NCBI RefSeq assembly: GCF_014357575.1
Contig: NZ_JACONW010000002.1
Location: 31,887-95,886, forward strand
Direction of reading: 5' to 3'
Origin: Pseudomonas folii
Lineage (GTDB): Bacteria > Pseudomonadota > Gammaproteobacteria > Pseudomonadales > Pseudomonadaceae
Length of the DNA stretch: 64,000 nt
Numbering within the stretch: position 1 is the first letter of the stretch; every line of letters begins with the position of its first letter. The position numbers were made by a program, and so were the translations under genes. The notes under the pieces are model-generated. The model searched no databases and had not been told where the DNA came from. It saw only the letters and a program-made list of their open reading frames with translations. Below, in pieces: positions 1 through 64,000 of this stretch.

Positions 1-756
1 TGCTGATTGCAGTGCGACTATGTCTTTAGCGCTGGCGATGTCTGCGATCGCGTCGATGAGAAGTTCTTTGGCACGAGCCTCGGGACTGATACCCGAGTTC
101 AGCCAGGCCAATAGCTTCTGCCCGGTAGCCTCAGTGATCAATTCAGGCTGGTTAAACAGCTTGGTTCGATCCTTGCTGGCCATGGCTGTGTGCACGTCAT
201 GCGTGAGGTCCAGGACAACCGTAAATTCATAGTCGGTGCCGTCGCGCTGCTCGGACTTCATGCCCAGCTTCACGATCTTCTTGCCTTCACCCTGGACGGT
301 TTCCGTCTTGCTTCGCATCGTGCAGATCACGTGCAGGCCACTGGTGAGGATTTTGTTGGTTATCTGGCGATGACGCGGCGTCGTTTCGTTCCATGCTGCC
401 CATGTGTTGCCCCGAAATTTCTGGTGAGCGAGGGCCTCGTTTGACTCCAAACAACCACCCGGGCCGGTCCACTCGTGCGAGTAGCTATCAATGATTAGCA
501 CGCTGTACCCGGCAGCCTCAGCCGCGGTGATCGCCTCAACGTATCGCTCAGGCGAGAAGGGCGGCTGCAGCTCCAGAACATCGAAGTCGGCAATGTCGGA
601 GTAGAGCGATGCGCTGCCTTGCTCAGTGTCGATCACCGCGATTCGACCACCCAGACCCTTGGCCATGAGCAGCGCTGAATAAGTCTTTCCAGATCCTGAT
701 GGCCCAGCAAGTGCCAGCCGTAGCTTGGCCTGCTTGCGTTCGGCTTTCTTGAACAT
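1..756 (-). CDS. Sak4-like phage RecA-fold ATPase (3' end outside window)
   Basis: The frame is open from an ATG at 756 to the window edge, giving at least 252 residues. It starts MFKKAERKQAKLRLALAG and carries a Walker A motif GPSGSGKT at residues 18-25. A Walker B-like LIIDSYS stretch is near residue 98. This matches phage nucleotide-binding proteins of the Sak4/AAA_24 type, which support single-strand annealing recombination. It is the last visible gene of the leftward early operon, 6 bases beyond the preceding small gene. A RecT or SSB partner would be expected further left. Family is clear; exact role is inferred. Confidence 0.85.
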   Translation of the reverse strand, partial: MFKKAERKQAKLRLALAGPSGSGKTYSALLMAKGLGGRIAVIDTEQGSASLYSDIADFDVLELQPPFSPERYVEAITAAEAAGYSVLIIDSYSHEWTGPGGCLESNEALAHQKFRGNTWAAWNETTPRHRQITNKILTSGLHVICTMRSKTETVQGEGKKIVKLGMKSEQRDGTDYEFTVVLDLTHDVHTAMASKDRTKLFNQPELITEATGQKLLAWLNSGISPEARAKELLIDAIADIASAKDIVALQSA

Positions 757-762
757 GACGCG

Positions 763-906
763 TTACCTCGGTTGGTTGTCCCATTCCCGCTCAATGCGGG
801 CCTGCTCTGCTTCGTACTCTTTGCGCTCGTCACCCTGAAACCGCTCAGGCGAGAAGCTCCCGACCGTCATCCAGTCAAGCTGGGCGGCCATGCGTGGACT
901 GCTCAC
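763..906 (-). CDS. Small hypothetical phage protein (47 aa)
   Basis: A 47-residue frame starts at GTG 906 with AAGGA about 10 bases upstream; an in-frame ATG at 891 would give 42 residues. The product is acidic and charged (ending EREWDNQPR), with no recognised domain. It ends only 6 bases before the ATPase start, so the two are probably co-translated, and its position suggests an accessory to recombination. Reality as a gene rests on tight packing and start signal only. Confidence 0.5.
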   Translation of the reverse strand: MSSPRMAAQLDWMTVGSFSPERFQGDERKEYEAEQARIEREWDNQPR

Positions 907-1011
907 AAGGGCAAAATCCTTGCCGCGCTATACGCAGCCTGTTTGATTGAAAAAGGGGCTTGAAACTGAGCGCCGCGAACTGCGCGGTCTGCGTATTTGA
1001 CGGCTGTTTGA

Positions 1012-1128
1012 TCAGCCTGTGATGTGCCCGGCGTAAGCACTGGCGAGCATCCAGATGGTTGAGCCCGTGATGGCGATGGCTGAGCCGCGCCAGATATAGA
1101 TGCGACGGGCGCGCTGCAGGCGGGTCAT
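1012..1128 (-). CDS. Small single-pass membrane protein (38 aa)
   Basis: The 38-residue frame starts MTRLQRARRIYIWRG, and its ATG overlaps the TGA of the preceding gene (ATGA at 1125-1128). A basic N-terminus is followed by a hydrophobic run (SAIAITGSTIWMLASAYAG) that could span the membrane once. No homologue is recognised. Translational coupling to its neighbour is the main support. Confidence 0.5.
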   Translation of the reverse strand: MTRLQRARRIYIWRGSAIAITGSTIWMLASAYAGHITG

Positions 1129-1304
1129 CCCCAGCCCTTCATTGGCCGACGCTTCAGCCAGTCCGCTTTGATCGGGTATGGCAGATCGACGACACGCATG
1201 CCACGAGGTGGGGAGAAGGTGCCGCGCACTTGAGCGGGCTGGGTGCGAGCATCCAGCGCTTCAACTTCCTCGTCGATCAGCGACTTCACAATTGGCTGGC
1301 TCAT
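1125..1304 (-). CDS. Hypothetical early phage protein (59 aa)
   Basis: ATG 1304 is chosen because GGAGG lies five bases upstream; the reading frame extends slightly further to a GTG at 1310. The product begins MSQPIVKSLIDEEVEAL and is soluble and charged, with no recognised fold. The start overlaps the stop of the upstream gene and its own stop overlaps the next start, a chain typical of phage early operons. Confidence 0.6.
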   Translation of the reverse strand: MSQPIVKSLIDEEVEALDARTQPAQVRGTFSPPRGMRVVDLPYPIKADWLKRRPMKGWG

Positions 1305-1528
1305 GCGCACCTCCGCATCCTGGCGAGCAACTCTTCATTCGAACGCGAGCGGATGTAAATTAGGCACTGGGTATACCGCATGTGCTCTTTGCAATCGATG
1401 GCGCTGAGTGCATACGCCATTTCAATCGCCATCTGCGTTTCGCAGTGCAGGCTGTAGTCTTCGGCGTTTTCGATCAGCTTCTGGATACGCGAGTCGATCA
1501 TGCCGACCGCAATTTCGTGCTTGGTCAC
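1301..1528 (-). CDS. Hypothetical early phage protein (75 aa)
   Basis: A longer frame exists, but GTG 1528 is the likely start because AGGAGG lies six bases upstream and the start overlaps the preceding stop. The product (VTKHEIAVGMIDSRIQKLIENAED...) is mostly helical by composition and ends RSRSNEELLARMRRCA. No family recognised. It lies mid-operon in the leftward early transcript. Confidence 0.6.
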   Translation of the reverse strand: MTKHEIAVGMIDSRIQKLIENAEDYSLHCETQMAIEMAYALSAIDCKEHMRYTQCLIYIRSRSNEELLARMRRCA

Positions 1529-1770
1529 GCGGCACCTCCTTTTGGTGGGCAGATCAGCTCCATCTGAGCGATGCATGCCTGGATGTTTGCTTTCAGCTTC
1601 AGCCGCCGATCCTGCTCGCGTTCGCGGCGGGCTTTGCGGTCGATAGGGTTGTCGTAGTCGTGGGCGAACTCGTCGAAGCGAGGCTTTTCGTTGCCCCAGC
1701 GATCACGGCTGCGGACAGACGCCCGGCCTTGGGCGCTGTCCTGATAACGCTCAAGGTCGAAGTCGGGCAT
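1525..1770 (-). CDS. Hypothetical early phage protein (81 aa)
   Basis: ATG 1770 has GGAGG seven bases upstream and is preferred over an upstream ATG at 1908 that would run through the neighbouring gene. The protein begins MPDFDLERYQDSAQGRASV, has a strongly basic central region (DRKARREREQDRRLKLK) and ends CPPKGGAA. The basic stretch could bind nucleic acid. No known domain. Its stop overlaps the next GTG start. Confidence 0.6.
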   Translation of the reverse strand: MPDFDLERYQDSAQGRASVRSRDRWGNEKPRFDEFAHDYDNPIDRKARREREQDRRLKLKANIQACIAQMELICPPKGGAA

Positions 1771-1789
1771 GGTCGCCTCCAGGGCTGGG

Positions 1790-1978
1790 TTATGCGGTAG
1801 GTGGTTGCGGAAGTGGCATCCAATAGGTCGGCTGAGACCAGGCGCTCCAGTAGCCGCCCACGTACAGGAATGAAGTTCGAACAACCATTTCTTCGGACAT
1901 TGGGGCATTACTTCGGTAGACGAGGACTATCTGCCCAGGCTCAGGAAGTTGCTCAGTTACCGGAATCCATTCGCTCAT
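1790..1978 (-). CDS. DUF551 domain protein
   Basis: This 62-residue protein starts MSEWIPVTEQLPEPGQIVLV and ends YWMPLPQPP, the beginning and end signatures of DUF551, a small family common in phage early operons. The function of DUF551 is unknown. ATG 1978 is preceded by GAGGA at suitable spacing; a GTG one codon upstream is also possible. It sits between two early genes in the same orientation. Confidence 0.8.
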   Translation of the reverse strand: MSEWIPVTEQLPEPGQIVLVYRSNAPMSEEMVVRTSFLYVGGYWSAWSQPTYWMPLPQPPTA

Positions 1979-1995
1979 CACTCAATCCTCATCGC

Positions 1996-2013
1996 TCAAA
2001 TGCAATCGGCTGG
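1996..2013. repeat. 18-bp direct repeat, copy A
   Basis: The sequence tcaaatgcaatcggctgg is identical to positions 2459-2476. Read leftward it encodes P-A-D-C-I-stop, in a frame different from the cysteine-rich gene that ends two bases to its right. Both copies lie just upstream of a start codon in the leftward operon, so it may be a translation-linked or recombination-derived element. Confidence 0.7.
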
Positions 2014-2014
2014 G

Positions 2015-2437
2015 TTAATCCGTGTATGCGATGTACTTGAAGTGACCATCGCCAAATCGCTCGAATCGCCCGCCGAAGGTGCCGAGCACTTCTTTCTCAA
2101 CATCAGCGCGACTCAGATGCAGCGGATAGACGCCTTCCTTAATCATTGAGCTGCTGCTGTGCAGCTTCGCCACCCAGTCGATCTTGGTAGGGTCGAGCAC
2201 GCGCGGCCTTGTTTGGACGTAGGGCATGTCGCACATGCTGATGGAGGCGATTTCTCGAACGCACAACGGGTCGTCGGCGGCGCGCCACCCACAATCCGGG
2301 CAGCACATGTCGGCGCTTTCGTGCTGCCAGCACGGGGCGGCAATGTGACAGCTACAGTCCTTTACCTTTTCCAATTCGATAGAGCCTTCGCAGCCATCAC
2401 GGGCACAGGTGTCGCCCTCGCAATATCCAAGTTCCAT
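2015..2437 (-). CDS. Cysteine-rich hypothetical phage protein (140 aa)
   Basis: The first 60 residues hold about eleven cysteines in CxxxxC, CxC and CPDC arrangements, which suggests one or more zinc sites. The C-terminal half (DPTKIDWVAKLHSS... GHFKYIAYTD) lacks cysteines. ATG 2437 is preferred because GGAGG lies five bases upstream; an ATG four codons earlier is possible. No family is recognised with confidence. Zinc binding is inference. Confidence 0.65.
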   Translation of the reverse strand: MELGYCEGDTCARDGCEGSIELEKVKDCSCHIAAPCWQHESADMCCPDCGWRAADDPLCVREIASISMCDMPYVQTRPRVLDPTKIDWVAKLHSSSSMIKEGVYPLHLSRADVEKEVLGTFGGRFERFGDGHFKYIAYTD

Positions 2438-2458
2438 ATCCGCCTCCATGGGCGTTGT

Positions 2459-2476
2459 TCAAATGCAATCGGCTGG
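2459..2476. repeat. 18-bp direct repeat, copy B
   Basis: Identical to 1996-2013. Here the P-A-D-C-I-stop codons close a 20-codon frame (2459-2521) immediately before the cysteine-rich gene. Confidence 0.7.
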
Positions 2477-2521
2477 AAACATCACTCGGCTGTATTCCGC
2501 AAAGGAGCCGGCTGTTTCCAT
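2459..2521 (-). CDS. Possible minigene (20 aa) ending PADCI
   Basis: The frame reads METAGSFAEYSRVMFPADCI and stops 22 bases before the start of the cysteine-rich gene. No strong ribosome site precedes it. It could be a leader peptide coupling translation to the next gene or a remnant. Only its position and the shared 18-bp tail support it. Confidence 0.3.
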   Translation of the reverse strand: METAGSFAEYSRVMFPADCI

Positions 2522-2578
2522 GCGATTAAATTCGGGGCAATAAAAACCCGGCGTTAACCGGCTCCGCAGATACAGGGC

Positions 2579-2662
2579 TCACTCACATTTAGGTGGCTGC
2601 CGGGGGAATGATTTACATGGTCGTATCTCCTGTCGCTCGCTCACTGGGCAGGCAGTGGCCAC
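2579..2662 (-). CDS. Possible minigene (27 aa)
   Basis: A GTG-started frame (VATACPVSERQEIRPC...) ends with TGA overlapping another GTG in the next frame. It lies in the unexplained leader of the leftward operon, where several very short frames abut or overlap. Coding status is uncertain; codon content looks plausible but cannot be tested by eye. Confidence 0.25.
   Translation of the reverse strand: MATACPVSERQEIRPCKSFPRQPPKCE
2613..2618 (-). other. Start-stop element (ATG-TAA) with strong ribosome site
   Basis: On the minus strand AGGAG is followed after eight bases by ATG directly joined to TAA. A strong Shine-Dalgarno in front of a one-codon frame would load ribosomes that terminate at once. 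It may be a regulatory minimal ORF or the stump of a lost gene. Confidence 0.35.
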
Positions 2663-2779
2663 TTTCTGCGCGACCGTTATCAGTGGCTGGCCTGATTACG
2701 AGTCAGGTGCCTTGTATTGCTGAATCACTTCCCGATGCGCTCTCGGTAGAGAGGATCGGTACTCTTGCCCATAGGGCGG

Positions 2780-2911
2780 TTATGCGGTGGCTTTGTCCGG
2801 CGTAACCGCAATCTCCCATTTGGTAGGGAATTTCCCGCCAATACATCTGGCCCGCCCCCAGCTATTTGCCTCAAGCTGGCTTGGAAATCTTTCTCTCTGG
2901 CCGCGATTCAC
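2780..2911 (-). CDS. Hypothetical small phage protein (43 aa)
   Basis: A GTG start at 2911 overlaps the TGA of the preceding 28-codon frame and has GGCGGA close upstream. The product (GTG-NRGQRERFPSQL... FPTKWEIAVTPDKATA) is basic and reads like a real protein, with no recognised family. Translational coupling with its neighbour is the main evidence. The next short frame starts eight bases beyond its stop. Confidence 0.45.
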   Translation of the reverse strand: MNRGQRERFPSQLEANSWGRARCIGGKFPTKWEIAVTPDKATA

Positions 2912-2994
2912 TCCGCCAGAACACTTTTTTCGATCGCTTTACGCTGCGCGCCTTGGGTAGTGGCCACCCATCTGAATCGTTGAGGCCGATTCAT
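2908..2994 (-). CDS. Hypothetical small phage protein (28 aa)
   Basis: The first candidate gene of the leftward early transcript, starting MNRPQRFRWVATTQGAQRK. It is strongly basic at the N-terminus. An AAAGG-type ribosome site lies upstream, and its stop overlaps the next GTG. The transcript would start near the operator at 3110-3126. No family recognised. Confidence 0.4.
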   Translation of the reverse strand: MNRPQRFRWVATTQGAQRKAIEKSVLAE

Positions 2995-3109
2995 CGCTGC
3001 CTTTGAAGCTGGCCGGTAGTTATCCGGCAGGGTCGTTGCGGTCCATCTAAAGAGCGGTATCGATCCGTAGGGCCTTGTGAGGGGCTGATTCGTTTCGATG
3101 GGTGAACAT

Positions 3110-3126
3110 TACAACTGTAAATTGTA
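3110..3126. promoter_or_regulatory. Operator-like palindrome at the leftward early promoter
   Basis: TACAACTGTAAATTGTA is a near-palindrome with the same 17-bp layout as the site beside the repressor start at 4431-4447. On the minus strand TTGACT lies just upstream as a candidate -35, so repressor bound here would overlap the promoter of the leftward operon, as at lambda oL/pL. The -10 is not clear-cut. Confidence 0.6.
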
Positions 3127-3170
3127 GTCTGCAAGTCAAAGTTGTAATTATTTTCGAGCGGACACAAAAA

Positions 3171-3189
3171 AGCCCGCACGCGGCGGGCT
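3171..3189 (-). terminator. Intrinsic terminator after the lipoprotein gene
   Basis: AGCCCGC and GCGGGCT form a 7-bp stem with a 5-base loop, followed on the minus strand by a run of T. It lies just past the stop of the gene at 3211 and separates the immunity transcript from the leftward early promoter. Confidence 0.85.
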
Positions 3190-3210
3190 TAGATTTAGTT
3201 CTTCAGTTGG

Positions 3211-3738
3211 CTATTTTGCGGCTTTCACGTCCGCGATGATGCGCTTCGAAATCGCCTCGAGCTGCTTTTCAGTCATTGCCGAGAAAACTCCCTCCCATGC
3301 AGTTGACTTGGTGTCATAGGACCGCGCCCCAATCTGCTTGCCGGTTTGCATGTCGATGAACGAAACCTTGGAGTTTACCCATGCGTTTCCGGTCATCGAG
3401 CCCACGCTATAGCGAGCCCCAGAGGTTATGTATCTGAAGGTCGATACGCTCACCTTAAGCAAAATCCCAGGCCGGGCAGGGGGAGCCTCTTTTACTACCA
3501 GCAGGTTATAGCCTTCGGATGCCGCTTCTGATTTAAGGTATTGCGACCAGGTTGATTGCAGCAGTGGCCAGTCTTTGTGGGCGAGCACCTTGCCGTCCCC
3601 ATCAAACTCCACGGCCAGGTTTTGTTTTGCCTGCGGGCTGGCGCTCAAAGTTCCGAGACCTCCGCGCTCCACCGTGGCTGCACAGCCGGTCAGCAGGGCC
3701 GTAATAATAAGTCCTGCCAGCGTTATTGCTTTCTTCAT
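3211..3738 (-). CDS. Prophage lipoprotein, DUF4410-like
   Basis: The 175-residue protein starts MKKAITLAGLIITALLTGC, a type II signal peptide with lipobox LTGC and Cys19 as lipidation site. The mature part resembles DUF4410 outer-membrane lipoproteins. It lies 30 bases downstream of the repressor in the same direction and ends in a strong terminator, so it should be expressed in the lysogen. That position fits a lysogenic conversion or superinfection-exclusion role, which is inference. Downstream transcription stops at 3171-3189. Confidence 0.7.
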   Translation of the reverse strand: MKKAITLAGLIITALLTGCAATVERGGLGTLSASPQAKQNLAVEFDGDGKVLAHKDWPLLQSTWSQYLKSEAASEGYNLLVVKEAPPARPGILLKVSVSTFRYITSGARYSVGSMTGNAWVNSKVSFIDMQTGKQIGARSYDTKSTAWEGVFSAMTEKQLEAISKRIIADVKAAK

Positions 3739-3768
3739 TTGCTACATCCCTGCGGTTGGTAATCCTTT

Positions 3769-4419
3769 CTACAGCGTGCCCGTCATGCGCACGGCAACGC
3801 CAATAATCCTGCAGTCGTCCGAGCATTCAATCATTGAGTATGCGGGATTCAAAGGCTTTAGATAGCGGCGACCAGCGTCTTCAACCAGCTTCTTGAATGT
3901 GGCTTCCTCACTGTTCGGCAGCTTGGCAATGACGAACTTACCCGGACGCACGTCAGCTTCCGTATCAACCAATATAAGCATGCCCTCTGGAATGCTCGTG
4001 CCTGATAGCGAGGTCATTGAATCGCCGCGGACTTCAAGCCAGAAGGCAGCGCCCTTAGAGTTGTAGTCAGAAGGCTCATACCGATCCGAGAAACCGTCAG
4101 GGAATGGCTGAACAGCTTCCGTCCATGCGCCCGCAGTTACCCAGCTTACAACGGGGTAATGATAGAGAAGCTTGGGCTGCCTAACCGGGCCCACGTTTGA
4201 GGTCTCCTGAGGCTCAGGGTCTGACTCACCCATAAGGTAAGAGACGCTGACGCCTAGAGCCTCAGAGATTGCTTTAAGGCGCTGAGGCCGTGGCACGTTC
4301 TTGTCCGATTCCCATGCCTGGACGGACTGAGGCGAGACGCCAAGTGCCCGTCCCAGCTCAGACTGGTTCATCCCTTTTTTCTCGCGGGATGCGGCGATTC
4401 TTGAGCCGGTCGTATTCAT
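3769..4419 (-). CDS. Prophage CI-type repressor (HTH plus S24 peptidase)
   Basis: The 216-residue protein has an N-terminal HTH_3 domain (residues 5-62) and a LexA/CI S24 peptidase domain. The self-cleavage site is Ala96-Gly97 (VTAGAW), with Ser134 in GDSM and Lys166 in FVIAKL as catalytic pair. It should hold the lytic promoters silent and self-cleave with RecA upon DNA damage. ATG 4419 is chosen since the domain starts there and the operator begins only 12 bases upstream; no clear ribosome site is seen, so the message may be leaderless as for lambda cI. Confidence 0.95.
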   Translation of the reverse strand: MNTTGSRIAASREKKGMNQSELGRALGVSPQSVQAWESDKNVPRPQRLKAISEALGVSVSYLMGESDPEPQETSNVGPVRQPKLLYHYPVVSWVTAGAWTEAVQPFPDGFSDRYEPSDYNSKGAAFWLEVRGDSMTSLSGTSIPEGMLILVDTEADVRPGKFVIAKLPNSEEATFKKLVEDAGRRYLKPLNPAYSMIECSDDCRIIGVAVRMTGTL

Positions 4420-4430
4420 GCGCGCAAGCG

Positions 4431-4513
4431 TACAACCACCAGTTGTAATCATCATTGCAATTATGCCTTGTAGCATTTCGCTGTTTATTGTAACTTTGAG
4501 TTGTAATTCCAAT
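4431..4513. promoter_or_regulatory. Repressor/Cro operator region
   Basis: TACAAC-CACCA-GTTGTA (4431-4447) is a perfect 6-bp inverted repeat with a 5-base spacer. Further TTGTA-type half-sites in one orientation follow to about 4505, before the Cro start. The region lies between the divergent repressor and Cro genes and shares its palindrome with 3110-3126, so it should hold pRM, pR and oR. Confidence 0.7.
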
Positions 4514-4526
4514 TTTCGAGGCAAAC

Positions 4527-4730
4527 ATGAACCAGAACGCAGCCGTGCGTGCAGCTGAAGCAGCAGGAAGCCAGTCCGCCCTTGCTCGCGTTCTTGGCTG
4601 CACGCCTCAAAACGTCCAGCGGTGGTGCGCAACCGGCCGCATTCCAGCGGAGCGCGTGCTCACTATCGAACGGGCTACCGGCATTTCTCGCCACGAGCTT
4701 CGCCCGGACCTTTACCCAGTAGCTGCATAA
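4527..4730 (+). CDS. Cro-like repressor (YdaS/Cro family)
   Basis: The 67-residue protein starts MNQNAAVRAAEAAGSQSALA and is essentially one helix-turn-helix domain (SALARVLGCTPQNVQRW) with the ISRHELRPDLYP ending typical of YdaS/Cro proteins. It is divergent from the repressor across the operator region, with GAGG before the ATG. It should repress the repressor promoter and commit to lytic growth. It opens the rightward early operon. Confidence 0.88.
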   Translation: MNQNAAVRAAEAAGSQSALARVLGCTPQNVQRWCATGRIPAERVLTIERATGISRHELRPDLYPVAA

Positions 4731-4763
4731 CCCACTCAACCAGCCTTAAAGGAAAGACCCAGC

Positions 4764-4964
4764 ATGTACATGGACCCCAATCAAAAGCGCGCCATTCCGG
4801 TGAAGGTTCGTTTCGAACCAGTGCTTGATCGGATTCTCCGTAAAGCAGCAACCAAGACCCGAATGCAGCACGCCACGTACCTGTACGAAATCATTGAGTG
4901 GGCCGTAGCCAACGGCGTGATCGAGGAACTCATGCAGGACAAACAAGAAGATATCGCGGGCTAG
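4764..4964 (+). CDS. Hypothetical early regulator (66 aa)
   Basis: The small basic protein (MYMDPNQKRAIPVKVRFEPV...) begins 33 bases after Cro. Its short beta-like segment followed by helices (VLDRILRKAATKTRMQHATYL) is reminiscent of ribbon-helix-helix proteins, but no family is firmly recognised. It occupies the place of a CII-type regulator. An in-frame ATG two codons later is an alternative start. Confidence 0.6.
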   Translation: MYMDPNQKRAIPVKVRFEPVLDRILRKAATKTRMQHATYLYEIIEWAVANGVIEELMQDKQEDIAG

Positions 4965-4983
4965 AGGCCTTTTGGAGGCCCGA

Positions 4984-5190
4984 ATGAGCATTGAGCTTGA
5001 AAAGCTGCCGCCTAAGACGCGGCAGAAAGTAGAGGGGTTGATGAGCGCTAACGGCTGGAGCTTCAGCCAGGCCATCAACGAAATGACAGAAACCGCCATT
5101 GCCAGTGGCGCGCTTTCAGAGGTTGGAAGGAAGAAGGCGAAGGTTCTTCATTTGGTTACCCCAATGAGGGCCTCAGGCAGGGACTCTTAA
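4984..5190 (+). CDS. Hypothetical early phage protein (68 aa)
   Basis: ATG 4984 is chosen over 4972 because GGAGG lies five bases upstream. The product begins MSIELEKLPPKTRQKVEGLM, contains a helical segment (GWSFSQAINEMTETAIASGAL) and ends basic. It looks like a paired companion of the preceding gene, with similar length and character. No domain is recognised. A weak hairpin follows the gene. Confidence 0.55.
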   Translation: MSIELEKLPPKTRQKVEGLMSANGWSFSQAINEMTETAIASGALSEVGRKKAKVLHLVTPMRASGRDS

Positions 5191-5231
5191 GGGTAATCCA
5201 GAGGTCCTCTGCCAAATCCGAGACGAAAAAA

Positions 5232-5252
5232 AGCCGGGGTAGTGACCCGGCT
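5232..5252 (+). terminator. Hairpin, possible weak terminator
   Basis: AGCCGGG and CCCGGCT form a 7-bp stem with a 7-base loop, followed by CTCTCTT rather than a pure T run. It sits between two early genes and could attenuate the early transcript (tR1-like), but the tail is poor. Confidence 0.45.
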
Positions 5253-5281
5253 CTCTTAAACGATTACATGCGGGGCGAATC

Positions 5282-5494
5282 ATGAACGATTTAACGCAAA
5301 CGAGCAACACCCATCCCGCGCCACGATTTAAGCGTGATGAAAACGTGGCGCACGACAAAAGCTTTCACCAGTCGGCAGCTATGCACGCCGCCCGAATGAT
5401 CCGCTTCCAGTACACCCGTGAAGCCAAGAACGAATTCCGCCGCGAATGCATCGATCACCTCAAGGCTTCTTTGGCTGGGGGCGCTCGCGCATGA
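5282..5494 (+). CDS. Hypothetical early phage protein (70 aa)
   Basis: This basic 70-residue protein (MNDLTQTSNTHPAPRFKRDE...) has no recognised domain. Its C-terminus REAKNEFRRECIDHLKASLA is helical. Its TGA overlaps the ATG of the O-like replication gene, implying translational coupling, so it may be a replication accessory; that is inferred only from position. Confidence 0.6.
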   Translation: MNDLTQTSNTHPAPRFKRDENVAHDKSFHQSAAMHAARMIRFQYTREAKNEFRRECIDHLKASLAGGARA

Positions 5495-6312
5495 GCAATG
5501 TCATTCAGATCAATTCACGCACTACCGGGGGATTTACCCGGATGGACAATGACCTTTACGAAGCGTTGATAGGGGCTGACCTGTCTGGCCGTGAACTGCG
5601 TGTCGCTATGGCTATCCACAGGCTCACCAGCGGCTACAACAAGGATTCGGTCAAGGTAGCTGCTCTGTACGTCGCAAAGATGATGTACGGCGATTCAGCG
5701 AAGGCTGAGGCAGAGCGTGCCAACGTATCCAGGGCAATCAATTCACTGATCCGTCAGCGGGTAATTTTCCGTGATGGTGGAAGCCGTGACCCTATCGAAT
5801 TTCTGCCTGTTTCCGAGTGGAAAATAGACTCGAATCAGAGCGTGTTGAAATCTACACACTGTGTAGAAAAAGTACATGCCACTGTGTCGAAATCTACACA
5901 CATAAAAGAAAGAAATACAAATACTACTTCTAACGAAGTAGTCGTCGACGCCGAGCGTCAACCTGATCTGATCAACCCGGCTCCTGAGAAAGTCATCCGT
6001 CATACACCAGTGGTGGATGCTTGTCCGTATCAGGAAATCGTCGCCCTGTATCACATGGCACTTCCTGAGCTTCCAGCCGTTGCACTGCTCAACGCCGGGC
6101 GCAAGAAGACCTTGCAAGCCCGGTGGCGTGAAAGCGCTGTTCACCGTGACCTTGGGTTCTGGGCTGAATACTTCGCGATGGTGAAGGCCTCTCACTTCCT
6201 AACCGGCAAAGCTGAAGGCCGCAACGGTAGCAAGCCGTTCCGCGCCTCGTTTGACTGGCTGATCGCCCCGAGCAACTTCGTGAAGGTTGTGGAGGGTAAT
6301 TACAATGCGTGA
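5491..6312 (+). CDS. O-like phage replication initiator
   Basis: The 273-residue protein starts MSNVIQINSRTTGGFTRMDN, matching the N-terminal DNA-binding domain of lambda O-type proteins (residues 10-110, with YEALIGADLSGRELRVAMAI). The gene's middle is AT-rich and holds repeats (see the origin entry), as lambda O holds ori. The C-terminal part (AVHRDLGFWAEYFAMVKASHFLTG) resembles segments that contact the helicase. It should bind the origin and recruit the DnaB-type helicase encoded next. ATG 5491 overlaps the preceding stop. Confidence 0.85.
   Translation: MSNVIQINSRTTGGFTRMDNDLYEALIGADLSGRELRVAMAIHRLTSGYNKDSVKVAALYVAKMMYGDSAKAEAERANVSRAINSLIRQRVIFRDGGSRDPIEFLPVSEWKIDSNQSVLKSTHCVEKVHATVSKSTHIKERNTNTTSNEVVVDAERQPDLINPAPEKVIRHTPVVDACPYQEIVALYHMALPELPAVALLNAGRKKTLQARWRESAVHRDLGFWAEYFAMVKASHFLTGKAEGRNGSKPFRASFDWLIAPSNFVKVVEGNYNA
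5847..5940. other. Candidate phage replication origin inside the O-like gene
   Basis: GAAATCTACACAC occurs at 5847-5859 and again at 5889-5901. The first copy is part of a perfect palindrome CTACACA-C-TGTGTAG at 5852-5866. An A-rich stretch follows (5902-5930). Repeats beside an AT-rich tract in the middle of an initiator gene is the lambda origin layout. Confidence 0.55.
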
Positions 6313-7684
6313 TCCCTACAGCATCGAAGCCGAACACGGTTTGCTGGGTGCAATGCTCCAGCGCCCAGAGCTGATCGAAACCCTGAGCGACGACCTGTCA
6401 GCCGAATCGTTTTACTTTCCTGAGAACGCTGAGGTTTACCGCGGGATCATGGCGGTACGATCTGCCAACAAGTCGGTGGATTTCCTCACCGTAGCTGACC
6501 ACATCAATCGTTTGCCAAATGGCGACAGCGCTCTCGCGTACTGCAGCGAAATCATCCAGAACACGCCCAGCGTAGCGAATGCTGGAACCTATGCGGTGAT
6601 CGTTCGTGAGCGCGCCATTGATCGCGCCTTGTACAAACTGGGCAGTCAGGCCATGGACATTTCCCAGGGCGATCTGGACACCCAGTCGAAGATCAGCGCA
6701 ATTCAGGCTGCAGCAATGGCCATCGACAGCGGTTCGGATTCGGATGAGGTCGTCAAAGCCTCTGACGTGCTGATCGATCAGGTTGAAGTATGGCAGGACC
6801 GCCACGACCGGCACTCTACCGGTCAGACCCTCATGGGCCTTTCCACTGGCCTTGCAGACCTTGACGAGAAGCTGGGCGGTTTGCTGCCAGAGCAATTGAT
6901 CATAGTCGCCGGACGTCCAGCCATGGGCAAGACCACCCTGGCAATGGGCTTTGCATCTCACGCGTCAATCCATGAGGGCAAGTCCTCACTTGTCGTGAGT
7001 CTGGAGATGAGCAAGGGTCAGTTGCTTGACCGGGTTATCGCCTCCGAAGGCAAGATACCTCTGAACCTCCTGAAAAACGGTACTGCTTGCCAAACCCATG
7101 GCGCCGAGCAAACCGCCGCCGCCCAGGCAGTGCGCACTGCAAAACTTTTCTTTGCTGACCGGTCCGGCGCAACTGTCGGCCGCATTCGCTCGCTTGCCCG
7201 TCGCCACAAGATGCGCTACGGCCTCGACCTGTTGGTTATCGACTATCTCCAACTGATGGATGGCGAGGGCGGAAACCGCACCGAACAGATCAGCAGCATC
7301 AGTCGTGGCTGCAAGTTGCTCGCCCGCGAGCTGCAAATCCCTGTCGTCCTGCTCAGCCAGCTTTCCCGCAAATGCGAAGAGCGCCCGAACAAGCGGCCAA
7401 TCCCCTCAGATTTGAGGGAGTCAGGTGCCATCGAACAAGACGCCGACGTGATCCTCTTCGTGTACCGCGACGAGATTTACAACGAGAGCACCGAAGCCAA
7501 GGGCATCGCCGAAATCATCGTGGGTAAAGGCCGTGACGTTGAGACAGGCACAGTCAAAACGGCATTCCTTGGTCAGTACAACCGGTTCGAGAGCCTTGCT
7601 GCTGGATGGATCGAGATGAAGACAGAGCAGCCGTCGAAAGTCACCCCTCTATCCAGCCGATACGGCAACAAGGAGCGCTTCTGA
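6305..7684 (+). CDS. dnaB: Replicative DNA helicase, DnaB family
   Basis: The 459-residue protein has the DnaB N-terminal domain (residues 5-105, starting YSIEAEHGLLGAMLQRPEL) and a RecA-like helicase domain from about 175. Walker A is GRPAMGKT (203-210), and LLVIDYLQLM is the Walker B region. It unwinds the phage origin as a hexamer, presumably loaded by the O-like protein. ATG 6305 has GGAGGG upstream and overlaps the O stop. Length matches the family. Confidence 0.96.
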   Translation: MRDPYSIEAEHGLLGAMLQRPELIETLSDDLSAESFYFPENAEVYRGIMAVRSANKSVDFLTVADHINRLPNGDSALAYCSEIIQNTPSVANAGTYAVIVRERAIDRALYKLGSQAMDISQGDLDTQSKISAIQAAAMAIDSGSDSDEVVKASDVLIDQVEVWQDRHDRHSTGQTLMGLSTGLADLDEKLGGLLPEQLIIVAGRPAMGKTTLAMGFASHASIHEGKSSLVVSLEMSKGQLLDRVIASEGKIPLNLLKNGTACQTHGAEQTAAAQAVRTAKLFFADRSGATVGRIRSLARRHKMRYGLDLLVIDYLQLMDGEGGNRTEQISSISRGCKLLARELQIPVVLLSQLSRKCEERPNKRPIPSDLRESGAIEQDADVILFVYRDEIYNESTEAKGIAEIIVGKGRDVETGTVKTAFLGQYNRFESLAAGWIEMKTEQPSKVTPLSSRYGNKERF

Positions 7685-7968
7685 TGAGAGACAACACCGA
7701 TAGAGCGGGTATCCGCTGCGGGATCACAGTTATCTCGCTCCTCCTGTTCCTGCTCATCATCTGGGGGCCGGTCAACACCATGTGGATTGGCCCGTGGATC
7801 TATGAAGGCACCGTAATCGGCTCGTTTGATTGGCGCAAAGCATGGGTTCTGAACGGCTGGATCTTGTTCTCCCCGATAGCACTTGCGTTCGGATATTGCG
7901 TTTTCACGATGACACGCGCCATGCGCAAGGACGAAATCGATCGCGAGTCGAAGAGGGCTGCCCAATGA
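7684..7968 (+). CDS. Two-helix membrane protein (94 aa)
   Basis: Hydrophobic segments at residues 12-30 and 54-76 are separated by a short loop rich in Trp and Gly. The C-terminus is charged (RKDEIDRESKRAAQ) and probably cytoplasmic. The start overlaps the helicase TGA (TGATG) and the stop overlaps the NinX-like start. No family is recognised. Membrane proteins at this place in lambdoid phages are often exclusion or accessory factors, so function is open. Confidence 0.65.
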   Translation: MRDNTDRAGIRCGITVISLLLFLLIIWGPVNTMWIGPWIYEGTVIGSFDWRKAWVLNGWILFSPIALAFGYCVFTMTRAMRKDEIDRESKRAAQ

Positions 7969-8360
7969 CCAACCTCGTCGAAATGAAAACCGCCGACCTA
8001 ACCGGCGAAGCGCTGAACTGTTCTGTCGCCAAGGCTCTGGGGCTGCATGTGTACCTGGCTGAGCCGCATTACATGAATGCGCACCGGGTGATGGTCCGCT
8101 ACACGCCTGAGGGCTGCCACTTTGAGCAGGAGAAGCGGTTCCAGCCTTCGACTGACTGGGCGCAGGGCGGGGAGCTGATCGATAAGTACGAGATCGTGTT
8201 TGCCTTCTTTCCTGATGACGCTGAGCGTTACTGGGCCTCTTGCTGCTCCATGTCCGGCGAGGAATACGGCCCAACCCACCTCATAGCCGCCTGCCGCGCC
8301 ATCGTCGCCTCTGTACTTGGCGACACCGTAAGCGTGCCAAAGGAGCTTTGCCATGAATAA
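7965..8360 (+). CDS. NinX-like protein (DUF2591)
   Basis: After a short extension the protein reads MKTADLTGEALNCSVAKALG, the hallmark start of the NinX/DUF2591 family found in nin regions. The central YTPEGCHFEQEKRFQPSTDWAQGGELI segment also fits. Function is unknown. The start overlaps the previous stop (ATGA); an in-frame ATG at the MKTADL position is an alternative start. 131 residues. Confidence 0.78.
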   Translation: MTNLVEMKTADLTGEALNCSVAKALGLHVYLAEPHYMNAHRVMVRYTPEGCHFEQEKRFQPSTDWAQGGELIDKYEIVFAFFPDDAERYWASCCSMSGEEYGPTHLIAACRAIVASVLGDTVSVPKELCHE

Positions 8361-8751
8361 CTACAGCGAACTGAAGCAAGTGGCCGAGGCTGCACCAAGC
8401 GGTCCATGGATCGCCGAAAACGATACCCTTTACTTCAAGGATGACGGCTACACCAGGCATCTTCTGGATGCTGACGCAGGCCATGATGTAAGCGACGAGG
8501 CTTATTACGCGGCTCTGAAGTTTATCGCCGCTGCTCATCCTGCCTCAGTGCTGGCCCTGATCGCCGAGAACGAGGCGCTGCGCCAGGATGCTGAGCGGTA
8601 TCGGTGGCTACGTGAGGGTGCGCAGCAGGACGTTGATGGGTGGCGCAACGATGTACCGGTCCTTGTTCACGCCTTGAGCCACGTTCCAGAGTGGAAGGAA
8701 CGTCTCGATAAGTACATCGACGCTGCCATGAGCAAGGGGTCGGGCCAATGA
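8353..8751 (+). CDS. Ea22-like (Ead) phage protein
   Basis: The 132-residue protein carries the pattern of Ea22-like proteins: a PSGPW motif near residue 17, then YAALKFIAAAHPASVLALIAENEALR and DAERYRWLREG in the second half. These proteins are common accessory products of lambdoid phages with unknown function. GGAG stands before ATG 8353, and the gene overlaps both neighbours by a few bases. Confidence 0.78.
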   Translation: MNNYSELKQVAEAAPSGPWIAENDTLYFKDDGYTRHLLDADAGHDVSDEAYYAALKFIAAAHPASVLALIAENEALRQDAERYRWLREGAQQDVDGWRNDVPVLVHALSHVPEWKERLDKYIDAAMSKGSGQ

Positions 8752-9164
8752 CCGAATTCCTAATGCGCGGCATGGAAGACGCCAGTCGCCTGCTGGGCCA
8801 TCTCCAAGCCCAAGACTTCACCCGGCCCAAGAAGATCGTCATCAAGGATCAGGATCGCAGCGGGGAGCAGAACAAAAAGCTCCACGCCTCGCTGACCGAC
8901 ATCGCCAATCAGGTCGAGCACGCCGGTCGCAAGTGGGACGTGCTGATCTGGAAGCGACTGCTGACGGCCGCGTGGCTGCGTGAGGCGGGCGATCAGCCTC
9001 AGCTGATACCAGCGGTAGACGGACACGGCTTTGACGTCGTGTACGAGCGCACATCCAAGCTGACCGTGAAGCAGTGCGCAAGTTTGCTGGAGTGGATTGC
9101 CGCCTTTGGTGCTGAACATCAGGTGCGGTGGAGCCAGAAGGATCTGTGGGAGGGTCGTTACTGA
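8748..9164 (+). CDS. ninB: NinB-like recombination protein
   Basis: The 138-residue protein contains SGEQNKKLHASLTDIANQVE, WDVLIWKRLLTAAWLRE and the ending VRWSQKDLWEGRY, all typical of NinB (lambda Orf family). NinB binds single-stranded DNA and SSB and supplies a RecFOR-like mediator role in phage recombination. Its start overlaps the preceding stop. It lies two genes before NinG, as in lambda-type nin regions. Confidence 0.9.
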   Translation: MTEFLMRGMEDASRLLGHLQAQDFTRPKKIVIKDQDRSGEQNKKLHASLTDIANQVEHAGRKWDVLIWKRLLTAAWLREAGDQPQLIPAVDGHGFDVVYERTSKLTVKQCASLLEWIAAFGAEHQVRWSQKDLWEGRY

Positions 9165-9331
9165 TGATTACATCCGAACAGTTCTGGGTAGTTGTGTTCG
9201 TTGCCATCGTCATTGCCGCGATCGTCGGGCATTTCGTTGAGCGTCGCCGAAACCGATCAATTCAAGACTTTGAGCGCAGACGCCGCGAGCGCAAAGCAGA
9301 AGTTGAGCGCGCCGCAAGGAAGTCGTTATGA
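9164..9331 (+). CDS. Small membrane-anchored protein (55 aa)
   Basis: MITSEQFWVVVFVAIVIAA starts a single transmembrane helix (residues 7-24), followed by a very basic cytoplasmic tail rich in Arg (ERRRNRSIQDFERRRRERK). The start overlaps the NinB stop as TGATG. No family is recognised. The charged tail could contact nucleic acid or membrane lipids, but nothing more can be said. Confidence 0.6.
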   Translation: MITSEQFWVVVFVAIVIAAIVGHFVERRRNRSIQDFERRRRERKAEVERAARKSL

Positions 9332-9912
9332 GACTCGCCATCAAAGAGCGCAAGAAAAAGACCTGCGCAAACACCGCATGCGCCATCCAGTTCGTACCGG
9401 CGCAGCTCGGCCAGAAGGTTTGCGGCTGGGCATGTGGTCTGGCCATCGCTCCGGCGAATCAGGATCGGGCGCGCAAGGCCATCGCTCAGCGCGACCGACA
9501 GGAGATCAAGGTCCGCAAGGAGAAGCTGAAAACACGCAGCGACCACATGCGCGACACGCAGCAGGCCTTCAACGAGTGGGTTCGTGCCCGTGACGCAGAT
9601 CTGCCATGCATCAGCTGCGGTCGTCATCACGAAGGGCAATACCACTCCGGCCACTATCGGACTGTAGGAGCGAATCCGGAATTGCGGTTTGAGCCCCTTA
9701 ATGCCTGGAAACAATGCGCCCCATGCAATAACCATCTCTCCGGAAACCTGATCAATTACCGAATCGCACTCCTACAGAGAATCGGCGAGGAAAAGGTTCT
9801 GTGGCTCGAGGGTCCGCATGAGCCGAAGAAATACACGATCGATGAGTTGAAGGCGCTGACCGCGCATTACCGGGCACTGACCAAAGAATTGAAACGGGGA
9901 GAGGCAGCATGA
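9328..9912 (+). CDS. ninG: NinG (Rap) recombination protein
   Basis: The 194-residue protein has a CxxC pair (Cys94, Cys97) and a second pair (Cys130, Cys133) surrounding a GHYRTVGANPELRFEPLNAW stretch, the zinc-binding nuclease signature of NinG. NinG/Rap is a structure-specific endonuclease acting on recombination intermediates. An N-terminal CANTAC...CGWAC cysteine pattern is also family-typical. Start and stop overlap the neighbours by four bases. Confidence 0.93.
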   Translation: MRLAIKERKKKTCANTACAIQFVPAQLGQKVCGWACGLAIAPANQDRARKAIAQRDRQEIKVRKEKLKTRSDHMRDTQQAFNEWVRARDADLPCISCGRHHEGQYHSGHYRTVGANPELRFEPLNAWKQCAPCNNHLSGNLINYRIALLQRIGEEKVLWLEGPHEPKKYTIDELKALTAHYRALTKELKRGEAA

Positions 9913-10490
9913 ACATCAACTCAGCACGCCAGGCGTGGCATGACTGCACCTACAACCCTGCGCCCGGACAATCCTCGGACGTCGTTCAGTTGGGCGTGGT
10001 TGTGCAGGCAACGGAACGCGGGCCTACAGCAAATCATGCGATGCACAGCGCGCTGGCTGGTCACATCCAGTCGGCGATCGCCAAGCTTCACCCGCAGGTC
10101 AGGCTGTTCGGCGAGTACATGTACGCCGCAAGCCGGGACGAGGACATCCGTGAAGCAGCGGAGGAACTGGTGTTCGGCATGGTCGTGTCGAAGTCCAAGC
10201 GGATGACGGCAGCCAAGCGGGAAAAGCTGGATTACGTGGTCAAGGGTGTGATGCGCCGATACCGGTACATGCACCAGGGCGGGCAGTCAGCCAATGACGA
10301 TCCGTTGATCAAGCCAGAGGCGTTCCGTTCATGGCTGATGGGGGAGTTTGGAGTGCGCATCGAGTCCTGTGCATGGGCGCGAGACTGGGAGCCGTTCACC
10401 ACTCTTGCATTCGAATGTTGCGAGGATTTGGATCGTATGGCACTGAGTCCGATCGGTGCCGTTATTTATCAAATGAAAGAGGCCGCCTGA
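9909..10490 (+). CDS. Hypothetical protein in the Q (late antiterminator) position
   Basis: The 193-residue protein has no domain I recognise with confidence. It is basic in the middle (VSKSKRMTAAKREKLDYVVKGVMRRYRY) and ends MALSPIGAVIYQMKEAA. It follows NinG and precedes the candidate late promoter, where lambdoid phages carry Q. A Q-like or late activator role is inferred from location only. Start and stop overlap adjacent genes, so it belongs to the same transcript. Confidence 0.65.
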   Translation: MNINSARQAWHDCTYNPAPGQSSDVVQLGVVVQATERGPTANHAMHSALAGHIQSAIAKLHPQVRLFGEYMYAASRDEDIREAAEELVFGMVVSKSKRMTAAKREKLDYVVKGVMRRYRYMHQGGQSANDDPLIKPEAFRSWLMGEFGVRIESCAWARDWEPFTTLAFECCEDLDRMALSPIGAVIYQMKEAA

Positions 10491-11011
10491 TGGTTACTGC
10501 AGAGACCGTTAAGGAGGCTCTACGGTATAGCCCTGTAGTTGGGGTTTTTGAATGGCGGAAGGCTGGCAGGCGTGTGAGGGTCGGAGGACTGGCCGGAGCA
10601 GTTGTAAAAAGCACCGGCTACGTCCGAATTGTTTTGGCGGGGAAGCCATATCCGGCGCATCGGTTGGCATGGCTCTACATGACCGGTGAGTGGCCAGCCC
10701 AAGACATCGACCATATCGATGGCGATCGATCCAACAATGCCTGGAACAACTTGAGAGAGGCGAATGCCAATACCAACGGCTGGAACAAAAAAGTCCTCAA
10801 GACAAACAAAGCCGGGATCAAAGGGCTTACCCAGCACAAAGAAACCGGTCGGTGGCAGGCTCGATTCGAGGCAAATAGCGTTGTATGGAGTGCGATGTTT
10901 GCTACCAAATCAGAGGCGGAAAAGGAAATGAGAGCTAAGCGGGAAGAGATTCATGGAGAGTTTGCCAACCATGGGCAGCACCGTTTTGAGCAGGAGGAAA
11001 ATAAAGACTGA
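10490..11011 (+). CDS. HNH endonuclease with AP2-like domain
   Basis: The 173-residue protein carries an HNH_3 motif: His57 in PAHRLAW, then DHIDGDRSNNAWNNLRE at 74-90. A second domain at about 109-147 (GIKGLTQHKETGRWQARF) matches the AP2-like DNA-binding module often fused to HNH homing enzymes. It is probably a free-standing homing endonuclease inserted between the Q-position gene and the late promoter. ATG 10490 overlaps the previous TGA; a longer in-frame extension runs inside the previous gene and is not needed. Confidence 0.9.
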   Translation: MVTAETVKEALRYSPVVGVFEWRKAGRRVRVGGLAGAVVKSTGYVRIVLAGKPYPAHRLAWLYMTGEWPAQDIDHIDGDRSNNAWNNLREANANTNGWNKKVLKTNKAGIKGLTQHKETGRWQARFEANSVVWSAMFATKSEAEKEMRAKREEIHGEFANHGQHRFEQEENKD

Positions 11012-11018
11012 TGGCCTA

Positions 11019-11047
11019 TTGATCTTCCCGCACGGCTAGCATAGAGT
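11019..11047 (+). promoter_or_regulatory. Candidate late promoter (pR'-like)
   Basis: TTGATC and TAGAGT are separated by 17 bases just after the HNH gene stop. Together with the terminator 44 bases further on, this is the pR'-tR' arrangement on which Q proteins act. The hexamers are imperfect matches to sigma-70. Confidence 0.4.
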
Positions 11048-11090
11048 GATCGCCACATTGAGTATTTTGCCTACGGCAACTTGCTCCAGA

Positions 11091-11117
11091 AAACCCAGCC
11101 ATTGCGCTGGGTTTTTT
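11091..11117 (+). terminator. Intrinsic terminator (tR'-like) ahead of the lysis genes
   Basis: AAACCCAGC and GCTGGGTTT form a 9-bp stem with a 6-base loop and end in a T run. It lies before the holin gene in the direction of late transcription, so readthrough would require an antiterminator. Confidence 0.85.
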
Positions 11118-11325
11118 CGTTTTCGGCTCCGCCACACCCATTGCTCCGAGCTGGGAGTGCTGCCGGAGCTGACTTACACAAAACCCTCCATGCCTCTTGC
11201 CTCGGCAACGCACAAATTTGTGAGGGCCTCTTTCGACCCTGTTCACCCTCGTGCTGCTCCTCAGCCGCCTTTGCCCGTGACACTGCGGTCCTTTTCTTCA
11301 GCATGCCCACCCATTGGAGTCGCGC
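11118..11325 (+). other. Untranslated leader between tR'-like terminator and holin
   Basis: About 200 bases with no convincing gene. It holds a perfect 12-bp palindrome CACAAATTTGTG at 11211-11222 and GGAG just before the holin ATG. The palindrome could be a regulator site or a small stem in the late leader. Confidence 0.4.
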
Positions 11326-11652
11326 ATGGATTTTCTTCATCGCCTTGCCGACAAGACTGAGTGGATCATTGCCGGTCTTCTTGGCGTAATCGTCGCAAGC
11401 TGGTGGCACAAAGATGACCTGACAGACTGGAAAGCCTGGATGGTGTTCTTGGTCACTGGTGTGGCCTGCGCCCTGTATTTGACCGGTATCGTGAGTTCTT
11501 ACCTCGGGATCATCGACCCCAGCAATGTTGCTGGCGTTGGCTTCCTGCTCGGGGCGTTCGGCGGATCATTGATGACCGCCATCAATCGCGCCATCAAAGC
11601 CGCTGACCTCTGGGCTCTCATCCGCCAGAAGTTCGGGGGAGGCACCCCATGA
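11326..11652 (+). CDS. Phage holin
   Basis: The 108-residue protein starts MDFLHRLADKTEWIIAGLLG and has three hydrophobic segments (about residues 12-26, 39-60 and 67-85), a class I holin layout. The GFLLGAFGGSLMTAI stretch matches Pseudomonas phage holins. It is the first gene after the late promoter region and overlaps a second membrane protein by four bases. GGAG stands before ATG 11326. It should form the inner-membrane hole that frees the endolysin encoded at 36370. Confidence 0.8.
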   Translation: MDFLHRLADKTEWIIAGLLGVIVASWWHKDDLTDWKAWMVFLVTGVACALYLTGIVSSYLGIIDPSNVAGVGFLLGAFGGSLMTAINRAIKAADLWALIRQKFGGGTP

Positions 11653-11993
11653 CTACTCAATTTCTGAGCACCTTCTTCATCGCGATCATTTCGAGCTGGG
11701 CCACCTGGTCTGTACTGAGTGACAAGGTGCGTGACGGGATCGTAGGCAAGTTGATCTACGCCGTCATCGCGCTGGCCGGATACGCAATCGTCACCCGCGC
11801 CGAGTCCATGTACATCACTCCGACGGTGGCCGGTGTCACCTTTCACGGATCGCTGGCCCTTGCAGGGATGAGGCACATCTTCATGGTTACGTGGTGGAAG
11901 ACGGTGAAGGCGTGGCTGTGTCGCTGGATGAACTGCGAGCACTGCCTGCATCACGACGGCCGACGCGTAAAGGTCGAGCGGCGCAAGTCGTAG
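11649..11993 (+). CDS. Holin-associated membrane protein (possible second holin or antiholin)
   Basis: The 114-residue protein has hydrophobic stretches at about residues 5-22, 33-50 and 60-82 and a basic, cysteine-bearing tail (CRWMNCEHCLHHDGRRVKVERRKS). It overlaps the holin gene by four bases, so the two are co-translated. Paired holin-like genes commonly act as holin and antiholin; which does which cannot be told here. Confidence 0.65.
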   Translation: MTTQFLSTFFIAIISSWATWSVLSDKVRDGIVGKLIYAVIALAGYAIVTRAESMYITPTVAGVTFHGSLALAGMRHIFMVTWWKTVKAWLCRWMNCEHCLHHDGRRVKVERRKS

Positions 11994-12041
11994 CGCGCCA
12001 CGTTTTTAGATAGCTCAATTTCGTGGCGCGAGGAATCGATC

Positions 12042-12176
12042 ATGACCAAACGCAACTGGTACGTATCAACCCCGGGCCACGGCACCTTCCCGATGATCCT
12101 GCTCAGTCAGGCCATGGATCACGCATCGGCTCTGGCCTTTGCCCGGTCTATCTGGCCGCAATGCACTGTGGAGTGA
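12042..12176 (+). CDS. Small hypothetical phage protein (44 aa)
   Basis: The frame starts MTKRNWYVSTPGHGTFPMIL with GAGGA upstream and ends three bases before the start of the proteasome-like gene. No recognised domain. Close spacing suggests it is co-expressed with that gene and may be its partner, which is speculation. Confidence 0.55.
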   Translation: MTKRNWYVSTPGHGTFPMILLSQAMDHASALAFARSIWPQCTVE

Positions 12177-12179
12177 TTG

Positions 12180-12626
12180 ATGACGACCATTGCCTACAAA
12201 GACGGCGTGATCGCCTATGACTCTCGCTGCACGCGCGGCTCGACCATTACGGATGACGATTGCGAGAAGCTGGAAACAGTGAAAGGCGTTCACTTCCTTT
12301 GCACTGGTTGCACTTGCGACTTCGATGCGTTAATCGCGGCCTACTTTGGCGCTGCTGCCTCGGCACCAGTTGAGGCATCCGGCTATGCGGTAGATGGCGG
12401 AACACTCTGGCTGATCGGACATGACGACAAGACAGGGTTCTGGAAGAACAGAATCAGGCTGGATACGGGTGATGCTATCGGTAGTGGTTCTGCATTCGCC
12501 TTGGCCGCAATGGACATGGGCGCAACTTCTGCCGAAGCCATTGAGGCTGCGAAAAGGCGGGACACTTCTACTGGTGGGCGGGTGAGAGAGTTGCGCATTC
12601 GAGCTGAGGGTGTGCCGCAGGGTTAG
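12180..12626 (+). CDS. Proteasome/HslV-like Ntn hydrolase
   Basis: The 148-residue protein starts M-TTIAYKDGVIAYDSRCTRG. Removal of Met would expose Thr2, aligning with catalytic Thr1 of HslV (TTIVSV). Asp14 and Lys30 then stand where HslV Asp17 and Lys33 do. The C-terminal GSGSAFALAAMDMGATSAEA stretch and DTSTGG also match proteasome-fold proteins. It is shorter than HslV (about 175). Substrate is unknown; a role in processing head proteins or in host takeover is possible. It lies between lysis and terminase genes. A convergent gene begins beyond the hairpin. Confidence 0.8.
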   Translation: MTTIAYKDGVIAYDSRCTRGSTITDDDCEKLETVKGVHFLCTGCTCDFDALIAAYFGAAASAPVEASGYAVDGGTLWLIGHDDKTGFWKNRIRLDTGDAIGSGSAFALAAMDMGATSAEAIEAAKRRDTSTGGRVRELRIRAEGVPQG

Positions 12627-12634
12627 TGCGGCAC
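12612..12634. terminator. Hairpin between convergent genes
   Basis: GTGCCGCA and TGCGGCAC form an 8-bp perfect stem that spans the stop codon of the Ntn hydrolase gene. There is no T run, so any termination would be weak. Its place between convergent genes fits a bidirectional structure. Confidence 0.4.
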
Positions 12635-12641
12635 GGGTGTG

Positions 12642-12842
12642 TTACTTGACCTTCAGCGCTTCCTGGATCTGGTCGGCGTAAGTCGAGAGCATCTTCATGT
12701 GAGCACTCAGGCTGAACTTCTGATTGCCGCTCCCTGCATATGCATGGATCAAATCTAGTGCCGCAGCAACCGCCGCAGTGCGCTTTGCGTCACCTTTCAA
12801 GGCTGAGTTGTTTGCAATAATTGGGGCGAATGTTTCAGACAT
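12642..12842 (-). CDS. Small leftward hypothetical protein (66 aa), moron-like
   Basis: ATG 12842 has AAGGAAG upstream and is preferred to an ATG further out. The product begins MSETFAPIIANNSALKGDAK and has an Ala-rich helical centre (RTAAVAAALDLIHAYAG). It runs against the late transcript, between the Ntn hydrolase and the small terminase, so it must have its own promoter and may be expressed from the lysogen. Its upstream region 12843-12928 is shared with the terminase start. No family recognised. Confidence 0.65.
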   Translation of the reverse strand: MSETFAPIIANNSALKGDAKRTAAVAAALDLIHAYAGSGNQKFSLSAHMKMLSTYADQIQEALKVK

Positions 12843-12928
12843 AACTACTTCCTTGCATTGATTGATCCTAACCAATACCGGCATCCAGCCGCTATTTCAA
12901 TACCACCTTCGTTTCCTGAGATTTACCC

Positions 12929-13546
12929 ATGACAACCAAGCAACCCGACTGGGAGGCAATCGAACGTGCCTACCGGGCCGGATTGCTTTCTGTACGAGAG
13001 ATCGCTGCATCCTGTGGTGTCTCTCACACCGCTATCCAGAAGCGGGCAAAGGCCAATAGCTGGGAGCGCGACCTCAAGGCAAAGATCAAGGCCAAGGCTG
13101 ATTCACTGGTTGCCAAACGAGAGGTTGCCACTCAGGTTGCCAGCAAAGCAGTGGAAACCGAGCGAGAGATAATCGAGCTGAATGCCGAGGTCATTGCGAA
13201 CATCCGCATGGCTCATCGGGGGGATATCTCCCGCGGTCGGAGAATGACCAACAAGCTGCTGGATGAGCTTGAGGCGCTGACCGATGAGCAAGGCACCATC
13301 AAAGAGTTGATCGCTCAGCTCAAAGATGGTGACCACGACGATGGTGAGGCGATGTCCGACATGCTGGCCTTGGCCAACAAGATGGGCGCGCTTCCTTCTC
13401 GGACCAAGACGATGAAGGAGCTGGCTGAGACGCTGAAGACGCTGGTCATGCTTGAGCGCCAGGCTTACGGGCTGGATGAGAAGGCTGGCGGCAACGATGC
13501 CGACGAATTATCGAAACTGATGGACGATCTATCGAAGGACGCCTGA
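12929..13546 (+). CDS. terS: Terminase small subunit
   Basis: The 205-residue protein begins with a helix-turn-helix (WEAIERAYRAGLLSVREIAASCGVSHTAI) that should recognise the packaging site. A long charged coiled-coil-like middle and an acidic C-terminus (NDADELSKLMDDLSKDA) follow. It lies directly before the large terminase, one base apart. The pattern matches small terminases of D3-like phages. Confidence 0.88.
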   Translation: MTTKQPDWEAIERAYRAGLLSVREIAASCGVSHTAIQKRAKANSWERDLKAKIKAKADSLVAKREVATQVASKAVETEREIIELNAEVIANIRMAHRGDISRGRRMTNKLLDELEALTDEQGTIKELIAQLKDGDHDDGEAMSDMLALANKMGALPSRTKTMKELAETLKTLVMLERQAYGLDEKAGGNDADELSKLMDDLSKDA

Positions 13547-13547
13547 T

Positions 13548-15035
13548 ATGAAGCCCGAGCACTTGAAGCTGCTCCGGGACAAGCACTGGCGCTTGAACAA
13601 TCTGTATTTGATCACGGACAAGCAGGGCAAGAAGGTCCGCTTCCGCATGACGGATGAGCAGATTGAATACTTCGAGGGCATGCACACCCGAAACATTATC
13701 CTTAAGGCTCGGCAGCTAGGGTTCACCACTGAGTGCTGCATTATCCAGTTGGACGCAGCCTTGTTTGAGGCGGCCAAGTGCGCGCTGATCGCCCACACCC
13801 TGAATGATGCCAAGCGCCTGTTCCGCGAGAAGATCAAATATGCGTATGACAACCTTCCCGCTGAGATACGCGCTGCCAACCTTGCTTCTAACGATGCTGC
13901 TGGTGAGCTTGTGTTCAGCAAGGGCGGATCGCTCTACGTGTCCACATCCTTCCGGGGCGGGACTCTACGGTATCTGCACGTATCCGAGTTCGGGAAGATC
14001 TGCGCCAAGTTTCCCCACAAAGCCAGAGAGATCGTCACCGGGGCATTCGAGGCGGTCGCCACCGATTGCTTCGTTACCATCGAATCGACGGCGGAGGGCA
14101 GGGCTGGCTACTTCTTCGATTACTCGCAGAGCGCTGAGAAGCAGCAATTGTCCGGCGTGCCGCTGGGCAAGCTCGACTGGAAGTTCTTTTTCTTCAGTTG
14201 GTGGAAGAACAAGGCCTACTGGCTCGACCCTTCAACCGCGATCATCCCTGAACGCCTGACTGATTACTTTAATGAGTTGGCTGCAAAGCTTGGCATTGTC
14301 ACCAACCCAGGCCAGCGCGCCTGGTATGCAGCCAAAGAGAAGACCCTCGGCGACGACATGAAGCGGGAATACCCGTCGATACCAGCCGAGGCCTTCCAGC
14401 AATCAATCGAAGGTGCGTACTACGCGCGCCAGTTCACAAAGCTTTATGCGGCTCAGCGCATCGGCGTGCTGCCGGACAACAGCCATCTGCCGGTGATGAC
14501 CTTCTGGGACATCGGTGTTGGCGACTCCACGGCCATCTGGTTCGTGCGTAAGGTAGGTACTGAGTTCCACGTCATCGACTTCTACCAGAACAGCGGTGAA
14601 GGCCTGCGTCACTACATGAAGGTCCTCAAGGACAAGGGTTACACCTACTCCGAACACTGGGGCCCACACGATATCGATAACCGCGAGTTCAGCAGTGATG
14701 CGAAGACTCGGCGTGAGATGGCGCGCGAAGGCTACGAAATCGACGGCCACCACTACCGCATGACGTTTCAGGTCGTGCCGAAGATCGGCGTAGATGACGG
14801 CATTGATCAGTCCCGAGAGATCCTCGCCAGTTGCGCCTTTGACGAGGCCAAGTGCGAGGAAGGTATTTCGTGCCTGGAAAACTACCGCAAGGAGTGGGAC
14901 GACAAGAAGGGCTGCTGGAAAGACCGCCCGCTGCATGACTGGTCATCCCACGCCGCAGATGCATTCCGGTACTTCGCTGTCGCCAAGAGCGCAAGGAAGC
15001 CGGTCAAATCAATCAAGATGGGATTCGCACGCTAA
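13548..15035 (+). CDS. terL: Terminase large subunit
   Basis: The 495-residue protein has an N-terminal packaging ATPase with the Walker A-like KARQLGFTT at residues 53-61. The C-terminal nuclease domain includes FWDIGVGDSTAIWF and the ending WSSHAADAFRYFA, acidic positions typical of RNase H-fold terminase nucleases. It drives DNA into the prohead and cuts it to genome length. The stop overlaps the portal start. The pattern resembles D3-like terminases. Confidence 0.95.
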   Translation: MKPEHLKLLRDKHWRLNNLYLITDKQGKKVRFRMTDEQIEYFEGMHTRNIILKARQLGFTTECCIIQLDAALFEAAKCALIAHTLNDAKRLFREKIKYAYDNLPAEIRAANLASNDAAGELVFSKGGSLYVSTSFRGGTLRYLHVSEFGKICAKFPHKAREIVTGAFEAVATDCFVTIESTAEGRAGYFFDYSQSAEKQQLSGVPLGKLDWKFFFFSWWKNKAYWLDPSTAIIPERLTDYFNELAAKLGIVTNPGQRAWYAAKEKTLGDDMKREYPSIPAEAFQQSIEGAYYARQFTKLYAAQRIGVLPDNSHLPVMTFWDIGVGDSTAIWFVRKVGTEFHVIDFYQNSGEGLRHYMKVLKDKGYTYSEHWGPHDIDNREFSSDAKTRREMAREGYEIDGHHYRMTFQVVPKIGVDDGIDQSREILASCAFDEAKCEEGISCLENYRKEWDDKKGCWKDRPLHDWSSHAADAFRYFAVAKSARKPVKSIKMGFAR

Positions 15036-16489
15036 TGGCAGACGTCACCTACACCCGCCCGGAATACGACGCGGCACAGTCCCGTTGGCGGCTGGTGCGC
15101 GACGTGTGCAAGGGCTCCGAGACGATCAAGGCCCGCGGCGATGTGTATCTGCCTCGGCCTAATCCGCACGACGACGGCAAAGAGAACAGGGCTCGCTTCG
15201 ATACCTACCTGATGCGCGCGGTGTTCTATAACGCAACCGGGCGCACCAAGAACAGTTTGGTGGGTGCAGTGTTCCGCACCTGGCCAACCCTTACCGTTCC
15301 AACGGCACTGGATTACGTGGCAAAGGACGTCGACGGGCAAGGGATCAGCATCTACCAGCAGTCGCAGTCGGTCATCGGGCACATCCTCGAAGTCGGCCGT
15401 CATGGCTTGTTAGTGGACTATCCGAGCGTTGAGCCTGGATCTACCAGCAAGGCTGACAGCGCCTCGATGGGCATTCGTCCAACCATCGCCAGCTACAACG
15501 CTGAGTGCATCATCAACTGGAAGACACGCAAGGTTGGTGGTCAGTACCTGCTGAGTCTTGTGGTGCTGAAAGAGTTGGTCGACGAAGACACCGAGGATGG
15601 TTTCGGCGTTGAGAGCAAAGATCGGTACCGCGTACTGCGCCTGAATGACTCCGGTTTGTACGAGCAGGAGCTATGGGCGAAGGATGGCGGTGGCTGGTCG
15701 GTGACTGACGCGCGCACGCCTCTGGACGGCTCAGGCAGGCCTTGGCGCTTGATCCCCTTCATGTTCATCGGCAGCGAGAACAACGATTCGTCGATTGATG
15801 ACTCTCCGCTGTACGACATGGCCGAGATCAACATCGGCCATTACCACAACAGTGCGGACTATGAGGATTCGGTCTGGTTCTCGGGTCAGCCCCAGTTCTG
15901 GATTGCTGGCCTCGACGAAGCATGGCGCGATCACCTGGAAGAGAACGGCATCTACGTCGGCTCGCGTGCGCCTCTGACGCTTCCCGCGCAAGGATCATGC
16001 GGGTTTGCCCAGCCTGAGCCCAACACGCTCGTGAAAGAGGCTATGGACGGCAAGAAAGAAGACATGGTGTCACTCGGTGCCCGGCTGATTGAGCGTGGCA
16101 GCGCGGTGAAGACTGCGACCCAGGCCGACAACGACAGCGCGGCAGAGCACAGCATTCTGTCCCTGGCCGTGAGCAACGTAAGCGAAGGTTACAGCCAATG
16201 CCTGATGTGGATGGGCATGTTCGAGAATGTGGCTGGCGAAGCGCTGTTGAAGCTCAACCAGGACTTCACGCAGGTCAGCCTTGACGCGGCAATCATGGCC
16301 AGCCTGTTCAATGCAGTGCAGGCCGGGCAACTTCCAGCGTCGGACTTCTGGCAGTACCTGCGTGATCGAGGGGTGATCGACCCAGAGAAGACTGACGACG
16401 ATATCCGTGGCGAGCTTGAAGCCAATCCAGTGGGCTTAGGCCTCGATGATGAGGACAAACCAGATGGCGGCCAACCAAGCGATCCTTGA
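15035..16489 (+). CDS. Portal protein (DUF4055 family)
   Basis: The 484-residue protein starts MADVTYTRPEYDAAQSRWRL and contains FYNATGRTKNSLVGAVFR and LEVGRHGLLVDYP, typical of DUF4055 proteins that occupy the portal position in D3-like phages. It should form the dodecameric ring through which DNA passes. It lies between terminase and minor head gene, overlapping both. Confidence 0.88.
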   Translation: MADVTYTRPEYDAAQSRWRLVRDVCKGSETIKARGDVYLPRPNPHDDGKENRARFDTYLMRAVFYNATGRTKNSLVGAVFRTWPTLTVPTALDYVAKDVDGQGISIYQQSQSVIGHILEVGRHGLLVDYPSVEPGSTSKADSASMGIRPTIASYNAECIINWKTRKVGGQYLLSLVVLKELVDEDTEDGFGVESKDRYRVLRLNDSGLYEQELWAKDGGGWSVTDARTPLDGSGRPWRLIPFMFIGSENNDSSIDDSPLYDMAEINIGHYHNSADYEDSVWFSGQPQFWIAGLDEAWRDHLEENGIYVGSRAPLTLPAQGSCGFAQPEPNTLVKEAMDGKKEDMVSLGARLIERGSAVKTATQADNDSAAEHSILSLAVSNVSEGYSQCLMWMGMFENVAGEALLKLNQDFTQVSLDAAIMASLFNAVQAGQLPASDFWQYLRDRGVIDPEKTDDDIRGELEANPVGLGLDDEDKPDGGQPSDP

Positions 16490-17531
16490 TGCCACTATCC
16501 GGCACGCAGTGTTCCTCGAAAGACTGAAAGCAGGGGAGGTGAAGAAGTTCGCCCCCTTTCTGAAGGAGATAGACCGCTCGTTGCGTGAGCGCCTGACCAA
16601 GTCCGACTTGACTGGGTTTACACGAAAACGCCTGGAGAAGCTGCTCGACGAAGTGGATAGTCTGCTTTTGGGCATATTCAACCGGTTTGGCGATCAGCTC
16701 ACGCTGGACCTGATCGACCTGGCTAACTACGAGGCTCAGTTCGAGGCGACGAGCCTGACCCGGGCAGTACCGGTCGGGATCAGCTTTGAGGCTGCCGTTC
16801 CTTCGCTTGCGGCGATCAGATCCGCAGTGCTGAGCAACCCGCTGAGCATCAGAGACGGCGGCAAGCTACTCAAGCCATTCATCAAGGACTGGACGACGGC
16901 AGAGCGTGCGCGTGTCACCGGCGCAATTCGGCAAGGCTTCTTCGAAGGGCAGACGAACTACCAAATCCTGCAGAACATTCGCGGCACCAAGGCGGCTGGG
17001 TACGGCGACGGCATTTTGTCTGTGACCGATCGCAACGCAGCAACGGTGGTGCGCACTGCCATCCAGCACGTTGCCAGTCAGGCGCGGATGGAAACGGCCA
17101 AGGCCAACACCGACATCGTTACCGAGATTCAGCTGGTCGCCACGCTCGACAGCAAGACCAGCCAGGTATGTCGCACCCTGGACAAGCGGCGCTTCCCGGT
17201 CGATTCAGGGCCGCGGCCGCCGTTTCACCCAAATTGCCGAACCACCTTTGTCTTGCTGACGCGCCTGAGCGAGATGTTTGCCCAGGGCGCTACTCGGGCC
17301 TCACAGAACGGCCAGGTCAGCGCGGACCTCGACTATTACCACTGGCTCCAGCAGCAGCCTGCAGCCTTCCAAGACAAGGCGATCGGCAAAGTCCGCGGCG
17401 CTCTGTTCCGTAATGGCGGCCTGAGCGTTAAGCGATTCTCCGAGCTACAGCTCGACCGCAACTTCGAACCACTGACACTCTTAGAGATGAAGGCCCTTGA
17501 GCCTTTGGCCTTCGAGCGCGCAGGCATCTGA
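16464..17531 (+). CDS. Minor head protein (Mu F/SPP1 gp7 type)
   Basis: The 355-residue protein has the C-terminal head-morphogenesis domain: TAIQHVASQARMETAKAN, then SKTSQVCRTLDKRRFPVDSG and PPFHPNCRTTFVLL, with the conserved C...PPFHPNCR pattern of the Phage_Mu_F family. It probably assists prohead assembly or is ejected. ATG 16464 is preferred (GAGGA upstream); an in-frame ATG at 16446 exists. It overlaps the portal gene end. Confidence 0.88.
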   Translation: MAANQAILDATIRHAVFLERLKAGEVKKFAPFLKEIDRSLRERLTKSDLTGFTRKRLEKLLDEVDSLLLGIFNRFGDQLTLDLIDLANYEAQFEATSLTRAVPVGISFEAAVPSLAAIRSAVLSNPLSIRDGGKLLKPFIKDWTTAERARVTGAIRQGFFEGQTNYQILQNIRGTKAAGYGDGILSVTDRNAATVVRTAIQHVASQARMETAKANTDIVTEIQLVATLDSKTSQVCRTLDKRRFPVDSGPRPPFHPNCRTTFVLLTRLSEMFAQGATRASQNGQVSADLDYYHWLQQQPAAFQDKAIGKVRGALFRNGGLSVKRFSELQLDRNFEPLTLLEMKALEPLAFERAGI

Positions 17532-17571
17532 TCCGCAGGCCGAGCCTGCACACCAGTCCCAGGGGGACAGC

Positions 17572-18288
17572 ATGAAATACCTGATCGACAAAGCAGCATA
17601 CGACGCGCTCGAACCCTCGTTACAGGCCTTCTACAAGGCGCAGGGCGAGGACTACGTGCTGGCTATTGAAGGATTGCCCGCTCCAGAAGACACCGCAGGC
17701 CTTAAAGCCAAGAATGATGAGCTTTTGGCTGAGCTGAAAGCCAATAAGACCAAGGCGCGTGAGGCCGAAGAAGCCGCTCGCCGTGCCGCTGAGGAGAACG
17801 CCCGCAAGTCAGGGGACACTGAGGCGCTTGATCGTAGCTGGTCAGAAAAGCACTCAGCAGCCTTGGCCGAGAAGGAAGGCACGCTAACTGCGCTACAGGC
17901 TCAAGTCCACGCGCTGACTGTCGGTGCTACTGCGGCTCGACTGGCCGGTGAACTGGCAGTTCAAGGCTCGGCAATGGTGCTGCAGCAAATCATCGAGCCG
18001 CGCCTCTCCATGCAGATTCGCGAAGGAAAGCCCGCCGTCGTGGTGCTCGACGACCAGCTTCGGCCTACCGCCTTGACGGTTGATGAGTTCAAAACCCAAT
18101 TGTTCAACGATGCCGCTCTGGCACCGCTGATTGCTTCAAGCAGGGCTTCTGGTGGCGGGGCTACCGGTGGCAAAGGCGGCGGGGCCGCAAAAACGTGGGA
18201 CCAACTTACCGGGATGGAGCGAGTAGAGCTCCGCCGAACCAACCCCGCCGAACATGCGCGCCTGAAAGCCGCTGCTGAGGCCAAGTAA
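17572..18288 (+). CDS. Head scaffolding protein
   Basis: The 238-residue acidic protein starts MKYLIDKAAYDALEPSLQAF. A long charged, Ala/Glu/Lys-rich coiled coil spans about residues 40-120, and a Gly-rich linker (ASGGGATGGKGGGAAK) precedes a helical C-terminus (MERVELRRTNPAEHARLKA). This is the layout of scaffolds that bind capsid by their C-terminus. It lies directly before the major capsid gene. AGGGGGA precedes ATG 17572. Confidence 0.82.
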   Translation: MKYLIDKAAYDALEPSLQAFYKAQGEDYVLAIEGLPAPEDTAGLKAKNDELLAELKANKTKAREAEEAARRAAEENARKSGDTEALDRSWSEKHSAALAEKEGTLTALQAQVHALTVGATAARLAGELAVQGSAMVLQQIIEPRLSMQIREGKPAVVVLDDQLRPTALTVDEFKTQLFNDAALAPLIASSRASGGGATGGKGGGAAKTWDQLTGMERVELRRTNPAEHARLKAAAEAK

Positions 18289-18302
18289 AAGGATCATCCG
18301 CA

Positions 18303-19331
18303 ATGCCTACCATTCTCTCGGACGTCGTATTTCGCGACGAGCTGCGCGACTACATCAGCGTTAATACCGTTGAGCGTACCGCGTTCTTCCAGTCGGGCAT
18401 CCTGACCAATAACTCGGATATGTCCCAGTTGCTGGCAAGCCCGTCGAACACTTTCACCATTCCGTGGTGGGTCGATCTGGATGCGTCTATCGAGTCGAAC
18501 TACTCGAACGACGTATACACCGACATCGCTGTGCCGTTGTCCGTTACCAGTGCTTCCATGCAGGCGCGCGCTGCGTACCTCAACGAAGGCTGGAACTGCA
18601 TGAATCTGGTGAAGAACATCACCAAGCAGGACCCGCTGGAGTTCGTAGCAGGTCGCCTGATCTCCTACTGGATGCGTGTTGCTCAGCGCCGCACCATCGC
18701 CACGGCTGTGGGTATCTACAACGACAACGTAGCCAGCAACGGTGGCGACATGGTTGTGGACGCAGGCGGCATCATCAACCCGACGGCAGTGATTCGCGCC
18801 AAGGGCTCGATGGGCGACTACACCGGTCAACTGGGCGGCCTGAGCGTCATCGCGATGCACTCAGCTGTGCACACCGAGCTGTCGATCCAGAACCAGATCG
18901 ACTTCGCGCCAATTGCTGATCAAACCCCAGAGTTCGGTCGCTTCCAGGGCATGATCGTTGTTCTGGACGATGGCCTGCCTGTGATCGGTACGGGCGCATC
19001 TGCCAAGTACCTCTCAATCATCTTCGGCCCTGGCGCAATGGGTTACGCCGAAGAGCAGCCAGAAGGTCTGGACGGTCTGGAATACGAGCGAGCGCCTGAT
19101 CGTGGCAACGGTGGCGGTACTGAGACCCTGTGGACTCGTCGCAACTTCGTTGTGCATCCGCTGGGCTACTCGTTCACCAGCGCAACCATCACCGGTACCC
19201 CGACCACCACTCGCCCGATCTCGGCGAACTGGGCGGACCTGGCGCTGGCTACCAACTGGGAGCGCAAGTTCGCTCGCAAGCAAGTGCCACTGGCGTTCAT
19301 CACTTCCCTCGTAACCGCTCCAGCGGCCTAG
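18303..19331 (+). CDS. Major capsid protein
   Basis: The 342-residue protein starts MPTILSDVVFRDELRDYISV. Its position after scaffold and length are right for a siphovirus coat protein. The segments DLDASIESNYSNDVYTD and AMHSAVHTELSIQNQIDF resemble capsid proteins of D3-like Pseudomonas phages with HK97-type folds. No N-terminal delta domain or protease gene is evident, consistent with a separate scaffold. Confidence 0.88.
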   Translation: MPTILSDVVFRDELRDYISVNTVERTAFFQSGILTNNSDMSQLLASPSNTFTIPWWVDLDASIESNYSNDVYTDIAVPLSVTSASMQARAAYLNEGWNCMNLVKNITKQDPLEFVAGRLISYWMRVAQRRTIATAVGIYNDNVASNGGDMVVDAGGIINPTAVIRAKGSMGDYTGQLGGLSVIAMHSAVHTELSIQNQIDFAPIADQTPEFGRFQGMIVVLDDGLPVIGTGASAKYLSIIFGPGAMGYAEEQPEGLDGLEYERAPDRGNGGGTETLWTRRNFVVHPLGYSFTSATITGTPTTTRPISANWADLALATNWERKFARKQVPLAFITSLVTAPAA

Positions 19332-19374
19332 TCGAAGCTCGGCCCTTCGGGGCTGGCCTTCAAAGGAGAAAACC

Positions 19375-19881
19375 ATGGCTGTCGATAAAGACAATCACAT
19401 CAACCCGAACCTAAAGGCTCGATGGGGCTTTGCTGGCGAGGAGGGCGATATCACTGTCGGGCCTCAGACCGTTGGTGAAACTGGCGGCGTAGATCACGCT
19501 CGTACGCGAACCGCGGAAGGTGGTGGTCGCAATAGCGGTGGTGGCGCGGATCCTGCCGTAGAAACCTTGCAGCTTGATGCGATCGGCAAGTTGGCTGAAG
19601 GGTTGGAAAACGGTGTATTGCTGGAGCCTGAAAGCGATGGCCCAGCAATGCGTATTCACCAGGCGCTCGTTGGTTTTCAGGAAGGCGTTCAGAACCTTTC
19701 TGATGAACTCGCCCAGGCGAAGCTGGACTTGGAGGCTGAACGCGCCAAGAACACTGACCCCCGTGATAGCCTCACCATCCCGGAAATCAAAGAGCAGCTG
19801 GACGCGAAAGAAGTCAAGTACACGTCCACTGCCAACAAGGCCGAGCTGCTCGAACTGCTGAAGGCTCAGCCCGCACCCTAG
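19375..19881 (+). CDS. Head-associated protein with HeH/LEM-like C-terminus
   Basis: The 168-residue acidic protein has a low-complexity Gly-rich region near residue 45-57, a coiled-coil segment (LSDELAQAKLDLEAERAKN), and a C-terminal helix-extended-helix motif (LTIPEIKEQLDAKEVKYTST... AELLELL). Such HeH domains are frequent in phage head-connector loci and may bind DNA. The GGAG before ATG 19375 is good. Decoration or connector role is inferred. Confidence 0.7.
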   Translation: MAVDKDNHINPNLKARWGFAGEEGDITVGPQTVGETGGVDHARTRTAEGGGRNSGGGADPAVETLQLDAIGKLAEGLENGVLLEPESDGPAMRIHQALVGFQEGVQNLSDELAQAKLDLEAERAKNTDPRDSLTIPEIKEQLDAKEVKYTSTANKAELLELLKAQPAP

Positions 19882-19890
19882 GAGTAACAC

Positions 19891-20394
19891 ATGGCACTCA
19901 TCGTTGAGGATGGCACCGGCAAGCCGGATGCAGACAGCTACTCGACAGCGGCGGAACTGGTCAGCTATGCCGCAAGGTACGGCGTGACCATCCCTGCTGA
20001 AGAGACTGCGCAGGAAGCGCTACTGCGCCGGGCCGCCTTGGCGATGGATGGCATGAAGTGGAAAGGGAGCCGCCAAAGCAGCGACCAGGCTCTGGCGTGG
20101 CCACGCAAGGATGTCATCATTGATGACGAGATAAAGCCGTCGGGCTACATCCCGGCAAGAATTCAATACGGCCAGATGGCTCTGGCCGCCGAGATACACC
20201 AAGACGATATCGACCCCATCGATAAACGCAAAGGCGCTGTGACTCTTGAGCGTGTCGAGGGCGCAGTGACTCGCGAATATGCAGCGATCAGCAACAGCAG
20301 CGGACGACTGCTACCGGCAGCGCCAGACCGGCCAAGCCGCACGCAGTTTGCTGACTATCTTCAAAAGCGCGGGCTGTTCGCCATTCGCGCATAA
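19891..20394 (+). CDS. Head-tail connector, DnaT-like family
   Basis: The 167-residue protein starts MALIVEDGTGKPDADSYSTA and contains LRRAALAMDGMKWKGSRQSS and ALAWPRKDV, a family often labelled DnaT-like ssDNA-binding protein. In phages it sits at the head-tail connector position, as here. An adaptor role is more likely than replication. The start is preceded by AGGAG. Confidence 0.75.
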   Translation: MALIVEDGTGKPDADSYSTAAELVSYAARYGVTIPAEETAQEALLRRAALAMDGMKWKGSRQSSDQALAWPRKDVIIDDEIKPSGYIPARIQYGQMALAAEIHQDDIDPIDKRKGAVTLERVEGAVTREYAAISNSSGRLLPAAPDRPSRTQFADYLQKRGLFAIRA

Positions 20395-20408
20395 CAGTCG
20401 GAGCCAAC

Positions 20409-20777
20409 ATGGCCTTCTACGACGAAATGGCCGCGTTGGCTCTCGAACTGATAGCCGAGTTCGGCCAGCCGGTCACTTTGCGCGACGTTGTGAAGGGCGC
20501 CTACGATCCATCCATAGGAGGTACGGCGCCTGATTCAATCACCGAGCGGACCGCGCAGGGCATCCTTACCGACTTTACCGGTCAAGAGTTCCAGACGAAC
20601 ACCCTGATTAAAGTAGGCGATAAGAAGCTAAAGATAGCCGCTAGCGGACTGACTGCGCCGCCAAACCTGCTCAGCAAAGTAGTTGTGCAAGGTCGCACAT
20701 GGTCAATCATCCCTCCGCTGAAAGAGATCAACCCAGCCGGGACGCCTTTGCTTTATGAGCTGCAGGTGCGGGCATGA
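20409..20777 (+). CDS. Head-tail joining protein
   Basis: The 122-residue protein starts MAFYDEMAALALELIAEFGQ and has a mainly beta second half (VGDKKLKIAASGLTAPPNL... VVVQGRTWSIIPPLKEINP), as in lambda FII or SPP1 gp16-type stoppers. It lies between the connector and the neck protein and overlaps the next gene by four bases. Confidence 0.72.
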   Translation: MAFYDEMAALALELIAEFGQPVTLRDVVKGAYDPSIGGTAPDSITERTAQGILTDFTGQEFQTNTLIKVGDKKLKIAASGLTAPPNLLSKVVVQGRTWSIIPPLKEINPAGTPLLYELQVRA

Positions 20778-21427
20778 GTAGGTACACAGGCCTCAATGGC
20801 AGTTTCGCTGAGCAGATCGCCCAGTTTGCCGAAGGCGCGCGCCAAGCGATGGACGCCAGTTTCCGAGAAATCATTATCGAGCTGGGCGGCTCTCTGATTC
20901 GAATGTCTCCAGTCGGGAACCAAGAGCTTTGGGCTAGTAATGTGGCTTTCCGAGCCAAGAATACCCGTGCAGCCGACGACTACGACTTTAAGGTGTCCGT
21001 CCGTAACACCGTCATCAACCTGACCGACTCTAATTTCACTAAGTCAGGAAACCTTCGCAAGGGTGTTAAATATGCCAAGCCCTTGACGAAGACCGAGCGA
21101 GACCAGAACTACAACGTCAATGGACTGGTCGCCGGAAAGGATTATGTCGGCGGTCGCTTTCGCGGCAACTGGCAATTTTCTATCGAGGCTCCTGCAGACG
21201 GGACGCTCGATATCGTCGACCCGAGTGGAAGCATGTCTCTGGCCCTACTGAGGGGGCAGGTCGCTTCGCTCACTGCGGGCCAAACAGCCTACATCGTGAA
21301 CAATCTGCCTTATGCAATCCCGCTGGAGTACGGCCACAGCAGCCAGGCCCCATCGGGCATGGTCCGCGTGACGATTGCCCGCTTTCAACAGATCGTGGCC
21401 GAGGCCATCAGGAACAACCAGGTATGA
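20774..21427 (+). CDS. Neck/tail-completion protein (HK97 gp10-like)
   Basis: The 217-residue protein has an N-terminal helix (FAEGARQAMDASFREIIIELGGSLI) and the late YIVNNLPYAIPLEYGHSSQAPSG motif, which is characteristic of HK97 gp10-like neck proteins. It should connect tail tube to head. Overlapping starts and stops tie it to both neighbours. Confidence 0.78.
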   Translation: MSRYTGLNGSFAEQIAQFAEGARQAMDASFREIIIELGGSLIRMSPVGNQELWASNVAFRAKNTRAADDYDFKVSVRNTVINLTDSNFTKSGNLRKGVKYAKPLTKTERDQNYNVNGLVAGKDYVGGRFRGNWQFSIEAPADGTLDIVDPSGSMSLALLRGQVASLTAGQTAYIVNNLPYAIPLEYGHSSQAPSGMVRVTIARFQQIVAEAIRNNQV

Positions 21428-21834
21428 GCCATAAGATAATCAGGTCGCTGCTGGAGACGCGCATTGCTGCGTGGGCCGCAGAGCGCGAACTTCGCGTTGC
21501 ATACCAGGGTGTGAACTTCACCCCCGTATCCGATGAGACCTACCTGAGCGCATTCATGCTCCCGGCCGGGACCGGCACGGACACACTGTCAGGCGATCAC
21601 CGGGTTTACACCGGCGTATTCCAGATCAACGTGGTGACGCCAGTCGGTAACGGTACCGGCGACGCTGAGGGCTTGGTTGATGAGCTGGCCGAACTGTTTC
21701 CGGCTTTCCTCAGGCTTAAGCGTGATGAATTCGAAGTGATGGTATTAACGCCGGTCGAGCCTGGACCGCCAATCACTGCCGACACGACTCTGACCGTCTC
21801 GGCCTCGTTCCAGTATCGATCCGACACCAACTAA
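21424..21834 (+). CDS. Tail terminator-like protein (DUF4128)
   Basis: The 136-residue protein begins MSHKIIRSLLETRIAAWAAE and includes HRVYTGVFQINVVTPVGNGTG and LAELFPAFLRLKR, matching DUF4128 proteins that cap the tail tube (lambda gpU role). It precedes the tail tube gene, separated by a terminator-like hairpin. Confidence 0.76.
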   Translation: MSHKIIRSLLETRIAAWAAERELRVAYQGVNFTPVSDETYLSAFMLPAGTGTDTLSGDHRVYTGVFQINVVTPVGNGTGDAEGLVDELAELFPAFLRLKRDEFEVMVLTPVEPGPPITADTTLTVSASFQYRSDTN

Positions 21835-21855
21835 TTCGCCCGTTGGGCAAACCTG

Positions 21856-21879
21856 AACCCGCCACTGAGCGGGTTTTTT
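21856..21879 (+). terminator. Hairpin with T run before the tail tube gene
   Basis: AACCCGC and GCGGGTT form a stem with a 6-base loop, followed by TTTTTT. It should partly reduce downstream transcription, or reset it, within the late operon. It is one of several similar hairpins just ahead of structural gene starts. Confidence 0.75.
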
Positions 21880-21903
21880 CATTTCTGAAAAGAGGAAACA
21901 CCA

Positions 21904-22557
21904 ATGGCGTTCAAGCTCCCCAACGGCGCGATCATGGAGATTGCATCTGTTTTCAACGCTGCCGTGCTGGCCACTGCGATCAGCAACGGCAATCCTGCTG
22001 TAGTCACTGCTGTAGGTCATAGCCTGGAAGATGGCGACATCATCGTCGCAACGTCCGGCTGGACACGGCTGAATGATCGTGTGGCGCGCGTTGATGCTTC
22101 ACTGGCTGACTCGTTCGCACTGGAAGGCATCGACACCACCAAGACCAACGTTTACACCGCTGGCGCTGGTATTGGCTCTGTGCGCAACGTCAGTGCCTGG
22201 GCGCAGATTGCTCAGATCACCGAGGTTGCTACGAGCGGCGGCGATCAGCAGTTCACCACCTTTGGCTTCCTGGAAGACGATGACGACCGCCAGCTGCCGA
22301 CCACCAAGTCGCCGATCAGCATGACCATTACCGTCGCCGATGACCCATTGCTGCCTTACGTGCCGATCTGCGAGGGTGCAGATGAGGACAAGGAATCTCG
22401 CGTGGTTCGGCTGAAGCTGCCGAATGGCTCCGAGATCTACTACAACGCGTACATCTCGATCACTTCCACCCCGACGCTGTCGCGCAACAACATCATGACC
22501 CGCACCATCACCCTGTCGTTGGCCTCGCGCCCTACTCGTTATCAGGCGGCGGCGTAA
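21904..22557 (+). CDS. Major tail tube protein
   Basis: The 217-residue protein starts MAFKLPNGAIMEIASVFNAA. GHSLEDGDIIVATSGW and FGFLEDDDDRQLPTTKSPIS fit phage tail tube proteins of the lambda gpV type. It lies between the terminator and the chaperone pair, and polymerises into the tail tube. It is separated from the preceding gene by a hairpin. Confidence 0.87.
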   Translation: MAFKLPNGAIMEIASVFNAAVLATAISNGNPAVVTAVGHSLEDGDIIVATSGWTRLNDRVARVDASLADSFALEGIDTTKTNVYTAGAGIGSVRNVSAWAQIAQITEVATSGGDQQFTTFGFLEDDDDRQLPTTKSPISMTITVADDPLLPYVPICEGADEDKESRVVRLKLPNGSEIYYNAYISITSTPTLSRNNIMTRTITLSLASRPTRYQAAA

Positions 22558-22560
22558 CCC

Positions 22561-22944
22561 ATGGCGAAGATCAAGATTGCTCAGACCCCGACCTTCAAGG
22601 CTAAGGTCGGAATTCCTCGCGTTGGGGCCGATTCTGTTCAGGTGGATTTCACCTTCGCCTACCTGAATCGCCTGGAGCTTTCGGCGCTGTTCGACAAGTG
22701 GAACCAAGCGCGTGACGCGCATGCAGCCAAGGTCAAGGAAGGTGGCATGTCGTGGCAGGAGGCTACGGCGTCCGAGATCGAGCTACAGGTTTCCCAGATC
22801 AAGGAAATCGTTACCGACTGGGCCTTCGAAGACAAGTTTGACGAAGAGGCTATCACTGCGCTTGTCACTACTTGCGTCGGCGCACCTCAGGCGGTACTTG
22901 AAGCCTATCAAGGCGCGTACAACCCGGCTCGCTTGGGAAACTGA
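22561..22944 (+). CDS. Tail assembly chaperone (gpG-like)
   Basis: The 127-residue protein (MAKIKIAQTPTFKAKVGIPR...) starts three bases after the tail tube stop. It corresponds to lambda gpG, which coats the tape measure during tail assembly. Its last codons read TTG-GGA-AAC-TGA and contain the slippery heptamer G-GGA-AAC. A -1 slip lets ribosomes continue into the next frame to make the gpGT-like fusion of about 231 residues. Confidence 0.88.
   Translation: MAKIKIAQTPTFKAKVGIPRVGADSVQVDFTFAYLNRLELSALFDKWNQARDAHAAKVKEGGMSWQEATASEIELQVSQIKEIVTDWAFEDKFDEEAITALVTTCVGAPQAVLEAYQGAYNPARLGN
22935..22941 (+). promoter_or_regulatory. Programmed -1 ribosomal frameshift site (GGGAAAC)
   Basis: G-GGA-AAC stands in the correct phase of the gpG-like gene one codon before its TGA. 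Slipping back one base reads GGG-AAA-CTG and enters the frame of 22962-23255 with no stop. A GGGCC/GGCCC pairing at about 22957-22977 could be the stimulating stem. Lambda G/GT uses the same logic with GGGAAAG. Confidence 0.85.
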
Positions 22945-22961
22945 TTGCGGCGTCCAGGGCC

Positions 22962-23255
22962 TTGTACGAACCGGGCCCGTCGGATGCCGATCTCGCAGCA
23001 TTCGGTATGACCAAGGCTGACATTCCCGATGTCGAGTTCGAGGTTTGGCCGGACATCTGGCCTGCCTTCCTCCTTTTCGAAGCAATGTCCACGCAATGGC
23101 GGGTCGGCATGGGCGGGCCTATTGGCCTGGACTACGCCGCAATCCCTGCCGTCGGCCAACTGCTGGGCATGAAGAAAACCGAAACCACCAAAGCATTCCA
23201 AGACATTCGTGTCATGGAGGCCGAAGCCATGCTCGTTATGAGCGAATCGAAGTAA
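22962..23255 (+). CDS. Tail assembly chaperone, GT extension (DUF1799-like)
   Basis: This frame (YEPGPSDADLAAFG... DIPDVEFEVWPDIWPAF) matches DUF1799 tail proteins. Its only upstream start is TTG and it has no ribosome site. The frame is open back to 22935, where the slippery heptamer lies. It is therefore best read as the T half of a GT fusion made by -1 frameshift, spanning 22561-23255. The T part should recruit tail tube protein to the tape measure. It precedes the tape measure gene. Confidence 0.82.
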   Translation: MYEPGPSDADLAAFGMTKADIPDVEFEVWPDIWPAFLLFEAMSTQWRVGMGGPIGLDYAAIPAVGQLLGMKKTETTKAFQDIRVMEAEAMLVMSESK

Positions 23256-23265
23256 CGGAGCGCGC

Positions 23266-26229
23266 ATGACAACCATTGCTGAACTCGGTATCAAGGTCGA
23301 TTCGACCGATGCCGCGCAGGCGAGCTCTGACCTCGACAAGCTCACGGCGGCGGGCGGTCGGGCAGAAAAAGCTGCTGAGGGTGTGGCGAAGGGTGCTGAC
23401 AAGGCATCTGCCGCCATTCACAAGCAAAGGGATGAGCTGAGCGACCTGCTGGGCGAGATTGATCCTACGGTTAAGGCCCTCGGTCGCCTGGATGAGCTGG
23501 AAACTAAGCTCGCCAAACACAAAGGCGTCGGGCTTGATGCTGCGACGTTCAGTGAATACCAGGCGAAGATCGATCAGTCCCGCGCGAACCTCGGCCGATT
23601 TGATGACAGCCTGACCCGCACCGGCAACACGGCCAAGCAAACTGCCGCAGCGCTGCGTGGCGTTCCTGCTCAATTCACTGACATTGCTGTGTCCCTGCAA
23701 GGCGGCCAGGCACCGCTTACCGTGCTGCTCCAGCAAGGCGGCCAGCTCAAAGATATGTTCGGCGGCATCGGGCCAGCGGCCAGGGCGCTGGGCGGATATG
23801 TCCTCGGGCTGGTTAATCCATTCACAGTCGCGGCTGCCGCTGTAGGCGTTTTGGGGCTGGCGTATTACCAAGGAAGCGAAGAGCAGGAGAAGTTCCGCGA
23901 TGCACTGGTAACCACCGGCAATTCGGCTGGCACTACCACTTCATCGTTGGCGGGGATGGCTAAGCAGGTCAGCGCTACCGTTGGCACTACGGGCGCGGCC
24001 GCAGCAGTGCTCGCCCAATTGGCCGGTACCGGGAAGATTGTCAGCAGCAGCTTTGAAGAAATCGCTGTCGCTGCATTGGCGTTCGAGAAAGCTACCGGCA
24101 AGGCCGCATCGGAAACGGTCGCGGAGTTCGCCAAGCTGGCGGACGATCCGGTAAAGGCCGTTGTCGCACTGAATGACAAGTACAACTTTCTCACCGCTGC
24201 CGTGTTTACCCAGATTCGTGCGCTGCAGGAGCAAGGCGACACCTTGGGCGCTCAGCAGGTTGCCGAGGGTGCTTACGCCGATGCGCTGGTTGAGCGCGCC
24301 GGAACCATCACCAACAATCTGGGCGCGGTTGAATCTGCATGGGCTGCTGTAAAGAGCGGTGCTAAAGGCGCGTGGGACGCCATCCTCGACATTGGTCGGG
24401 AAGACACATTTGAAGAGAAATTCGACAAGCTGGCTGATCGCCTGGCGACACTTCGAAATGCGCAAAGCAATCCATTCATTCTCGGCGACAACCCGGATAT
24501 GGGGCTGCTGGGCGGCGGCGAATCAGGCGCGCAGAAAGATGTAACTGCGCTACTGCAGAAAGAAGTAGACGACCAAGCCAAAGCCCGTCAGCAGATGTTC
24601 GATGCACTGAACATCCGTGAAGGGACGAAGGCCTACGAAACGCTCCAGAAAAATCTCGACTCTACTGCGTCCAAGTCCACGAAGCTGACGAAGGCGCTGC
24701 AGGACAACCAGCGTGAAATTGCCCAGGCGCGCAAGGCTGGCTTCCAGATAACGGCCGATCAGGAAGCGGCGCTTGAAAAGCAGACCCGCGAAAAATTCAA
24801 GGAAACCAAGAAGGGCGGCAGCACGGCCGTCGACCTAACAGGTTTCAATGACGCCCAGAACCAGCTCAAGGCAGTTTCCAGCTACTACCAGAACATCCAG
24901 AAGGAACTGGACTCGGCCCAAAAGGCTGGACTGGTTTCGGCTGAGTCCTACAGCAGTCAACGTATTGCACTTGTCGAGCAGGAGCGTGTAGAGGTTGCGG
25001 CGGCATATGAGTCTGAGATTACAGCTCTTGAGGCCGTTCGGGCGAAGTCCACCACATCGGCCGCTCAGCGCATCCAGATCGACCAAAAGATCGCTGATGC
25101 TCGAACCAGCATGGTCAAAGCGCAGCAGGATGCTGAAACCCAGCTTGAAGTACTCGCCAATGCCGAAACCGGCCGGATCGAAAAGCAGAAGCTCGCAATC
25201 AGCAGTTACACCGACGCACTCAACCAGCAAAACGTCGCCTTGCAACGTGCAGGGCAACGGGCCGCGAATGGCGTCGGGCAGGGAGATCGCCAGGCATCGC
25301 TGACAAGCTCGCTCAACGGCATCGAGGACCGGGCCAACCAGCAACGCCTTGACCTGGCTCGCGACAAAGCCAACAAATCGCGCAACATGAGCGCCGAGGA
25401 ATACCAGGCCAAGCTGGACGCGATCAACCGCAGCGAGAAGGACCTCGCCGAGACGACGCTCAGTAACTACGAGCAGATGTCGGCGGCTCAGAGCGATTGG
25501 CGCAACGGTGCTACCTCGGCTTTCAGCAACTACCTGGAGTCGGCGCGCGATGTAGCGGGGCAGGCTAAAAGCCTGTTCACCAATGCTTTCACTGGCATGG
25601 AAGACGCGATCGTCAACTTCGCCATGACAGGCAAGCTGTCGTTCTCTGATCTTGCCAAATCTATCCTGGCTGATATGGAACGGATTGCGACGCGGCAGGC
25701 CAGCTCTGCACTTCTGACCTCGCTTGTTGGTGCCGGTACAAGTTATCTCACAGGCAGTAGCACCCCCGCATCCGCAGGCTCTACCTCGGCAGGCTACAGC
25801 GATGCTGCACTCAGCGGCTGGTCTGGCGTTCAGCAGGCCAAAGGCGGTGCATGGAGCGGTGGCGTCCAGATGTTCGCCAATGGCGGGGCTTTCACCAACA
25901 GCGTTGTCAGCAAGCCAACAGCCTTCGGGATGTCTGGCGGGCAGGCAGGGGTAATGGGGGAAGCCGGGCCAGAGGCAATTATGCCGCTGACACGAACTGC
26001 GGGTGGCAAGTTGGGCGTGATGTCAGTAGGCGGAGGCGTTGGCGGTACTCAGATCAACGTTGAGGTTCATATCGACGGCGACGGAAACGCAACATCATCG
26101 TCTGACGCGCCTGGGTATGACCTTTTCGGCAAAGAGCTGGCCACGTTCGTTCAACAGAAGTACCAGGAGTTGCGAACGAGGGATATGCGCCAAGGTGGCG
26201 TAATCAGCAATGCAATCAAGGGGCGCTGA
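23266..26229 (+). CDS. Tail tape measure protein
   Basis: The 987-residue protein starts MTTIAELGIKVDSTDAAQAS. It has the TMP N-terminal domain, coiled coils at about 440-720, hydrophobic stretches near 160-200 (GYVLGLVNPFTVAAAAVGVL), and a C-terminal lambda gpH-like region (SARDVAGQAKSLFTNAFTGM, FSDLAKSILADMERI). It sets tail length and is ejected with DNA. Length predicts a tail of roughly 150 nm at 1.5 angstrom per residue; that is family-based inference. Overlaps the next start. Confidence 0.95.
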   Translation: MTTIAELGIKVDSTDAAQASSDLDKLTAAGGRAEKAAEGVAKGADKASAAIHKQRDELSDLLGEIDPTVKALGRLDELETKLAKHKGVGLDAATFSEYQAKIDQSRANLGRFDDSLTRTGNTAKQTAAALRGVPAQFTDIAVSLQGGQAPLTVLLQQGGQLKDMFGGIGPAARALGGYVLGLVNPFTVAAAAVGVLGLAYYQGSEEQEKFRDALVTTGNSAGTTTSSLAGMAKQVSATVGTTGAAAAVLAQLAGTGKIVSSSFEEIAVAALAFEKATGKAASETVAEFAKLADDPVKAVVALNDKYNFLTAAVFTQIRALQEQGDTLGAQQVAEGAYADALVERAGTITNNLGAVESAWAAVKSGAKGAWDAILDIGREDTFEEKFDKLADRLATLRNAQSNPFILGDNPDMGLLGGGESGAQKDVTALLQKEVDDQAKARQQMFDALNIREGTKAYETLQKNLDSTASKSTKLTKALQDNQREIAQARKAGFQITADQEAALEKQTREKFKETKKGGSTAVDLTGFNDAQNQLKAVSSYYQNIQKELDSAQKAGLVSAESYSSQRIALVEQERVEVAAAYESEITALEAVRAKSTTSAAQRIQIDQKIADARTSMVKAQQDAETQLEVLANAETGRIEKQKLAISSYTDALNQQNVALQRAGQRAANGVGQGDRQASLTSSLNGIEDRANQQRLDLARDKANKSRNMSAEEYQAKLDAINRSEKDLAETTLSNYEQMSAAQSDWRNGATSAFSNYLESARDVAGQAKSLFTNAFTGMEDAIVNFAMTGKLSFSDLAKSILADMERIATRQASSALLTSLVGAGTSYLTGSSTPASAGSTSAGYSDAALSGWSGVQQAKGGAWSGGVQMFANGGAFTNSVVSKPTAFGMSGGQAGVMGEAGPEAIMPLTRTAGGKLGVMSVGGGVGGTQINVEVHIDGDGNATSSSDAPGYDLFGKELATFVQQKYQELRTRDMRQGGVISNAIKGR

Positions 26230-26567
26230 TGGCAATCGAACGATTCACCTGGGCTACAGAGAAGGGCGCGGATGGCGATGTCACCCAGCGCGTCCGGACC
26301 AAGCAGTTTGGCGATGGGTATGCGCAGTCGGTTGAGGATGGAATCAACAACCAGTCCGAGTCTTGGCCCGTCGTTTTCACCGGCATGAAGGCTCGGATAT
26401 TGGAGATCAGGGAATTCCTTGACCGTCATAAGGGGGCAAGGGGATTTCTTTGGACACCGCCTCTTGGCGTTTTGGGCCTCTACAAGTGCACTGGCTATAA
26501 GCCCGTGCACCGCGGAGGCCAGGTTTACGCAATCACCGCCACCTTCGAACAAACCTTTCACCCCTGA
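26229..26567 (+). CDS. Minor tail protein M-like
   Basis: The 112-residue protein includes VTQRVRTKQFGDGYAQSVED and GARGFLWTPPLG, the signature of the Phage_min_tail family (lambda gpM). It acts in assembling the tail tip between tape measure and gpL. Start overlaps the tape measure stop (TGATGG). Confidence 0.9.
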   Translation: MAIERFTWATEKGADGDVTQRVRTKQFGDGYAQSVEDGINNQSESWPVVFTGMKARILEIREFLDRHKGARGFLWTPPLGVLGLYKCTGYKPVHRGGQVYAITATFEQTFHP

Positions 26568-26578
26568 GATAACCGCCC

Positions 26579-27331
26579 ATGGCACTGATCACGGACATCC
26601 AAAAGCTGGAGCCCGGTGGCGAAATTCGCCTGTTTGAAATTGACGGGACCGAATACGGCGCGGATTACTTGCGGTTTCATGGGCACGCAATTCCGCACAC
26701 GCCCGCAGAGCTACTGGCCTACGAGAAATCGTCGGAGGACCTGCCAGCCAAGTCCATATGGTGGCAGGGCGAGGAATACGCCGCATGGCCGGTTCAGATC
26801 GACGGGATTTCGTCCAGTAGTGATGGTACGGCGGCGCGGCCGACATTCGCGGCGGGAAACATCAATGGCCGCGTCACTGCGCTGTGTCTGGCCTTCGATG
26901 ACATGCTCAAGTTCAAGCTGACTGTGCGCGAGACGCTTGCTCAGTACCTGGACGCCGCCAACTTCCCCGACGGCAACCCGACTGCTGATCCGACTCAAGA
27001 GGCGCTGGAAATCTGGTACATCGACCAGAAAACCAGCGAGGACGGCGAGGCCGTGACCTGGGAGCTTTCGTCTCCCGGCGAGATCGACAATCATGGGCTT
27101 CCGGGACGACAGATGACGACGTTTTGCCACTGGGCGATGACGAACGGGTATCGCGGCCCCGACTGTGGATACACCGGCCAGGCCATGTTCGATGACGAAG
27201 ACAACCCCACGGACGACCCCTCGAAGGACGAGTGCAAAGGGTGTCTGTCATCCTGCAAGTTGCGCTTCGGCGAGAATAACGAGCTTTCATTCGGCGGCTT
27301 CCCGGCCGTATCACTCATCGCGCGGAGTTGA
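26579..27331 (+). CDS. Minor tail protein L-like
   Basis: The 250-residue protein (MALITDIQKLEPGGEIRLFE...) is lambda gpL-like. C-terminal cysteines (CHWAM, PDCGYTG, CKGCLSSC) fit the Fe-S cluster site known in lambda gpL. It forms part of the tail tip hub. Its stop lies two bases before the gpK-like start. An Asp-rich loop (DDEDNPTDDPSKD) precedes the last cysteines. Confidence 0.9.
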   Translation: MALITDIQKLEPGGEIRLFEIDGTEYGADYLRFHGHAIPHTPAELLAYEKSSEDLPAKSIWWQGEEYAAWPVQIDGISSSSDGTAARPTFAAGNINGRVTALCLAFDDMLKFKLTVRETLAQYLDAANFPDGNPTADPTQEALEIWYIDQKTSEDGEAVTWELSSPGEIDNHGLPGRQMTTFCHWAMTNGYRGPDCGYTGQAMFDDEDNPTDDPSKDECKGCLSSCKLRFGENNELSFGGFPAVSLIARS

Positions 27332-27333
27332 CC

Positions 27334-28098
27334 ATGTTCAAGTACATCCTTGAAGCGGTGCGGGCGCACGCTGCGGCCGAGTATCCGAAGGAATGCTGCG
27401 GTCTGTTGTTGGCGGTTGGCCGAAAGCAGCAGTACTTGCCGTGCGCGAATACCTCTACCGATCCGACAGAAGAGTTCCGGATTGATCCTGAGGATTACGC
27501 GTGGGCAGAAGATATCGGTGATGTGATCGGCATCGTGCACTCGCATCCAGATGCAACCAGCCGGCCTTCACCACGCGACTTGGCGATGTGTGAAGCGACA
27601 GAATTGCCCTGGCACATCCTAAGCTGGCCGGAAGGCGACCTGCGAACGATTGTGCCGACCGGCAATACGCCGCTGCTGAAGCGTCCATTCGTTCACGGTG
27701 CCTGGGATTGCTGGCAAGTCTGCGCGGATTGGTACAAGCGCGAGTGGGGGCTGGAGTTCGAAGCCTTCGAGCGTGCCGACGGCTGGTGGGAGAGCAAAGA
27801 CAGCGTCAGCCTGTACGAAGCCAACTACGAGGTGGCCGGTTTCTACCGGGTCGATACTCCACAGCGCGGCGACATGATCGTCATGCAGGTCGGCCGGACG
27901 GAGCACCCGAACCATGCGGGGATTTTCCTCGGATGGAATCCAGCATTGCCGGATGAGGATGCTGCGACCTTTGGGCCAGGGCCTTTCCTGTTGCACCATC
28001 TATACGGACGCCCGAGCGAGATCATCGTTTTCGGCGGCCCCTGGCTTGACCGAACGCGCCTAGTCCTCAGGCATAAAGATGCACAACCAACCACATGA
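27334..28098 (+). CDS. Tail tip protein K-like (MPN/JAMM plus NlpC/P60)
   Basis: The 254-residue protein has a JAMM metallopeptidase domain with Glu20 and the H-x-H-x10-D motif (His69, His71, Asp82 in HSHPDATSRPSPRD). An NlpC/P60 domain follows with Cys126 in HGAWDCW and a His in HPNHAGIFLG. Lambda gpK has the same pair of domains, used in tail tip assembly or cell-wall passage. ATG 27334 has GGAG upstream; a TTG at 27328 is less likely. Confidence 0.92.
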   Translation: MFKYILEAVRAHAAAEYPKECCGLLLAVGRKQQYLPCANTSTDPTEEFRIDPEDYAWAEDIGDVIGIVHSHPDATSRPSPRDLAMCEATELPWHILSWPEGDLRTIVPTGNTPLLKRPFVHGAWDCWQVCADWYKREWGLEFEAFERADGWWESKDSVSLYEANYEVAGFYRVDTPQRGDMIVMQVGRTEHPNHAGIFLGWNPALPDEDAATFGPGPFLLHHLYGRPSEIIVFGGPWLDRTRLVLRHKDAQPTT

Positions 28099-28123
28099 TG
28101 CGGCAGGACCGCAGGAGAAGCTT

Positions 28124-28363
28124 ATGAGCGAGCTCTGTTGCAAATTTGAAGCAGTGAGCAGCTTGGGGCCTATATCCTCATCTGAGTTCTCGGCATCTTC
28201 GAGCTTTCTTCCTGCGATCGAGTGGGTTCTGCTGGCAAGTCAGCGGGATTCCTTACCCGACAAGGAAGAACGATGCATGCACATCGTTCACGCAGCCAAT
28301 TCGGTAGTGATCACGATAAATAAGCATCAAGCAACAGAGGCCGCTATTGCGTCTCGGCTATAA
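28124..28363 (+). CDS. Small hypothetical protein (79 aa), moron
   Basis: ATG 28124 has AGGAG seven bases upstream. The product starts MSELCCKFEAVSSLGPISSS and has no recognised domain. It lies between the K-like and I-like tail genes, where accessory genes are often inserted. Its end overlaps the converging retropepsin-like gene by 37 bases, so simultaneous expression would collide. Composition is less GC-rich than the tail genes. Confidence 0.5.
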   Translation: MSELCCKFEAVSSLGPISSSEFSASSSFLPAIEWVLLASQRDSLPDKEERCMHIVHAANSVVITINKHQATEAAIASRL

Positions 28364-28848
28364 GGTCGATTTAAGGCAAACTCGAAAAGATAATCATGTG
28401 ACACGGAGTCCATTATCAATCGTCCGCTCTGCAGGAACGACATCCCCAGAATGATTTGATATTGCCTGCTGTGGTTGAAAATAGGAACCGCAACGAATCT
28501 AGCATCGAAAAACCTAATCCCGGCATGGGTATCAATCCCGCAACGAAGATCATAACAATCAACATCGTGAAGAACCCCGCCGATCCCAGAGGTGGAAACT
28601 GTACCTCGCGAAATAAAACCACAAGCTTTAGCGAAGTCTCTGTCTATTGCTGAGTGATCGGCACCGGTGTCAATGAGGGCCAAGCCAAAAACTGGGCTGG
28701 TATCGATGTTGCTGAGGCGTTGTTCAGTTACTGATATATTTATGACCGGTATCAAGTCGATCTGCTTGGGAGTCTCAGAAAGTCGCCCATCCTTCATCTG
28801 AAATTTGATTTTTACTACGTTGGCATCGATAACTGATCTTGGCCGCAC
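28327..28848 (-). CDS. Retropepsin-like aspartic protease (moron)
   Basis: The 173-residue protein contains FGLALIDTGADHSAID with the DTGA catalytic signature at residues 60-63, a Gly-rich flap-like segment (TSGIGGVLHDVDC), and IILGMSFL at 132-139, the second hallmark of retroviral-type aspartyl proteases. It would act as a homodimer. The start is GTG 28848 with AGGAG six bases upstream. It runs against the tail operon and has its own promoter region, suggesting expression from the lysogen. Substrate unknown. Confidence 0.8.
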   Translation of the reverse strand: MRPRSVIDANVVKIKFQMKDGRLSETPKQIDLIPVINISVTEQRLSNIDTSPVFGLALIDTGADHSAIDRDFAKACGFISRGTVSTSGIGGVLHDVDCYDLRCGIDTHAGIRFFDARFVAVPIFNHSRQYQIILGMSFLQSGRLIMDSVSHDYLFEFALNRPYSRDAIAASVA

Positions 28849-28888
28849 TACAGACTCCTATTTAACACCTACACCAAAATTGGCGCAC

Positions 28889-28921
28889 CCCAGTCCTTGG
28901 GCTTGCAGGCAAAGGACTGGG
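28889..28921. other. Strong inverted repeat between moron genes
   Basis: CCCAGTCCTT and AAGGACTGGG form a perfect 10-bp stem with a 13-base loop. It lies upstream of the leftward retropepsin gene and the rightward lipoprotein gene. No T run follows, so it may be an mRNA structure, a regulator site or an insertion scar. Confidence 0.5.
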
Positions 28922-29046
28922 AATCCTTCACATATAGCGGCGCGAAGCTACTACGCTCTGTATCGTGCGTGTTACTGATCGTTTGTCCACGCTGGATGGG
29001 CGCACAGGCCAGTGATACTCTCAGCCATCAACTATGAGGGAACATC

Positions 29047-29391
29047 ATGCGAATTTTGATTGGGGCGCTGGCTGTGGCGTTGTTGGCGGGGTGCACTACG
29101 CCTGCTGATCTGAAGAGTGGCAAAGCTTCCATCAGCGCTTCTACAAGCAAGACACCTAAGCAATATGCTCTTTGCGTAATGCCGCGGTGGCAGGATGCTC
29201 GGTCAGGCGCGACCATGACCGAAACAGAGAAGGGTTACAGGTTGATCGTTGCAACTGACTCGACTACCGAAGAGCTTTTGGAAGTAACCAGATCGAGCAA
29301 AGGAAGCAGCGTAGCACTTTACCAGCGGCTTTCTTGGGCTCCCGGCTACGGCCGATCCGAGATAGAGCAGGCAGTTCGCGACTGTCTCTAA
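29047..29391 (+). CDS. Small lipoprotein in the tail tip region (moron)
   Basis: The 114-residue protein starts MRILIGALAVALLAGC, a lipobox LAGC with Cys16. The mature domain is a small soluble fold with two further cysteines (CVMPRW and the penultimate Cys). GAGGGA precedes the ATG. Lipoproteins carried next to tail genes in related phages (Cor, Llp) block the phage receptor and prevent superinfection. That role is plausible but not shown. A terminator follows. Confidence 0.65.
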   Translation: MRILIGALAVALLAGCTTPADLKSGKASISASTSKTPKQYALCVMPRWQDARSGATMTETEKGYRLIVATDSTTEELLEVTRSSKGSSVALYQRLSWAPGYGRSEIEQAVRDCL

Positions 29392-29409
29392 TTGAAAGTA
29401 CGTCTATAG

Positions 29410-29429
29410 CCGCCTCCGGGCGGTTTTTT
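29410..29429 (+). terminator. Hairpin with T run before the I-like gene
   Basis: CCGCC and GGCGG enclose a 4-base loop and are followed by TTTTTT. The bases after it (ATTGCCCGGAGAAA) are almost identical to those after the hairpin at 30058 and supply the ribosome site of the next gene. Confidence 0.75.
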
Positions 29430-29444
29430 ATTGCCCGGAGAAAA

Positions 29445-30035
29445 ATGATGGAAGCAACCGTAATTGAGTATCAGCCGCTCACAACCGTTGTACTTTACGG
29501 TCAACTGAGGCAGTTCGGCAGATCTTTCAGGCTGTCCGTCAGGAGTCCTGCAGAGGCGATAAAAGCCTTGTGCGTTCAAATTCCCGGCTTTGAACGTTTC
29601 ATTTCGAACGCCAAAGCGCGGGGTATTGAGTTTGCTGTTTTTCGCGGCAAGAAAAACATCGGGGCGGACGAGTTGGGATACGGCGGGCAAGGAGACATAC
29701 GGATAGCTCCAGTCATAACGGGGAGCAAGCGTGGCGGCGTCCTTCAGGCCATCGTTGGTGTTGTGTTGTTGGCTATCTCCTACGTTTTCCCAATGACAGC
29801 CCCGTACCTCGCACCTGCGGGTATCGGACTGCTCGCAGGCGGCGTTATTCAAATGCTCAGCCCGCAAGCCGGAGGTCTGAAGACCAGCGCTGCGCCAGAG
29901 AACACGCCCGGCTACGCGTTCGGCAGCGCGAAAAACACGACCGCGTCAGGCAATCCTGTCCCGCTGTGTATTGGTGAGCGGCGCTGGGGTGGCGCAATCA
30001 TCAGCGCTGCAATCTACGCCGAAGACCAGATGTAA
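29445..30035 (+). CDS. Tail assembly protein I-like
   Basis: The 196-residue protein has the gpI pattern: an N-terminal ubiquitin-like beta domain (TVVLYGQLRQFGRSFRLSVR), a hydrophobic Gly/Ala segment (GVLQAIVGVVLLAISYVFPM) and a C-terminal NPVPLCIGERRWGGAIISA stretch. Lambda gpI acts with gpK and gpJ in tail tip assembly. ATG 29445 and 29448 are both possible; the GGAG at 29437 suits either. Confidence 0.87.
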   Translation: MMEATVIEYQPLTTVVLYGQLRQFGRSFRLSVRSPAEAIKALCVQIPGFERFISNAKARGIEFAVFRGKKNIGADELGYGGQGDIRIAPVITGSKRGGVLQAIVGVVLLAISYVFPMTAPYLAPAGIGLLAGGVIQMLSPQAGGLKTSAAPENTPGYAFGSAKNTTASGNPVPLCIGERRWGGAIISAAIYAEDQM

Positions 30036-30057
30036 CCCGAAAACTGAAACACCGCAG

Positions 30058-30078
30058 CCGCCCATGAGGCGGTTTTTT
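30058..30078 (+). terminator. Hairpin with T run before the J-like gene
   Basis: CCGCC and GGCGG enclose 5 bases and are followed by TTTTTT and ATTGCCTGGAGAAA, which carries the ribosome site of the next gene. Confidence 0.75.
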
Positions 30079-30095
30079 ATTGCCTGGAGAAACGC

Positions 30096-33000
30096 ATGGG
30101 CGCAGCAGAAAAGATCGATATCTACGGCGCAAAAGGCGGCGAGGACAAACCAAAAACGCCGTCCGAGGCTCCAGACAGCTTGCGCTCTGTAGCCATCGCC
30201 AAAATGCTTATTGCTGTTGGGGAGGGAGAGTTCGAAGGTATTCCCACCGCTCGTGACATCTATCTCGACAACACGCCCCTGCAAGACCCTCAAGGCAATA
30301 TGAACTTCCCGAATGTGAATTGGGAATGGCGCAGCGGCGCTGTAGACCAGACCTACATACAGGGCATCCCATCGGTTGAAAACGAGACAACTATCGGGAC
30401 TGAGTTGCGCAGCGGCATACCATGGGTTCGTTCAATCACAAACACCCAGCTTTCCGCTGTACGTGTGCGCTTTGCCTGGCCAGCGCTTCAGGCTGTTGAT
30501 GCGAACGGCAACATCAAAGGCTACCGCATTGAATACAGAATTGAGCTGGCAACCGATGGCGGCGCTTATCAGCAAGTCATGAGCGAAGCCGTTGACGGCA
30601 AGACCACCAGCACCTATGAGCGCACCAGGCGTATTGACCTGCCCAAGGCGACCTCCGGCTGGCTGATGCGAATTACTCGGCTAACCGTCAACCAGAACAA
30701 CAATAAAATCTCCGACACCATGCAGATCGCGGGCTTCACCGAGGTCATCGACGCGAAGATCCGCTACCCAAATACCGCGTTGCTCTACATCGAGTTTTCC
30801 GCTGAGCAGTTTCGCAGCATTCCTGCCGTCACCGTGGGGTGCAAGTCCCGAAAGTGGCCCGTGCCAAGCAACTACAACCCAGACACCCGGACCTATACAG
30901 GAATCTGGGATGGCACCTTCAAGGAGGCGTACACGAACAACCCTTCTTGGGTGACGCGTGGGATCACCATTAATGATCGCTTCGGCCTTGGTCGCCGTAT
31001 CAAGTCGTGGATGGTCGATAAATGGGAGCTGTACCGAATTTCTCAGTACTGCGACCAACTGGTGCCAGACGGCAAGGGCGGCATGGAGCCGCGGTTCATC
31101 TGCGACTTGAACCTGCAGAGCAAGGCTGACGCATGGTCGTTGCTCCGCGACATCTCGTCAATCTATCGGGGTATGACCTACTGGGCTCAAGGTCAGGTCT
31201 TCACCGTGTCAGACATGCCTCGCGCTACCGATTTCGACTTTGCCTATACCAGGGCGAACGTCATCGACGGCAAGTTCACCTATTCCAGCGCATCGGAGCG
31301 TACTCGCTACACTCGGGCGCTGATCAGCTACGACAATCCACTGAATAACTACGACACCGATGTAACGGCTGTCACTGACCCAAAGCTACAGCGTCGATAT
31401 GGCGATAATCCGCTGGAAGTCAGCGCTATTGGCTGCACTCGTGAGTCGGAAGCGCAGCGCCGCGGTAAGTGGGCGCTGCTGACCAACTCAAAAGATCGTG
31501 CGGTCGTCTTCAGGGTTGGCCTCGATGGCCGGATTCCGCTGCCTGGCTACGTGATCCCGATTGCAGATGAACTGCTCGCCGGGCGGGCCGTTGGCGGCCG
31601 CATCTCAGCCGTAAACGGTCGGGTAATTACCCTTGATCGTGACACCCAGGCCAAAACCGGCGACCGCCTGATCCTCAACTTGCCTGACGGTAAATGTGAG
31701 GGTCGTACCGTTCAGCTCGTGAGCGGTCGTCAGGTCACTGTCACCACGGCCTATTCGGTTCAGCCTGAGCGTGAACTGGTTTGGGCGCTGGATGCCGATG
31801 ACCTGGCTATCCCGCTATACCGAGTCGTCAGCGTGGCCCGGCCGGAAGCAGGCGTGTTCGAAATCTCGGCCGTTCAATACGACCCGAGCAAGTTCGCGCA
31901 CATCGACACCGGCGCACGCCTTGAAGAACGTCCGATCAGCGTCATTCCGATCACGGTCGTTCCGGCACCGGCCAGCGTAACGCTGGCGGCGACCTCTTCG
32001 ATTGTGCAGGGGCTTTCAGTAGCCACCATGACAATCAGTTGGCCTGCCGTAAACGGCGCAGTCAGCTACGACGTGGAATGGCGCAAAGACAGCGGCAACT
32101 GGATCAAGCTTCCTCGCACCGGCACGACCAGCGTAGACGTGGTGGGTATTTACGCGGGCGATTACGTTGCACGCGTCCGCGCGGTAAGCGCCTTCGATAT
32201 CTCGTCGATCTGGCGCAACTCGATGTTGACCCCGCTGACCGGCAAGCAAGGTCTTCCGCCGGCGGTTTCGTATCTGACGGCAACGCCTTTGCTCTTCGGT
32301 ATTTACCTGAAGTGGGCATTTCCCGCTGGCGCGGAGGACACCCAGCGCACCGAGATATGGTACGGCCCTACAACCAGCCTTGAGGCGGCTACCAAGCTCA
32401 CGGACCTTTCTTACCCGCAGAGCGATTTCTCAATGCTGGGTCTGCGTGCTGGCGTGACGTTCTTCTTCTGGGCGCGCCTGGTGGACCGGATCGGCAACAT
32501 AGGCCCTTGGTATCCATTGGGTAACGGGGTTATGGGGCAGACCAGCTCTGAGGCTGCTCCGATTCTGGAGCTTATAGCTGGGCAAATCAGCGAGACAGAG
32601 CTGGGTCAGGACCTTCTGGACAAAATCGAGCTGATCGACGGCCTGCAGGACCAGATCGACGCGCTGGACGGGCTGAAGGCGTATGTGCCAACTGACACCT
32701 ACGTAAAAGGCCAGATGGTCGTTGTCGATGGTCGCATCTACCAGGCCGAACAGGCCGTACCGGTCGACACGCCGCCGCCGAACCTCACTTACTGGACTGA
32801 CGTCGGCGACATGCTGGAAACAGCTAACGGCCTCGTTCAGCAGGTAGAGACTCACACATCTGAGATCAGTGAACTGGACGGTATCGTTACTGCTCAGGCC
32901 TCGGCTCTACAGGTTCTGCGTGCATCTGCTCGGGATGATGACGGCGAGGGCGAGCTGGCGGATGCGCTCAAAGGCTACAGCAGCACGGCGAGCATCGTCA

Positions 33001-33662
33001 CGGAAGCCAAGGTAGCTGCAAGCGCTAACGAGGCTACAGCCAAAACCGTCACGCAACTGACTGCAACGGTCGGCGAGAACGTGGCTCAGGTCACCGATCT
33101 GCGGCAGGTCGTAACCAACAACCAGTCTGCGACTGCAACGGCACTCCAGCAGCTCAATACGGCAGTTGGCGATAACTCTGCCGCGATACAGCAAACCAGC
33201 CAGGCAGTCACAACCCTGGATGGTAAGGCTTCGACAATGTGGTCGGTGAAGATGCAGATCACTGCCAATGGACAATATGTCGCGGCGGGTATCGGGCTGG
33301 GAATCGAGAACACTGGGGCGGGTCTTCAAAGCCAGTTCCTTGTCTCGGCTGATCGATTTGCCATCGTGAATAGCATTGCGGGCGGGGCCGTCTCGGTTCC
33401 GTTCGCGGTTCAGAACGGTCAGGTCTTCATGAACTCCGCCTTCATCCAGGACGGCACGATTACCAACGCCAAGATCGGGAACTACATACAGTCGAATAAC
33501 TACGTTGCAGGCGTTTCTGGCTGGAAGTTGTTTTTTGATGGAACGTTCGAGATCAATTCTGCACTGGGCGGAGGCGGCAGACAGACCATCAACAGTTTCG
33601 GCGGCAAGGTCTTCGACCAGAACAGTGTGAAGCGATACCAGTGGGGGAACTTGGACGCATGA
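30096..33662 (+). CDS. Host specificity / tail tip protein J-like
   Basis: The 1188-residue protein starts MGAAEKIDIYGAKGGEDKPK and has the gpJ N-terminal and central domains (GIPTARDIYLDNTPLQDPQG; NDRFGLGRRI; YNPDTRTYTGIWDGTFK). Fibronectin III-like segments lie at about 630-820. A C-terminal coiled-coil and DUF1983-like tail follow (LVQQVETHTSEISELDG to the end). gpJ is the central tail fibre that binds the host receptor, so the C-terminus is the likely host-range determinant. Overlaps the next start. Confidence 0.94.
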   Translation: MGAAEKIDIYGAKGGEDKPKTPSEAPDSLRSVAIAKMLIAVGEGEFEGIPTARDIYLDNTPLQDPQGNMNFPNVNWEWRSGAVDQTYIQGIPSVENETTIGTELRSGIPWVRSITNTQLSAVRVRFAWPALQAVDANGNIKGYRIEYRIELATDGGAYQQVMSEAVDGKTTSTYERTRRIDLPKATSGWLMRITRLTVNQNNNKISDTMQIAGFTEVIDAKIRYPNTALLYIEFSAEQFRSIPAVTVGCKSRKWPVPSNYNPDTRTYTGIWDGTFKEAYTNNPSWVTRGITINDRFGLGRRIKSWMVDKWELYRISQYCDQLVPDGKGGMEPRFICDLNLQSKADAWSLLRDISSIYRGMTYWAQGQVFTVSDMPRATDFDFAYTRANVIDGKFTYSSASERTRYTRALISYDNPLNNYDTDVTAVTDPKLQRRYGDNPLEVSAIGCTRESEAQRRGKWALLTNSKDRAVVFRVGLDGRIPLPGYVIPIADELLAGRAVGGRISAVNGRVITLDRDTQAKTGDRLILNLPDGKCEGRTVQLVSGRQVTVTTAYSVQPERELVWALDADDLAIPLYRVVSVARPEAGVFEISAVQYDPSKFAHIDTGARLEERPISVIPITVVPAPASVTLAATSSIVQGLSVATMTISWPAVNGAVSYDVEWRKDSGNWIKLPRTGTTSVDVVGIYAGDYVARVRAVSAFDISSIWRNSMLTPLTGKQGLPPAVSYLTATPLLFGIYLKWAFPAGAEDTQRTEIWYGPTTSLEAATKLTDLSYPQSDFSMLGLRAGVTFFFWARLVDRIGNIGPWYPLGNGVMGQTSSEAAPILELIAGQISETELGQDLLDKIELIDGLQDQIDALDGLKAYVPTDTYVKGQMVVVDGRIYQAEQAVPVDTPPPNLTYWTDVGDMLETANGLVQQVETHTSEISELDGIVTAQASALQVLRASARDDDGEGELADALKGYSSTASIVTEAKVAASANEATAKTVTQLTATVGENVAQVTDLRQVVTNNQSATATALQQLNTAVGDNSAAIQQTSQAVTTLDGKASTMWSVKMQITANGQYVAAGIGLGIENTGAGLQSQFLVSADRFAIVNSIAGGAVSVPFAVQNGQVFMNSAFIQDGTITNAKIGNYIQSNNYVAGVSGWKLFFDGTFEINSALGGGGRQTINSFGGKVFDQNSVKRYQWGNLDA

Positions 33663-34027
33663 GCTATGGCGCGAGGGTATGGGACGAAAACGGCAATCTG
33701 GTAATGGATACCACCACGTTCACCTATCAGGTTCTTTGGCAGGGGGTGCTTGATTTCAGCCAGTCTGGAGGATCATCGCCAACAATCATCACGCTGAGCA
33801 TCCCGGGCTTCAACCCGGATAACTGCGTGTTCATGATCATACCTACCCGATCACAGGATGTTCAGTTCGCGGAGGGAGACGCGACGGGCAATACGAAGTC
33901 CTATCCGTACGTGACCACTTCGCTTAATCAGGTAGTGGTCAGGTCGGCCAACCCATCATCAACGCTGGGCAATACCAATCAGACACGTGTCGTGGCCAAA
34001 GGGTATGCCGTGAGGTTTAGATCATGA
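33659..34027 (+). CDS. Small tail-tip protein, MSYG family (DUF6453-like)
   Basis: The 122-residue protein begins MSYGARVWDENGNLVMDTTT and has a beta-rich sequence. The next gene starts with the same MSYG motif, so the two look like tandem paralogues. They lie directly after the J-like gene, overlapping it by four bases, where related phages encode small receptor-related or tail-tip accessory proteins. Function is not known. Confidence 0.7.
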   Translation: MSYGARVWDENGNLVMDTTTFTYQVLWQGVLDFSQSGGSSPTIITLSIPGFNPDNCVFMIIPTRSQDVQFAEGDATGNTKSYPYVTTSLNQVVVRSANPSSTLGNTNQTRVVAKGYAVRFRS

Positions 34028-34689
34028 GCTATGGCGTCATCTGTATTAACGAAAGCTCATATGTGCAAATCGATTCGGAGATGCCGCGCCTTTGCGTTCT
34101 AACAAAGGGCACTTACTCTGGAACAACGGACGCGACCGGAACCTTTGCTCGGCCTGTTACCAGTATTGATCCGCCCATTGTATTCATTCGCCCGAGTCAG
34201 GGTGGACAAATACAGATCCCCATCTCCGTTTGGTTTAATGGCGGGCCGGGGAATTGGACGGGCTTCACGATGAAGGCCTCAAACATATATTCCACATTGA
34301 GTGGTGAATACTTCGTCGCCGCTTGGGCCTCGATGGGCACCTCTGCATACGGAATGCGTATATGGGGGCCAGATGGGGCGCTGGTATACGACAGTGGTGC
34401 GCCTGCTGTTGTAGTAACTTTCGCGGCAGGTAATTGGAATTATGTTGGATCAGAGCAACTTACGCTTGGCAGGCGTTATATCTGGTCGATCAGCAAGGCT
34501 TTGGGTGTAGGTGAGTACATATCGATCAACTCATTCGCAATGCATTGTCACGCACCATCTAACGCCGGTGGCGGCTGCGGTATTGGAGTGGACTATGCCA
34601 ACTCCAGAATAATGCTCTATAGCCTCGGCAGCACCGCGTGGACTGACCAAGGCCATCGCCCATTCCTTTGCGCCAAGCTGGTCGCATAA
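34024..34689 (+). CDS. Tail-tip accessory protein, MSYG family, longer paralogue
   Basis: The 221-residue beta-rich protein starts MSYGVICINESSYVQIDSEM and contains FAGNW and GMRIWGPDGALVYDS-type segments that echo the preceding gene's opening (RVWDENGNLVMD). Its start overlaps the preceding stop. It may have arisen by duplication plus addition of a variable domain. Local GC falls here, which suggests recent exchange. Role probably linked to adsorption; inferred. Confidence 0.68.
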   Translation: MSYGVICINESSYVQIDSEMPRLCVLTKGTYSGTTDATGTFARPVTSIDPPIVFIRPSQGGQIQIPISVWFNGGPGNWTGFTMKASNIYSTLSGEYFVAAWASMGTSAYGMRIWGPDGALVYDSGAPAVVVTFAAGNWNYVGSEQLTLGRRYIWSISKALGVGEYISINSFAMHCHAPSNAGGGCGIGVDYANSRIMLYSLGSTAWTDQGHRPFLCAKLVA

Positions 34690-34720
34690 AGAATTCACCC
34701 TCCAACAAAGAGAGACTGCC

Positions 34721-35665
34721 ATGCCCTGGTACAAAGCCGGGACGGTTTCCGTCGCCCAGAATTCGAACACAGTAACAGGCACCAACACCTCATTCATCGC
34801 TAACAGCCGGGTAGGTGACGCATTTCGTGGTCCCGATGGTGCATGGTATGAAGTAACCAACATTGCCAGCGACACGGCGATGTCTATCTCTCCCAACTAC
34901 CAAGGGGTCACCAACGCCGCCGGTGGTTATGCGCTTGCGCCGTTACAGGGCTACGTTAAGGAATCTGCTGACGCTCTGCGCTCTCTGGTCAACCAGTTCG
35001 GTGCCAAACTGGCAGCGCTTGGCACGACGGGCAACTTCGACATTTTGCCAGTCAACAAAGGCGGGACTGGGGCCTCAGATGGGCCCAATGCACTCTCAAG
35101 TCTCGGAGCACAGGCGAAGTCAAACAGCTTGTCGGCTTTGAGCTTTGCGGGATTTGCTGCCGATCAACTTCCCTATTTCACCAGTAACAGCACAGCAGGC
35201 ATGGCCACGTTTACAGCATTTGGCCGATCTCTTGTGGACGATGCGACACCGGCAGCAGCAAGGTCAACGCTACAGCTCGGGGCAGCTGCGCTCGCCGCTG
35301 TCGTTGGCGCTGTCGGCCAGTCGGGAGGTGTTCCAACAGGAGCCATTATGGAATACGGCTCCAACGCTAACGGGAGTTATTTGAGGCTTGCTGACGGCAC
35401 TCAAATCTGCTGGACCAGAAACTATACATTTGGTCCGGCCCCGGCGAACGCCAACCCAATTTCTCCGTGGACGCCCCCCCAGCCCTTCGCCGCAAACGTT
35501 TCTGCCGTATTCCCCATGTTGCAGTTTCCTCAGTCTAACGATGCTGCCGTCGTTCAGCGTTTAAGTGGATACCAAAACGGCGGGGCGAATATTTCAATAC
35601 AAGGTAACTTCAATATTTCGCAGGCTTACACGCTTGCCATTTTTGCAATCGGACGGTGGTACTGA
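34721..35665 (+). CDS. Tail fibre protein
   Basis: The 314-residue protein starts MPWYKAGTVSVAQNSNTVTG, the usual opening of siphovirus side-fibre proteins. It has a PVNKGGTGASDGPNALSSLG repeat-type segment and the C-terminal VPTGAIMEYGSNANGSYLRL plus DGTQICW phage tail fibre C-domain. It probably binds the host surface. It overlaps the following gene by one base. A fibre assembly protein lies two genes on. Confidence 0.85.
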   Translation: MPWYKAGTVSVAQNSNTVTGTNTSFIANSRVGDAFRGPDGAWYEVTNIASDTAMSISPNYQGVTNAAGGYALAPLQGYVKESADALRSLVNQFGAKLAALGTTGNFDILPVNKGGTGASDGPNALSSLGAQAKSNSLSALSFAGFAADQLPYFTSNSTAGMATFTAFGRSLVDDATPAAARSTLQLGAAALAAVVGAVGQSGGVPTGAIMEYGSNANGSYLRLADGTQICWTRNYTFGPAPANANPISPWTPPQPFAANVSAVFPMLQFPQSNDAAVVQRLSGYQNGGANISIQGNFNISQAYTLAIFAIGRWY

Positions 35666-36030
35666 TGCGAATTAAACTTTCCCCGCAGCGTCGAGATGAC
35701 ACTCTTATTGTAATTAAGCGAGACCTGGTATTGGAGATAAACGGCGAGGTGTTCGATTTTTCGCCGATGCAAGAAGGGTCAACTCTGCCATGCGCCGCGA
35801 TAAACTCAGAGTGGTTTGCGGGCGATGTGGAAATGAATGGTGGTGAGCTAGTTGTTACCCTCATCCTGCCAAACCCTTTCAATTACAGCCAAGCCCAGGC
35901 TTTTCCGATTGATCTGGTAAACGTGCCGGACGGTTTGGTGATATTTCCCGGCCCCCTGAGTCCTGAAGAAACTGCTCTCAAGTTTCCTCCCCAATCGTCG
36001 GTGTCTGAAGAATCACCGGAGGAATTATGA
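35665..36030 (+). CDS. Hypothetical fibre-associated protein (121 aa)
   Basis: ATG 35665 overlaps the fibre stop (TGATG). The product (MRIKLSPQRRDDTLIVIKRD...) is beta-rich, with a Pro/Glu-rich tail (PPQSSVSEESPEEL). It occurs between fibre and fibre assembly genes and is likely part of the same module. No known domain is recognised. Confidence 0.65.
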   Translation: MRIKLSPQRRDDTLIVIKRDLVLEINGEVFDFSPMQEGSTLPCAAINSEWFAGDVEMNGGELVVTLILPNPFNYSQAQAFPIDLVNVPDGLVIFPGPLSPEETALKFPPQSSVSEESPEEL

Positions 36031-36308
36031 CCGGCAACATAGATTGGTCCAAGTTAATCACGAAAGAAATGAAAGCCACTCAGGCCACTATGGTAATTAT
36101 CGCTGGGATTACTGCTGAGCAATCCCGGTTAAAAGCAGTCGCCGATCGGGTGATCCAGCCTTTGCAGGATGATCACGACACGGGCGACGCAACTGAGGAA
36201 GACGAGGCGCTGCTGATTGCATGGAAGCGCTACCGTTCGGCGCTGGCTAAAGTGCAACTGCCGTCCGATTACCCCGCTGCCGTCGCGTGGCCAGTGACCC
36301 CGACTTAA
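36027..36308 (+). CDS. Tail fibre assembly-like protein
   Basis: The 93-residue protein ends with LLIAWKRYRSALAKVQLPSDYPAAVAWPVTP, resembling the conserved end of the Caudo_TAP tail fibre assembly family (WKRYRVALNRVD...WP.P). The usual N-terminal part is missing, so this is a short version. It probably chaperones the fibre encoded at 34721. A terminator follows. Confidence 0.75.
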   Translation: MTGNIDWSKLITKEMKATQATMVIIAGITAEQSRLKAVADRVIQPLQDDHDTGDATEEDEALLIAWKRYRSALAKVQLPSDYPAAVAWPVTPT

Positions 36309-36330
36309 GTAATCCCCGGCTTTACCGCAC

Positions 36331-36355
36331 CCCGCCATCGAGCGGGTATTTTTTT
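36331..36355 (+). terminator. Terminator-like hairpin before the endolysin gene
   Basis: CCCGC and GCGGG enclose 6 bases and are followed by TATTTTTTT, then GCCTGGAGAAA, the ribosome site of the endolysin gene. Same module type as at 29410 and 30058. Confidence 0.75.
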
Positions 36356-36369
36356 GCCTGGAGAAAAGC

Positions 36370-36807
36370 ATGACCTTATCCGATAAAGACCGCGACATCC
36401 TCGCACGCACCCTGTGGGGCGAGGCTCGCGGAGAAGGTTTGGCAGGGCAGATCGCCGTGGCCTGGTCAATCCGTAACCGTGTAGAAATGGATTTGCACAA
36501 CGACGGTAAACCGGACTGGTGGGGCGAGGGGTATTCCGGTGTGTGCCTGAAGCCGTGGCAGTTCAGCTGCTGGAACAAGAATGACCCGAACTTTCCATAT
36601 CTTAGCGGCGCAAAAGTGATCCCAGCCGCCCAATTGATGCAGGCATTCAAAGCTGCTGATCTGGTGATGTCTGCTGCTGAGCCTGACCCAACTGGCGGCG
36701 CGACTCACTACTACGCAACCACGATGCCCAAGGCTCCGGCCTGGGCGGCGAAGGCCAAGCAGACGCTGAAGCTGGGTCATCACGTCTTCTTCAAGGATGT
36801 GCCATGA
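36370..36807 (+). CDS. Endolysin, SleB-type cell wall hydrolase
   Basis: The 145-residue protein starts MTLSDKDRDILARTLWGEAR and contains GQIAVAWSIRNRVE, KPWQFSCWN and GGATHYYATTMPKAPAW, the pattern of the Hydrolase_2/SleB family. Glu18 in WGEARGE is the likely catalytic acid. No signal peptide is seen, so it needs the holin at 11326 for release. Unusually, holin and endolysin are 24 kb apart. The Rz gene overlaps its end. Confidence 0.9.
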   Translation: MTLSDKDRDILARTLWGEARGEGLAGQIAVAWSIRNRVEMDLHNDGKPDWWGEGYSGVCLKPWQFSCWNKNDPNFPYLSGAKVIPAAQLMQAFKAADLVMSAAEPDPTGGATHYYATTMPKAPAWAAKAKQTLKLGHHVFFKDVP

Positions 36808-37307
36808 CAGCATTCCTCAAGCTGGTGCCAGTTTGGGTATTGGTGGTCGTTGCGCTCATGGTTGCTCTGGCTGGCGGCTTGATCTACCAGACATTGGCGC
36901 TCAGTGACGTACGCACCGAATACGCCACGTACAAGTCCGGTATCGCCGAAGCCGCAGCCAAGGCGGAGGAATCTGCCAGGGCCACCGAGCAGCAACGCCA
37001 AAAAGCCATTGAGAAGGTCCGCGACGATGCCTACGCCCAGAAACAGATTGATGATGCTCTTGCTGCTCGCCAGCGCGCTGACAATGACAGCCTGCGCAAA
37101 CAAACCGATAAGCTGCTTGCCGACCGCGCCGCCCTCAATTCCCGCCTTGCCGCAAGAGGCAAGACAATCGGAGATCTTACCGATCTGCTCGCCCAGTTGC
37201 GATCAGAAGCTGATGGAGCTGCGGGCGAACTGGCGTCAGCGCTTACAGGAAGTCGTCGGGCCGGATTCGCCTGTGAGCGAGCCTATCAATCCCTGATCGA
37301 CAAGTAG
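36804..37307 (+). CDS. Rz-like inner-membrane spanin
   Basis: The 167-residue protein has a single N-terminal membrane anchor (residues 8-27, VWVLVVVALMVALAGGLIYQ) and a long periplasmic coiled coil rich in Ala, Glu and Lys. This is the i-spanin layout. It should pair with the embedded Rz1 lipoprotein to fuse inner and outer membranes at lysis. Start overlaps the endolysin stop. Confidence 0.87.
   Translation: MTAFLKLVPVWVLVVVALMVALAGGLIYQTLALSDVRTEYATYKSGIAEAAAKAEESARATEQQRQKAIEKVRDDAYAQKQIDDALAARQRADNDSLRKQTDKLLADRAALNSRLAARGKTIGDLTDLLAQLRSEADGAAGELASALTGSRRAGFACERAYQSLIDK
37027..37296 (+). CDS. Rz1-like outer-membrane spanin lipoprotein, embedded in Rz
   Basis: In the +1 frame inside Rz, ATG 37027 opens an 89-residue protein: MPTPRNRLMMLLLLASALTM followed by TAC, a lipobox with Cys23. 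The mature part is Pro-rich (CLPTAPPSIPALP), as in Rz1 proteins. It ends 11 bases before the Rz stop. A longer frame upstream lacks a signal sequence, so the later ATG is chosen. Confidence 0.85.
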   Translation: MPTPRNRLMMLLLLASALTMTACANKPISCLPTAPPSIPALPQEARQSEILPICSPSCDQKLMELRANWRQRLQEVVGPDSPVSEPINP

Positions 37308-37363
37308 TCACCCGTCGCAAACTCATCTATCCAGTATTGACCCTGCATCACCTCGACGATTAA

Positions 37364-37379
37364 CTGTACGCACATACAG
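37364..37379. promoter_or_regulatory. LexA (SOS) box
   Basis: CTGTACGCACATACAG fits CTGT-N8-ACAG, the consensus for LexA in gamma-proteobacteria. It ends 15 bases before the ATG at 37395, so LexA should block the transcript of the two following genes until DNA damage. Confidence 0.8.
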
Positions 37380-37394
37380 TATTCGGTCAGAGAT

Positions 37395-37691
37395 ATGCGC
37401 TACCTAATCGTCAGGCGTCGTCACCTCGGCGTGGCCATCGACAAAACCCAGCTTCGGAAGATTCAGCCGGTCCTTGGCGACATCCATATATCCGAGATGC
37501 CGAACGAAACGCTTGGCCGAACCACTATCAGTGCCTGGCTATTCAGCAGCGCGCCAAATGCGCCGGATATCCTGCCGCGGCTACTCGACGTGCAGGTCAC
37601 GGGCATGTCCCACAACGGCATGAACCTGACCGGCGTCGAGCAGATCGGCGATGCGTTCTACGCGCAGTCGTGGTGGTGCAGGATTGAGTAG
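37395..37691 (+). CDS. SOS-controlled hypothetical protein (98 aa)
   Basis: The protein starts MRYLIVRRRHLGVAIDKTQL and contains ETLGRTTISAWLFSSAPNAP. No family is recognised. It follows a LexA box by 15 bases and overlaps the next gene, forming a two-gene SOS unit at the prophage's right end. Independent control would let it act on host DNA damage regardless of prophage induction. Whether it is a phage or host-derived cargo gene is unknown. Confidence 0.65.
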   Translation: MRYLIVRRRHLGVAIDKTQLRKIQPVLGDIHISEMPNETLGRTTISAWLFSSAPNAPDILPRLLDVQVTGMSHNGMNLTGVEQIGDAFYAQSWWCRIE

Positions 37692-37950
37692 CCATATAAA
37701 GGAAGGGGCACTTGCTGAGTGGGAGAAGGGCATCAAGGATCAGATGTCGTTTCTCGCGGATCCTGACCAGCACCGGAAGAAGATGCTCGGGCTTGCGCAT
37801 GAGGCGCTACGGGTGAGGGCGATCGACAGCGATCAGCTGTCCGACATGCTCGAACTGCTGGATGCTGCCAGGGTGTGGGCTGAGGTTGAACTGAGTGAGG
37901 CGGAAAGGATTGGGTTGTTCGTCGGCAGGACGCCGGAGGAGGGTGCGTGA
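37684..37950 (+). CDS. SOS-controlled hypothetical protein, second gene (88 aa)
   Basis: A TTG start at 37684 overlaps the upstream stop and follows GCAGGA; an ATG at 37651 in the same frame is possible. The product is helical and acidic (HIKEGALAEWEKGIKDQMSF... LSDMLELLDAARVWAEVEL). No family recognised. The overlap implies co-translation with the first SOS gene. Confidence 0.55.
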   Translation: MSSHIKEGALAEWEKGIKDQMSFLADPDQHRKKMLGLAHEALRVRAIDSDQLSDMLELLDAARVWAEVELSEAERIGLFVGRTPEEGA

Positions 37951-38053
37951 GTTTTGCGTGACTTTATGTGACCCTATGGTGATCTATGGCTATTCGATTG
38001 CAGCGAGCGCCAGTTAAATCAGCAGTAAGCACAGGAATCGCTAGGGTTCTGCG

Positions 38054-38101
38054 TGCATGGGGTGCAAGGGGTCGAGTGTTCGAATCACTCCGTCCCGACC
38101 A
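38054..38101 (+). other. attR: 3' fragment of tRNA-Pro(GGG)
   Basis: The 48 bases contain the anticodon loop ATGGGGT and its 3' stem, the variable loop, a T arm GAGTG-TTCGAAT-CACTC, and the acceptor end CGTCCCG-ACCA. The 5' half is absent. Upstream bases diverge from any tRNA-Pro. This is the copy left at the distal end when a phage integrates into a tRNA gene; the intact tRNA should lie at the other prophage end. Confidence 0.85.
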
Positions 38102-38113
38102 TTTATTCTGTAG

Positions 38114-38147
38114 ACGGCTCAAACACTTACGGTGTTTGAGCCGTTTT
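38114..38147 (+). terminator. Terminator of the displaced tRNA-Pro gene
   Basis: ACGGCTCAAACAC and GTGTTTGAGCCGT form a 13-bp perfect stem with a 5-base loop, followed by TTTTC. It lies just past the tRNA fragment and was presumably the original tRNA terminator. Confidence 0.9.
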
Positions 38148-38464
38148 CATTTCAAGACCCAGAATCAAAACATCAGTCCGAAATCTCCTTGATATCGAGG
38201 TCCGCGACCAGATGATATCGTTGTGATCCTTCTGGTAATTCCTCGTCATCCCCTCAGTTATGCCCCGCGATGTTCTACCCGTCTTTGCCCGCCCGCTAGT
38301 TCAAGTGGAGCGAAAGTGCGCCCACCTCATGAAAGCCAGGCTGCTCATTACTTTAGCAATCCATGAATGCGCCGCCCGCCAAGGCTGGATGTGACAGAGT
38401 GGCTATTTGGTTGTGGATGGGGTATTTGTTTCGCGCTGCAAGCCAACCGCCCATGGAGCGCAAA
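38148..38464. other. Non-coding stretch right of attR
   Basis: About 320 bases between the tRNA terminator and the next gene. I see no convincing gene, RNA or repeat. It may hold degraded sequence, common beside tRNA integration sites. Confidence 0.4.
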
Positions 38465-38638
38465 ATGCCCGAGCTGAGCTGGACAATCATCTTCCCAATC
38501 GGCATGGGGCTAGGCTTGGCGTGGCTCGTTGATGTTTGCTTCCCTACTCCTATGCCGAGAGAGATCGGCATATTCGCTGCTGGTATCGGAGGGGGGCTCG
38601 GTGCAATGTTGGAGTGGGTAGTTGTAGGGCATTTTTAA
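38465..38638 (+). CDS. Small membrane protein (57 aa)
   Basis: ATG 38465 follows GGAG by seven bases; earlier in-frame ATGs exist at 38453 and 38363 but lack ribosome sites. The protein starts MPELSWTIIFPIGMGLGLAW with two hydrophobic segments (about 6-22 and 31-52) and a Gly-rich second helix. No family recognised. Confidence 0.55.
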   Translation: MPELSWTIIFPIGMGLGLAWLVDVCFPTPMPREIGIFAAGIGGGLGAMLEWVVVGHF

Positions 38639-38725
38639 CGCGGCGACACGTCATCAGGTGGCTATCGTTGAAGTGGTATCACGAATACTGGCATGATCTC
38701 GGCACTAAAAAAGTGAGCACCGAAA

Positions 38726-39286
38726 TTGTCTGAGACCGTTCCAGAGTTCGCGCTTGACAGGATTAGATTGAGGCCTGTCCGGCCAAGTGATCTGCCAGCG
38801 GTCTACGTTGGCTTATCGGATCCGTTAGTCATCGCGCACTACGGAGTTTCGTACTCCAGCATTGAAGCGACTGAAGCGCAAATGCAATGGTTTGAGAAAA
38901 TCGTTGCCGAGCAAACGGGAGCCTGGTGGGCTATAGCAGACCTGAAAGACGACTCAATGATAGGTGCCTGCGGTTTTAATGATTGGAGCCAACACCATCG
39001 CCGTGTAGAGCTTGGCTATTGGCTCATGCCCACCTACTGGCGCCAAGGCCTATTGACCGACGCTCTGCCATCCGTTTTTCGTTATGCCTTTGAAGTTATG
39101 GGTGTTCATCGAATCCATGCTGATGTTGAACCGGCCAATGAAGCGAGTTGCGCCTTGCTTCGAAAGCTCGGATTTCACCACGACGGAACTCTTCGTGATG
39201 TCGAGCTTAAGGACGGCGAGTTCCTGAGCCTCCACCAATACAGTCTGCTGCGTACAGACCCGGTTGCCCGGATGTATCTTGATTAG
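38726..39286 (+). CDS. GNAT acetyltransferase, RimJ/RimL type
   Basis: The 186-residue protein has LRPVRPSDLPAVYVGLSDP near the start, GACGFNDWSQHHRRVELGYW, and WRQGLLTDALPSVFRYAF with the HADVEPANEASCALLRKLGF motif, as in RimJ/RimL and related N-acetyltransferases. It transfers acetyl from acetyl-CoA to an amino group; the substrate cannot be inferred. The start is TTG 38726 with a poor ribosome site. It lies near attR but is probably host sequence. Confidence 0.82.
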   Translation: MSETVPEFALDRIRLRPVRPSDLPAVYVGLSDPLVIAHYGVSYSSIEATEAQMQWFEKIVAEQTGAWWAIADLKDDSMIGACGFNDWSQHHRRVELGYWLMPTYWRQGLLTDALPSVFRYAFEVMGVHRIHADVEPANEASCALLRKLGFHHDGTLRDVELKDGEFLSLHQYSLLRTDPVARMYLD

Positions 39287-39374
39287 CTGCATTGGAATAA
39301 CTATTTTAGCAAGCCGTTTTAAAGCCAGTCGCGCTACAGGTCTAAGTTCAAGCCCACACCCAGAGGGCTCAGAC

Positions 39375-39590
39375 ATGATCGGCAAGCACGCAATTGAACT
39401 AAAGCAGATGCTGGTCGCTGTTTACGCAACAGCTGCGAGTATGGGTATCGATATAGACGAGCTGTCAGAGCAAGCGGCTGCTGACTTAGGTGAAGAGCAG
39501 GTGGGGTTGCTCGATCAGTTCAAGCCAAGTGCGGTGGACAAGAGTCGATACTGCTGCCACTTGGTGAAGGGGAATCTGGCTGAATTTTAG
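39375..39590 (+). CDS. Hypothetical protein (71 aa)
   Basis: ATG 39375 follows GAGGG. The product starts MIGKHAIELKQMLVAVYATA and is mildly acidic with helical character (SMGIDIDELSEQAAADLGEEQ). No family recognised. It stands alone between the acetyltransferase and a GC-rich hairpin. Confidence 0.5.
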   Translation: MIGKHAIELKQMLVAVYATAASMGIDIDELSEQAAADLGEEQVGLLDQFKPSAVDKSRYCCHLVKGNLAEF

Positions 39591-39598
39591 AAAGCGCG

Positions 39599-39633
39599 CC
39601 TGACTTCGGGCGGCCGCCCAGACCTTAGTCAGG
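39599..39633. terminator. GC-rich hairpin after hypothetical gene
   Basis: CCTGACT and AGTCAGG enclose an inner perfect palindrome GGGCGGCCGCCC (39608-39619). No T run follows. It may terminate the gene ending at 39590 or be another structured element. The rest of 39634-39782 shows no gene. Confidence 0.45.
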
Positions 39634-39782
39634 TATCCCTGCGCATGTCGGTTCGAGCTCCGCTCATGCCGGGCAAATTGAATGGTGGAACCTTCCACTT
39701 TTTGAGGGGAAGCTTTTCGGCCACTACTAGGAATGAAAGCCACACCCAATTACCATCCTGCTTTTGCTCAAAGGAGTGAGAG

Positions 39783-39962
39783 ATGTTCCCGAAGTACTTG
39801 CGCTGGCCATCTCTGGTTTGTGTCGTTGGAAACCTGTTCGTGATTCTGTTCACCGGCTTGCAGGTTTACAGCGGTACTGCGCCATCTTCTCAACTGATCA
39901 TGCCTATTGTGATGATCGTGATTTTTGGCTGGATGTTCACGCAGTCGACAAACACTAAATAG
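39783..39962 (+). CDS. Small two-helix membrane protein (59 aa)
   Basis: ATG 39783 has a strong AAAGGAG upstream. The protein starts MFPKYLRWPSLVCVVGNLFV and has two hydrophobic helices (about 9-26 and 37-52) ending with TQSTNTK. No family is recognised. The ribosome site and hydrophobic pattern support it as real. Confidence 0.6.
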   Translation: MFPKYLRWPSLVCVVGNLFVILFTGLQVYSGTAPSSQLIMPIVMIVIFGWMFTQSTNTK

Positions 39963-40065
39963 GGCTTTCGGTCTCGCCCTTGTCATCCTGATCCGGGTTG
40001 TGCAAGACGCACCTGAAGCCGTGATCTACTCTTGGTGAAACTACCGGGTCAGCAGAGGACGCACC

Positions 40066-40323
40066 ATGTATTCAAAAGCAGATATCCAGCGAGTGCTTGA
40101 AACGGCGTTTTTACCTTCGAAGTGCGAATGCGTTATTGGCGCAAACGATAGCTTCTCGGTGAAGCTCTTCAACCCCGAATCAGCCGATGTCGAGCTGTAT
40201 ATAGCAGCGATCCCTTTGTCTGAGCTTTCTACCAGCAGATCCATCGCCAGGTTGGTGCTCTCGCTGAAAGAGCAGAGAGACCTTATGGGTAAGATGGAGT
40301 TGTCCATGAAGCGACTGGGGTAG
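40066..40323 (+). CDS. DUF1652 domain protein
   Basis: The 85-residue protein (MYSKADIQRVLETAFLPSKCEC...) contains SFSVKLFNPESADVELYIAAIP and the SELSTSRSIARLVLSLKEQ segment. Both fit DUF1652, a small family of unknown function found mainly in Pseudomonas. AGAGGA precedes ATG 40066. It supports the genus assignment. Confidence 0.82.
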   Translation: MYSKADIQRVLETAFLPSKCECVIGANDSFSVKLFNPESADVELYIAAIPLSELSTSRSIARLVLSLKEQRDLMGKMELSMKRLG

Positions 40324-40354
40324 GGCAGATACGAAAAGTCTGCCGGTGAGCCAG

Positions 40355-40650
40355 TCAGTCCCTTGCAGCAATAGCTTGGGCCAGTTGAAGATCAGACATC
40401 TGGGGTTGGTTAGCAGTCGAGCGGTAGCGCTGAACAGCCTGCTCAAACTGCGCGCCACGGATATCGCCATCCGAGCCGATAAAAGCCAGAGCATCGTCAC
40501 GAGCCGGCGTAAAAAAATGGCGATTTTTTTGGATGAAATCTCACTTCCCAAAACTGTTGCGTACGAACTTATGTAGACGTATTCAGCGGCTTCTACCTGT
40601 GCGCCGATCAAGGTTGCCAGAGCCATCACCACAGCCTTCCATGAGTTCAT
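40355..40650 (-). pseudogene. DUF2388-family secreted protein, frameshifted
   Basis: ATG 40650 opens a signal peptide (MNSWKAVVMALATLIGAQVEA). After codons for KKIAI the frame reaches a T7 tract (minus strand, 40517-40511), beyond which the coding match moves to the -1 frame: TPARDDALAFIGSDGDIRGA and MSDLQLAQAIAARD-stop. Those segments are the DUF2388 signature of small Pseudomonas exported proteins. Joined, the product is about 98 residues, the normal length. One missing T is enough; the U-UUU-UUA context also allows -1 slippage. Confidence 0.75.
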
Positions 40651-40920
40651 TCTTCAATACGTCCATTTCCTGTTTGGGGGGGCGGCACAATAGCATGGGC
40701 GAGTACCCGTCAGATACGAAAAGCATGGCACTTGGCCGGGCTCGTTTTACTGACAGTTTCCACTCTTTTTGGGCGACCCTTCCCCCCTGTCACCCACTAC
40801 CTTTGGGGCACGCTGAGGCTACCGGCTCAGACAACCGACGGTAATAGGTTTGCCTTATCTACCGGTCGTTTACTGCGGATCGACTGAAGGCTCGCCAGAT
40901 ACTGATAAAAAGGAATGCAC
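40651..40920. other. Intergenic stretch upstream of the DUF2388 gene
   Basis: About 270 bases with no gene. It holds a G-run (TTTGGGGGGG, near 40673-40682) and the ribosome site AAGGA of the next gene. No clear promoter or structured RNA seen. Confidence 0.35.
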
Positions 40921-41403
40921 ATGGAAGACAATGAATTTGCTCTGTTGCTTGAAAAGGCGATGCAGAACCTGATGACCAAGCAGGAGGCGCTCCAGCAGAA
41001 GTTTGGTCTCGGTGAAATGGCTCGTTGGTGGATGGATCAGACGACTGCCACCGTTCAGTTTTTCGACGAGAATGACAGGCTTGCTGTTGAAGCCAATATT
41101 CTTAATATCGGTTCTTTTGCACCCAAAAGCGATACTTGGAAATGGGCGTGGTGCAACCCGAGTGTTGAGCCTGAGCTTCGCGATAAAGCGCTTCCATTGA
41201 AAAATCTGCGCGACATCACCGGCATTGAACTGTTTGGTAGCGAGGAGGCATTTGCCGTCGAAGGTGAATCGATGGCTTGGGAGCTGGCAGCCATCGCGGT
41301 CCATTATTTGAATGCCGAGGGATGCTACCGGGCTCCAACAGGGGAGGAGGGGCCGAATGTCTACCTCGCGCTTACCAATGTTAAGCATGTAAGGCACGAT
41401 TGA
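40921..41403 (+). CDS. DUF6882 domain protein
   Basis: The 160-residue acidic protein contains KFGLGEMARWWMDQTTATVQ, NIGSFAPKSDTWKWAWCNPS and IELFGSEEAFAVEGESMAWE, matching DUF6882 proteins, which are of unknown function and often linked to toxin-immunity-type loci. ATG 40921 has AAGGA upstream. No toxin gene is adjacent, so immunity is only a possibility. Confidence 0.7.
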   Translation: MEDNEFALLLEKAMQNLMTKQEALQQKFGLGEMARWWMDQTTATVQFFDENDRLAVEANILNIGSFAPKSDTWKWAWCNPSVEPELRDKALPLKNLRDITGIELFGSEEAFAVEGESMAWELAAIAVHYLNAEGCYRAPTGEEGPNVYLALTNVKHVRHD

Positions 41404-41939
41404 ACTTGATTGGCTTAAGTAGAGCAAGCACGTTACGGCAACGGTAAGCCTCATGCAGCAGGTTTTCTATATCTATATAGACGGCAGAAGAGCTGCAACA
41501 TGACTTGCCTTCAAACACTGCCTCTGAGCTAACAAGTACTGGTCGTTAATCGTGACCTTGCAGAACGTCTCGTGTGTAGCCTGCTGGTGTCACTTATTAA
41601 CGATTCACATTGGTCACCACCTACCGGCAATCCGCCCTGGTTTCAAGCTGGCCGATCTGAAAATACACAGGCTATGGCCTCCAGCTCCATCACCGGAGCC
41701 ATCGGAAATTTTCAATTTCCTGTTCCTCCATAAGTCGCCAAGGTCAGACCGTTAACATGCTGGCCTCGGCTCTACTGTAAAGTTAGCGATACACATTTAT
41801 CAGAAGAGGCTGATTTTGAGGATATCTCGTTCTGTCTAGAGGATAAAAAAGACTAAGTCGCGTGTCTGCCGTCGGGTCTGGCTAGCAAGTAAGATAGAGA
41901 TGGTGTTTCATGCGTTCGAATTTTCAGGATTGTCAGACA
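41404..41939. other. Non-coding 0.5-kb stretch
   Basis: Over 500 bases, more AT-rich than its surroundings, with only a short unconvincing frame. TATATCTATATAGA near 41469 is AT-rich and partly palindromic. I see no RNA gene. It may be degraded sequence. Confidence 0.35.
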
Positions 41940-42161
41940 ATGAAACTGGACGAGCAGTATTTCGAGGATTTCCGGTGCATCGCCTGCAACTGCAACCCTT
42001 TTGATCCAGGCGATGGCACTACCAGCGGCCTGTTCGGGATTGAGGATCTGGTGGGCGAGCAATGTGCAGGGTGCGGCCATTCAATGAGTCTTGATGACCT
42101 GGAGGCCATGACTCATGCGGCAGAACTTCACATGATCAGGTCGCTGTTCTCGCCAGGATGA
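41940..42161 (+). CDS. Small putative zinc-binding protein (73 aa)
   Basis: The protein starts MKLDEQYFEDFRCIACNCNP and has a CxxCxC cluster and a later CAGCGHSM motif, a zinc-ribbon-like arrangement. A middle DDLEAMTHAAELHMIRSLF helix follows. ATG 41940 follows AGGA at ten bases; an ATG at 41910 is in frame but lacks a ribosome site. Metal binding is inferred. Confidence 0.6.
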   Translation: MKLDEQYFEDFRCIACNCNPFDPGDGTTSGLFGIEDLVGEQCAGCGHSMSLDDLEAMTHAAELHMIRSLFSPG

Positions 42162-42182
42162 TGGATGCTTTGAAGGTCGCAT

Positions 42183-42200
42183 TTTAAGACTTGTCTTAAA
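42183..42200. promoter_or_regulatory. Perfect palindrome, candidate operator
   Basis: TTTAAGAC-TT-GTCTTAAA is a perfect 8-bp inverted repeat between the small zinc-binding gene and the PrpF-family gene. The shape fits a dimeric repressor site, for example of a GntR-type protein, though none is nearby. Confidence 0.45.
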
Positions 42201-42368
42201 TCCACAGCATCCCTCTCTCATTAAAGTACACGCGTTCCCCCGGCGGTCAGGGCAACTCAACTCAATCCGTAAAGCAGTCTGGGCCGTCGGGGGAGCCTCG
42301 ATTTTTAGGTGTGTAAGTCTGTAGGATGCGCTAAAACGCCCATTCATCCGACGGCGATGGAAAACTCC

Positions 42369-43613
42369 ATGCACGCATCCTCATTTGCTAACCAGACCAC
42401 GCTCAATAGTCGACTCCAAAGCGGCGTAATCGAATTGCCTGTGCATTACATGCGCGGCGGTACTTCGACGGGTGTGGTGATCTGGGAGCCATTGTTACCC
42501 CGCGACGAAGGGCTGCGCGCAGAATTACTGCGTCACCTTATGGGCGTTCCCCAGTCTGGAAATCAGCCCGGTAATCGCCAGATCACTGGCCTGGGGCGGG
42601 GGCCTGCCACTAGTAATAAGGTATTCCTGGCAAGGGTCGAGCAAACATCGGCAGGTCCTCGGATCGTCAGTACGCTGGCGCAGTTGGCCAGCGATCACAG
42701 CGCCATCGACTGGAGTGTGAATTGCGGCAACATGTCGTCTGCCTTGCCGCTCTGGGCCATTGATAGCGGGCTGATAGAAGCGCCTGCCTGCGGCGTCATC
42801 GAGATTGAAATCAAAAACACCAATACTGGCGTGGTGACGCTTGCGCGGATGTATCGCGATGAACAGGGGCGTTTTATCAATGCTGAAATCCCGGGTGTCC
42901 AGGGGGCTTTCCCCAGTGTGGACCTGTTTCTCCAGTCTCCGGTGGGCAACAAGACCGGTGCGTTTTTGCCGACAGGCAATGTTCTGGATACTGTCGCCGG
43001 GCATGACGTTTCCTGTGTCGACGTGGCGGTGCCGATGGTGATTGCCGACGCGGCGGGGTTTGGCAAGACCGGTCATGAGCCTGTCTCGGAGCTTGAAGCT
43101 GACCCGATATTCATGGCACAGCTAAGACAAGTCTGGATTGAGGCGGGGCTCAAAATGAAACTTCGCCGTCGCGACGGTGAGCTCATGAGCCTTGTAGATC
43201 TTGAGCGAAGCGAGACCATACCCAAGGTGTGCATCGTTGGCGCTCCGCGTCATGGCGGCAACATCGCCGTGCGTTACTTCACGCCTCAGACGGGCCATGC
43301 GTCGATGGCGGTATCCGGTGGTTGCTGTCTAGCTGCGGCTTGCCTTCTTCCCGGGACAGTTGCCTACAAAGTCGCGGTAGGTATTGCTCAGCCAGGCGCT
43401 GAGTTTTCAGACATCGAAGTGAGCATCGAGAACCCGGCTGGCAAACTGGATACGACGGTCAGTACAAGAACCGAAGGTAGTCACATCGACGTCAAGGCCG
43501 CTGCATATCGCCGAAGTACGCAGGTCCTGATGCGCGGACATGTACCGTTGTATAGCGCGTCTGCCGGGTTGATTGAAGCATTGGGCGAGGACGCTCAAAG
43601 CCAGAGGCAGTAA
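42369..43613 (+). CDS. PrpF-family isomerase
   Basis: The protein of about 414 residues has the PrpF signature: VHYMRGGTSTGVVIWEPLLP near the N-terminus, GGLGRGPATSNKVFL-like ITGLGRGPATSNKVFLAR, and NCGNMSSALPLWAIDSG. PrpF enzymes isomerise tricarboxylic acids (2-methyl-aconitate, aconitate) and related GalD tautomerises 4-oxalomesaconate. It is not beside prpB/C/acnD here, so the substrate is unclear. ATG 42369 or 42357 may start it. A terminator-like hairpin follows. Confidence 0.85.
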   Translation: MHASSFANQTTLNSRLQSGVIELPVHYMRGGTSTGVVIWEPLLPRDEGLRAELLRHLMGVPQSGNQPGNRQITGLGRGPATSNKVFLARVEQTSAGPRIVSTLAQLASDHSAIDWSVNCGNMSSALPLWAIDSGLIEAPACGVIEIEIKNTNTGVVTLARMYRDEQGRFINAEIPGVQGAFPSVDLFLQSPVGNKTGAFLPTGNVLDTVAGHDVSCVDVAVPMVIADAAGFGKTGHEPVSELEADPIFMAQLRQVWIEAGLKMKLRRRDGELMSLVDLERSETIPKVCIVGAPRHGGNIAVRYFTPQTGHASMAVSGGCCLAAACLLPGTVAYKVAVGIAQPGAEFSDIEVSIENPAGKLDTTVSTRTEGSHIDVKAAAYRRSTQVLMRGHVPLYSASAGLIEALGEDAQSQRQ

Positions 43614-43629
43614 ATCGCAGGCAAAAGAA

Positions 43630-43656
43630 AAGCCCGCGATGGGGATCAACGGGCTT
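43630..43656. terminator. Hairpin after the PrpF-family gene
   Basis: AAGCCCG and CGGGCTT form a 7-bp stem with a 13-base loop, flanked by A-rich sequence on the left. It could terminate leftward transcripts or, weakly, rightward ones. Confidence 0.55.
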
Positions 43657-43753
43657 AAAGTCATGAAGGAGCTGGGATAAGAATACGAGGCAGGGCGTGA
43701 AAAAAGCGTGAACGTTTCGTACAGATTTTTTCACATTCGTGCGCGTTCAGGCG

Positions 43754-43972
43754 TCACCGACCCTGGCCGTAGATACCATTCAAAATCACCAACTCAAGCA
43801 CCGCCACGATAATGCACAGACTCACGAACCCAGGGCTGAAGACACGCTTGCGGTTTGATGAGCCACCCCCAAGCCAGGATACATCCACGAAAAAGCTGAC
43901 TATTATCAGGCAAGCCAGTAACGCCCGATTCCGGGTCTTTTTCGTAAATTCTCTGGGTTCCCATTGAGTCAT
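43754..43972 (-). CDS. Small membrane protein (72 aa)
   Basis: The protein starts MTQWEPREFTKKTRNRALLA and has two hydrophobic segments (about 17-32 and 49-67) separated by a basic Gly/Ser loop. No family recognised; the ribosome site is poor. It lies in a gap between two rightward genes. Confidence 0.5.
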   Translation of the reverse strand: MTQWEPREFTKKTRNRALLACLIIVSFFVDVSWLGGGSSNRKRVFSPGFVSLCIIVAVLELVILNGIYGQGR

Positions 43973-44150
43973 CTATTCAATCCGTGCCGACCTTAATCCG
44001 GAGAAGATTCTACACCGTCGACAAAGCAGTATGAATTGGCTAATGCTCACAACGCTCATAGTTAAAATATTGTCATCGCGCGCAAGACCAATCGGTTAGC
44101 ATCACGACAACCACAGGGAGTGTGACTCTCATATTGAACAGGACTACAAG

Positions 44151-45230
44151 ATGTTCACCAAAGCCTTCGTTCCGCTGATGTTGATAGCGTCAATGAGTCA
44201 GGCCGCGCCGACCGTGAAGATTTTCAACTGGACGGATTATTTCGCACCGGACACGTTGAAAAACTTCCAGAAAGAAACCGGTATTGCCGCCACTTATGAC
44301 ACTTACGAGCGCAATGAGAAGCTGGACGAAATACTGAAGGCAGGACATTCCGGTTACGACATCGTGGTGCCGTCGAGTCATTTCCTGGGTCGGCAGATTC
44401 AGCGCGGCGATCTGCAGAAGCTGGATAAAAGCCAATTGCCCAACTGGAAAAACCTCAATCCGGTTCTGCTGCAAGCCCTGGCAGGCGTTGATCCAGGTAA
44501 CGCTTATGCCTTCCCCTATTTGTGGGGCACCACGGGAATTGGCTATAACGCCGCTCAGGTCGAAGCGGTGTTGGGCAAAGACATGCCGTTGAACTCCTGG
44601 GACTTGATCTTCAAACCCGAGAATATGAAGAAGCTGGCTCAATGCGGTGTTGCATTCGTCGACAGTGCGGCCAGTGTGTTGCCGATTGCGCTCAACTATC
44701 TGGGACAAGCACCCGACAGTGCAAACGCTGCGGATTACCCGAAAGCCAAAGCAGCGTTGCTCGCGATCCGGCCCTATGTGCGCTATTTCAACTCCACTGA
44801 TTACATTACGGATCTGGCCAGCGGCAAGATTTGCGTCGCAGTGGGGTATTCCGGAGACATCATGCTGGCGCAGCAACAGGCGCAAGAGGCAGGTAAAGGC
44901 GTTGGCATCCACTATGTGCTTCCCAAGGAAGGTTCACCGATGTGGTTTGACATGATGGCCATCCCTGCAGACGCACCGAACCAGAAAGCTGCCTATGCCT
45001 TCATGAATTACATACTCGACCCAAAGGTGATCAGCGGCATTTCCAATTATTTGCATTACGCGAATGGCAATGAAAAGTCCGAGGCTCTGGTCGAAGCCTC
45101 CGTGCACAATGACATCGCCATCTATCCCGACGCAGATACCCTCAGCACCTTGTTCGCTTTGCAGGCGATACCTCCAGATATCGAAGCGCTAAGGGTGAGC
45201 GTTTGGGCGGAAGTTAAAGCCGGTCAGTGA
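44151..45230 (+). CDS. PotF/SpuD-like polyamine ABC transporter binding protein
   Basis: The 359-residue protein has a signal peptide (MFTKAFVPLMLIASMSQAAP) and the family start VKIFNWTDYFAPDTLKNFQK. Further matches are YDIVVPSSHFLGRQI, YLWGTTGIGYN and MWFDMMAIPADAPN. PotF/SpuD proteins bind putrescine or spermidine in the periplasm. No permease or ATPase is adjacent in this orientation, so it is probably an orphan binding protein. The next gene converges on it. Confidence 0.88.
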   Translation: MFTKAFVPLMLIASMSQAAPTVKIFNWTDYFAPDTLKNFQKETGIAATYDTYERNEKLDEILKAGHSGYDIVVPSSHFLGRQIQRGDLQKLDKSQLPNWKNLNPVLLQALAGVDPGNAYAFPYLWGTTGIGYNAAQVEAVLGKDMPLNSWDLIFKPENMKKLAQCGVAFVDSAASVLPIALNYLGQAPDSANAADYPKAKAALLAIRPYVRYFNSTDYITDLASGKICVAVGYSGDIMLAQQQAQEAGKGVGIHYVLPKEGSPMWFDMMAIPADAPNQKAAYAFMNYILDPKVISGISNYLHYANGNEKSEALVEASVHNDIAIYPDADTLSTLFALQAIPPDIEALRVSVWAEVKAGQ

Positions 45231-45239
45231 TCGACACGA

Positions 45240-46136
45240 TCAGTGGCGACTCTGCCGCACCTGCTGGATCAACCAGTCTCGAAAAAGCAGCCCATGCTGT
45301 TTCTGGGATTTACGCTCGGGGCTGACCACCCAATACGATTCCCCCGAGCGTACCGGGTCGCCAAACGGCATGTGAAGTTCGCCGGATTGCAATTCCCGTT
45401 CTACGTAGTGAATGGGCACCACCGCAAGCCCCAGGCCACTGACGGCTGCGCTGATGAGCATTTCGCTCTGAGAAAACCTGACACCCTGAATCAATCCCGT
45501 GCCTACACATCCTGACGCTCGTAGCCATTGCAGCCAAAGGCTGGGGCGACTTGCGTTTTGCAGCGTTGGCAGCCTGGAAAAGTCCAGTTGATCATGCTGC
45601 TCACCCAGGGCCATCAACTTTGGCGACGCCACGACCACCAGTTCTTCAGCAAACAACTCCAGCGCCCTGGCTTCCTTCCACGCTCCGGTGCCGCGCATGA
45701 TCGCAATATCGAAACGGCACGTCTTGAAGTCCACATCGGCTTCTATCGGGTTGACCTCGACGGGGATTTCCGGTGCCTGGCGAACGAAGTTTTCCAGTCG
45801 TGGCGCGAGCCAGCGGGACACAAAGGTGGGATTCGCGCCGATCATCAACGAGGCATCGGCTTTGCGGCCACGTACCAGGTCGATGGAGACTTCTTCGAGT
45901 CGGTTAAGCATGGGCACCACGTCCTGAACGTACTTGCTGCCCGCGTCGGTGAGTATCAGCCGGGAGCCCGAGCGCTCGAAAAGCCGCATCCCTAGAAACT
46001 GCTCCAGGTTGGTGATCTGCCGACTGATCCCGCTTTGCGTCACGAACAGATCTTCAGCCGCACGGGTGAAGTTCAAGTGCCGTGCCGAGGCCTCGAACGC
46101 CTGAAGCGCAGAAAGCGAAGGTAGAAATCGGCGCAT
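45240..46136 (-). CDS. LysR-type regulator, GcvA subgroup
   Basis: About 298 residues, starting MRRFLPSLSALQAFEASARH at ATG 46136, which is the usual GcvA-type opening; an ATG nine codons upstream (46163) is possible. The N-terminal HTH spans to about residue 60 (FTRAAEDLFVTQSGISRQIT), followed by a LysR substrate-binding domain. It is divergent from the ABC transporter cluster starting at 46504 and probably controls it in response to the transported compound. Confidence 0.88.
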   Translation of the reverse strand: MRRFLPSLSALQAFEASARHLNFTRAAEDLFVTQSGISRQITNLEQFLGMRLFERSGSRLILTDAGSKYVQDVVPMLNRLEEVSIDLVRGRKADASLMIGANPTFVSRWLAPRLENFVRQAPEIPVEVNPIEADVDFKTCRFDIAIMRGTGAWKEARALELFAEELVVVASPKLMALGEQHDQLDFSRLPTLQNASRPSLWLQWLRASGCVGTGLIQGVRFSQSEMLISAAVSGLGLAVVPIHYVERELQSGELHMPFGDPVRSGESYWVVSPERKSQKQHGLLFRDWLIQQVRQSRH

Positions 46137-46503
46137 GGCATTGATCCTGAGTGAGCGTGCCATGATTTTTAGTCATGGCGGCCCCATTTTTCAAGGCTTC
46201 AGTTGTAAAAAGCTTTGTGTCATCAATATGTCGTACAACTCTGTGCCAGGTTTGGACGCCCAGTCACAGGCCATACCCGGAACCTTGCTCGCGTGGAAGT
46301 AATATCGCGCATGGATACAGAATGACTACGCAGCACTGAGCAGAAGTCATCTGCCAAGAATAAGTCGAACAGCGCCGAGAACCATTCCAATGCGCCGTCA
46401 AATCGACATTTGCTTCACCTGTCTTTTTTCGACTGCCAGTCAGATTTTCGCGAGATGATGAGTTCACAACATCACAAATGGCCCAGAAAAAGGAACGCTT
46501 TGC
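46137..46503. promoter_or_regulatory. Divergent promoter region between LysR gene and transporter cluster
   Basis: About 340-370 bases with no gene. It should hold promoters for both directions and LysR boxes (T-N11-A), none of which I can fix by eye. A ribosome site AAAGGA is seen before ATG 46504. Confidence 0.5.
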
Positions 46504-47337
46504 ATGATTACGCGCAGAAGATTTACCAAACTTTTCGGGGCGACCGTCATTAGCGCGTCGACGGGGCTCGTTTCACTGGGTGCCAAAGCAGACAGCTCAC
46601 TTGAGCGCGTGAAATCCTCAGGCGTCTTGCGTATCGGCTCCATTGCCGATGGCGCGCCTTACTACCAGAAGAGCCTGACCGGCGGCCCATGGCGCGGCTT
46701 CTACATCGACATCTGTCAAAAGCTTGCGGATGATCTGGGTGTGAAACTTTCGATTCTGGAAACCACCTGGGGCAACTCGGTGCTGGATCTGCAGGCCAGC
46801 AAGATTGATGTGTTCTTCGGGTTGAACCCCACGCCAGAGCGACAAAAAGTCATCGACTTTTCCGGTCCGGTATTCAAGAACTCGTTCACATTCATTGCCA
46901 AAAAGTCAGTCACGGCCAAGACCTGGGATGACTTCAATACCGCCGATATGCGCATCAGCGTCGATGCAGGTTCCTCCCACGACAGTGCAGTGACCCGACT
47001 CGCGCCGAACGCTACGGTGTCCCGCCTCAAAACCGCCAGTGATGCCACGGCAGCGCTGCAATCCGGGCGTGTGGATGCTCAGTGTCTGGTGATGGTTCTG
47101 GCGCTCGCGTTACGGGCCAAGAACCCTGCGATTGGCCAACTGATTGTGCCAACGCCCATTAACTCCACCACTTCCAATGCCGGCTTCCGCCGTGAGGAAG
47201 ACACCTCGTGGCGTGACTTCGTTGATGCCTGGATCACCGAGCATCGTGCCAACGGTTTCATCAAGGACGCAATCATGCGCAATATGGAACTGGTCAACGT
47301 CACCCAGAAAGACTTCCCGGAAGGCTTCGAAATCTGA
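46504..47337 (+). CDS. Amino-acid ABC transporter substrate-binding protein (SBP_bac_3)
   Basis: The 277-residue protein has a twin-arginine-like signal (MITRRRFTKLFGATVISAST). Then LERVKSSGVLRIGSIADGAP, FYIDICQKLADDLGVKL and IDVFFGLNPTPERQKVIDFS match family 3 binding proteins for polar amino acids. It begins a unit of binding protein, permease, ATPase, enolase-type enzyme and FAD oxidoreductase. Tat export of a binding protein is uncommon but known. Confidence 0.9.
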   Translation: MITRRRFTKLFGATVISASTGLVSLGAKADSSLERVKSSGVLRIGSIADGAPYYQKSLTGGPWRGFYIDICQKLADDLGVKLSILETTWGNSVLDLQASKIDVFFGLNPTPERQKVIDFSGPVFKNSFTFIAKKSVTAKTWDDFNTADMRISVDAGSSHDSAVTRLAPNATVSRLKTASDATAALQSGRVDAQCLVMVLALALRAKNPAIGQLIVPTPINSTTSNAGFRREEDTSWRDFVDAWITEHRANGFIKDAIMRNMELVNVTQKDFPEGFEI

Positions 47338-47407
47338 CCTCCTTCATTGCTGATGGGCAGCTTTCAAACCTGTGTAATTGATGTGTTAGGTGACGTGGGG
47401 TTTTGAC

Positions 47408-48070
47408 ATGTACGAGTGGGATTTTTCCGCACTCTGGGAATATCGCTGGCTGCTGCTTGAAGGCCTTGGCCTGACAGTGTCGTTTACCGCCGCCATCGTT
47501 GTGGGCGGACTGTTTATTGGACTGCTGGCGGCGATGGGGCTGCTGTCTCGTTTTGCGCTGGTGCGGGCTGTTGCACTGATGTTCACAGAGGTCTTTCGCT
47601 GCACGCCGGTGCTGGTGCAACTGATCTGGTTCTATTACGCGCTGCCGATCCTGGCGGGTGTCGAGATGACGCCGATCACCGCTTCGCTGCTGGCGTTGTC
47701 CTGTTATGGCGGTGCGTTCTACGCCGAAATCATTCGTGGCGGTATTGTTTCCATCGAGGCAGGGCAGCGTGAGGCGGGTGGTGCATTGGGCATGACGCCG
47801 ATGCTGACCATGCGGCGGATCATTCTGCCCCAGGCGATCAGGCGCATGGTGCCTGCGCTGATGAACCAGTCAATCATGCAATTCAAAAATACCTCGCTGG
47901 TGTCGGTGCTGGCCGTACCCGACCTGGTTTATCAGGGGCAGATGATTGCCCACGACAGTTTTCGCCCGCTTGAGACGTATTCGGCGGTGGCCGTGGCTTA
48001 CTTTGTGATCCTGTTTCCGCTCACCCTGATCGTGCGCTATCGCGAGAAGAAACATGGAGCCATTCAATGA
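47408..48070 (+). CDS. Amino-acid ABC transporter permease (HisM family)
   Basis: The 220-residue protein starts MYEWDFSALWEYRWLLLEGL, has five predicted membrane helices, and carries the EAA loop (EAGQREAGGALGMTPMLTMR). The ending ALMNQSIMQFKNTSLVSVLA is also family-typical. ATG 47408 is chosen over an ATG six codons upstream. Its stop overlaps the ATPase start. One permease gene implies a homodimeric channel or a partner elsewhere. Confidence 0.92.
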   Translation: MYEWDFSALWEYRWLLLEGLGLTVSFTAAIVVGGLFIGLLAAMGLLSRFALVRAVALMFTEVFRCTPVLVQLIWFYYALPILAGVEMTPITASLLALSCYGGAFYAEIIRGGIVSIEAGQREAGGALGMTPMLTMRRIILPQAIRRMVPALMNQSIMQFKNTSLVSVLAVPDLVYQGQMIAHDSFRPLETYSAVAVAYFVILFPLTLIVRYREKKHGAIQ

Positions 48071-48846
48071 TGTCCGCGAAGCCGAAGATCGAAATCACCG
48101 CGCTGCGCAAGAGTTTCGGTGCGCTGGAGGTGTTGAAGAACATCAACTTCAAGGTTGAGGAGGGCGGTGTCGTCTCGCTGATAGGCCCTTCCGGTTCGGG
48201 CAAGTCGACGCTCCTTCGCTCCATCAATCTGCTGGTTGAGCCTGACGCGGGTGAAATCCGCGTGGGGGATACCACCTTCCTGTTCGGTCAGGGACGCCGC
48301 CCGCCCGGGACGAAAGAGCTTGCGGCTTTTCGGGCTAGAACCGGGATGGTCTTCCAGAACTTCAACCTCTTTCCGCACATGAGCGTGCTGGAAAACGTGA
48401 TGGAAGCGCCGGTCCATGTGCGTCGGCTGAGCAAGAGCGTGGCCCGGGAACTGGCCATGGCGCAGCTGGAGAAAGTCGGCCTGGCTGAACGTGCTCAGCA
48501 AATGCCCAAAACGCTCTCTGGCGGCCAGATGCAGCGCGTGGCCATTGCCCGTGCGCTGGCGATGGAGCCCGAAGTGATGCTGTTTGATGAAGCCACTTCG
48601 GCGTTGGACCCCGAGTTGGTAGGCGAGGTACTGAGCACTATTAAACAGCTGGCGGCGGATGGCATGACCATGGTGATCGTCACTCACGAGATCGCCTTTG
48701 CCCGTGAAGTGGCTGACAGAGTGGTGTTCATGCGTGACGGCTACGTAGTGGAGGAAGGGCCTGCGCGCGAGACCATCGACAACCCGCGTGAAGACGCGAC
48801 GCGTAACTTCCTCAACCATTTCCATAAAGGTAGCGGCGCCCGTTGA
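48067..48846 (+). CDS. Amino-acid ABC transporter ATP-binding protein
   Basis: The 259-residue protein has Walker A GPSGSGKST (residues 39-47), signature TLSGGQMQRVAIARAL, Walker B EVMLFDEATSALD and the switch histidine in VIVTHE. It belongs to the GlnQ/HisP type. An insertion of about ten residues (LFGQGRRPPGTKEL) after the first domain is seen in related transporters. Start overlaps the permease stop (ATGA). Confidence 0.95.
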   Translation: MMSAKPKIEITALRKSFGALEVLKNINFKVEEGGVVSLIGPSGSGKSTLLRSINLLVEPDAGEIRVGDTTFLFGQGRRPPGTKELAAFRARTGMVFQNFNLFPHMSVLENVMEAPVHVRRLSKSVARELAMAQLEKVGLAERAQQMPKTLSGGQMQRVAIARALAMEPEVMLFDEATSALDPELVGEVLSTIKQLAADGMTMVIVTHEIAFAREVADRVVFMRDGYVVEEGPARETIDNPREDATRNFLNHFHKGSGAR

Positions 48847-48925
48847 ACCGGGCCTGACCGATTTCAACAGACATTAATCGTGCCCGGTCTCTGATTGTTC
48901 AGGCTGCGCGGCGGGCGGAGGAATC

Positions 48926-50059
48926 ATGACCATGACAAACGAAAGCATTCAACGACTTCGGGTCTTCTTGATTGAAAGTCCGATCAAAATGGCGCGGCTT
49001 CAAGGCGTGGGCAATGTCAAAGGCAGCGTGAAACGGGTGCTGGTGGAGCTGACCTCGACTTCTGGCATTGTCGGCTGGGGAGAGGCTACGCCCTGGGAGG
49101 TGTTTACCGGTACCGCCGAAGGCGCGTTCGCCGCCATCGACACCTATCTTCGGCCGCTGGTGATTGGCGCAAATATCCGCTCGATCAGGGCCACCACCCT
49201 GGCAATGGATACTGCGCTGGTGGGCCACGGCGAAGCCAAACTCGCCATTGAAACCGCGATGTTCGACATCCTCGGCAAATCCTGCGGGTTGTCCATTGCT
49301 GACCTTTTGGGCGGCAGGGTGCGTGACAGCATTCCCCTGTCGTTCTCGATTGCCGACCCTGACTTTGATGCCGACATGGAACGCATGCGGGCTATGGTTC
49401 CGGCAGGCAATCGCATCTTCAAGGTCAAGACCGGGGTCAAATCCCACGCTGAAGACATGGCTCATCTGGACGCCATGCGCAGCGAATTCGGCAATTCGAT
49501 CGATCTGCGCCTCGACTATAACCAGGCGCTGGCACCCTTTGGCGCGATCAGCATCCTGCGTGACGTTGACCAGTTCCGCCCCACATTCATCGAGCAACCA
49601 GTTCCTCGTAACTGCCTGGCGGCCATGGCGTCTTTTGCCGACGCACTGGATACGCCGATTCTCGCTGACGAGAGCTGCTTTGACGCCCGCGACCTGATGG
49701 AAATTATTCGTCTTGGTGCGGCGGACGCGATTTCGGTGAAGCTGATGAAAGCCGGGGGCATTCTCAAGGCACAAGGGATCATGGCCATCGCCGACACCGT
49801 GCATATCCCGGCCTATGGCGGCACCTTGTGGGAGGGCGGGATTGCGCTGGCCGCAGGCACTCAGTTCATTGCGGCGACGCCAGGCATGTCGCTGGGCTGC
49901 GAGTTCTACATGCCGCACCACGTACTGACCGAGGACGTACTGGAAGAACGCATTCCCAATCGTGATGGGGCCGTGATTGTTCCGACCGGGCCGGGGTTGG
50001 GCATTTCCGTCACTGAAGCATCGCTGCGCGGCAATGCGCGCATTCTGGCTGAACGATGA
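48926..50059 (+). CDS. Enolase-superfamily enzyme, muconate-lactonizing subgroup
   Basis: The 377-residue protein has paired Lys166/Lys168 (FKVKTG), metal ligands Asp197 (LRLDYN), Glu223 (FIEQP) and Asp248 (LADES), and Lys272 (ISVKLMK), the full MLE-subgroup active site. Such enzymes are cycloisomerases, racemases/epimerases or cis-3-hydroxyproline dehydratases. Next to an amino-acid transporter and a DadA-like oxidase, epimerase or hydroxyproline dehydratase seems likelier than muconate cycloisomerase. GGAGG precedes the ATG. Confidence 0.88.
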   Translation: MTMTNESIQRLRVFLIESPIKMARLQGVGNVKGSVKRVLVELTSTSGIVGWGEATPWEVFTGTAEGAFAAIDTYLRPLVIGANIRSIRATTLAMDTALVGHGEAKLAIETAMFDILGKSCGLSIADLLGGRVRDSIPLSFSIADPDFDADMERMRAMVPAGNRIFKVKTGVKSHAEDMAHLDAMRSEFGNSIDLRLDYNQALAPFGAISILRDVDQFRPTFIEQPVPRNCLAAMASFADALDTPILADESCFDARDLMEIIRLGAADAISVKLMKAGGILKAQGIMAIADTVHIPAYGGTLWEGGIALAAGTQFIAATPGMSLGCEFYMPHHVLTEDVLEERIPNRDGAVIVPTGPGLGISVTEASLRGNARILAER

Positions 50060-51354
50060 GTAGCGTATCCCGTATGAACCAGGACACCGCAACAACGCCC
50101 CGGCACATCGTCGTGATTGGCGGCGGCATTGTCGGTGCGTGTACCGCACTGGCGTTGCTGAAGGATGGCTATCGCGTGACGATTCTGGAGCCCAATGATC
50201 CCGGTGGCGAGCACGCTGCGAGTTACGGCAATGGTGCATTTATCAGCCCGGCGTCGATCATTCCGATGTCGATGCCTGGGCTCTGGAAAAAAGTCCCCGG
50301 TTTTCTGCTCGATCCTCTGGGACCGTTCACGATTCGCTGGCAGTACCTGTTGAAGCTCGCGCCGTGGTTGATCCGCTTCGTCAAGGCGGGCGCAACGCCT
50401 GCCAAGGCCGCCCGAACAGCCGGTATCCTTTCTACGTTGTTGTCTGATGCGCCCGCGCGACATCGGGCACTGGCCACGGCGTGCGGCGTGCCGGATCTCA
50501 TTCGGCAGGACGGTTTGCTCTACGTTTATCCGGATCGCGATGCCTTCGCCCAGGAAGCTTTTTCGTGGCAGCTAAGGCGCGACAATGGCATCCAGTGGTG
50601 GGAACTGGACGCCGACGCCCTGCATGAATTCGAGCCTGCCCTGAGTCGCCGTTATACCTTCGGCGTGTTGCTTGAAAGTGGCGGGCATTGCCTTGATCCG
50701 GGGGCATATGTGCGCGGTCTGGTTAACAGCTTCACCGCGCTGGGCGGCGAGCTGATTCAGGCGCGGGCCGAGGGGTTCAACATCAGCAACGCTCGCCTGC
50801 AAAGCGTGCGGACCGACAAGGGCGCCGTCATCTGCGATGGCGCTGTCATCACCGCAGGCATTCACTCCAAAGTGCTCGCGAAAAGCGTAGGCGACCGGGT
50901 TTCTCTGGAAAGCGAGCGCGGCTACCACGTGCAAGTCGCTCAGCCTGCCAGTGGCCCGCGCATCCCGGTAATGCCGTCTGACGGGAAGATGGCCAACACC
51001 ATGACTCGCAGTGGATTGCGTGCTTCAGGTCAGGTGGAGTTGGCGGGGGTTGGATACCCGCCTGACTGGAAGCGCGCAGAGATCTTGCTGCATCACTTGC
51101 TGAAGACCTATCCCGGGCTCGGTGATGACCCCACGCAACTGAAGATTTCCCGCTGGCAGGGCAATCGTCCTTCAACGCCGGATGGGCTTCCTGTCATCGC
51201 TAAGGCAAAGGCGACACCAGACGTCGTGCATGCTTTCGGCCATGGGCATGTCGGCCTGGCTTCGGCGCCTATGACGGCTGAAATCGTTGCCAGTCTGTTT
51301 GCCGGTAAGCCTACGCCCATCGACATCACGCCTTTCTCGGCCTCGCGCTTCTGA
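50056..51354 (+). CDS. DadA-like FAD-dependent amino-acid oxidoreductase
   Basis: The 432-residue protein has an N-terminal FAD-binding GGGIVGACTALALLKDGYRV and the E at the end of the next strand (TILEPN). The C-terminal VVHAFGHGHVGLASAPMTAE is the DAO-family FAD-contact segment. The family oxidises D-amino acids or imino acids in the inner membrane. It overlaps the enolase-type gene by four bases, so the two probably act in sequence: epimerise or dehydrate, then oxidise. Confidence 0.9.
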   Translation: MSSVSRMNQDTATTPRHIVVIGGGIVGACTALALLKDGYRVTILEPNDPGGEHAASYGNGAFISPASIIPMSMPGLWKKVPGFLLDPLGPFTIRWQYLLKLAPWLIRFVKAGATPAKAARTAGILSTLLSDAPARHRALATACGVPDLIRQDGLLYVYPDRDAFAQEAFSWQLRRDNGIQWWELDADALHEFEPALSRRYTFGVLLESGGHCLDPGAYVRGLVNSFTALGGELIQARAEGFNISNARLQSVRTDKGAVICDGAVITAGIHSKVLAKSVGDRVSLESERGYHVQVAQPASGPRIPVMPSDGKMANTMTRSGLRASGQVELAGVGYPPDWKRAEILLHHLLKTYPGLGDDPTQLKISRWQGNRPSTPDGLPVIAKAKATPDVVHAFGHGHVGLASAPMTAEIVASLFAGKPTPIDITPFSASRF

Positions 51355-51514
51355 TTCGAGGATTACGCGGATGTCGCTGGAGGGAAACGGCATAAGCTTA
51401 TGTTTATACGTTTCTTCAATAGTTTTCGTAAATTATTATAATTAAATGGAATTTAAAAAGCGTCGCTTATGGTTTCTGGAATGAGCGGCGCATCCTCGAA
51501 AGGCGAAGGATTCC
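51355..51514 (+). promoter_or_regulatory. AT-rich promoter region before the SsuA-like gene
   Basis: 160 bases with a marked AT-rich block (about 51395-51465) unlike its surroundings. It should carry the promoter of the following two genes. An AAGGA ribosome site stands before ATG 51515. Confidence 0.5.
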
Positions 51515-52456
51515 ATGACCCTACGAAAACTTATCCTCGCAGCAGGCTTGATGCTTGCCGCGGTTACGGCGCACGCCGAACAGACCATCAATATCGGCTA
51601 CCAACGTTCGTCCACGTTGTGGATCCTGCTCAAGGAAAATGGCCAATTGGAGCAGCGCCTCAAGCCGCTGGGTTTCAACGTCAACTGGCATGAATTCAGC
51701 AGTGGATTGCTCAGTGCGTTGAACGCGGGTGCGGTGGATTTGCACGCCGATGTGGCTGACGCCTTTGCCCTGTTTACCCAGGCAGCCGATGCGCCATTGA
51801 CCTACTACGCACGCGAAGCGGCGTCGCCGAGTGCTCAGGCGATCATCGTCGCGAAGGATTCGCCGATCAAAAGTGTGGCAGACCTCAAGGGTAAAACCGT
51901 ATCGGTGTCCAAGGGCTCGGGTAGTCACTTCCTGCTGATCGCTGCGCTGAAACAGGCTGGCCTGACCCTCAACGACATCACGCCGCGCTATCTGGAAGCG
52001 CCGGATGGTGTCGCCGCGTTTGCCAGTGGCAAGGTCGATGCCTGGGCGATCTGGGACCCGTTCCTAGCGACCCAGCAACGCGAGCATCAGGTGCGCATCA
52101 TCACCGACGGCAGTCAGGGACTGGCCAATTACAACCGCTTCTATCTCGCCAATACCAGTTTTGCCAAGGCTCACCCCGAAGTCTTGCAGGTGGTCATCGA
52201 CACCCTGCGCGAGTCTGGCAAATGGGTTAAATCTCATCCGCAGGACGCGGCAAAAATCCTTGCGCCGGTATGGGGCAACATCCCTGTTGAAACCGTGGAA
52301 CTGGCCAACAGTCGACGCAGCTACGACATTGTCCCCGTCAAGCTGGATGAGCTGGCCGAGCAACAGCGCATTGCCGACACCTATTACGGCGCAAAGCTGA
52401 TCCCCAAGCCGCTGAAGATTTCCGGCATCACTGTCTGGGCGCCTGAAGGCAAATAA
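51515..52456 (+). CDS. SsuA-like sulfonate/aliphatic ABC binding protein
   Basis: The 313-residue protein has a signal peptide (MTLRKLILAAGLMLAAVTAH) and NIGYQRSSTLWILLKENGQL, FSSGLLSALNAGAVDLHADV and DAWAIWDPFLATQQ, typical of sulfonate/nitrate-type binding proteins (SsuA/TauA). It precedes a flavin monooxygenase, consistent with sulfur acquisition from organosulfonates. No permease or ATPase follows, so it must share one encoded elsewhere. Confidence 0.87.
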   Translation: MTLRKLILAAGLMLAAVTAHAEQTINIGYQRSSTLWILLKENGQLEQRLKPLGFNVNWHEFSSGLLSALNAGAVDLHADVADAFALFTQAADAPLTYYAREAASPSAQAIIVAKDSPIKSVADLKGKTVSVSKGSGSHFLLIAALKQAGLTLNDITPRYLEAPDGVAAFASGKVDAWAIWDPFLATQQREHQVRIITDGSQGLANYNRFYLANTSFAKAHPEVLQVVIDTLRESGKWVKSHPQDAAKILAPVWGNIPVETVELANSRRSYDIVPVKLDELAEQQRIADTYYGAKLIPKPLKISGITVWAPEGK

Positions 52457-52489
52457 CCTCAGGCTTGACCCCTTCGACTGGAGTTGCAC

Positions 52490-53818
52490 ATGAGCCGTCA
52501 AATTCACCTGTCCGCGTTTCTGCTGACCGGGCCGGTCATCCACAGTCATGCCGTCTGGCGCCATCCGGAGACGGTCGGTAACTACCTCGATCCTGAGTAT
52601 TACGCCCGTACAGCGCGAGTCGTGGAGGAGGGCTTGTTCGATTTTCTGTTTTTCGCTGACCGCCTCGCGGTCGGCGATCAAATGGGCGGTTCCCGGGACG
52701 TGGCGTTGCGCTATGGCGCTCAGGACGCCACGCGCCTGGACCCGTTGCCGATCCTTTCTTATCTGGTCGGTCAGACCCGCAAACTGGGGCTGGGCGCAAC
52801 ACGTTCGACCACCTATTACGAGCCCGCTCATATCGCCCGAGAGTTCGCGACGCTTGATCACCTGTCCAAAGGTCGCGCCGCCTGGAATATCGTGACCTCG
52901 ATGAATGACAGCGAAGGGCGTTTGTTCGGCAAGGACAAACACCTGGAGCACGACCTGCGTTACGACCGTGCCGATGAATTTGTCGAAGTGGCGCTCAAGC
53001 TCTGGCGCAGTTGGGAGCGTGACGCGCTGAAGCTGGACCGTGAAACCGGCGTGCTGGCTGATCCATCCAGGATTCATCCGGTGCAGCATCATGGCGACTG
53101 GTTCAAGGTCGAGGGACCGTTGAACATTCCTCGCTCCCCGCAGGGCAGGCCGGTGCTGATCCAGGCCGGTTCTTCGGGGCGTGGTCGTCGTTTTGGTGCG
53201 CGCTGGGCCGAAGCGATTTTCACCATCCATCCCCACCTGAAAGCCATGCAGGCGTTTCGTGAGGACGTGCGGGCGCAAGTGGTGCAACAAGGACGCTCGG
53301 CAGATAGTTGCAAGGTGCTGACGGCAGTGATGCCGTTCATTGGTGGCAGCGAAGCCGAGGCAAGAGCCAGGCGCGACAAACACAATGCATTGGCTCGCCC
53401 TGAACTGGGCCTGGTGACGCTGGCCTCGCAACTGAATGTGGACCTGTCGCCATTCCCGCTGTCAGCGACGCTGGCAGACATTGCCCGGTCGCCACTGATT
53501 CATCCGGCAGCTGCGGAGAAACTGCTGATGCAGGGCGCGGATACGACGCTGGAAGAGCTGGGACGGATCTTCGCCAGCAGCGTCCGCGTCCCGCAACTGG
53601 TGGGCACTGGCGCGCAGATCGCGGATCAACTGGCGGATATTTTCCTGGCGGGTGGGAGCGACGGATTTGTCATTTCCCCTGCTTATCTGCCGGGCTCGTT
53701 CAGCGAGTTTGTTGAAAGCGTGATCCCGCATCTGCAGCGCAAAGGGTTGTTCCGGACGGCATATGAAGGTTCGACGTTGAGGGAGCATTTTGGGCTTGGG
53801 GAGTTGCCCGACGGTTGA
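52490..53818 (+). CDS. FMN-dependent monooxygenase, NtaA/SnaA/DszA family
   Basis: The 442-residue protein starts MSRQIHLSAFLLTGPVIHSH, with FDFLFFADRLAVGDQ, GQTRKLGLGATRSTTYYEPA, and NIVTSMNDSEGRLFGKD. These fit the NtaA/SnaA/DszA branch of bacterial luciferase-like monooxygenases, which use reduced FMN and oxygen to break C-N or C-S bonds. With the SsuA-like gene it suggests desulfonation of an organosulfur compound. ATG 52490 has GGAG upstream. Confidence 0.9.
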   Translation: MSRQIHLSAFLLTGPVIHSHAVWRHPETVGNYLDPEYYARTARVVEEGLFDFLFFADRLAVGDQMGGSRDVALRYGAQDATRLDPLPILSYLVGQTRKLGLGATRSTTYYEPAHIAREFATLDHLSKGRAAWNIVTSMNDSEGRLFGKDKHLEHDLRYDRADEFVEVALKLWRSWERDALKLDRETGVLADPSRIHPVQHHGDWFKVEGPLNIPRSPQGRPVLIQAGSSGRGRRFGARWAEAIFTIHPHLKAMQAFREDVRAQVVQQGRSADSCKVLTAVMPFIGGSEAEARARRDKHNALARPELGLVTLASQLNVDLSPFPLSATLADIARSPLIHPAAAEKLLMQGADTTLEELGRIFASSVRVPQLVGTGAQIADQLADIFLAGGSDGFVISPAYLPGSFSEFVESVIPHLQRKGLFRTAYEGSTLREHFGLGELPDG

Positions 53819-53872
53819 GCGATGCTTTGATGCGAAAATTGATCTGTAGGACAGGCCGCGCTTCGCTTTGTC

Positions 53873-54082
53873 CGGGAAGAGGCCGGTATAGGCACAATAT
53901 TTTTCATGGTCAGAAATACCGCCTTCCCGGCTGAAGCCGGTCCCACGTCAGTGTGCGGGCACCCCTGGAATCTCCCCGGTGTTCACGTCGTGGGACCGGC
54001 TTTAGCCGGGAAGAGGCCGGTATGGACACCATGTTTTTCACGGTCAGAAATACCGCCTTCCCGGCTGAAGCCGGTCCCACGA
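53873..54082. repeat. REP-element cluster (two direct copies, one inverted, one partial)
   Basis: A unit with core TTCCCGGCTGAAGCCGG occurs at 53909-53947 and 54042-54081 in direct orientation and at 53989-54023 inverted, with a partial inverted copy at 53874-53889. Each core is itself an imperfect palindrome. This is the form of Pseudomonas REP sequences. It lies between two convergent genes, where REPs are common. Confidence 0.85.
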
Positions 54083-54112
54083 GCGCTCGTCAACCCCGAG
54101 AGTTCCACCAGA

Positions 54113-55315
54113 CTAGCCTCGGCCAACACGCCCCACCACCAGAAACACCACCAGCGCAACCAGCGGCAAACCTGCTCCCAGCCACACGACTCCGTGCCAG
54201 CCATTCTGCTCGTACAAGCTGCTGGCGAGCGCTGAGCCAATAGCGCCGCCGACGAAGATGCTGGTCATGTACAGGGCGTTCAAGCGACCGCGGCTGGCCG
54301 GGTCGAGGGCGTACACCGCGCGCTGTCCCAGCACCATGTTCATCTGCACCGCAAAATCGAGCAGCACTCCCGTGATCGCCAGGCCAATTACGCTGTAACC
54401 CGGTTGACTCAGACCCACCAGAAACGCAACGGGCGCCATAATCATCGCCAGCAACGACGCGCGCCGGCTATGCCCGGCATCGGCCAGACGCCCGGCGACT
54501 GGCGCGGCAATCGCACCAATGGCACCCACCAGTGCAAAGAGCGCGATCTGGGTTTGCGACAGGCCGAACGTGCGGGACAGCTCAATCGGAGCTGCCGTCC
54601 AGAACAGACTGAACGCAGCAAACAGCAGGCTCTGATACAGCGCCCGCTGACGCAACACCGAATGTTTGCGCAGCAACGTCAGCAACGAGCCGAGCAGTTG
54701 TCCGTAAGACGCCTTGTGATCTGGCGTGCGTTTGGGAATGGTCAGGGCCAGCACCAGAATGATCGCCAGCATCACTACCGACGCGGTCACGAACACCGCT
54801 CGCCATCCGAAATGGTCAGCGATCAGGCTGGACAGCGGCCGGGCTAGCAGGATACCCAGCAGCAGGCCGCCCATGATGTTGCCGACGACCTGACCGCGGG
54901 TTTCTTCCGGTGCCAGGTGTGCCGCCAGCGGAATCAGCATTTGCACCGACACCGAACTGAAGCCGATCAGCAGGGAAATCATCAGAAAACCATTGGCGTG
55001 CTCGCTGAACGCCGCTGCCAAAAGGCTGGCAGTGGCCACGATTGCAGTGCCGATCATCAGCTTGCGGTTTTCCAGCAAATCAGCCAGCGGTACCAGAAAT
55101 AACAGGCCAAGGGCGTAACCGATCTGGGTCAGGGATACGATCAGGCTCGCGCTGTGGGCCGACAACCCGACATCGGGGGCAATCAGCTCTACGATGGGCT
55201 GGGCGTAGTAAATGTTGGCGACGATGGCGCCACAGCAAAATGCAAACAACAGCACCAGGCCGCGAGTCAGGGTGTTTGGCGGGGCTTGAGTGGGTGAGGC
55301 TGCTGAGGAGGTCAT
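54113..55315 (-). CDS. MFS transporter, DHA1-type
   Basis: The 400-residue protein starts at ATG 55315 (MTSSAASPTQAPPNTLTRGL) with twelve predicted helices. PLADLLENRKLMIG is the loop 2-3 motif, and ETRGQVVGNIMGGLLLGILL and SVQMLIPLAAHLAPEE are typical of the family. It is probably a drug or metabolite exporter. An upstream in-frame ATG at 55450 is not preferred. It converges on the monooxygenase gene across the REP cluster. A possible operator lies upstream. Confidence 0.9.
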   Translation of the reverse strand: MTSSAASPTQAPPNTLTRGLVLLFAFCCGAIVANIYYAQPIVELIAPDVGLSAHSASLIVSLTQIGYALGLLFLVPLADLLENRKLMIGTAIVATASLLAAAFSEHANGFLMISLLIGFSSVSVQMLIPLAAHLAPEETRGQVVGNIMGGLLLGILLARPLSSLIADHFGWRAVFVTASVVMLAIILVLALTIPKRTPDHKASYGQLLGSLLTLLRKHSVLRQRALYQSLLFAAFSLFWTAAPIELSRTFGLSQTQIALFALVGAIGAIAAPVAGRLADAGHSRRASLLAMIMAPVAFLVGLSQPGYSVIGLAITGVLLDFAVQMNMVLGQRAVYALDPASRGRLNALYMTSIFVGGAIGSALASSLYEQNGWHGVVWLGAGLPLVALVVFLVVGRVGRG

Positions 55316-55717
55316 AATCTCTGGCTCATGTTCAGTCTGAAGGGGATCGGCCTGCAACGGCTGTCGCGTTGATCGACAGGTCTTTATGACAGGCCTGGCG
55401 ATGGGCAATTCGATGAAGATCAACAACATCACAAGCTCACAACAGAGCAAGTTTCCCGGTAATACTACTGCCGTATTGATAGCGTTTGGTTACTATCATA
55501 ACGCCTGGAGTAAAAGTTGAGGTCATCTACTTGCGTGATTGTGCTTAGTCGCAACCAAAGTTTATCGAGCGAGTTTCCAGCCTATCCTTATAGATAGTAT
55601 CGGTGGAACTAATTAGCTGCTTAGATACCCTGAGCCGCCCGTGATAAACCCTATATTGATCGCGATCTATCCGCGGGCCGGATACTTACCGATAACCGAC
55701 GGACAGCGTGAATAAAA
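55316..55717. promoter_or_regulatory. Divergent intergenic region with inverted repeat
   Basis: 400 bases without a gene, between the leftward MFS gene and the rightward winged-helix regulator. GATAG-N10-CTATC at 55478-55497 is an inverted repeat with TATTGA-like surroundings and could be a repressor or activator site for either gene. Confidence 0.45.
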
Positions 55718-57283
55718 ATGATCAGTCTCGGTCAAGCCAGCGTCTCTCTTGAACTCAGAGAAGTCTTCAGAAGTGGTGTGCCATTGCGGGTGGGCACACG
55801 GGCGTTCGATATTCTGGAACTGTTGATTACCTGTCCGGGCCGCCTGATCAGCAAGGACGAGATGCTTCAGCGCGTCTGGCCCGACACCGTGGTTGAAGAA
55901 AACAACCTGCAGGTACATATCTCCGCACTGCGCAAGGCACTGGGTGAAGACCGCGATCTGATCAGGACCATTCCCGGGCGCGGTTACATGCTGGTGGGGG
56001 GAGAGGACGAATCCGCTATTGCAGCCAATGATCATAAAGACCCGGTGACAGCGGGGTCATTCACGGGCTCGATGCTGCGCCAACACGATCTTCCTCATAA
56101 CGTCCCGCTGATTGGTCGGGAAGCCGCGCTGGAAGAAGTCTGCCAGGCGTTGCTGAGCAACGCGCTGGTCAGCCTCGTGGGTTCAGGCGGGATCGGCAAA
56201 ACATCCCTGGCAGTGGCGGTTGCCCACCACCTGTCCTTGACCGATAGTTTGCATGTCTGCTTCGTGCCGCTGGCACACACTACCTGCCCTGAGCGCATTG
56301 TCGAGTCTTTGGCGTGCGCTCTGGATCTGGTGGTTTTGCCGGGGAGGTCGCCGATGGAGGCAATTGTCGAATGCCTTGGTCAGCAGAATCGCCTGATCAT
56401 TCTGGATAACGGTGAGCACTTGATCGATGCGGTGGCGGCGGTCAGTGAGCATCTGCTGCGCAGTTGTCCGCCGTTGCGGATTCTGGTCACCAGCCGTGAA
56501 CCACTGCGCATTGGTGGCGAACGCACGCTCAACGTGGCCCCGCTTGCGATCCCGGAGCACGACGCCGACCGTCACGAAGTGCTGCAAAGCGGTTCAGCAC
56601 AATTGTTCATGACACGCTTGCGGGCACTGGACTCTTATTTCCCCGCAGAGAACATGGAAAATCTGGACGAGCAGAGTGTGGCGTTGGTCGCACAAGTCTG
56701 CCGTCATCTGGACGGCATCCCGCTGGCGCTGGAGATGGCGGCCGCCCGCGCAGCCACTCTGGGGCTGTTCGAGTTGCTGCAAAGCCTGCAACATAGCCCA
56801 CACCTCTTGTCCGGCGGCCTGCGCAGTGCACCTGATCGTCATCAGTCACTGGTGGCTTCGGTAGAGTGGAGCTATCGTCTGCTGAGCGCGGACGAGTGCG
56901 CGGTGCTGGAACGCTTGAGCCGTTTCGACGACCGTTTCACCTTCGCTCAGGCCTGTGAAAGGGCGCAGTCCCTGGCGCTGCCCCAAGGTCGGGTGATGGA
57001 CTGCATTGTCAGTCTGGCGCAGAAGTCGCTGTTGCTGATTGCCGCCGAGGGGCCTTTTCGGTTTTACCGATTGCTGAAGGCGACCCGCAGCTGGCTGATG
57101 GAGACAATCACCGAGCTGGCGGGCGATAAAGGCTCAAGGCAGAGCATTGGGCAGCGTAATCAGCATGCAGTGCGCCCGGCATCCACCGCTTCTGTCGCGA
57201 CATTGCGAGCAGTGGGGGGCGGCCTGCACGACTCCGACTATTTTCATCTCAATCACCAACGAATTCTGGCGACAAGCCAGTAG
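55718..57283 (+). CDS. OmpR-type winged-helix regulator fused to an NTPase
   Basis: The 521-residue protein has an N-terminal Trans_reg_C winged helix (about 1-95, with LQVHISALRKALGEDRDLIR and TIPGRGYMLVG). An ATPase with Walker A GSGGIGKT (155-162) and LIILDNGEHL as Walker B follows, then ILVTSREPLRI and a helical C-terminus. There is no receiver domain. The layout matches BTAD/LuxR-like signal ATPase regulators. It begins the signalling gene run to 63959 and probably is its activator. Confidence 0.85.
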   Translation: MISLGQASVSLELREVFRSGVPLRVGTRAFDILELLITCPGRLISKDEMLQRVWPDTVVEENNLQVHISALRKALGEDRDLIRTIPGRGYMLVGGEDESAIAANDHKDPVTAGSFTGSMLRQHDLPHNVPLIGREAALEEVCQALLSNALVSLVGSGGIGKTSLAVAVAHHLSLTDSLHVCFVPLAHTTCPERIVESLACALDLVVLPGRSPMEAIVECLGQQNRLIILDNGEHLIDAVAAVSEHLLRSCPPLRILVTSREPLRIGGERTLNVAPLAIPEHDADRHEVLQSGSAQLFMTRLRALDSYFPAENMENLDEQSVALVAQVCRHLDGIPLALEMAAARAATLGLFELLQSLQHSPHLLSGGLRSAPDRHQSLVASVEWSYRLLSADECAVLERLSRFDDRFTFAQACERAQSLALPQGRVMDCIVSLAQKSLLLIAAEGPFRFYRLLKATRSWLMETITELAGDKGSRQSIGQRNQHAVRPASTASVATLRAVGGGLHDSDYFHLNHQRILATSQ

Positions 57284-57307
57284 CACGAAGCTTCGGAAAA
57301 TCTGTAT

Positions 57308-57922
57308 ATGAGCGCTACACCCAAGGTTTATGTGGTCGATGATGAGTGCACGATCCGCACGTCATTGGCTCGCCTGCTGAATTCTGCGGACATCAACACC
57401 GAATGCTTCGCCAACGCCCAGGCGTTTCTTGAGCAGTCTTTTGAAGATCAACCGACGTGCCTGTTGCTGGACGTCAACCTTGCCGCTTCAAGTGGTTTCG
57501 ATGTGCAGGAGGAGTTGCTCCGTCGTGGCCATCGCTTCCCGATTATATTCATGACCGGCTTTGGCACGATTCCGATGTCAGTCAAGGCCATCAAAGCCGG
57601 CGCGCACGAGTTTTTGACCAAACCCTTCGAGCCAGACCATTTGCTGATGGTGGTGCGCCAGGCCCTCGAACACGATGAAAACGAGCTGGCGGGTCGGCTG
57701 CACGTCGAAAGCGTCAGGCGCCGTTTCGAGACCCTGACGCCCCGTGAGCGGGAAGTCATGACGCTATTGGTAACAGGCAAAATGAATAAACAGATTGCCG
57801 GGGATCTGGGCACCAGCGAAATAACGGTGAAAGTTCATAAGCGGCACATTATGACAAAAATGAAAGCACGAACTTTGATTGAGCTGGTCAAGATGCACGA
57901 GCAATTAAGTCTGGTCAGTTGA
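57308..57922 (+). CDS. FixJ-family response regulator
   Basis: The 204-residue protein has a receiver domain with acidic pair Asp11-Asp12, phospho-acceptor Asp55 (LLLDVN), Thr83 and Lys105 (FLTKPFEP). A LuxR-type HTH follows at about 140-200 (LTPREREVMTLLVTGKMNKQ). It is probably phosphorylated by the histidine kinase at 58392. It begins 25 bases after the winged-helix ATPase gene. Confidence 0.93.
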   Translation: MSATPKVYVVDDECTIRTSLARLLNSADINTECFANAQAFLEQSFEDQPTCLLLDVNLAASSGFDVQEELLRRGHRFPIIFMTGFGTIPMSVKAIKAGAHEFLTKPFEPDHLLMVVRQALEHDENELAGRLHVESVRRRFETLTPREREVMTLLVTGKMNKQIAGDLGTSEITVKVHKRHIMTKMKARTLIELVKMHEQLSLVS

Positions 57923-58019
57923 TATAAAACAGCACAATTATACATAGCGTCAGTCGTGCTCTTTAATGGGAAGGCGTACTGTCTGCTTCTATTACTTTTA
58001 CTGTCATGAAGTTGAGCTT

Positions 58020-58382
58020 ATGATCCTCATTTGCGTTGTTGATGACGACGCTTCCGTGCGTAATGGTCTTGGCAATCTTCTCAAATCCTTGGGCTATGCT
58101 TCCGTGGGCTTTGCTTCGGGTGAAGCGTTTCTGGCTTCGTCGGCAAGTAATGATGCCGATTGCGTATTTCTCGATTTGATCATGAAGGGTATGCAGGGGC
58201 TGGAGGTCCTCCGGCAGTTGAAGGCCGAGGGCAAACCCGTCGCGGTTTTCTGCATGTCCGCCCAGGATGATGAACAAACCATCCGTCGAACACTCGACGC
58301 TGGCGCATTGGGATTTTTGCGCAAACCGTTCTCCGAGGAGGCGTTGCTTGATTCGATAAGGCGGGCACTGGAACGCCCGTAA
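58020..58382 (+). CDS. Stand-alone receiver domain protein
   Basis: The 120-residue protein is a single receiver: VVDDDAS (Asp8-Asp10), phospho-acceptor Asp52 (VFLDLIM), Ser80 and Lys102 (LRKPFS). ATG 58020 is chosen since the domain starts there; the longer upstream frame adds a non-homologous stretch. It lies nine bases before the giant kinase and could be its phosphate sink, an intermediate or a kinase regulator. Confidence 0.88.
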   Translation: MILICVVDDDASVRNGLGNLLKSLGYASVGFASGEAFLASSASNDADCVFLDLIMKGMQGLEVLRQLKAEGKPVAVFCMSAQDDEQTIRRTLDAGALGFLRKPFSEEALLDSIRRALERP

Positions 58383-58391
58383 GGGGCCTTT

Positions 58392-61300
58392 ATGAGCAAC
58401 ATTCAGGCAGAGATGATCTCTGGCCTTCAGGCAAAGGCTCAACCTCAGGCCGAAGGCTACACGCCTGAATGGCTGGCGCTGCTGTCCTGGGACCTGCTGT
58501 TTGTCGATGGCGAGATTGATCGCTATCGCGTCCAGGTGCAGGGCTGCTATCGACAGTGGTTGGTGTTTCGTTCGTCGCTGCGTCAGGTAGAGGGCAGCAG
58601 GCGTCGTATCGAGCATGAATACGCGTTAGCTCCGCGACTTGAGCCTTCATGGGCACTGGTGCCCCAGGCGCTGTTGCAGACTGCCGAAGGCCCGTTGTGG
58701 GTGTGCGACGATCCTGGCGGTCAGGCGCTGCATGAACTCGCTGACGGGAAGATTTCCATTGATCGCTTTCTGCGCCTCGCGCTAGGCGCAGCCCATGCTG
58801 TGGGGCAGGCTCATGGTAATGGTCTGCTGCATCGGGACATCAAACCGAGCAATCTGCTTCAGGATGCTGAAGGCACTGTTCGTCTGACGGGGTTTGGCGT
58901 CAGTGTCGAAACCGGTTCCGGCATCCCGACGAACACTGACGATTCCATCTGCGGCACTTTGGCGTACATGCCTCCCGAGCAAGCCGGACGGAGCGGGCAG
59001 CAGGCTGACCAGCGTAGCGATCTCTATGCCCTCGGCATGACGTTCTATGAGCTGCTGACCGGCAGATTGCCCTTCGAGGCCGGCGATGCCGTGGAATGGG
59101 TGTATTGCCATGTGGCTCGCCAGCCACTGTCACCCCGGCAGTTTCGCGACTCGATTCCCGTACCCTTGGCTCAAATGATTCTGCAACTGATTGCCAAGAA
59201 CCCCGATGATCGCTATCAAACGGCTTGCAGTCTGGAGGCTGACTTGCGTTCGTGCCTGACCCAGTGGAGCCAGTTCCAGCACCTCTCCGCTTTTGAGCCT
59301 GCCGACAGTGATCGCCGGTGCCGGGGCAGTGAGCCACAGTTCTTGCTGACAAGGCCTGTGGAGTATCAGGCGCTGCATGCGGCATTCAACCGTGTCGCGG
59401 AGTCGGGTCTGTCTGAGTTGGTGCTGCTGTCCGGTCAGGCCGGGGCAGGCAAGTCCACACTGGTTCGTCAGTTGCATCAGGGGCTGGCGTCCAGCCAGAT
59501 GCTGTTCGCTTCCGGCAAATTTGACCAGACAGCGCATAACAGTCCTTATGCTTCCCTCGCACAGGCACTGCGTTCGCTGATCATGCGCGTCCTGGGAGAA
59601 ACCGCCGAGGAGCTGCAGCGATGGCGCGACAGGCTGTCACTGGCGGTGGCCGGGCATGGCCGGTTGATTGCCAATCTGGTGCCCGAAATCGAGTTCATTT
59701 TAGGGCCTCAGGCTGCCGGGCCGGAGCTGCCCGCCAATGAAACCAAACATTTGTTCCATTACGTGCTGCAGCGGTTCCTGAACAGTTTTGTCAGCCCTGA
59801 GCGGCCGCTGGTGCTTTTTTTCGATGATCTGCAGTGGCTCGACGACGCAACCCTGTCGTTCATTTCCGGGTTCAGTGACGGGCAATACCGGAACATTCTG
59901 TTGGTGCTCGCTTATCGCGATAGCCGTGCTGAAGATTCCGCTCTGTCTGGTAATTTTATCGGCCAGCTACGCCGGTCGCCTGCGAGGCTGACCGAGATTC
60001 ACGTGGCTGCACTGGATCTGGAGGCGGTCGCGCAATGGGTAGCGATGGCCTTGAGCGCCGATGCTGCGCTGATCAGGCCGCTGGCAGAACTGATCCACGA
60101 GAAAACCGATGGCAATCCGTTTTTTGTCGGGCAACTTTTGCGTACGTTGCTGGAGGAGCAACTGATCAGCTTCGACCGCCAAAGCAGCCAGTGGGGCTGG
60201 GATCAAGCGCGCATTCGCAGTCATCGGCATGCCGAGAACGTGATTGACCTGATGGTGGCGAGAATTGCCCGTCTTCCGTTGACCACTCAAAAGGTTCTTG
60301 GCCAGATGGCCTGCATCGGCTCAAGCATCGATTTGAAAACCCTGGGCCAGATCAGCCAGGGCGAGGAGCACGTTCTGCGCGCTGACCTTGCGCCTGCTAT
60401 CGAGGCCGGTCTGGTAGTCGAGGACCATCAGGGGTTTGCGTTCTACCACGATCGTGTTCAGGAGTCGGCCTACCAGTTGACGCCGCTGGCTGCACGGCCT
60501 GCTGAACATGCACGAATTGCCCGGTTGTTGATTGCTGATCTTGAAGGGCGTGGACGCCCGGATCAGGTTTTCCGGATTGCCGGTCATTTGCAACGCATCC
60601 ATCTGCAGCCGCTCGATTGTGCCGAGCACCGGCTGTTCTGCGGCTTGTTGATACAGGCTGCGCAACAGGCGATGGAGTCTGCGGCGGTTCAGTCTGCCTT
60701 TGGTTATCTGGTGGACGCCAGATCGTTGCTCCTTGATGAACCTTGGCATAAAGACCCAGAGCTCAGTCGGGAGCTGGGTTTCACGCAGGCCCAGTGCCTG
60801 ATTCTCGATGGGCAGTTCGGGCGGGCAGGGCAGGTCATCGATGAACTGCTCAAGCATGTTAAGTCGCATGTCGAGCGTGCGCAGATCTACGCGCTCAAAG
60901 TGGAATTGCAGGTGCTTGCCTGTCGCTATCATGAGGCTGCGCAAACTGCCGGCGAGGGTTTGCGCCTGTTCGGCATCCACATCCCCGAGCAGGTAGACGC
61001 CCGGGAAGTCGAGCAGCGTTATCGCTTTCTGCTGGAAGTGCTGGGTTCCAGGTCTATCGACTCACTGGCTGAGCTGCCTGAAATGCGCGATCGGTCCTAT
61101 GAGGCCGCCATGGGCCTGATGGCGAGCATGATCGCTTCGGCTTCTTTCATCGACGATGACCTGCTGTTTGTGCTGACCTGCGAAATGGTCCTGCTGTCCC
61201 TTGAGTACGGCGTATGCCCGGCGTCGACCCACGGTCTGGGATGGTTTGGTGTGGCGCTGGCGCATAAATATGCTGCTTATGGCGAAGGCGCGGCGTATGC

Positions 61301-63959
61301 CCGGTTGGCAAGAACGCTTGTGCAACGTCATGGCTACGTCAGTTCCGAGAGTGCAACGCTGGTTGCACTGGATCAGGTCTGCGTCTGGACGCAACCCCTG
61401 GAGCAGGCGCTGGGTTATGCACGATCCGCTTTTGCCAGCAGCTACAACGCAGGCAATCTGACCATGAGTTGCTACGCCTCATTGCATATCGTCTTCAACC
61501 AGTTGTTCATGGGCGAGTATCTGGAGCGCGTTGAGGAAGAGATCGACAAGGGGCTCGATTTTGCCGGGCGCGTCCGCTTCAAGGACGTTGAAGCCGCGTT
61601 GCTGACCGTGCGTGGCCTGATCCATGCGATGCGGCGTGGCAACTTCGCTGACAGCCCTCGTCACGACCAGGCAGAGCACGGGGGCGACGTTCCCGATGCC
61701 CGGAATAGCGCGATGACACCTGTTGTTTTCTGGTCGTGGTTGTTTGAGGGTATCGGCAAATACATGCATCGCGACTTCAAGGGCGCGGCCCTGTGTCTTG
61801 AGACCGCTGCGGGTCTTGCCTGGTCGACTCCAGCGCACATTCATGTGTTCGATCTGCATTTCTTCAGTGCACTGAATCTGGCCGCAGGTTGCCGCCATGA
61901 CGACGCCGCCGGTGAAGTGCTGGATCGCATGACTCCACATCTGGAAAAGATCGACCGGTGGGCTGAGCTCAATCCGCATAACTTCAATGACAAGGCGTTG
62001 CTGGTCCGGGCTGAAGTGGCGCGCCTGCAGGGCGATGGTCTGGCCGCCATGACTCTGTATGAGGAGTCCGTCACGGCTGCCGCCAATGGGGGCTTTCTCC
62101 ATGTACAAGCGCTGGCGCATGAGCTGGCGGGCGAATTTCATCACGTGTGTGGGCTGTATACCTCCGCGCGCAGCCATTACCGCAATGCCCGTGATTGCTA
62201 CCAGCGATGGGGGGCCTTGGGCAAGGTCGCCGGGCTTGAAGCACGGGGCGGCATTCTGCGCGCACAGGCATCGTTGTCGCGGCCATCGATCAGTATCTCC
62301 ATGGGGCAGGAATCGCTGGATCTGGTGTCGGTCATGAAGGCCTCTCAGGCACTGTCCGAAGAGATCCTACTGGATCGACTGATCGGGATTCTGTTGACCA
62401 ATACAATCATTCACGCCGGCGCCCAACATGCGCTGTTACTGCTCATCGAAGATGAGACACCGCAGGTTCGTGCCCGCGGACAAGTGCATGAATCCGGCAT
62501 CGTCACTGATCTTTCGGTGATGACGCCGTCCGCGCGGCATTTGCCATTGTCGATGTTGTACACGGTCATACGAACCCGGCAACTGGTCGTGCTGGACAAC
62601 GCCATGCATCCGCATGTCTTTGCCACAGATGAGTACTTCGATGAGCATCAGGTGCGCTCGGTACTGTGTTTGCCACTTATCAAGCAAGGCCAGGTAGTGG
62701 GCGCGCTTTACCTGGAAAACAATCTGGCACCCGGGGTGTTCACTTCCGGCCGCACAGCGGTGCTTGAACTGCTCGCCGGGCAGGCTGCGATCTCACTGGA
62801 AAATGCTCGTCTATACGCCGAATTGACGGAAGAGAACACGCGTCGCAGACAGATCGAAGTGGCGCTACGCACCAGCAAGGCGACGCTGGCACTGGGGCAA
62901 CGCATCAGTCAGTCGGGGAGTTTTCGCTGGGATCCGGGCACCGATGAGGCGCAGTGGTCCGACGAGCTGTTCGCGGTCTGGGGCCTGCCAGTGGCGGCGG
63001 TTGCTCCTGCACTGCCCGTGCTGGAAAAGATGATTCATCCGGAGGATCTGCAGGCTTTCTCATCGATGCTGTCCCGGGCTCTGCGAGATTCCAGTGCCTT
63101 TGAACATACCTTCCGGATCATCCGACCCGATGGGACGCTTCGCCATATCGAACTGCTGGGAGAGCCGGACGGCGAGCAGTTTTTCGTCGGCGTGGTCAGC
63201 GACGTGACCGAGCGCAAGACCACCGAAACAGCCCTGCGCACTGCACGCGCTGAACTGGGGAGGGTGTCTCAGGCAACCACCATGGGAGAGTTGGCAGCGT
63301 CCATTGCCCATGAGATCAACCAGCCGCTGGCGTCGATCGTGTCCAACGCCAGCGCCAGTGTGCGCTGGTTGAACCGGGATGTGCCGGTTGTTCAGGAGGC
63401 GCTTGCCGGGTTGGGGGATATCGTCAACGACGGCAAACGTGCTGCCGGCATCGTCCGCGCCCTGCAATCGTTGGCCAAACAGACGCCGCTCAATCGTGAG
63501 CCGTTGTACATCACGGATGTGATTCAGCAGGTGGTGTTACTGACGGCCACTGAGATCGAGCAGCGCCATGTATTGCTCTACAAGGAGGTCCGCGAGCCGC
63601 AACTCAGCGTAGAAGGCGATGCTGTGCAGTTGCAGCAGGTGATTCTGAATCTGATCATGAATGCCGTGGACGCCATGAGCGACCTTCATGACCGGCCGCG
63701 TCGCTTGGCGATCACTTGCGATACGGTGGCTGATGAGTACGTGGTGGTCAGTATTCAGGACAATGGTTACGGCATTGACCCCGAGCATGTCGAACGGATC
63801 TTCGACGCTTTTTTCACGACCAAGGAAAAGGGCATGGGAATGGGACTGGCGATCTGCAGATCGATCATCGAGGCCCATGGCGGCATGCTCCGGGCGTTTT
63901 CCGGGCGGTCGAGCGGGGCGGTGTTTGTTTTTACCTTGCCGGTGGTTGTAGGGGGATAG
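58392..63959 (+). CDS. Giant hybrid sensor: Ser/Thr (pseudo)kinase, AAA ATPase, GAF, PAS, histidine kinase
   Basis: The 1855-residue protein has, in order: a protein kinase-like domain (about 30-290; HRDIKPSN at 147-154, but GFG at 167-169 instead of DFG and no clear VAIK lysine); an AAA ATPase (Walker A GQAGAGKST, 348-356; LFFDDLQWLDD); a helical middle; GAF (about 1310-1460); PAS (about 1490-1610); and a histidine kinase with His1640 (IAHEINQPLAS) and DNGYGI / GMGMGLAI. This is the multi-domain kinase family known from cyanobacteria and proteobacteria. The kinase part looks catalytically dead. AAGGGG precedes the ATG. Confidence 0.93.
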   Translation: MSNIQAEMISGLQAKAQPQAEGYTPEWLALLSWDLLFVDGEIDRYRVQVQGCYRQWLVFRSSLRQVEGSRRRIEHEYALAPRLEPSWALVPQALLQTAEGPLWVCDDPGGQALHELADGKISIDRFLRLALGAAHAVGQAHGNGLLHRDIKPSNLLQDAEGTVRLTGFGVSVETGSGIPTNTDDSICGTLAYMPPEQAGRSGQQADQRSDLYALGMTFYELLTGRLPFEAGDAVEWVYCHVARQPLSPRQFRDSIPVPLAQMILQLIAKNPDDRYQTACSLEADLRSCLTQWSQFQHLSAFEPADSDRRCRGSEPQFLLTRPVEYQALHAAFNRVAESGLSELVLLSGQAGAGKSTLVRQLHQGLASSQMLFASGKFDQTAHNSPYASLAQALRSLIMRVLGETAEELQRWRDRLSLAVAGHGRLIANLVPEIEFILGPQAAGPELPANETKHLFHYVLQRFLNSFVSPERPLVLFFDDLQWLDDATLSFISGFSDGQYRNILLVLAYRDSRAEDSALSGNFIGQLRRSPARLTEIHVAALDLEAVAQWVAMALSADAALIRPLAELIHEKTDGNPFFVGQLLRTLLEEQLISFDRQSSQWGWDQARIRSHRHAENVIDLMVARIARLPLTTQKVLGQMACIGSSIDLKTLGQISQGEEHVLRADLAPAIEAGLVVEDHQGFAFYHDRVQESAYQLTPLAARPAEHARIARLLIADLEGRGRPDQVFRIAGHLQRIHLQPLDCAEHRLFCGLLIQAAQQAMESAAVQSAFGYLVDARSLLLDEPWHKDPELSRELGFTQAQCLILDGQFGRAGQVIDELLKHVKSHVERAQIYALKVELQVLACRYHEAAQTAGEGLRLFGIHIPEQVDAREVEQRYRFLLEVLGSRSIDSLAELPEMRDRSYEAAMGLMASMIASASFIDDDLLFVLTCEMVLLSLEYGVCPASTHGLGWFGVALAHKYAAYGEGAAYARLARTLVQRHGYVSSESATLVALDQVCVWTQPLEQALGYARSAFASSYNAGNLTMSCYASLHIVFNQLFMGEYLERVEEEIDKGLDFAGRVRFKDVEAALLTVRGLIHAMRRGNFADSPRHDQAEHGGDVPDARNSAMTPVVFWSWLFEGIGKYMHRDFKGAALCLETAAGLAWSTPAHIHVFDLHFFSALNLAAGCRHDDAAGEVLDRMTPHLEKIDRWAELNPHNFNDKALLVRAEVARLQGDGLAAMTLYEESVTAAANGGFLHVQALAHELAGEFHHVCGLYTSARSHYRNARDCYQRWGALGKVAGLEARGGILRAQASLSRPSISISMGQESLDLVSVMKASQALSEEILLDRLIGILLTNTIIHAGAQHALLLLIEDETPQVRARGQVHESGIVTDLSVMTPSARHLPLSMLYTVIRTRQLVVLDNAMHPHVFATDEYFDEHQVRSVLCLPLIKQGQVVGALYLENNLAPGVFTSGRTAVLELLAGQAAISLENARLYAELTEENTRRRQIEVALRTSKATLALGQRISQSGSFRWDPGTDEAQWSDELFAVWGLPVAAVAPALPVLEKMIHPEDLQAFSSMLSRALRDSSAFEHTFRIIRPDGTLRHIELLGEPDGEQFFVGVVSDVTERKTTETALRTARAELGRVSQATTMGELAASIAHEINQPLASIVSNASASVRWLNRDVPVVQEALAGLGDIVNDGKRAAGIVRALQSLAKQTPLNREPLYITDVIQQVVLLTATEIEQRHVLLYKEVREPQLSVEGDAVQLQQVILNLIMNAVDAMSDLHDRPRRLAITCDTVADEYVVVSIQDNGYGIDPEHVERIFDAFFTTKEKGMGMGLAICRSIIEAHGGMLRAFSGRSSGAVFVFTLPVVVGG

Positions 63960-64000
63960 GTGTTATTTAAGGCAATGAGACCTTGTCGCCCATATCGCGG

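Follow-up and report, generated by a model that had tools for sequence, protein, structure and literature searches.

The window, the 64,000-nucleotide stretch of Pseudomonas folii DNA analysed here and inferred from its phage genes and named relatives to be a prophage of a Pseudomonas-type host, encodes on the forward strand at 12180..12626 a 148-residue proteasome-like N-terminal threonine hydrolase, which we assign to the PPH family from its translation, a match to PHROG 1040, the fold of a predicted model and conservation. The open reading frame and the translation originally given for it were reproduced, and the reading frame is intact; a likely ribosome-binding site evident in the sequence (GGAG, 12170..12173, forward strand) lies 6 nt 5' of the ATG. 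PHROG annotation placed the gene as described, with two holins on one side (phrog_2359, 11329..11652, and phrog_2508, 11649..11993) and the terminase small subunit on the other (phrog_1206, 12929..13546), followed by the terminase large subunit (phrog_2 and phrog_2472, 13548..15035), the portal (DUF4055, phrog_145, 15035..16489), a Mu F-like head morphogenesis protein (PF04233, 16446..17531), a head scaffolding protein (phrog_206, 17572..18288) and the major head protein (phrog_247, 18303..19331), all on the forward strand. Two variable slot genes with no assigned function adjoin it: an open reading frame of 44 residues upstream (phrog_8532, 12042..12176, forward strand; PHROG match and locus comparison) and, between PPH and the terminase, one of 66 (12642..12842) or 80 residues (12642-12884) on the reverse strand (phrog_5901). 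The window PPH is the sole match in its own genome, and its residues of note are Thr2, Asp14, Lys30, Gly43, GSG101-103, Asp128 and TGG131-133.

PPH was described in 2021 as a family of ~140-residue proteins in phages and prophages that have Thr/Ser1, Asp17, Lys33 and Gly47 in the active site, no propeptide, no helix H2 and no C-terminal S12/H5 (PMC8665760, in the portions available to us). The window protein matches PHROG 1040 ("peptidase HslV family") at 3.7e-38; the Pfam Proteasome model (PF00227) matches residues 4-52 with 17.7 bits, under its curated cut-off of 22.4, and the NCBIfam archaeal and bacterial proteasome beta models are also sub-threshold. The proposed equivalence of Thr2, Asp14 and Lys30 with Thr1, Asp17 and Lys33 is backed by the sub-threshold Pfam alignment and by aligning profiles with a proteasome beta chain of solved structure, and residue 2 of the predicted model superposes on residue 1 of HslV and of beta chains. 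The segments GSGSAFALAAMD and RDTSTGG, which had been said to fit the fold, both match proteasome-beta segments in the profile alignments. When homologues were checked for loss of catalytic residues, 149 distinct proteins were found to keep T2 in 147 cases, D14 in 146 and K30 in all, and G43, the equivalent of Gly47, in 148. The dN/dS ratio (median 0.085, maximum 0.48, 737 pairs) indicates purifying selection, and conservation of PPH therefore goes beyond chance. The description of the protein as self-processing did not stand: just the initiator methionine precedes Thr2, and the N-terminus reads M/V-TTI, hence with no propeptide, in all 81 close loci (80 from IMG/VR and the window). An initiator methionine in this position is normally removed by methionine aminopeptidase. 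We conclude that the window protein is almost certainly a member of the published PPH family and, as predicted from these features, probably an active peptidase. Variation in the catalytic residues was seen in two groups. The RHEph10-like proteins (L174:5001-5453 and L189:865-1320) begin M-SVVVYHDGV and M-SVVVYHEGV with Asp and Lys kept, and their nucleophile would, judging by sequence, be Ser and not Thr; in two Vibrio-type proteins (L086:8811-9248 and L190) Glu replaces the catalytic Asp17 equivalent (AYESR versus AYDSR).

Comparison of the predicted model with HslV and proteasome beta subunits upheld the Ntn-hydrolase fold. The model contains helices at 48-55, 104-112 and 117-127 only, H2 and H5 being absent, and residues 143-148 are of low confidence. 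The designation "HslV-like" is half right: it fits the fold, in which HslV ties with proteasome beta, whereas the sequence leans towards proteasome beta. The 60 listed sequence matches among solved structures are all proteasome beta chains except for one designed protein, none of them is HslV, and hhalign gave little support for a match with HslV of the host (probability 4%, E 0.01). Fold as an arbiter between HslV and proteasome beta was dropped, the two being tied within 1 Z unit.

The original prediction had considered such a protease unusual in a phage, yet tblastn at an E cut-off of 0.01 matches it to 498 of 50,697 phage records, no less than 80% of the query being covered in 162, and finding a member in a phage is no surprise in itself, because the family had already been described as PPH. 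The matches listed include lambdoid Pseudomonas phages, Nankokuvirus, Jerseyvirus, Kagunavirus, Vibrio and Rhizobium phages and large myoviruses. Within the genus, PPH occurs in 10 of 99 sampled genomes, its own genome counted; one of these copies (G134:C1:271961-272224) matches only residues 52-139, has an internal TGA and is probably decaying. Longer homologues, extended at the C-terminus and perhaps belonging to the RPC family of PMC8665760 as far as the available text describes it, are present in the large myoviruses UP17, PsgM04F and KP13-16 (L090:12005-12697, L176:4659-5348 and L175:5001-5915), each preceded by a related gene that is phrog_14834 in PsgM04F and that matches it by tblastn in the other two. 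A "proteasome-like" phage gene also appears in a table of PMC7289586, which was available in part. Among the matches listed from the open-licence PMC literature, PMC8665760 is the only paper on PPH function.

Around PPH, the portal (70 of the 81 close loci) and the Mu F-like protein (68) are stable, and the small open reading frames vary, those of 44 and 66 residues each being found in 8 of the 81. The pairing of PPH with the 44-residue protein was not borne out, phrog_8532 matching 12 of 99 regions around PPH and adjoining the gene in 6, and its rarity rules it out as a conserved partner. A single universal upstream partner was likewise ruled out, as the families found upstream vary from one phage group to another (phrog_15190, 3540, 9557, 4947, 14834, 11756 and 8532, and Acb2); two loci (L011 and L012) share an identical 40 nt 3' of PPH yet carry different genes upstream. 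PPH is thus an optional gene, and the place that it occupies in the window, flanked by the holins and the terminase, is a slot of changing content. One upstream family, phrog_15190 (~62-76 residues), recurs in L012, L013, L015, L026, L039, L061, L087 and L088, and together with phrog_3540 and phrog_9557 may represent another accessory or counter-defence gene set.

One recurrent upstream neighbour that can be identified is an Acb2/Tad1 hairpin protein (PF24729; solved relatives 8h2j and 8ixz), a predicted anti-CBASS sponge by its Pfam family; Acb2 sequesters defence signals, according to the part of PMC12043709 available to us. Among the 156 distinct PPH loci with at least 600 nt of sequence 5' of the gene, a local profile detected Acb2 inside that distance in 27, and no more than 30 nt away in 14; the other 129 loci have none inside 600 nt. 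Of the 27 cases, 24 are lambdoid, like the window; L174 and L189, in which the stop codon of Acb2 overlaps the start of PPH, are RHEph10-like; and the remaining one is L231, where the order is endolysin, Rz-like spanin, Acb2, PPH, TerS, TerL, portal (phrog_156) and scaffold. The terminase and portal of L231 have no BLASTP similarity to those of the window, but L231 does not count as fully independent, since it shares NinB and the same lysis-terminase slot with the window; only the RHEph10-like pair clearly lies elsewhere, at a genome position different from the window's slot. In L342, Acb2 lies ~2 kb upstream of PPH. Direct searches upheld the Acb2 identity in L231, L189 and L342 and the gene labels of L231.

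Acb2 is absent from the window itself and from anywhere in 16 of the 19 named PPH phages; UP17 carries both Acb2 and its extended PPH homologue, ~5 kb apart, and L137 and L071 have Acb2 on the 3' side of PPH, 2-3 kb away. Starting from Acb2, PPH was found within 3 kb on either side in two of 142 loci, one of them the already-known L231 contig; these loci were ranked by likeness to the Acb2 of L231, a choice that left out most lambdoid cases. In whole records, Acb2 is present in 12 of 49 PPH-positive contigs (10 of 44 contigs plus two of five) versus three of 41 PPH-negative ones (p 0.045, relatedness ignored). A control set of phages chosen by NinG, independently of PPH, retained 49 of 80 loci, the 31 with less than 9 kb downstream being left out, and contains eight PPH-positive members after removal of four spurious frames (L105, L110, L159 and L162) from 12. 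In this set alone, Acb2 accompanies four of eight PPH-positive versus three of 41 PPH-negative phages (p 0.009, relatedness ignored). In these three PPH-negative phages Acb2 sits 2-3 kb after NinG, at about the place of PPH in others, and sharing of a slot therefore suffices to account for much of the association. No paper joining Acb2, phage and proteasome was found in the open-licence PMC literature, and the available portions of the paper describing PPH report no genomic context suggestive of its function (PMC8665760); the Acb2 neighbourhood is new relative to the literature found.

Judged from the neighbourhood alone, counter-defence is the best supported of the roles that we considered for PPH, and we regard it as possible, though short of an even chance. 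A role in lysis timing or late protein quality control through co-expression with lysis genes is unlikely. In its favour, besides the holins and terminase that flank PPH in the window, SETP7 and SZH-1 have PPH immediately 5' of their holin and endolysin genes, and in L231 it closely follows those for endolysin, spanin and Acb2. UP17 has a lysozyme three genes from PPH, the KPP10 endolysin is ~3.5 kb away and the AH02 holin comes 2.6 kb after PPH; these three phages and L231 make the role slightly likelier. PMC11841896, in the part available, places a "peptidase HslV family" protein in the lysis module of its phages. Against this, no annotated lysis gene adjoins PPH in RHEph10, TM40, SPFM17, Caitlin, phiA009 and the Vibrio phages L1 and 1.131.O, seven phages in which many neighbours are annotated just "hypothetical", and 41 of the 49 NinG-anchored relatives do without PPH.

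The original prediction had further pointed out that no HslU-like unfoldase gene lies nearby, which holds, and an AAA_2 unfoldase was found in none of 53 PPH-bearing phage records, on which ground coupling to a phage-encoded unfoldase was rejected. The host carries adjacent hslV and hslU genes on contig C201, elsewhere in its genome, and PPH might dock on host HslU or mix into HslV rings, so that HslUV would be redirected or poisoned. This is improbable. The predicted PPH fold is that of HslV, and the PPH phages searched supply no AAA_2 unfoldase of their own, both of which would suit such a scheme. In HslV, the H1-H2 face is the docking face for HslU. The PPH model, however, shows a single helix (48-55) in place of the H1-H2 pair of HslV, in agreement with what the available text of PMC8665760 states for PPH, and the PPH sequence resembles that of host HslV only marginally. 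Repression of host hslUV is a subject of PMC12345140, as far as it was available.

Just as improbable is that PPH serves as a capsid maturation protease, degrading scaffold or trimming heads where a canonical prohead protease is missing. Replacement of the prohead protease was suggested by the lack of Peptidase S78, S14 or S49 in the 44 large PPH-bearing contigs (0 of 44 at E up to 0.001, a search covering these contigs and not the named phages), and it would fit with the position of PPH inside the head-tail connector block of Vibrio phage 1.131.O and with the PF04233 Mu F head proteins of 37 of the 44 contigs and five of nine named phages. We dropped it after the NinG-anchored control, in which 32 of the 41 relatives without PPH have Mu F heads, as do six of the eight with it (p 1.0); being equally common without PPH, Mu F heads do not need it, and this head type is background and not PPH-linked. 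Moreover, AH02 has no Mu F match, L231 has another portal family, and PPH is found variously near lysis genes, within the connector block and amid hypothetical genes. Least likely is that PPH is another N-terminal-nucleophile enzyme, a ligase or amidase, as might be suggested by its relative connectase, a monomeric protein ligase (PMC8665760, in the portions available), and by the small size of PPH, since the model lacks the long insertion between strands 3 and 4 that the same source gives as the signature of connectase and the hydrolytic residues are kept across PPH proteins.

Counter-defence by PPH could proceed as follows. Methionine removal would expose Thr2, which Lys30 and Asp14 would activate; the subunits may form some ring or smaller oligomer, not necessarily the HslV-type assembly, because helix H2 is missing; and the substrate would be a flexible or unfolded polypeptide that reaches the enzyme without ATP or with the help of a host chaperone. 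The target would be a host defence or stress protein, the weakest step, proposed because Acb2 occupies the same slot and lies directly upstream in some related phages. The whole reading, a PPH protein with its triad kept, in a variable slot, predicted to be an unfoldase-free threonine peptidase and likely acting in counter-defence, is one that we hold tentatively, at a little under an even chance. A bolder version, which we consider rather unlikely, would make PPH the first proteasome-family counter-defence enzyme, removing a host immune or abortive-infection protein independently of ATP and forming with Acb2 a two-gene cassette against CBASS-type signalling in more than one phage lineage. If the Acb2 link and the accessory slot reflect function, the role of PPH is directly testable; if the link is merely a shared slot, PPH is an ordinary accessory peptidase gene. 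The family itself is not new, and the window gene encodes a well-conserved minimal proteasome-family peptidase, predicted to be active, of this known phage family.

Compared with known systems, the window protein resembles PPH, as the available portions of PMC8665760 describe it, in its length near 140 residues, the triad and Gly47, the lack of a propeptide, helix H2 and C-terminal S12/H5, and its phage or prophage home; no tested trait differed, and the assignment follows from the PHROG 1040 match and these traits. It is 26 residues shorter than HslV (ClpQ; 174 residues in the E. coli chain 1e94_A), lacks helix H2 in its model and has the proteasome-beta type RDxxTGG instead of GDICxxTN, and whereas HslV has HslU as its dedicated partner, the PPH phages searched have no AAA_2 gene. 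BPH, the beta-proteobacterial proteasome homolog, has a chain of 183 residues and an acidic pore loop that is long (PMC8665760, in the same portions), whereas PPH is shorter and without H2. Proteasome beta subunits are its best matches among solved structures and share its GSG and RDxx(S/T)GG motifs, but the window PPH is much shorter and falls below their Pfam and NCBIfam cut-offs.
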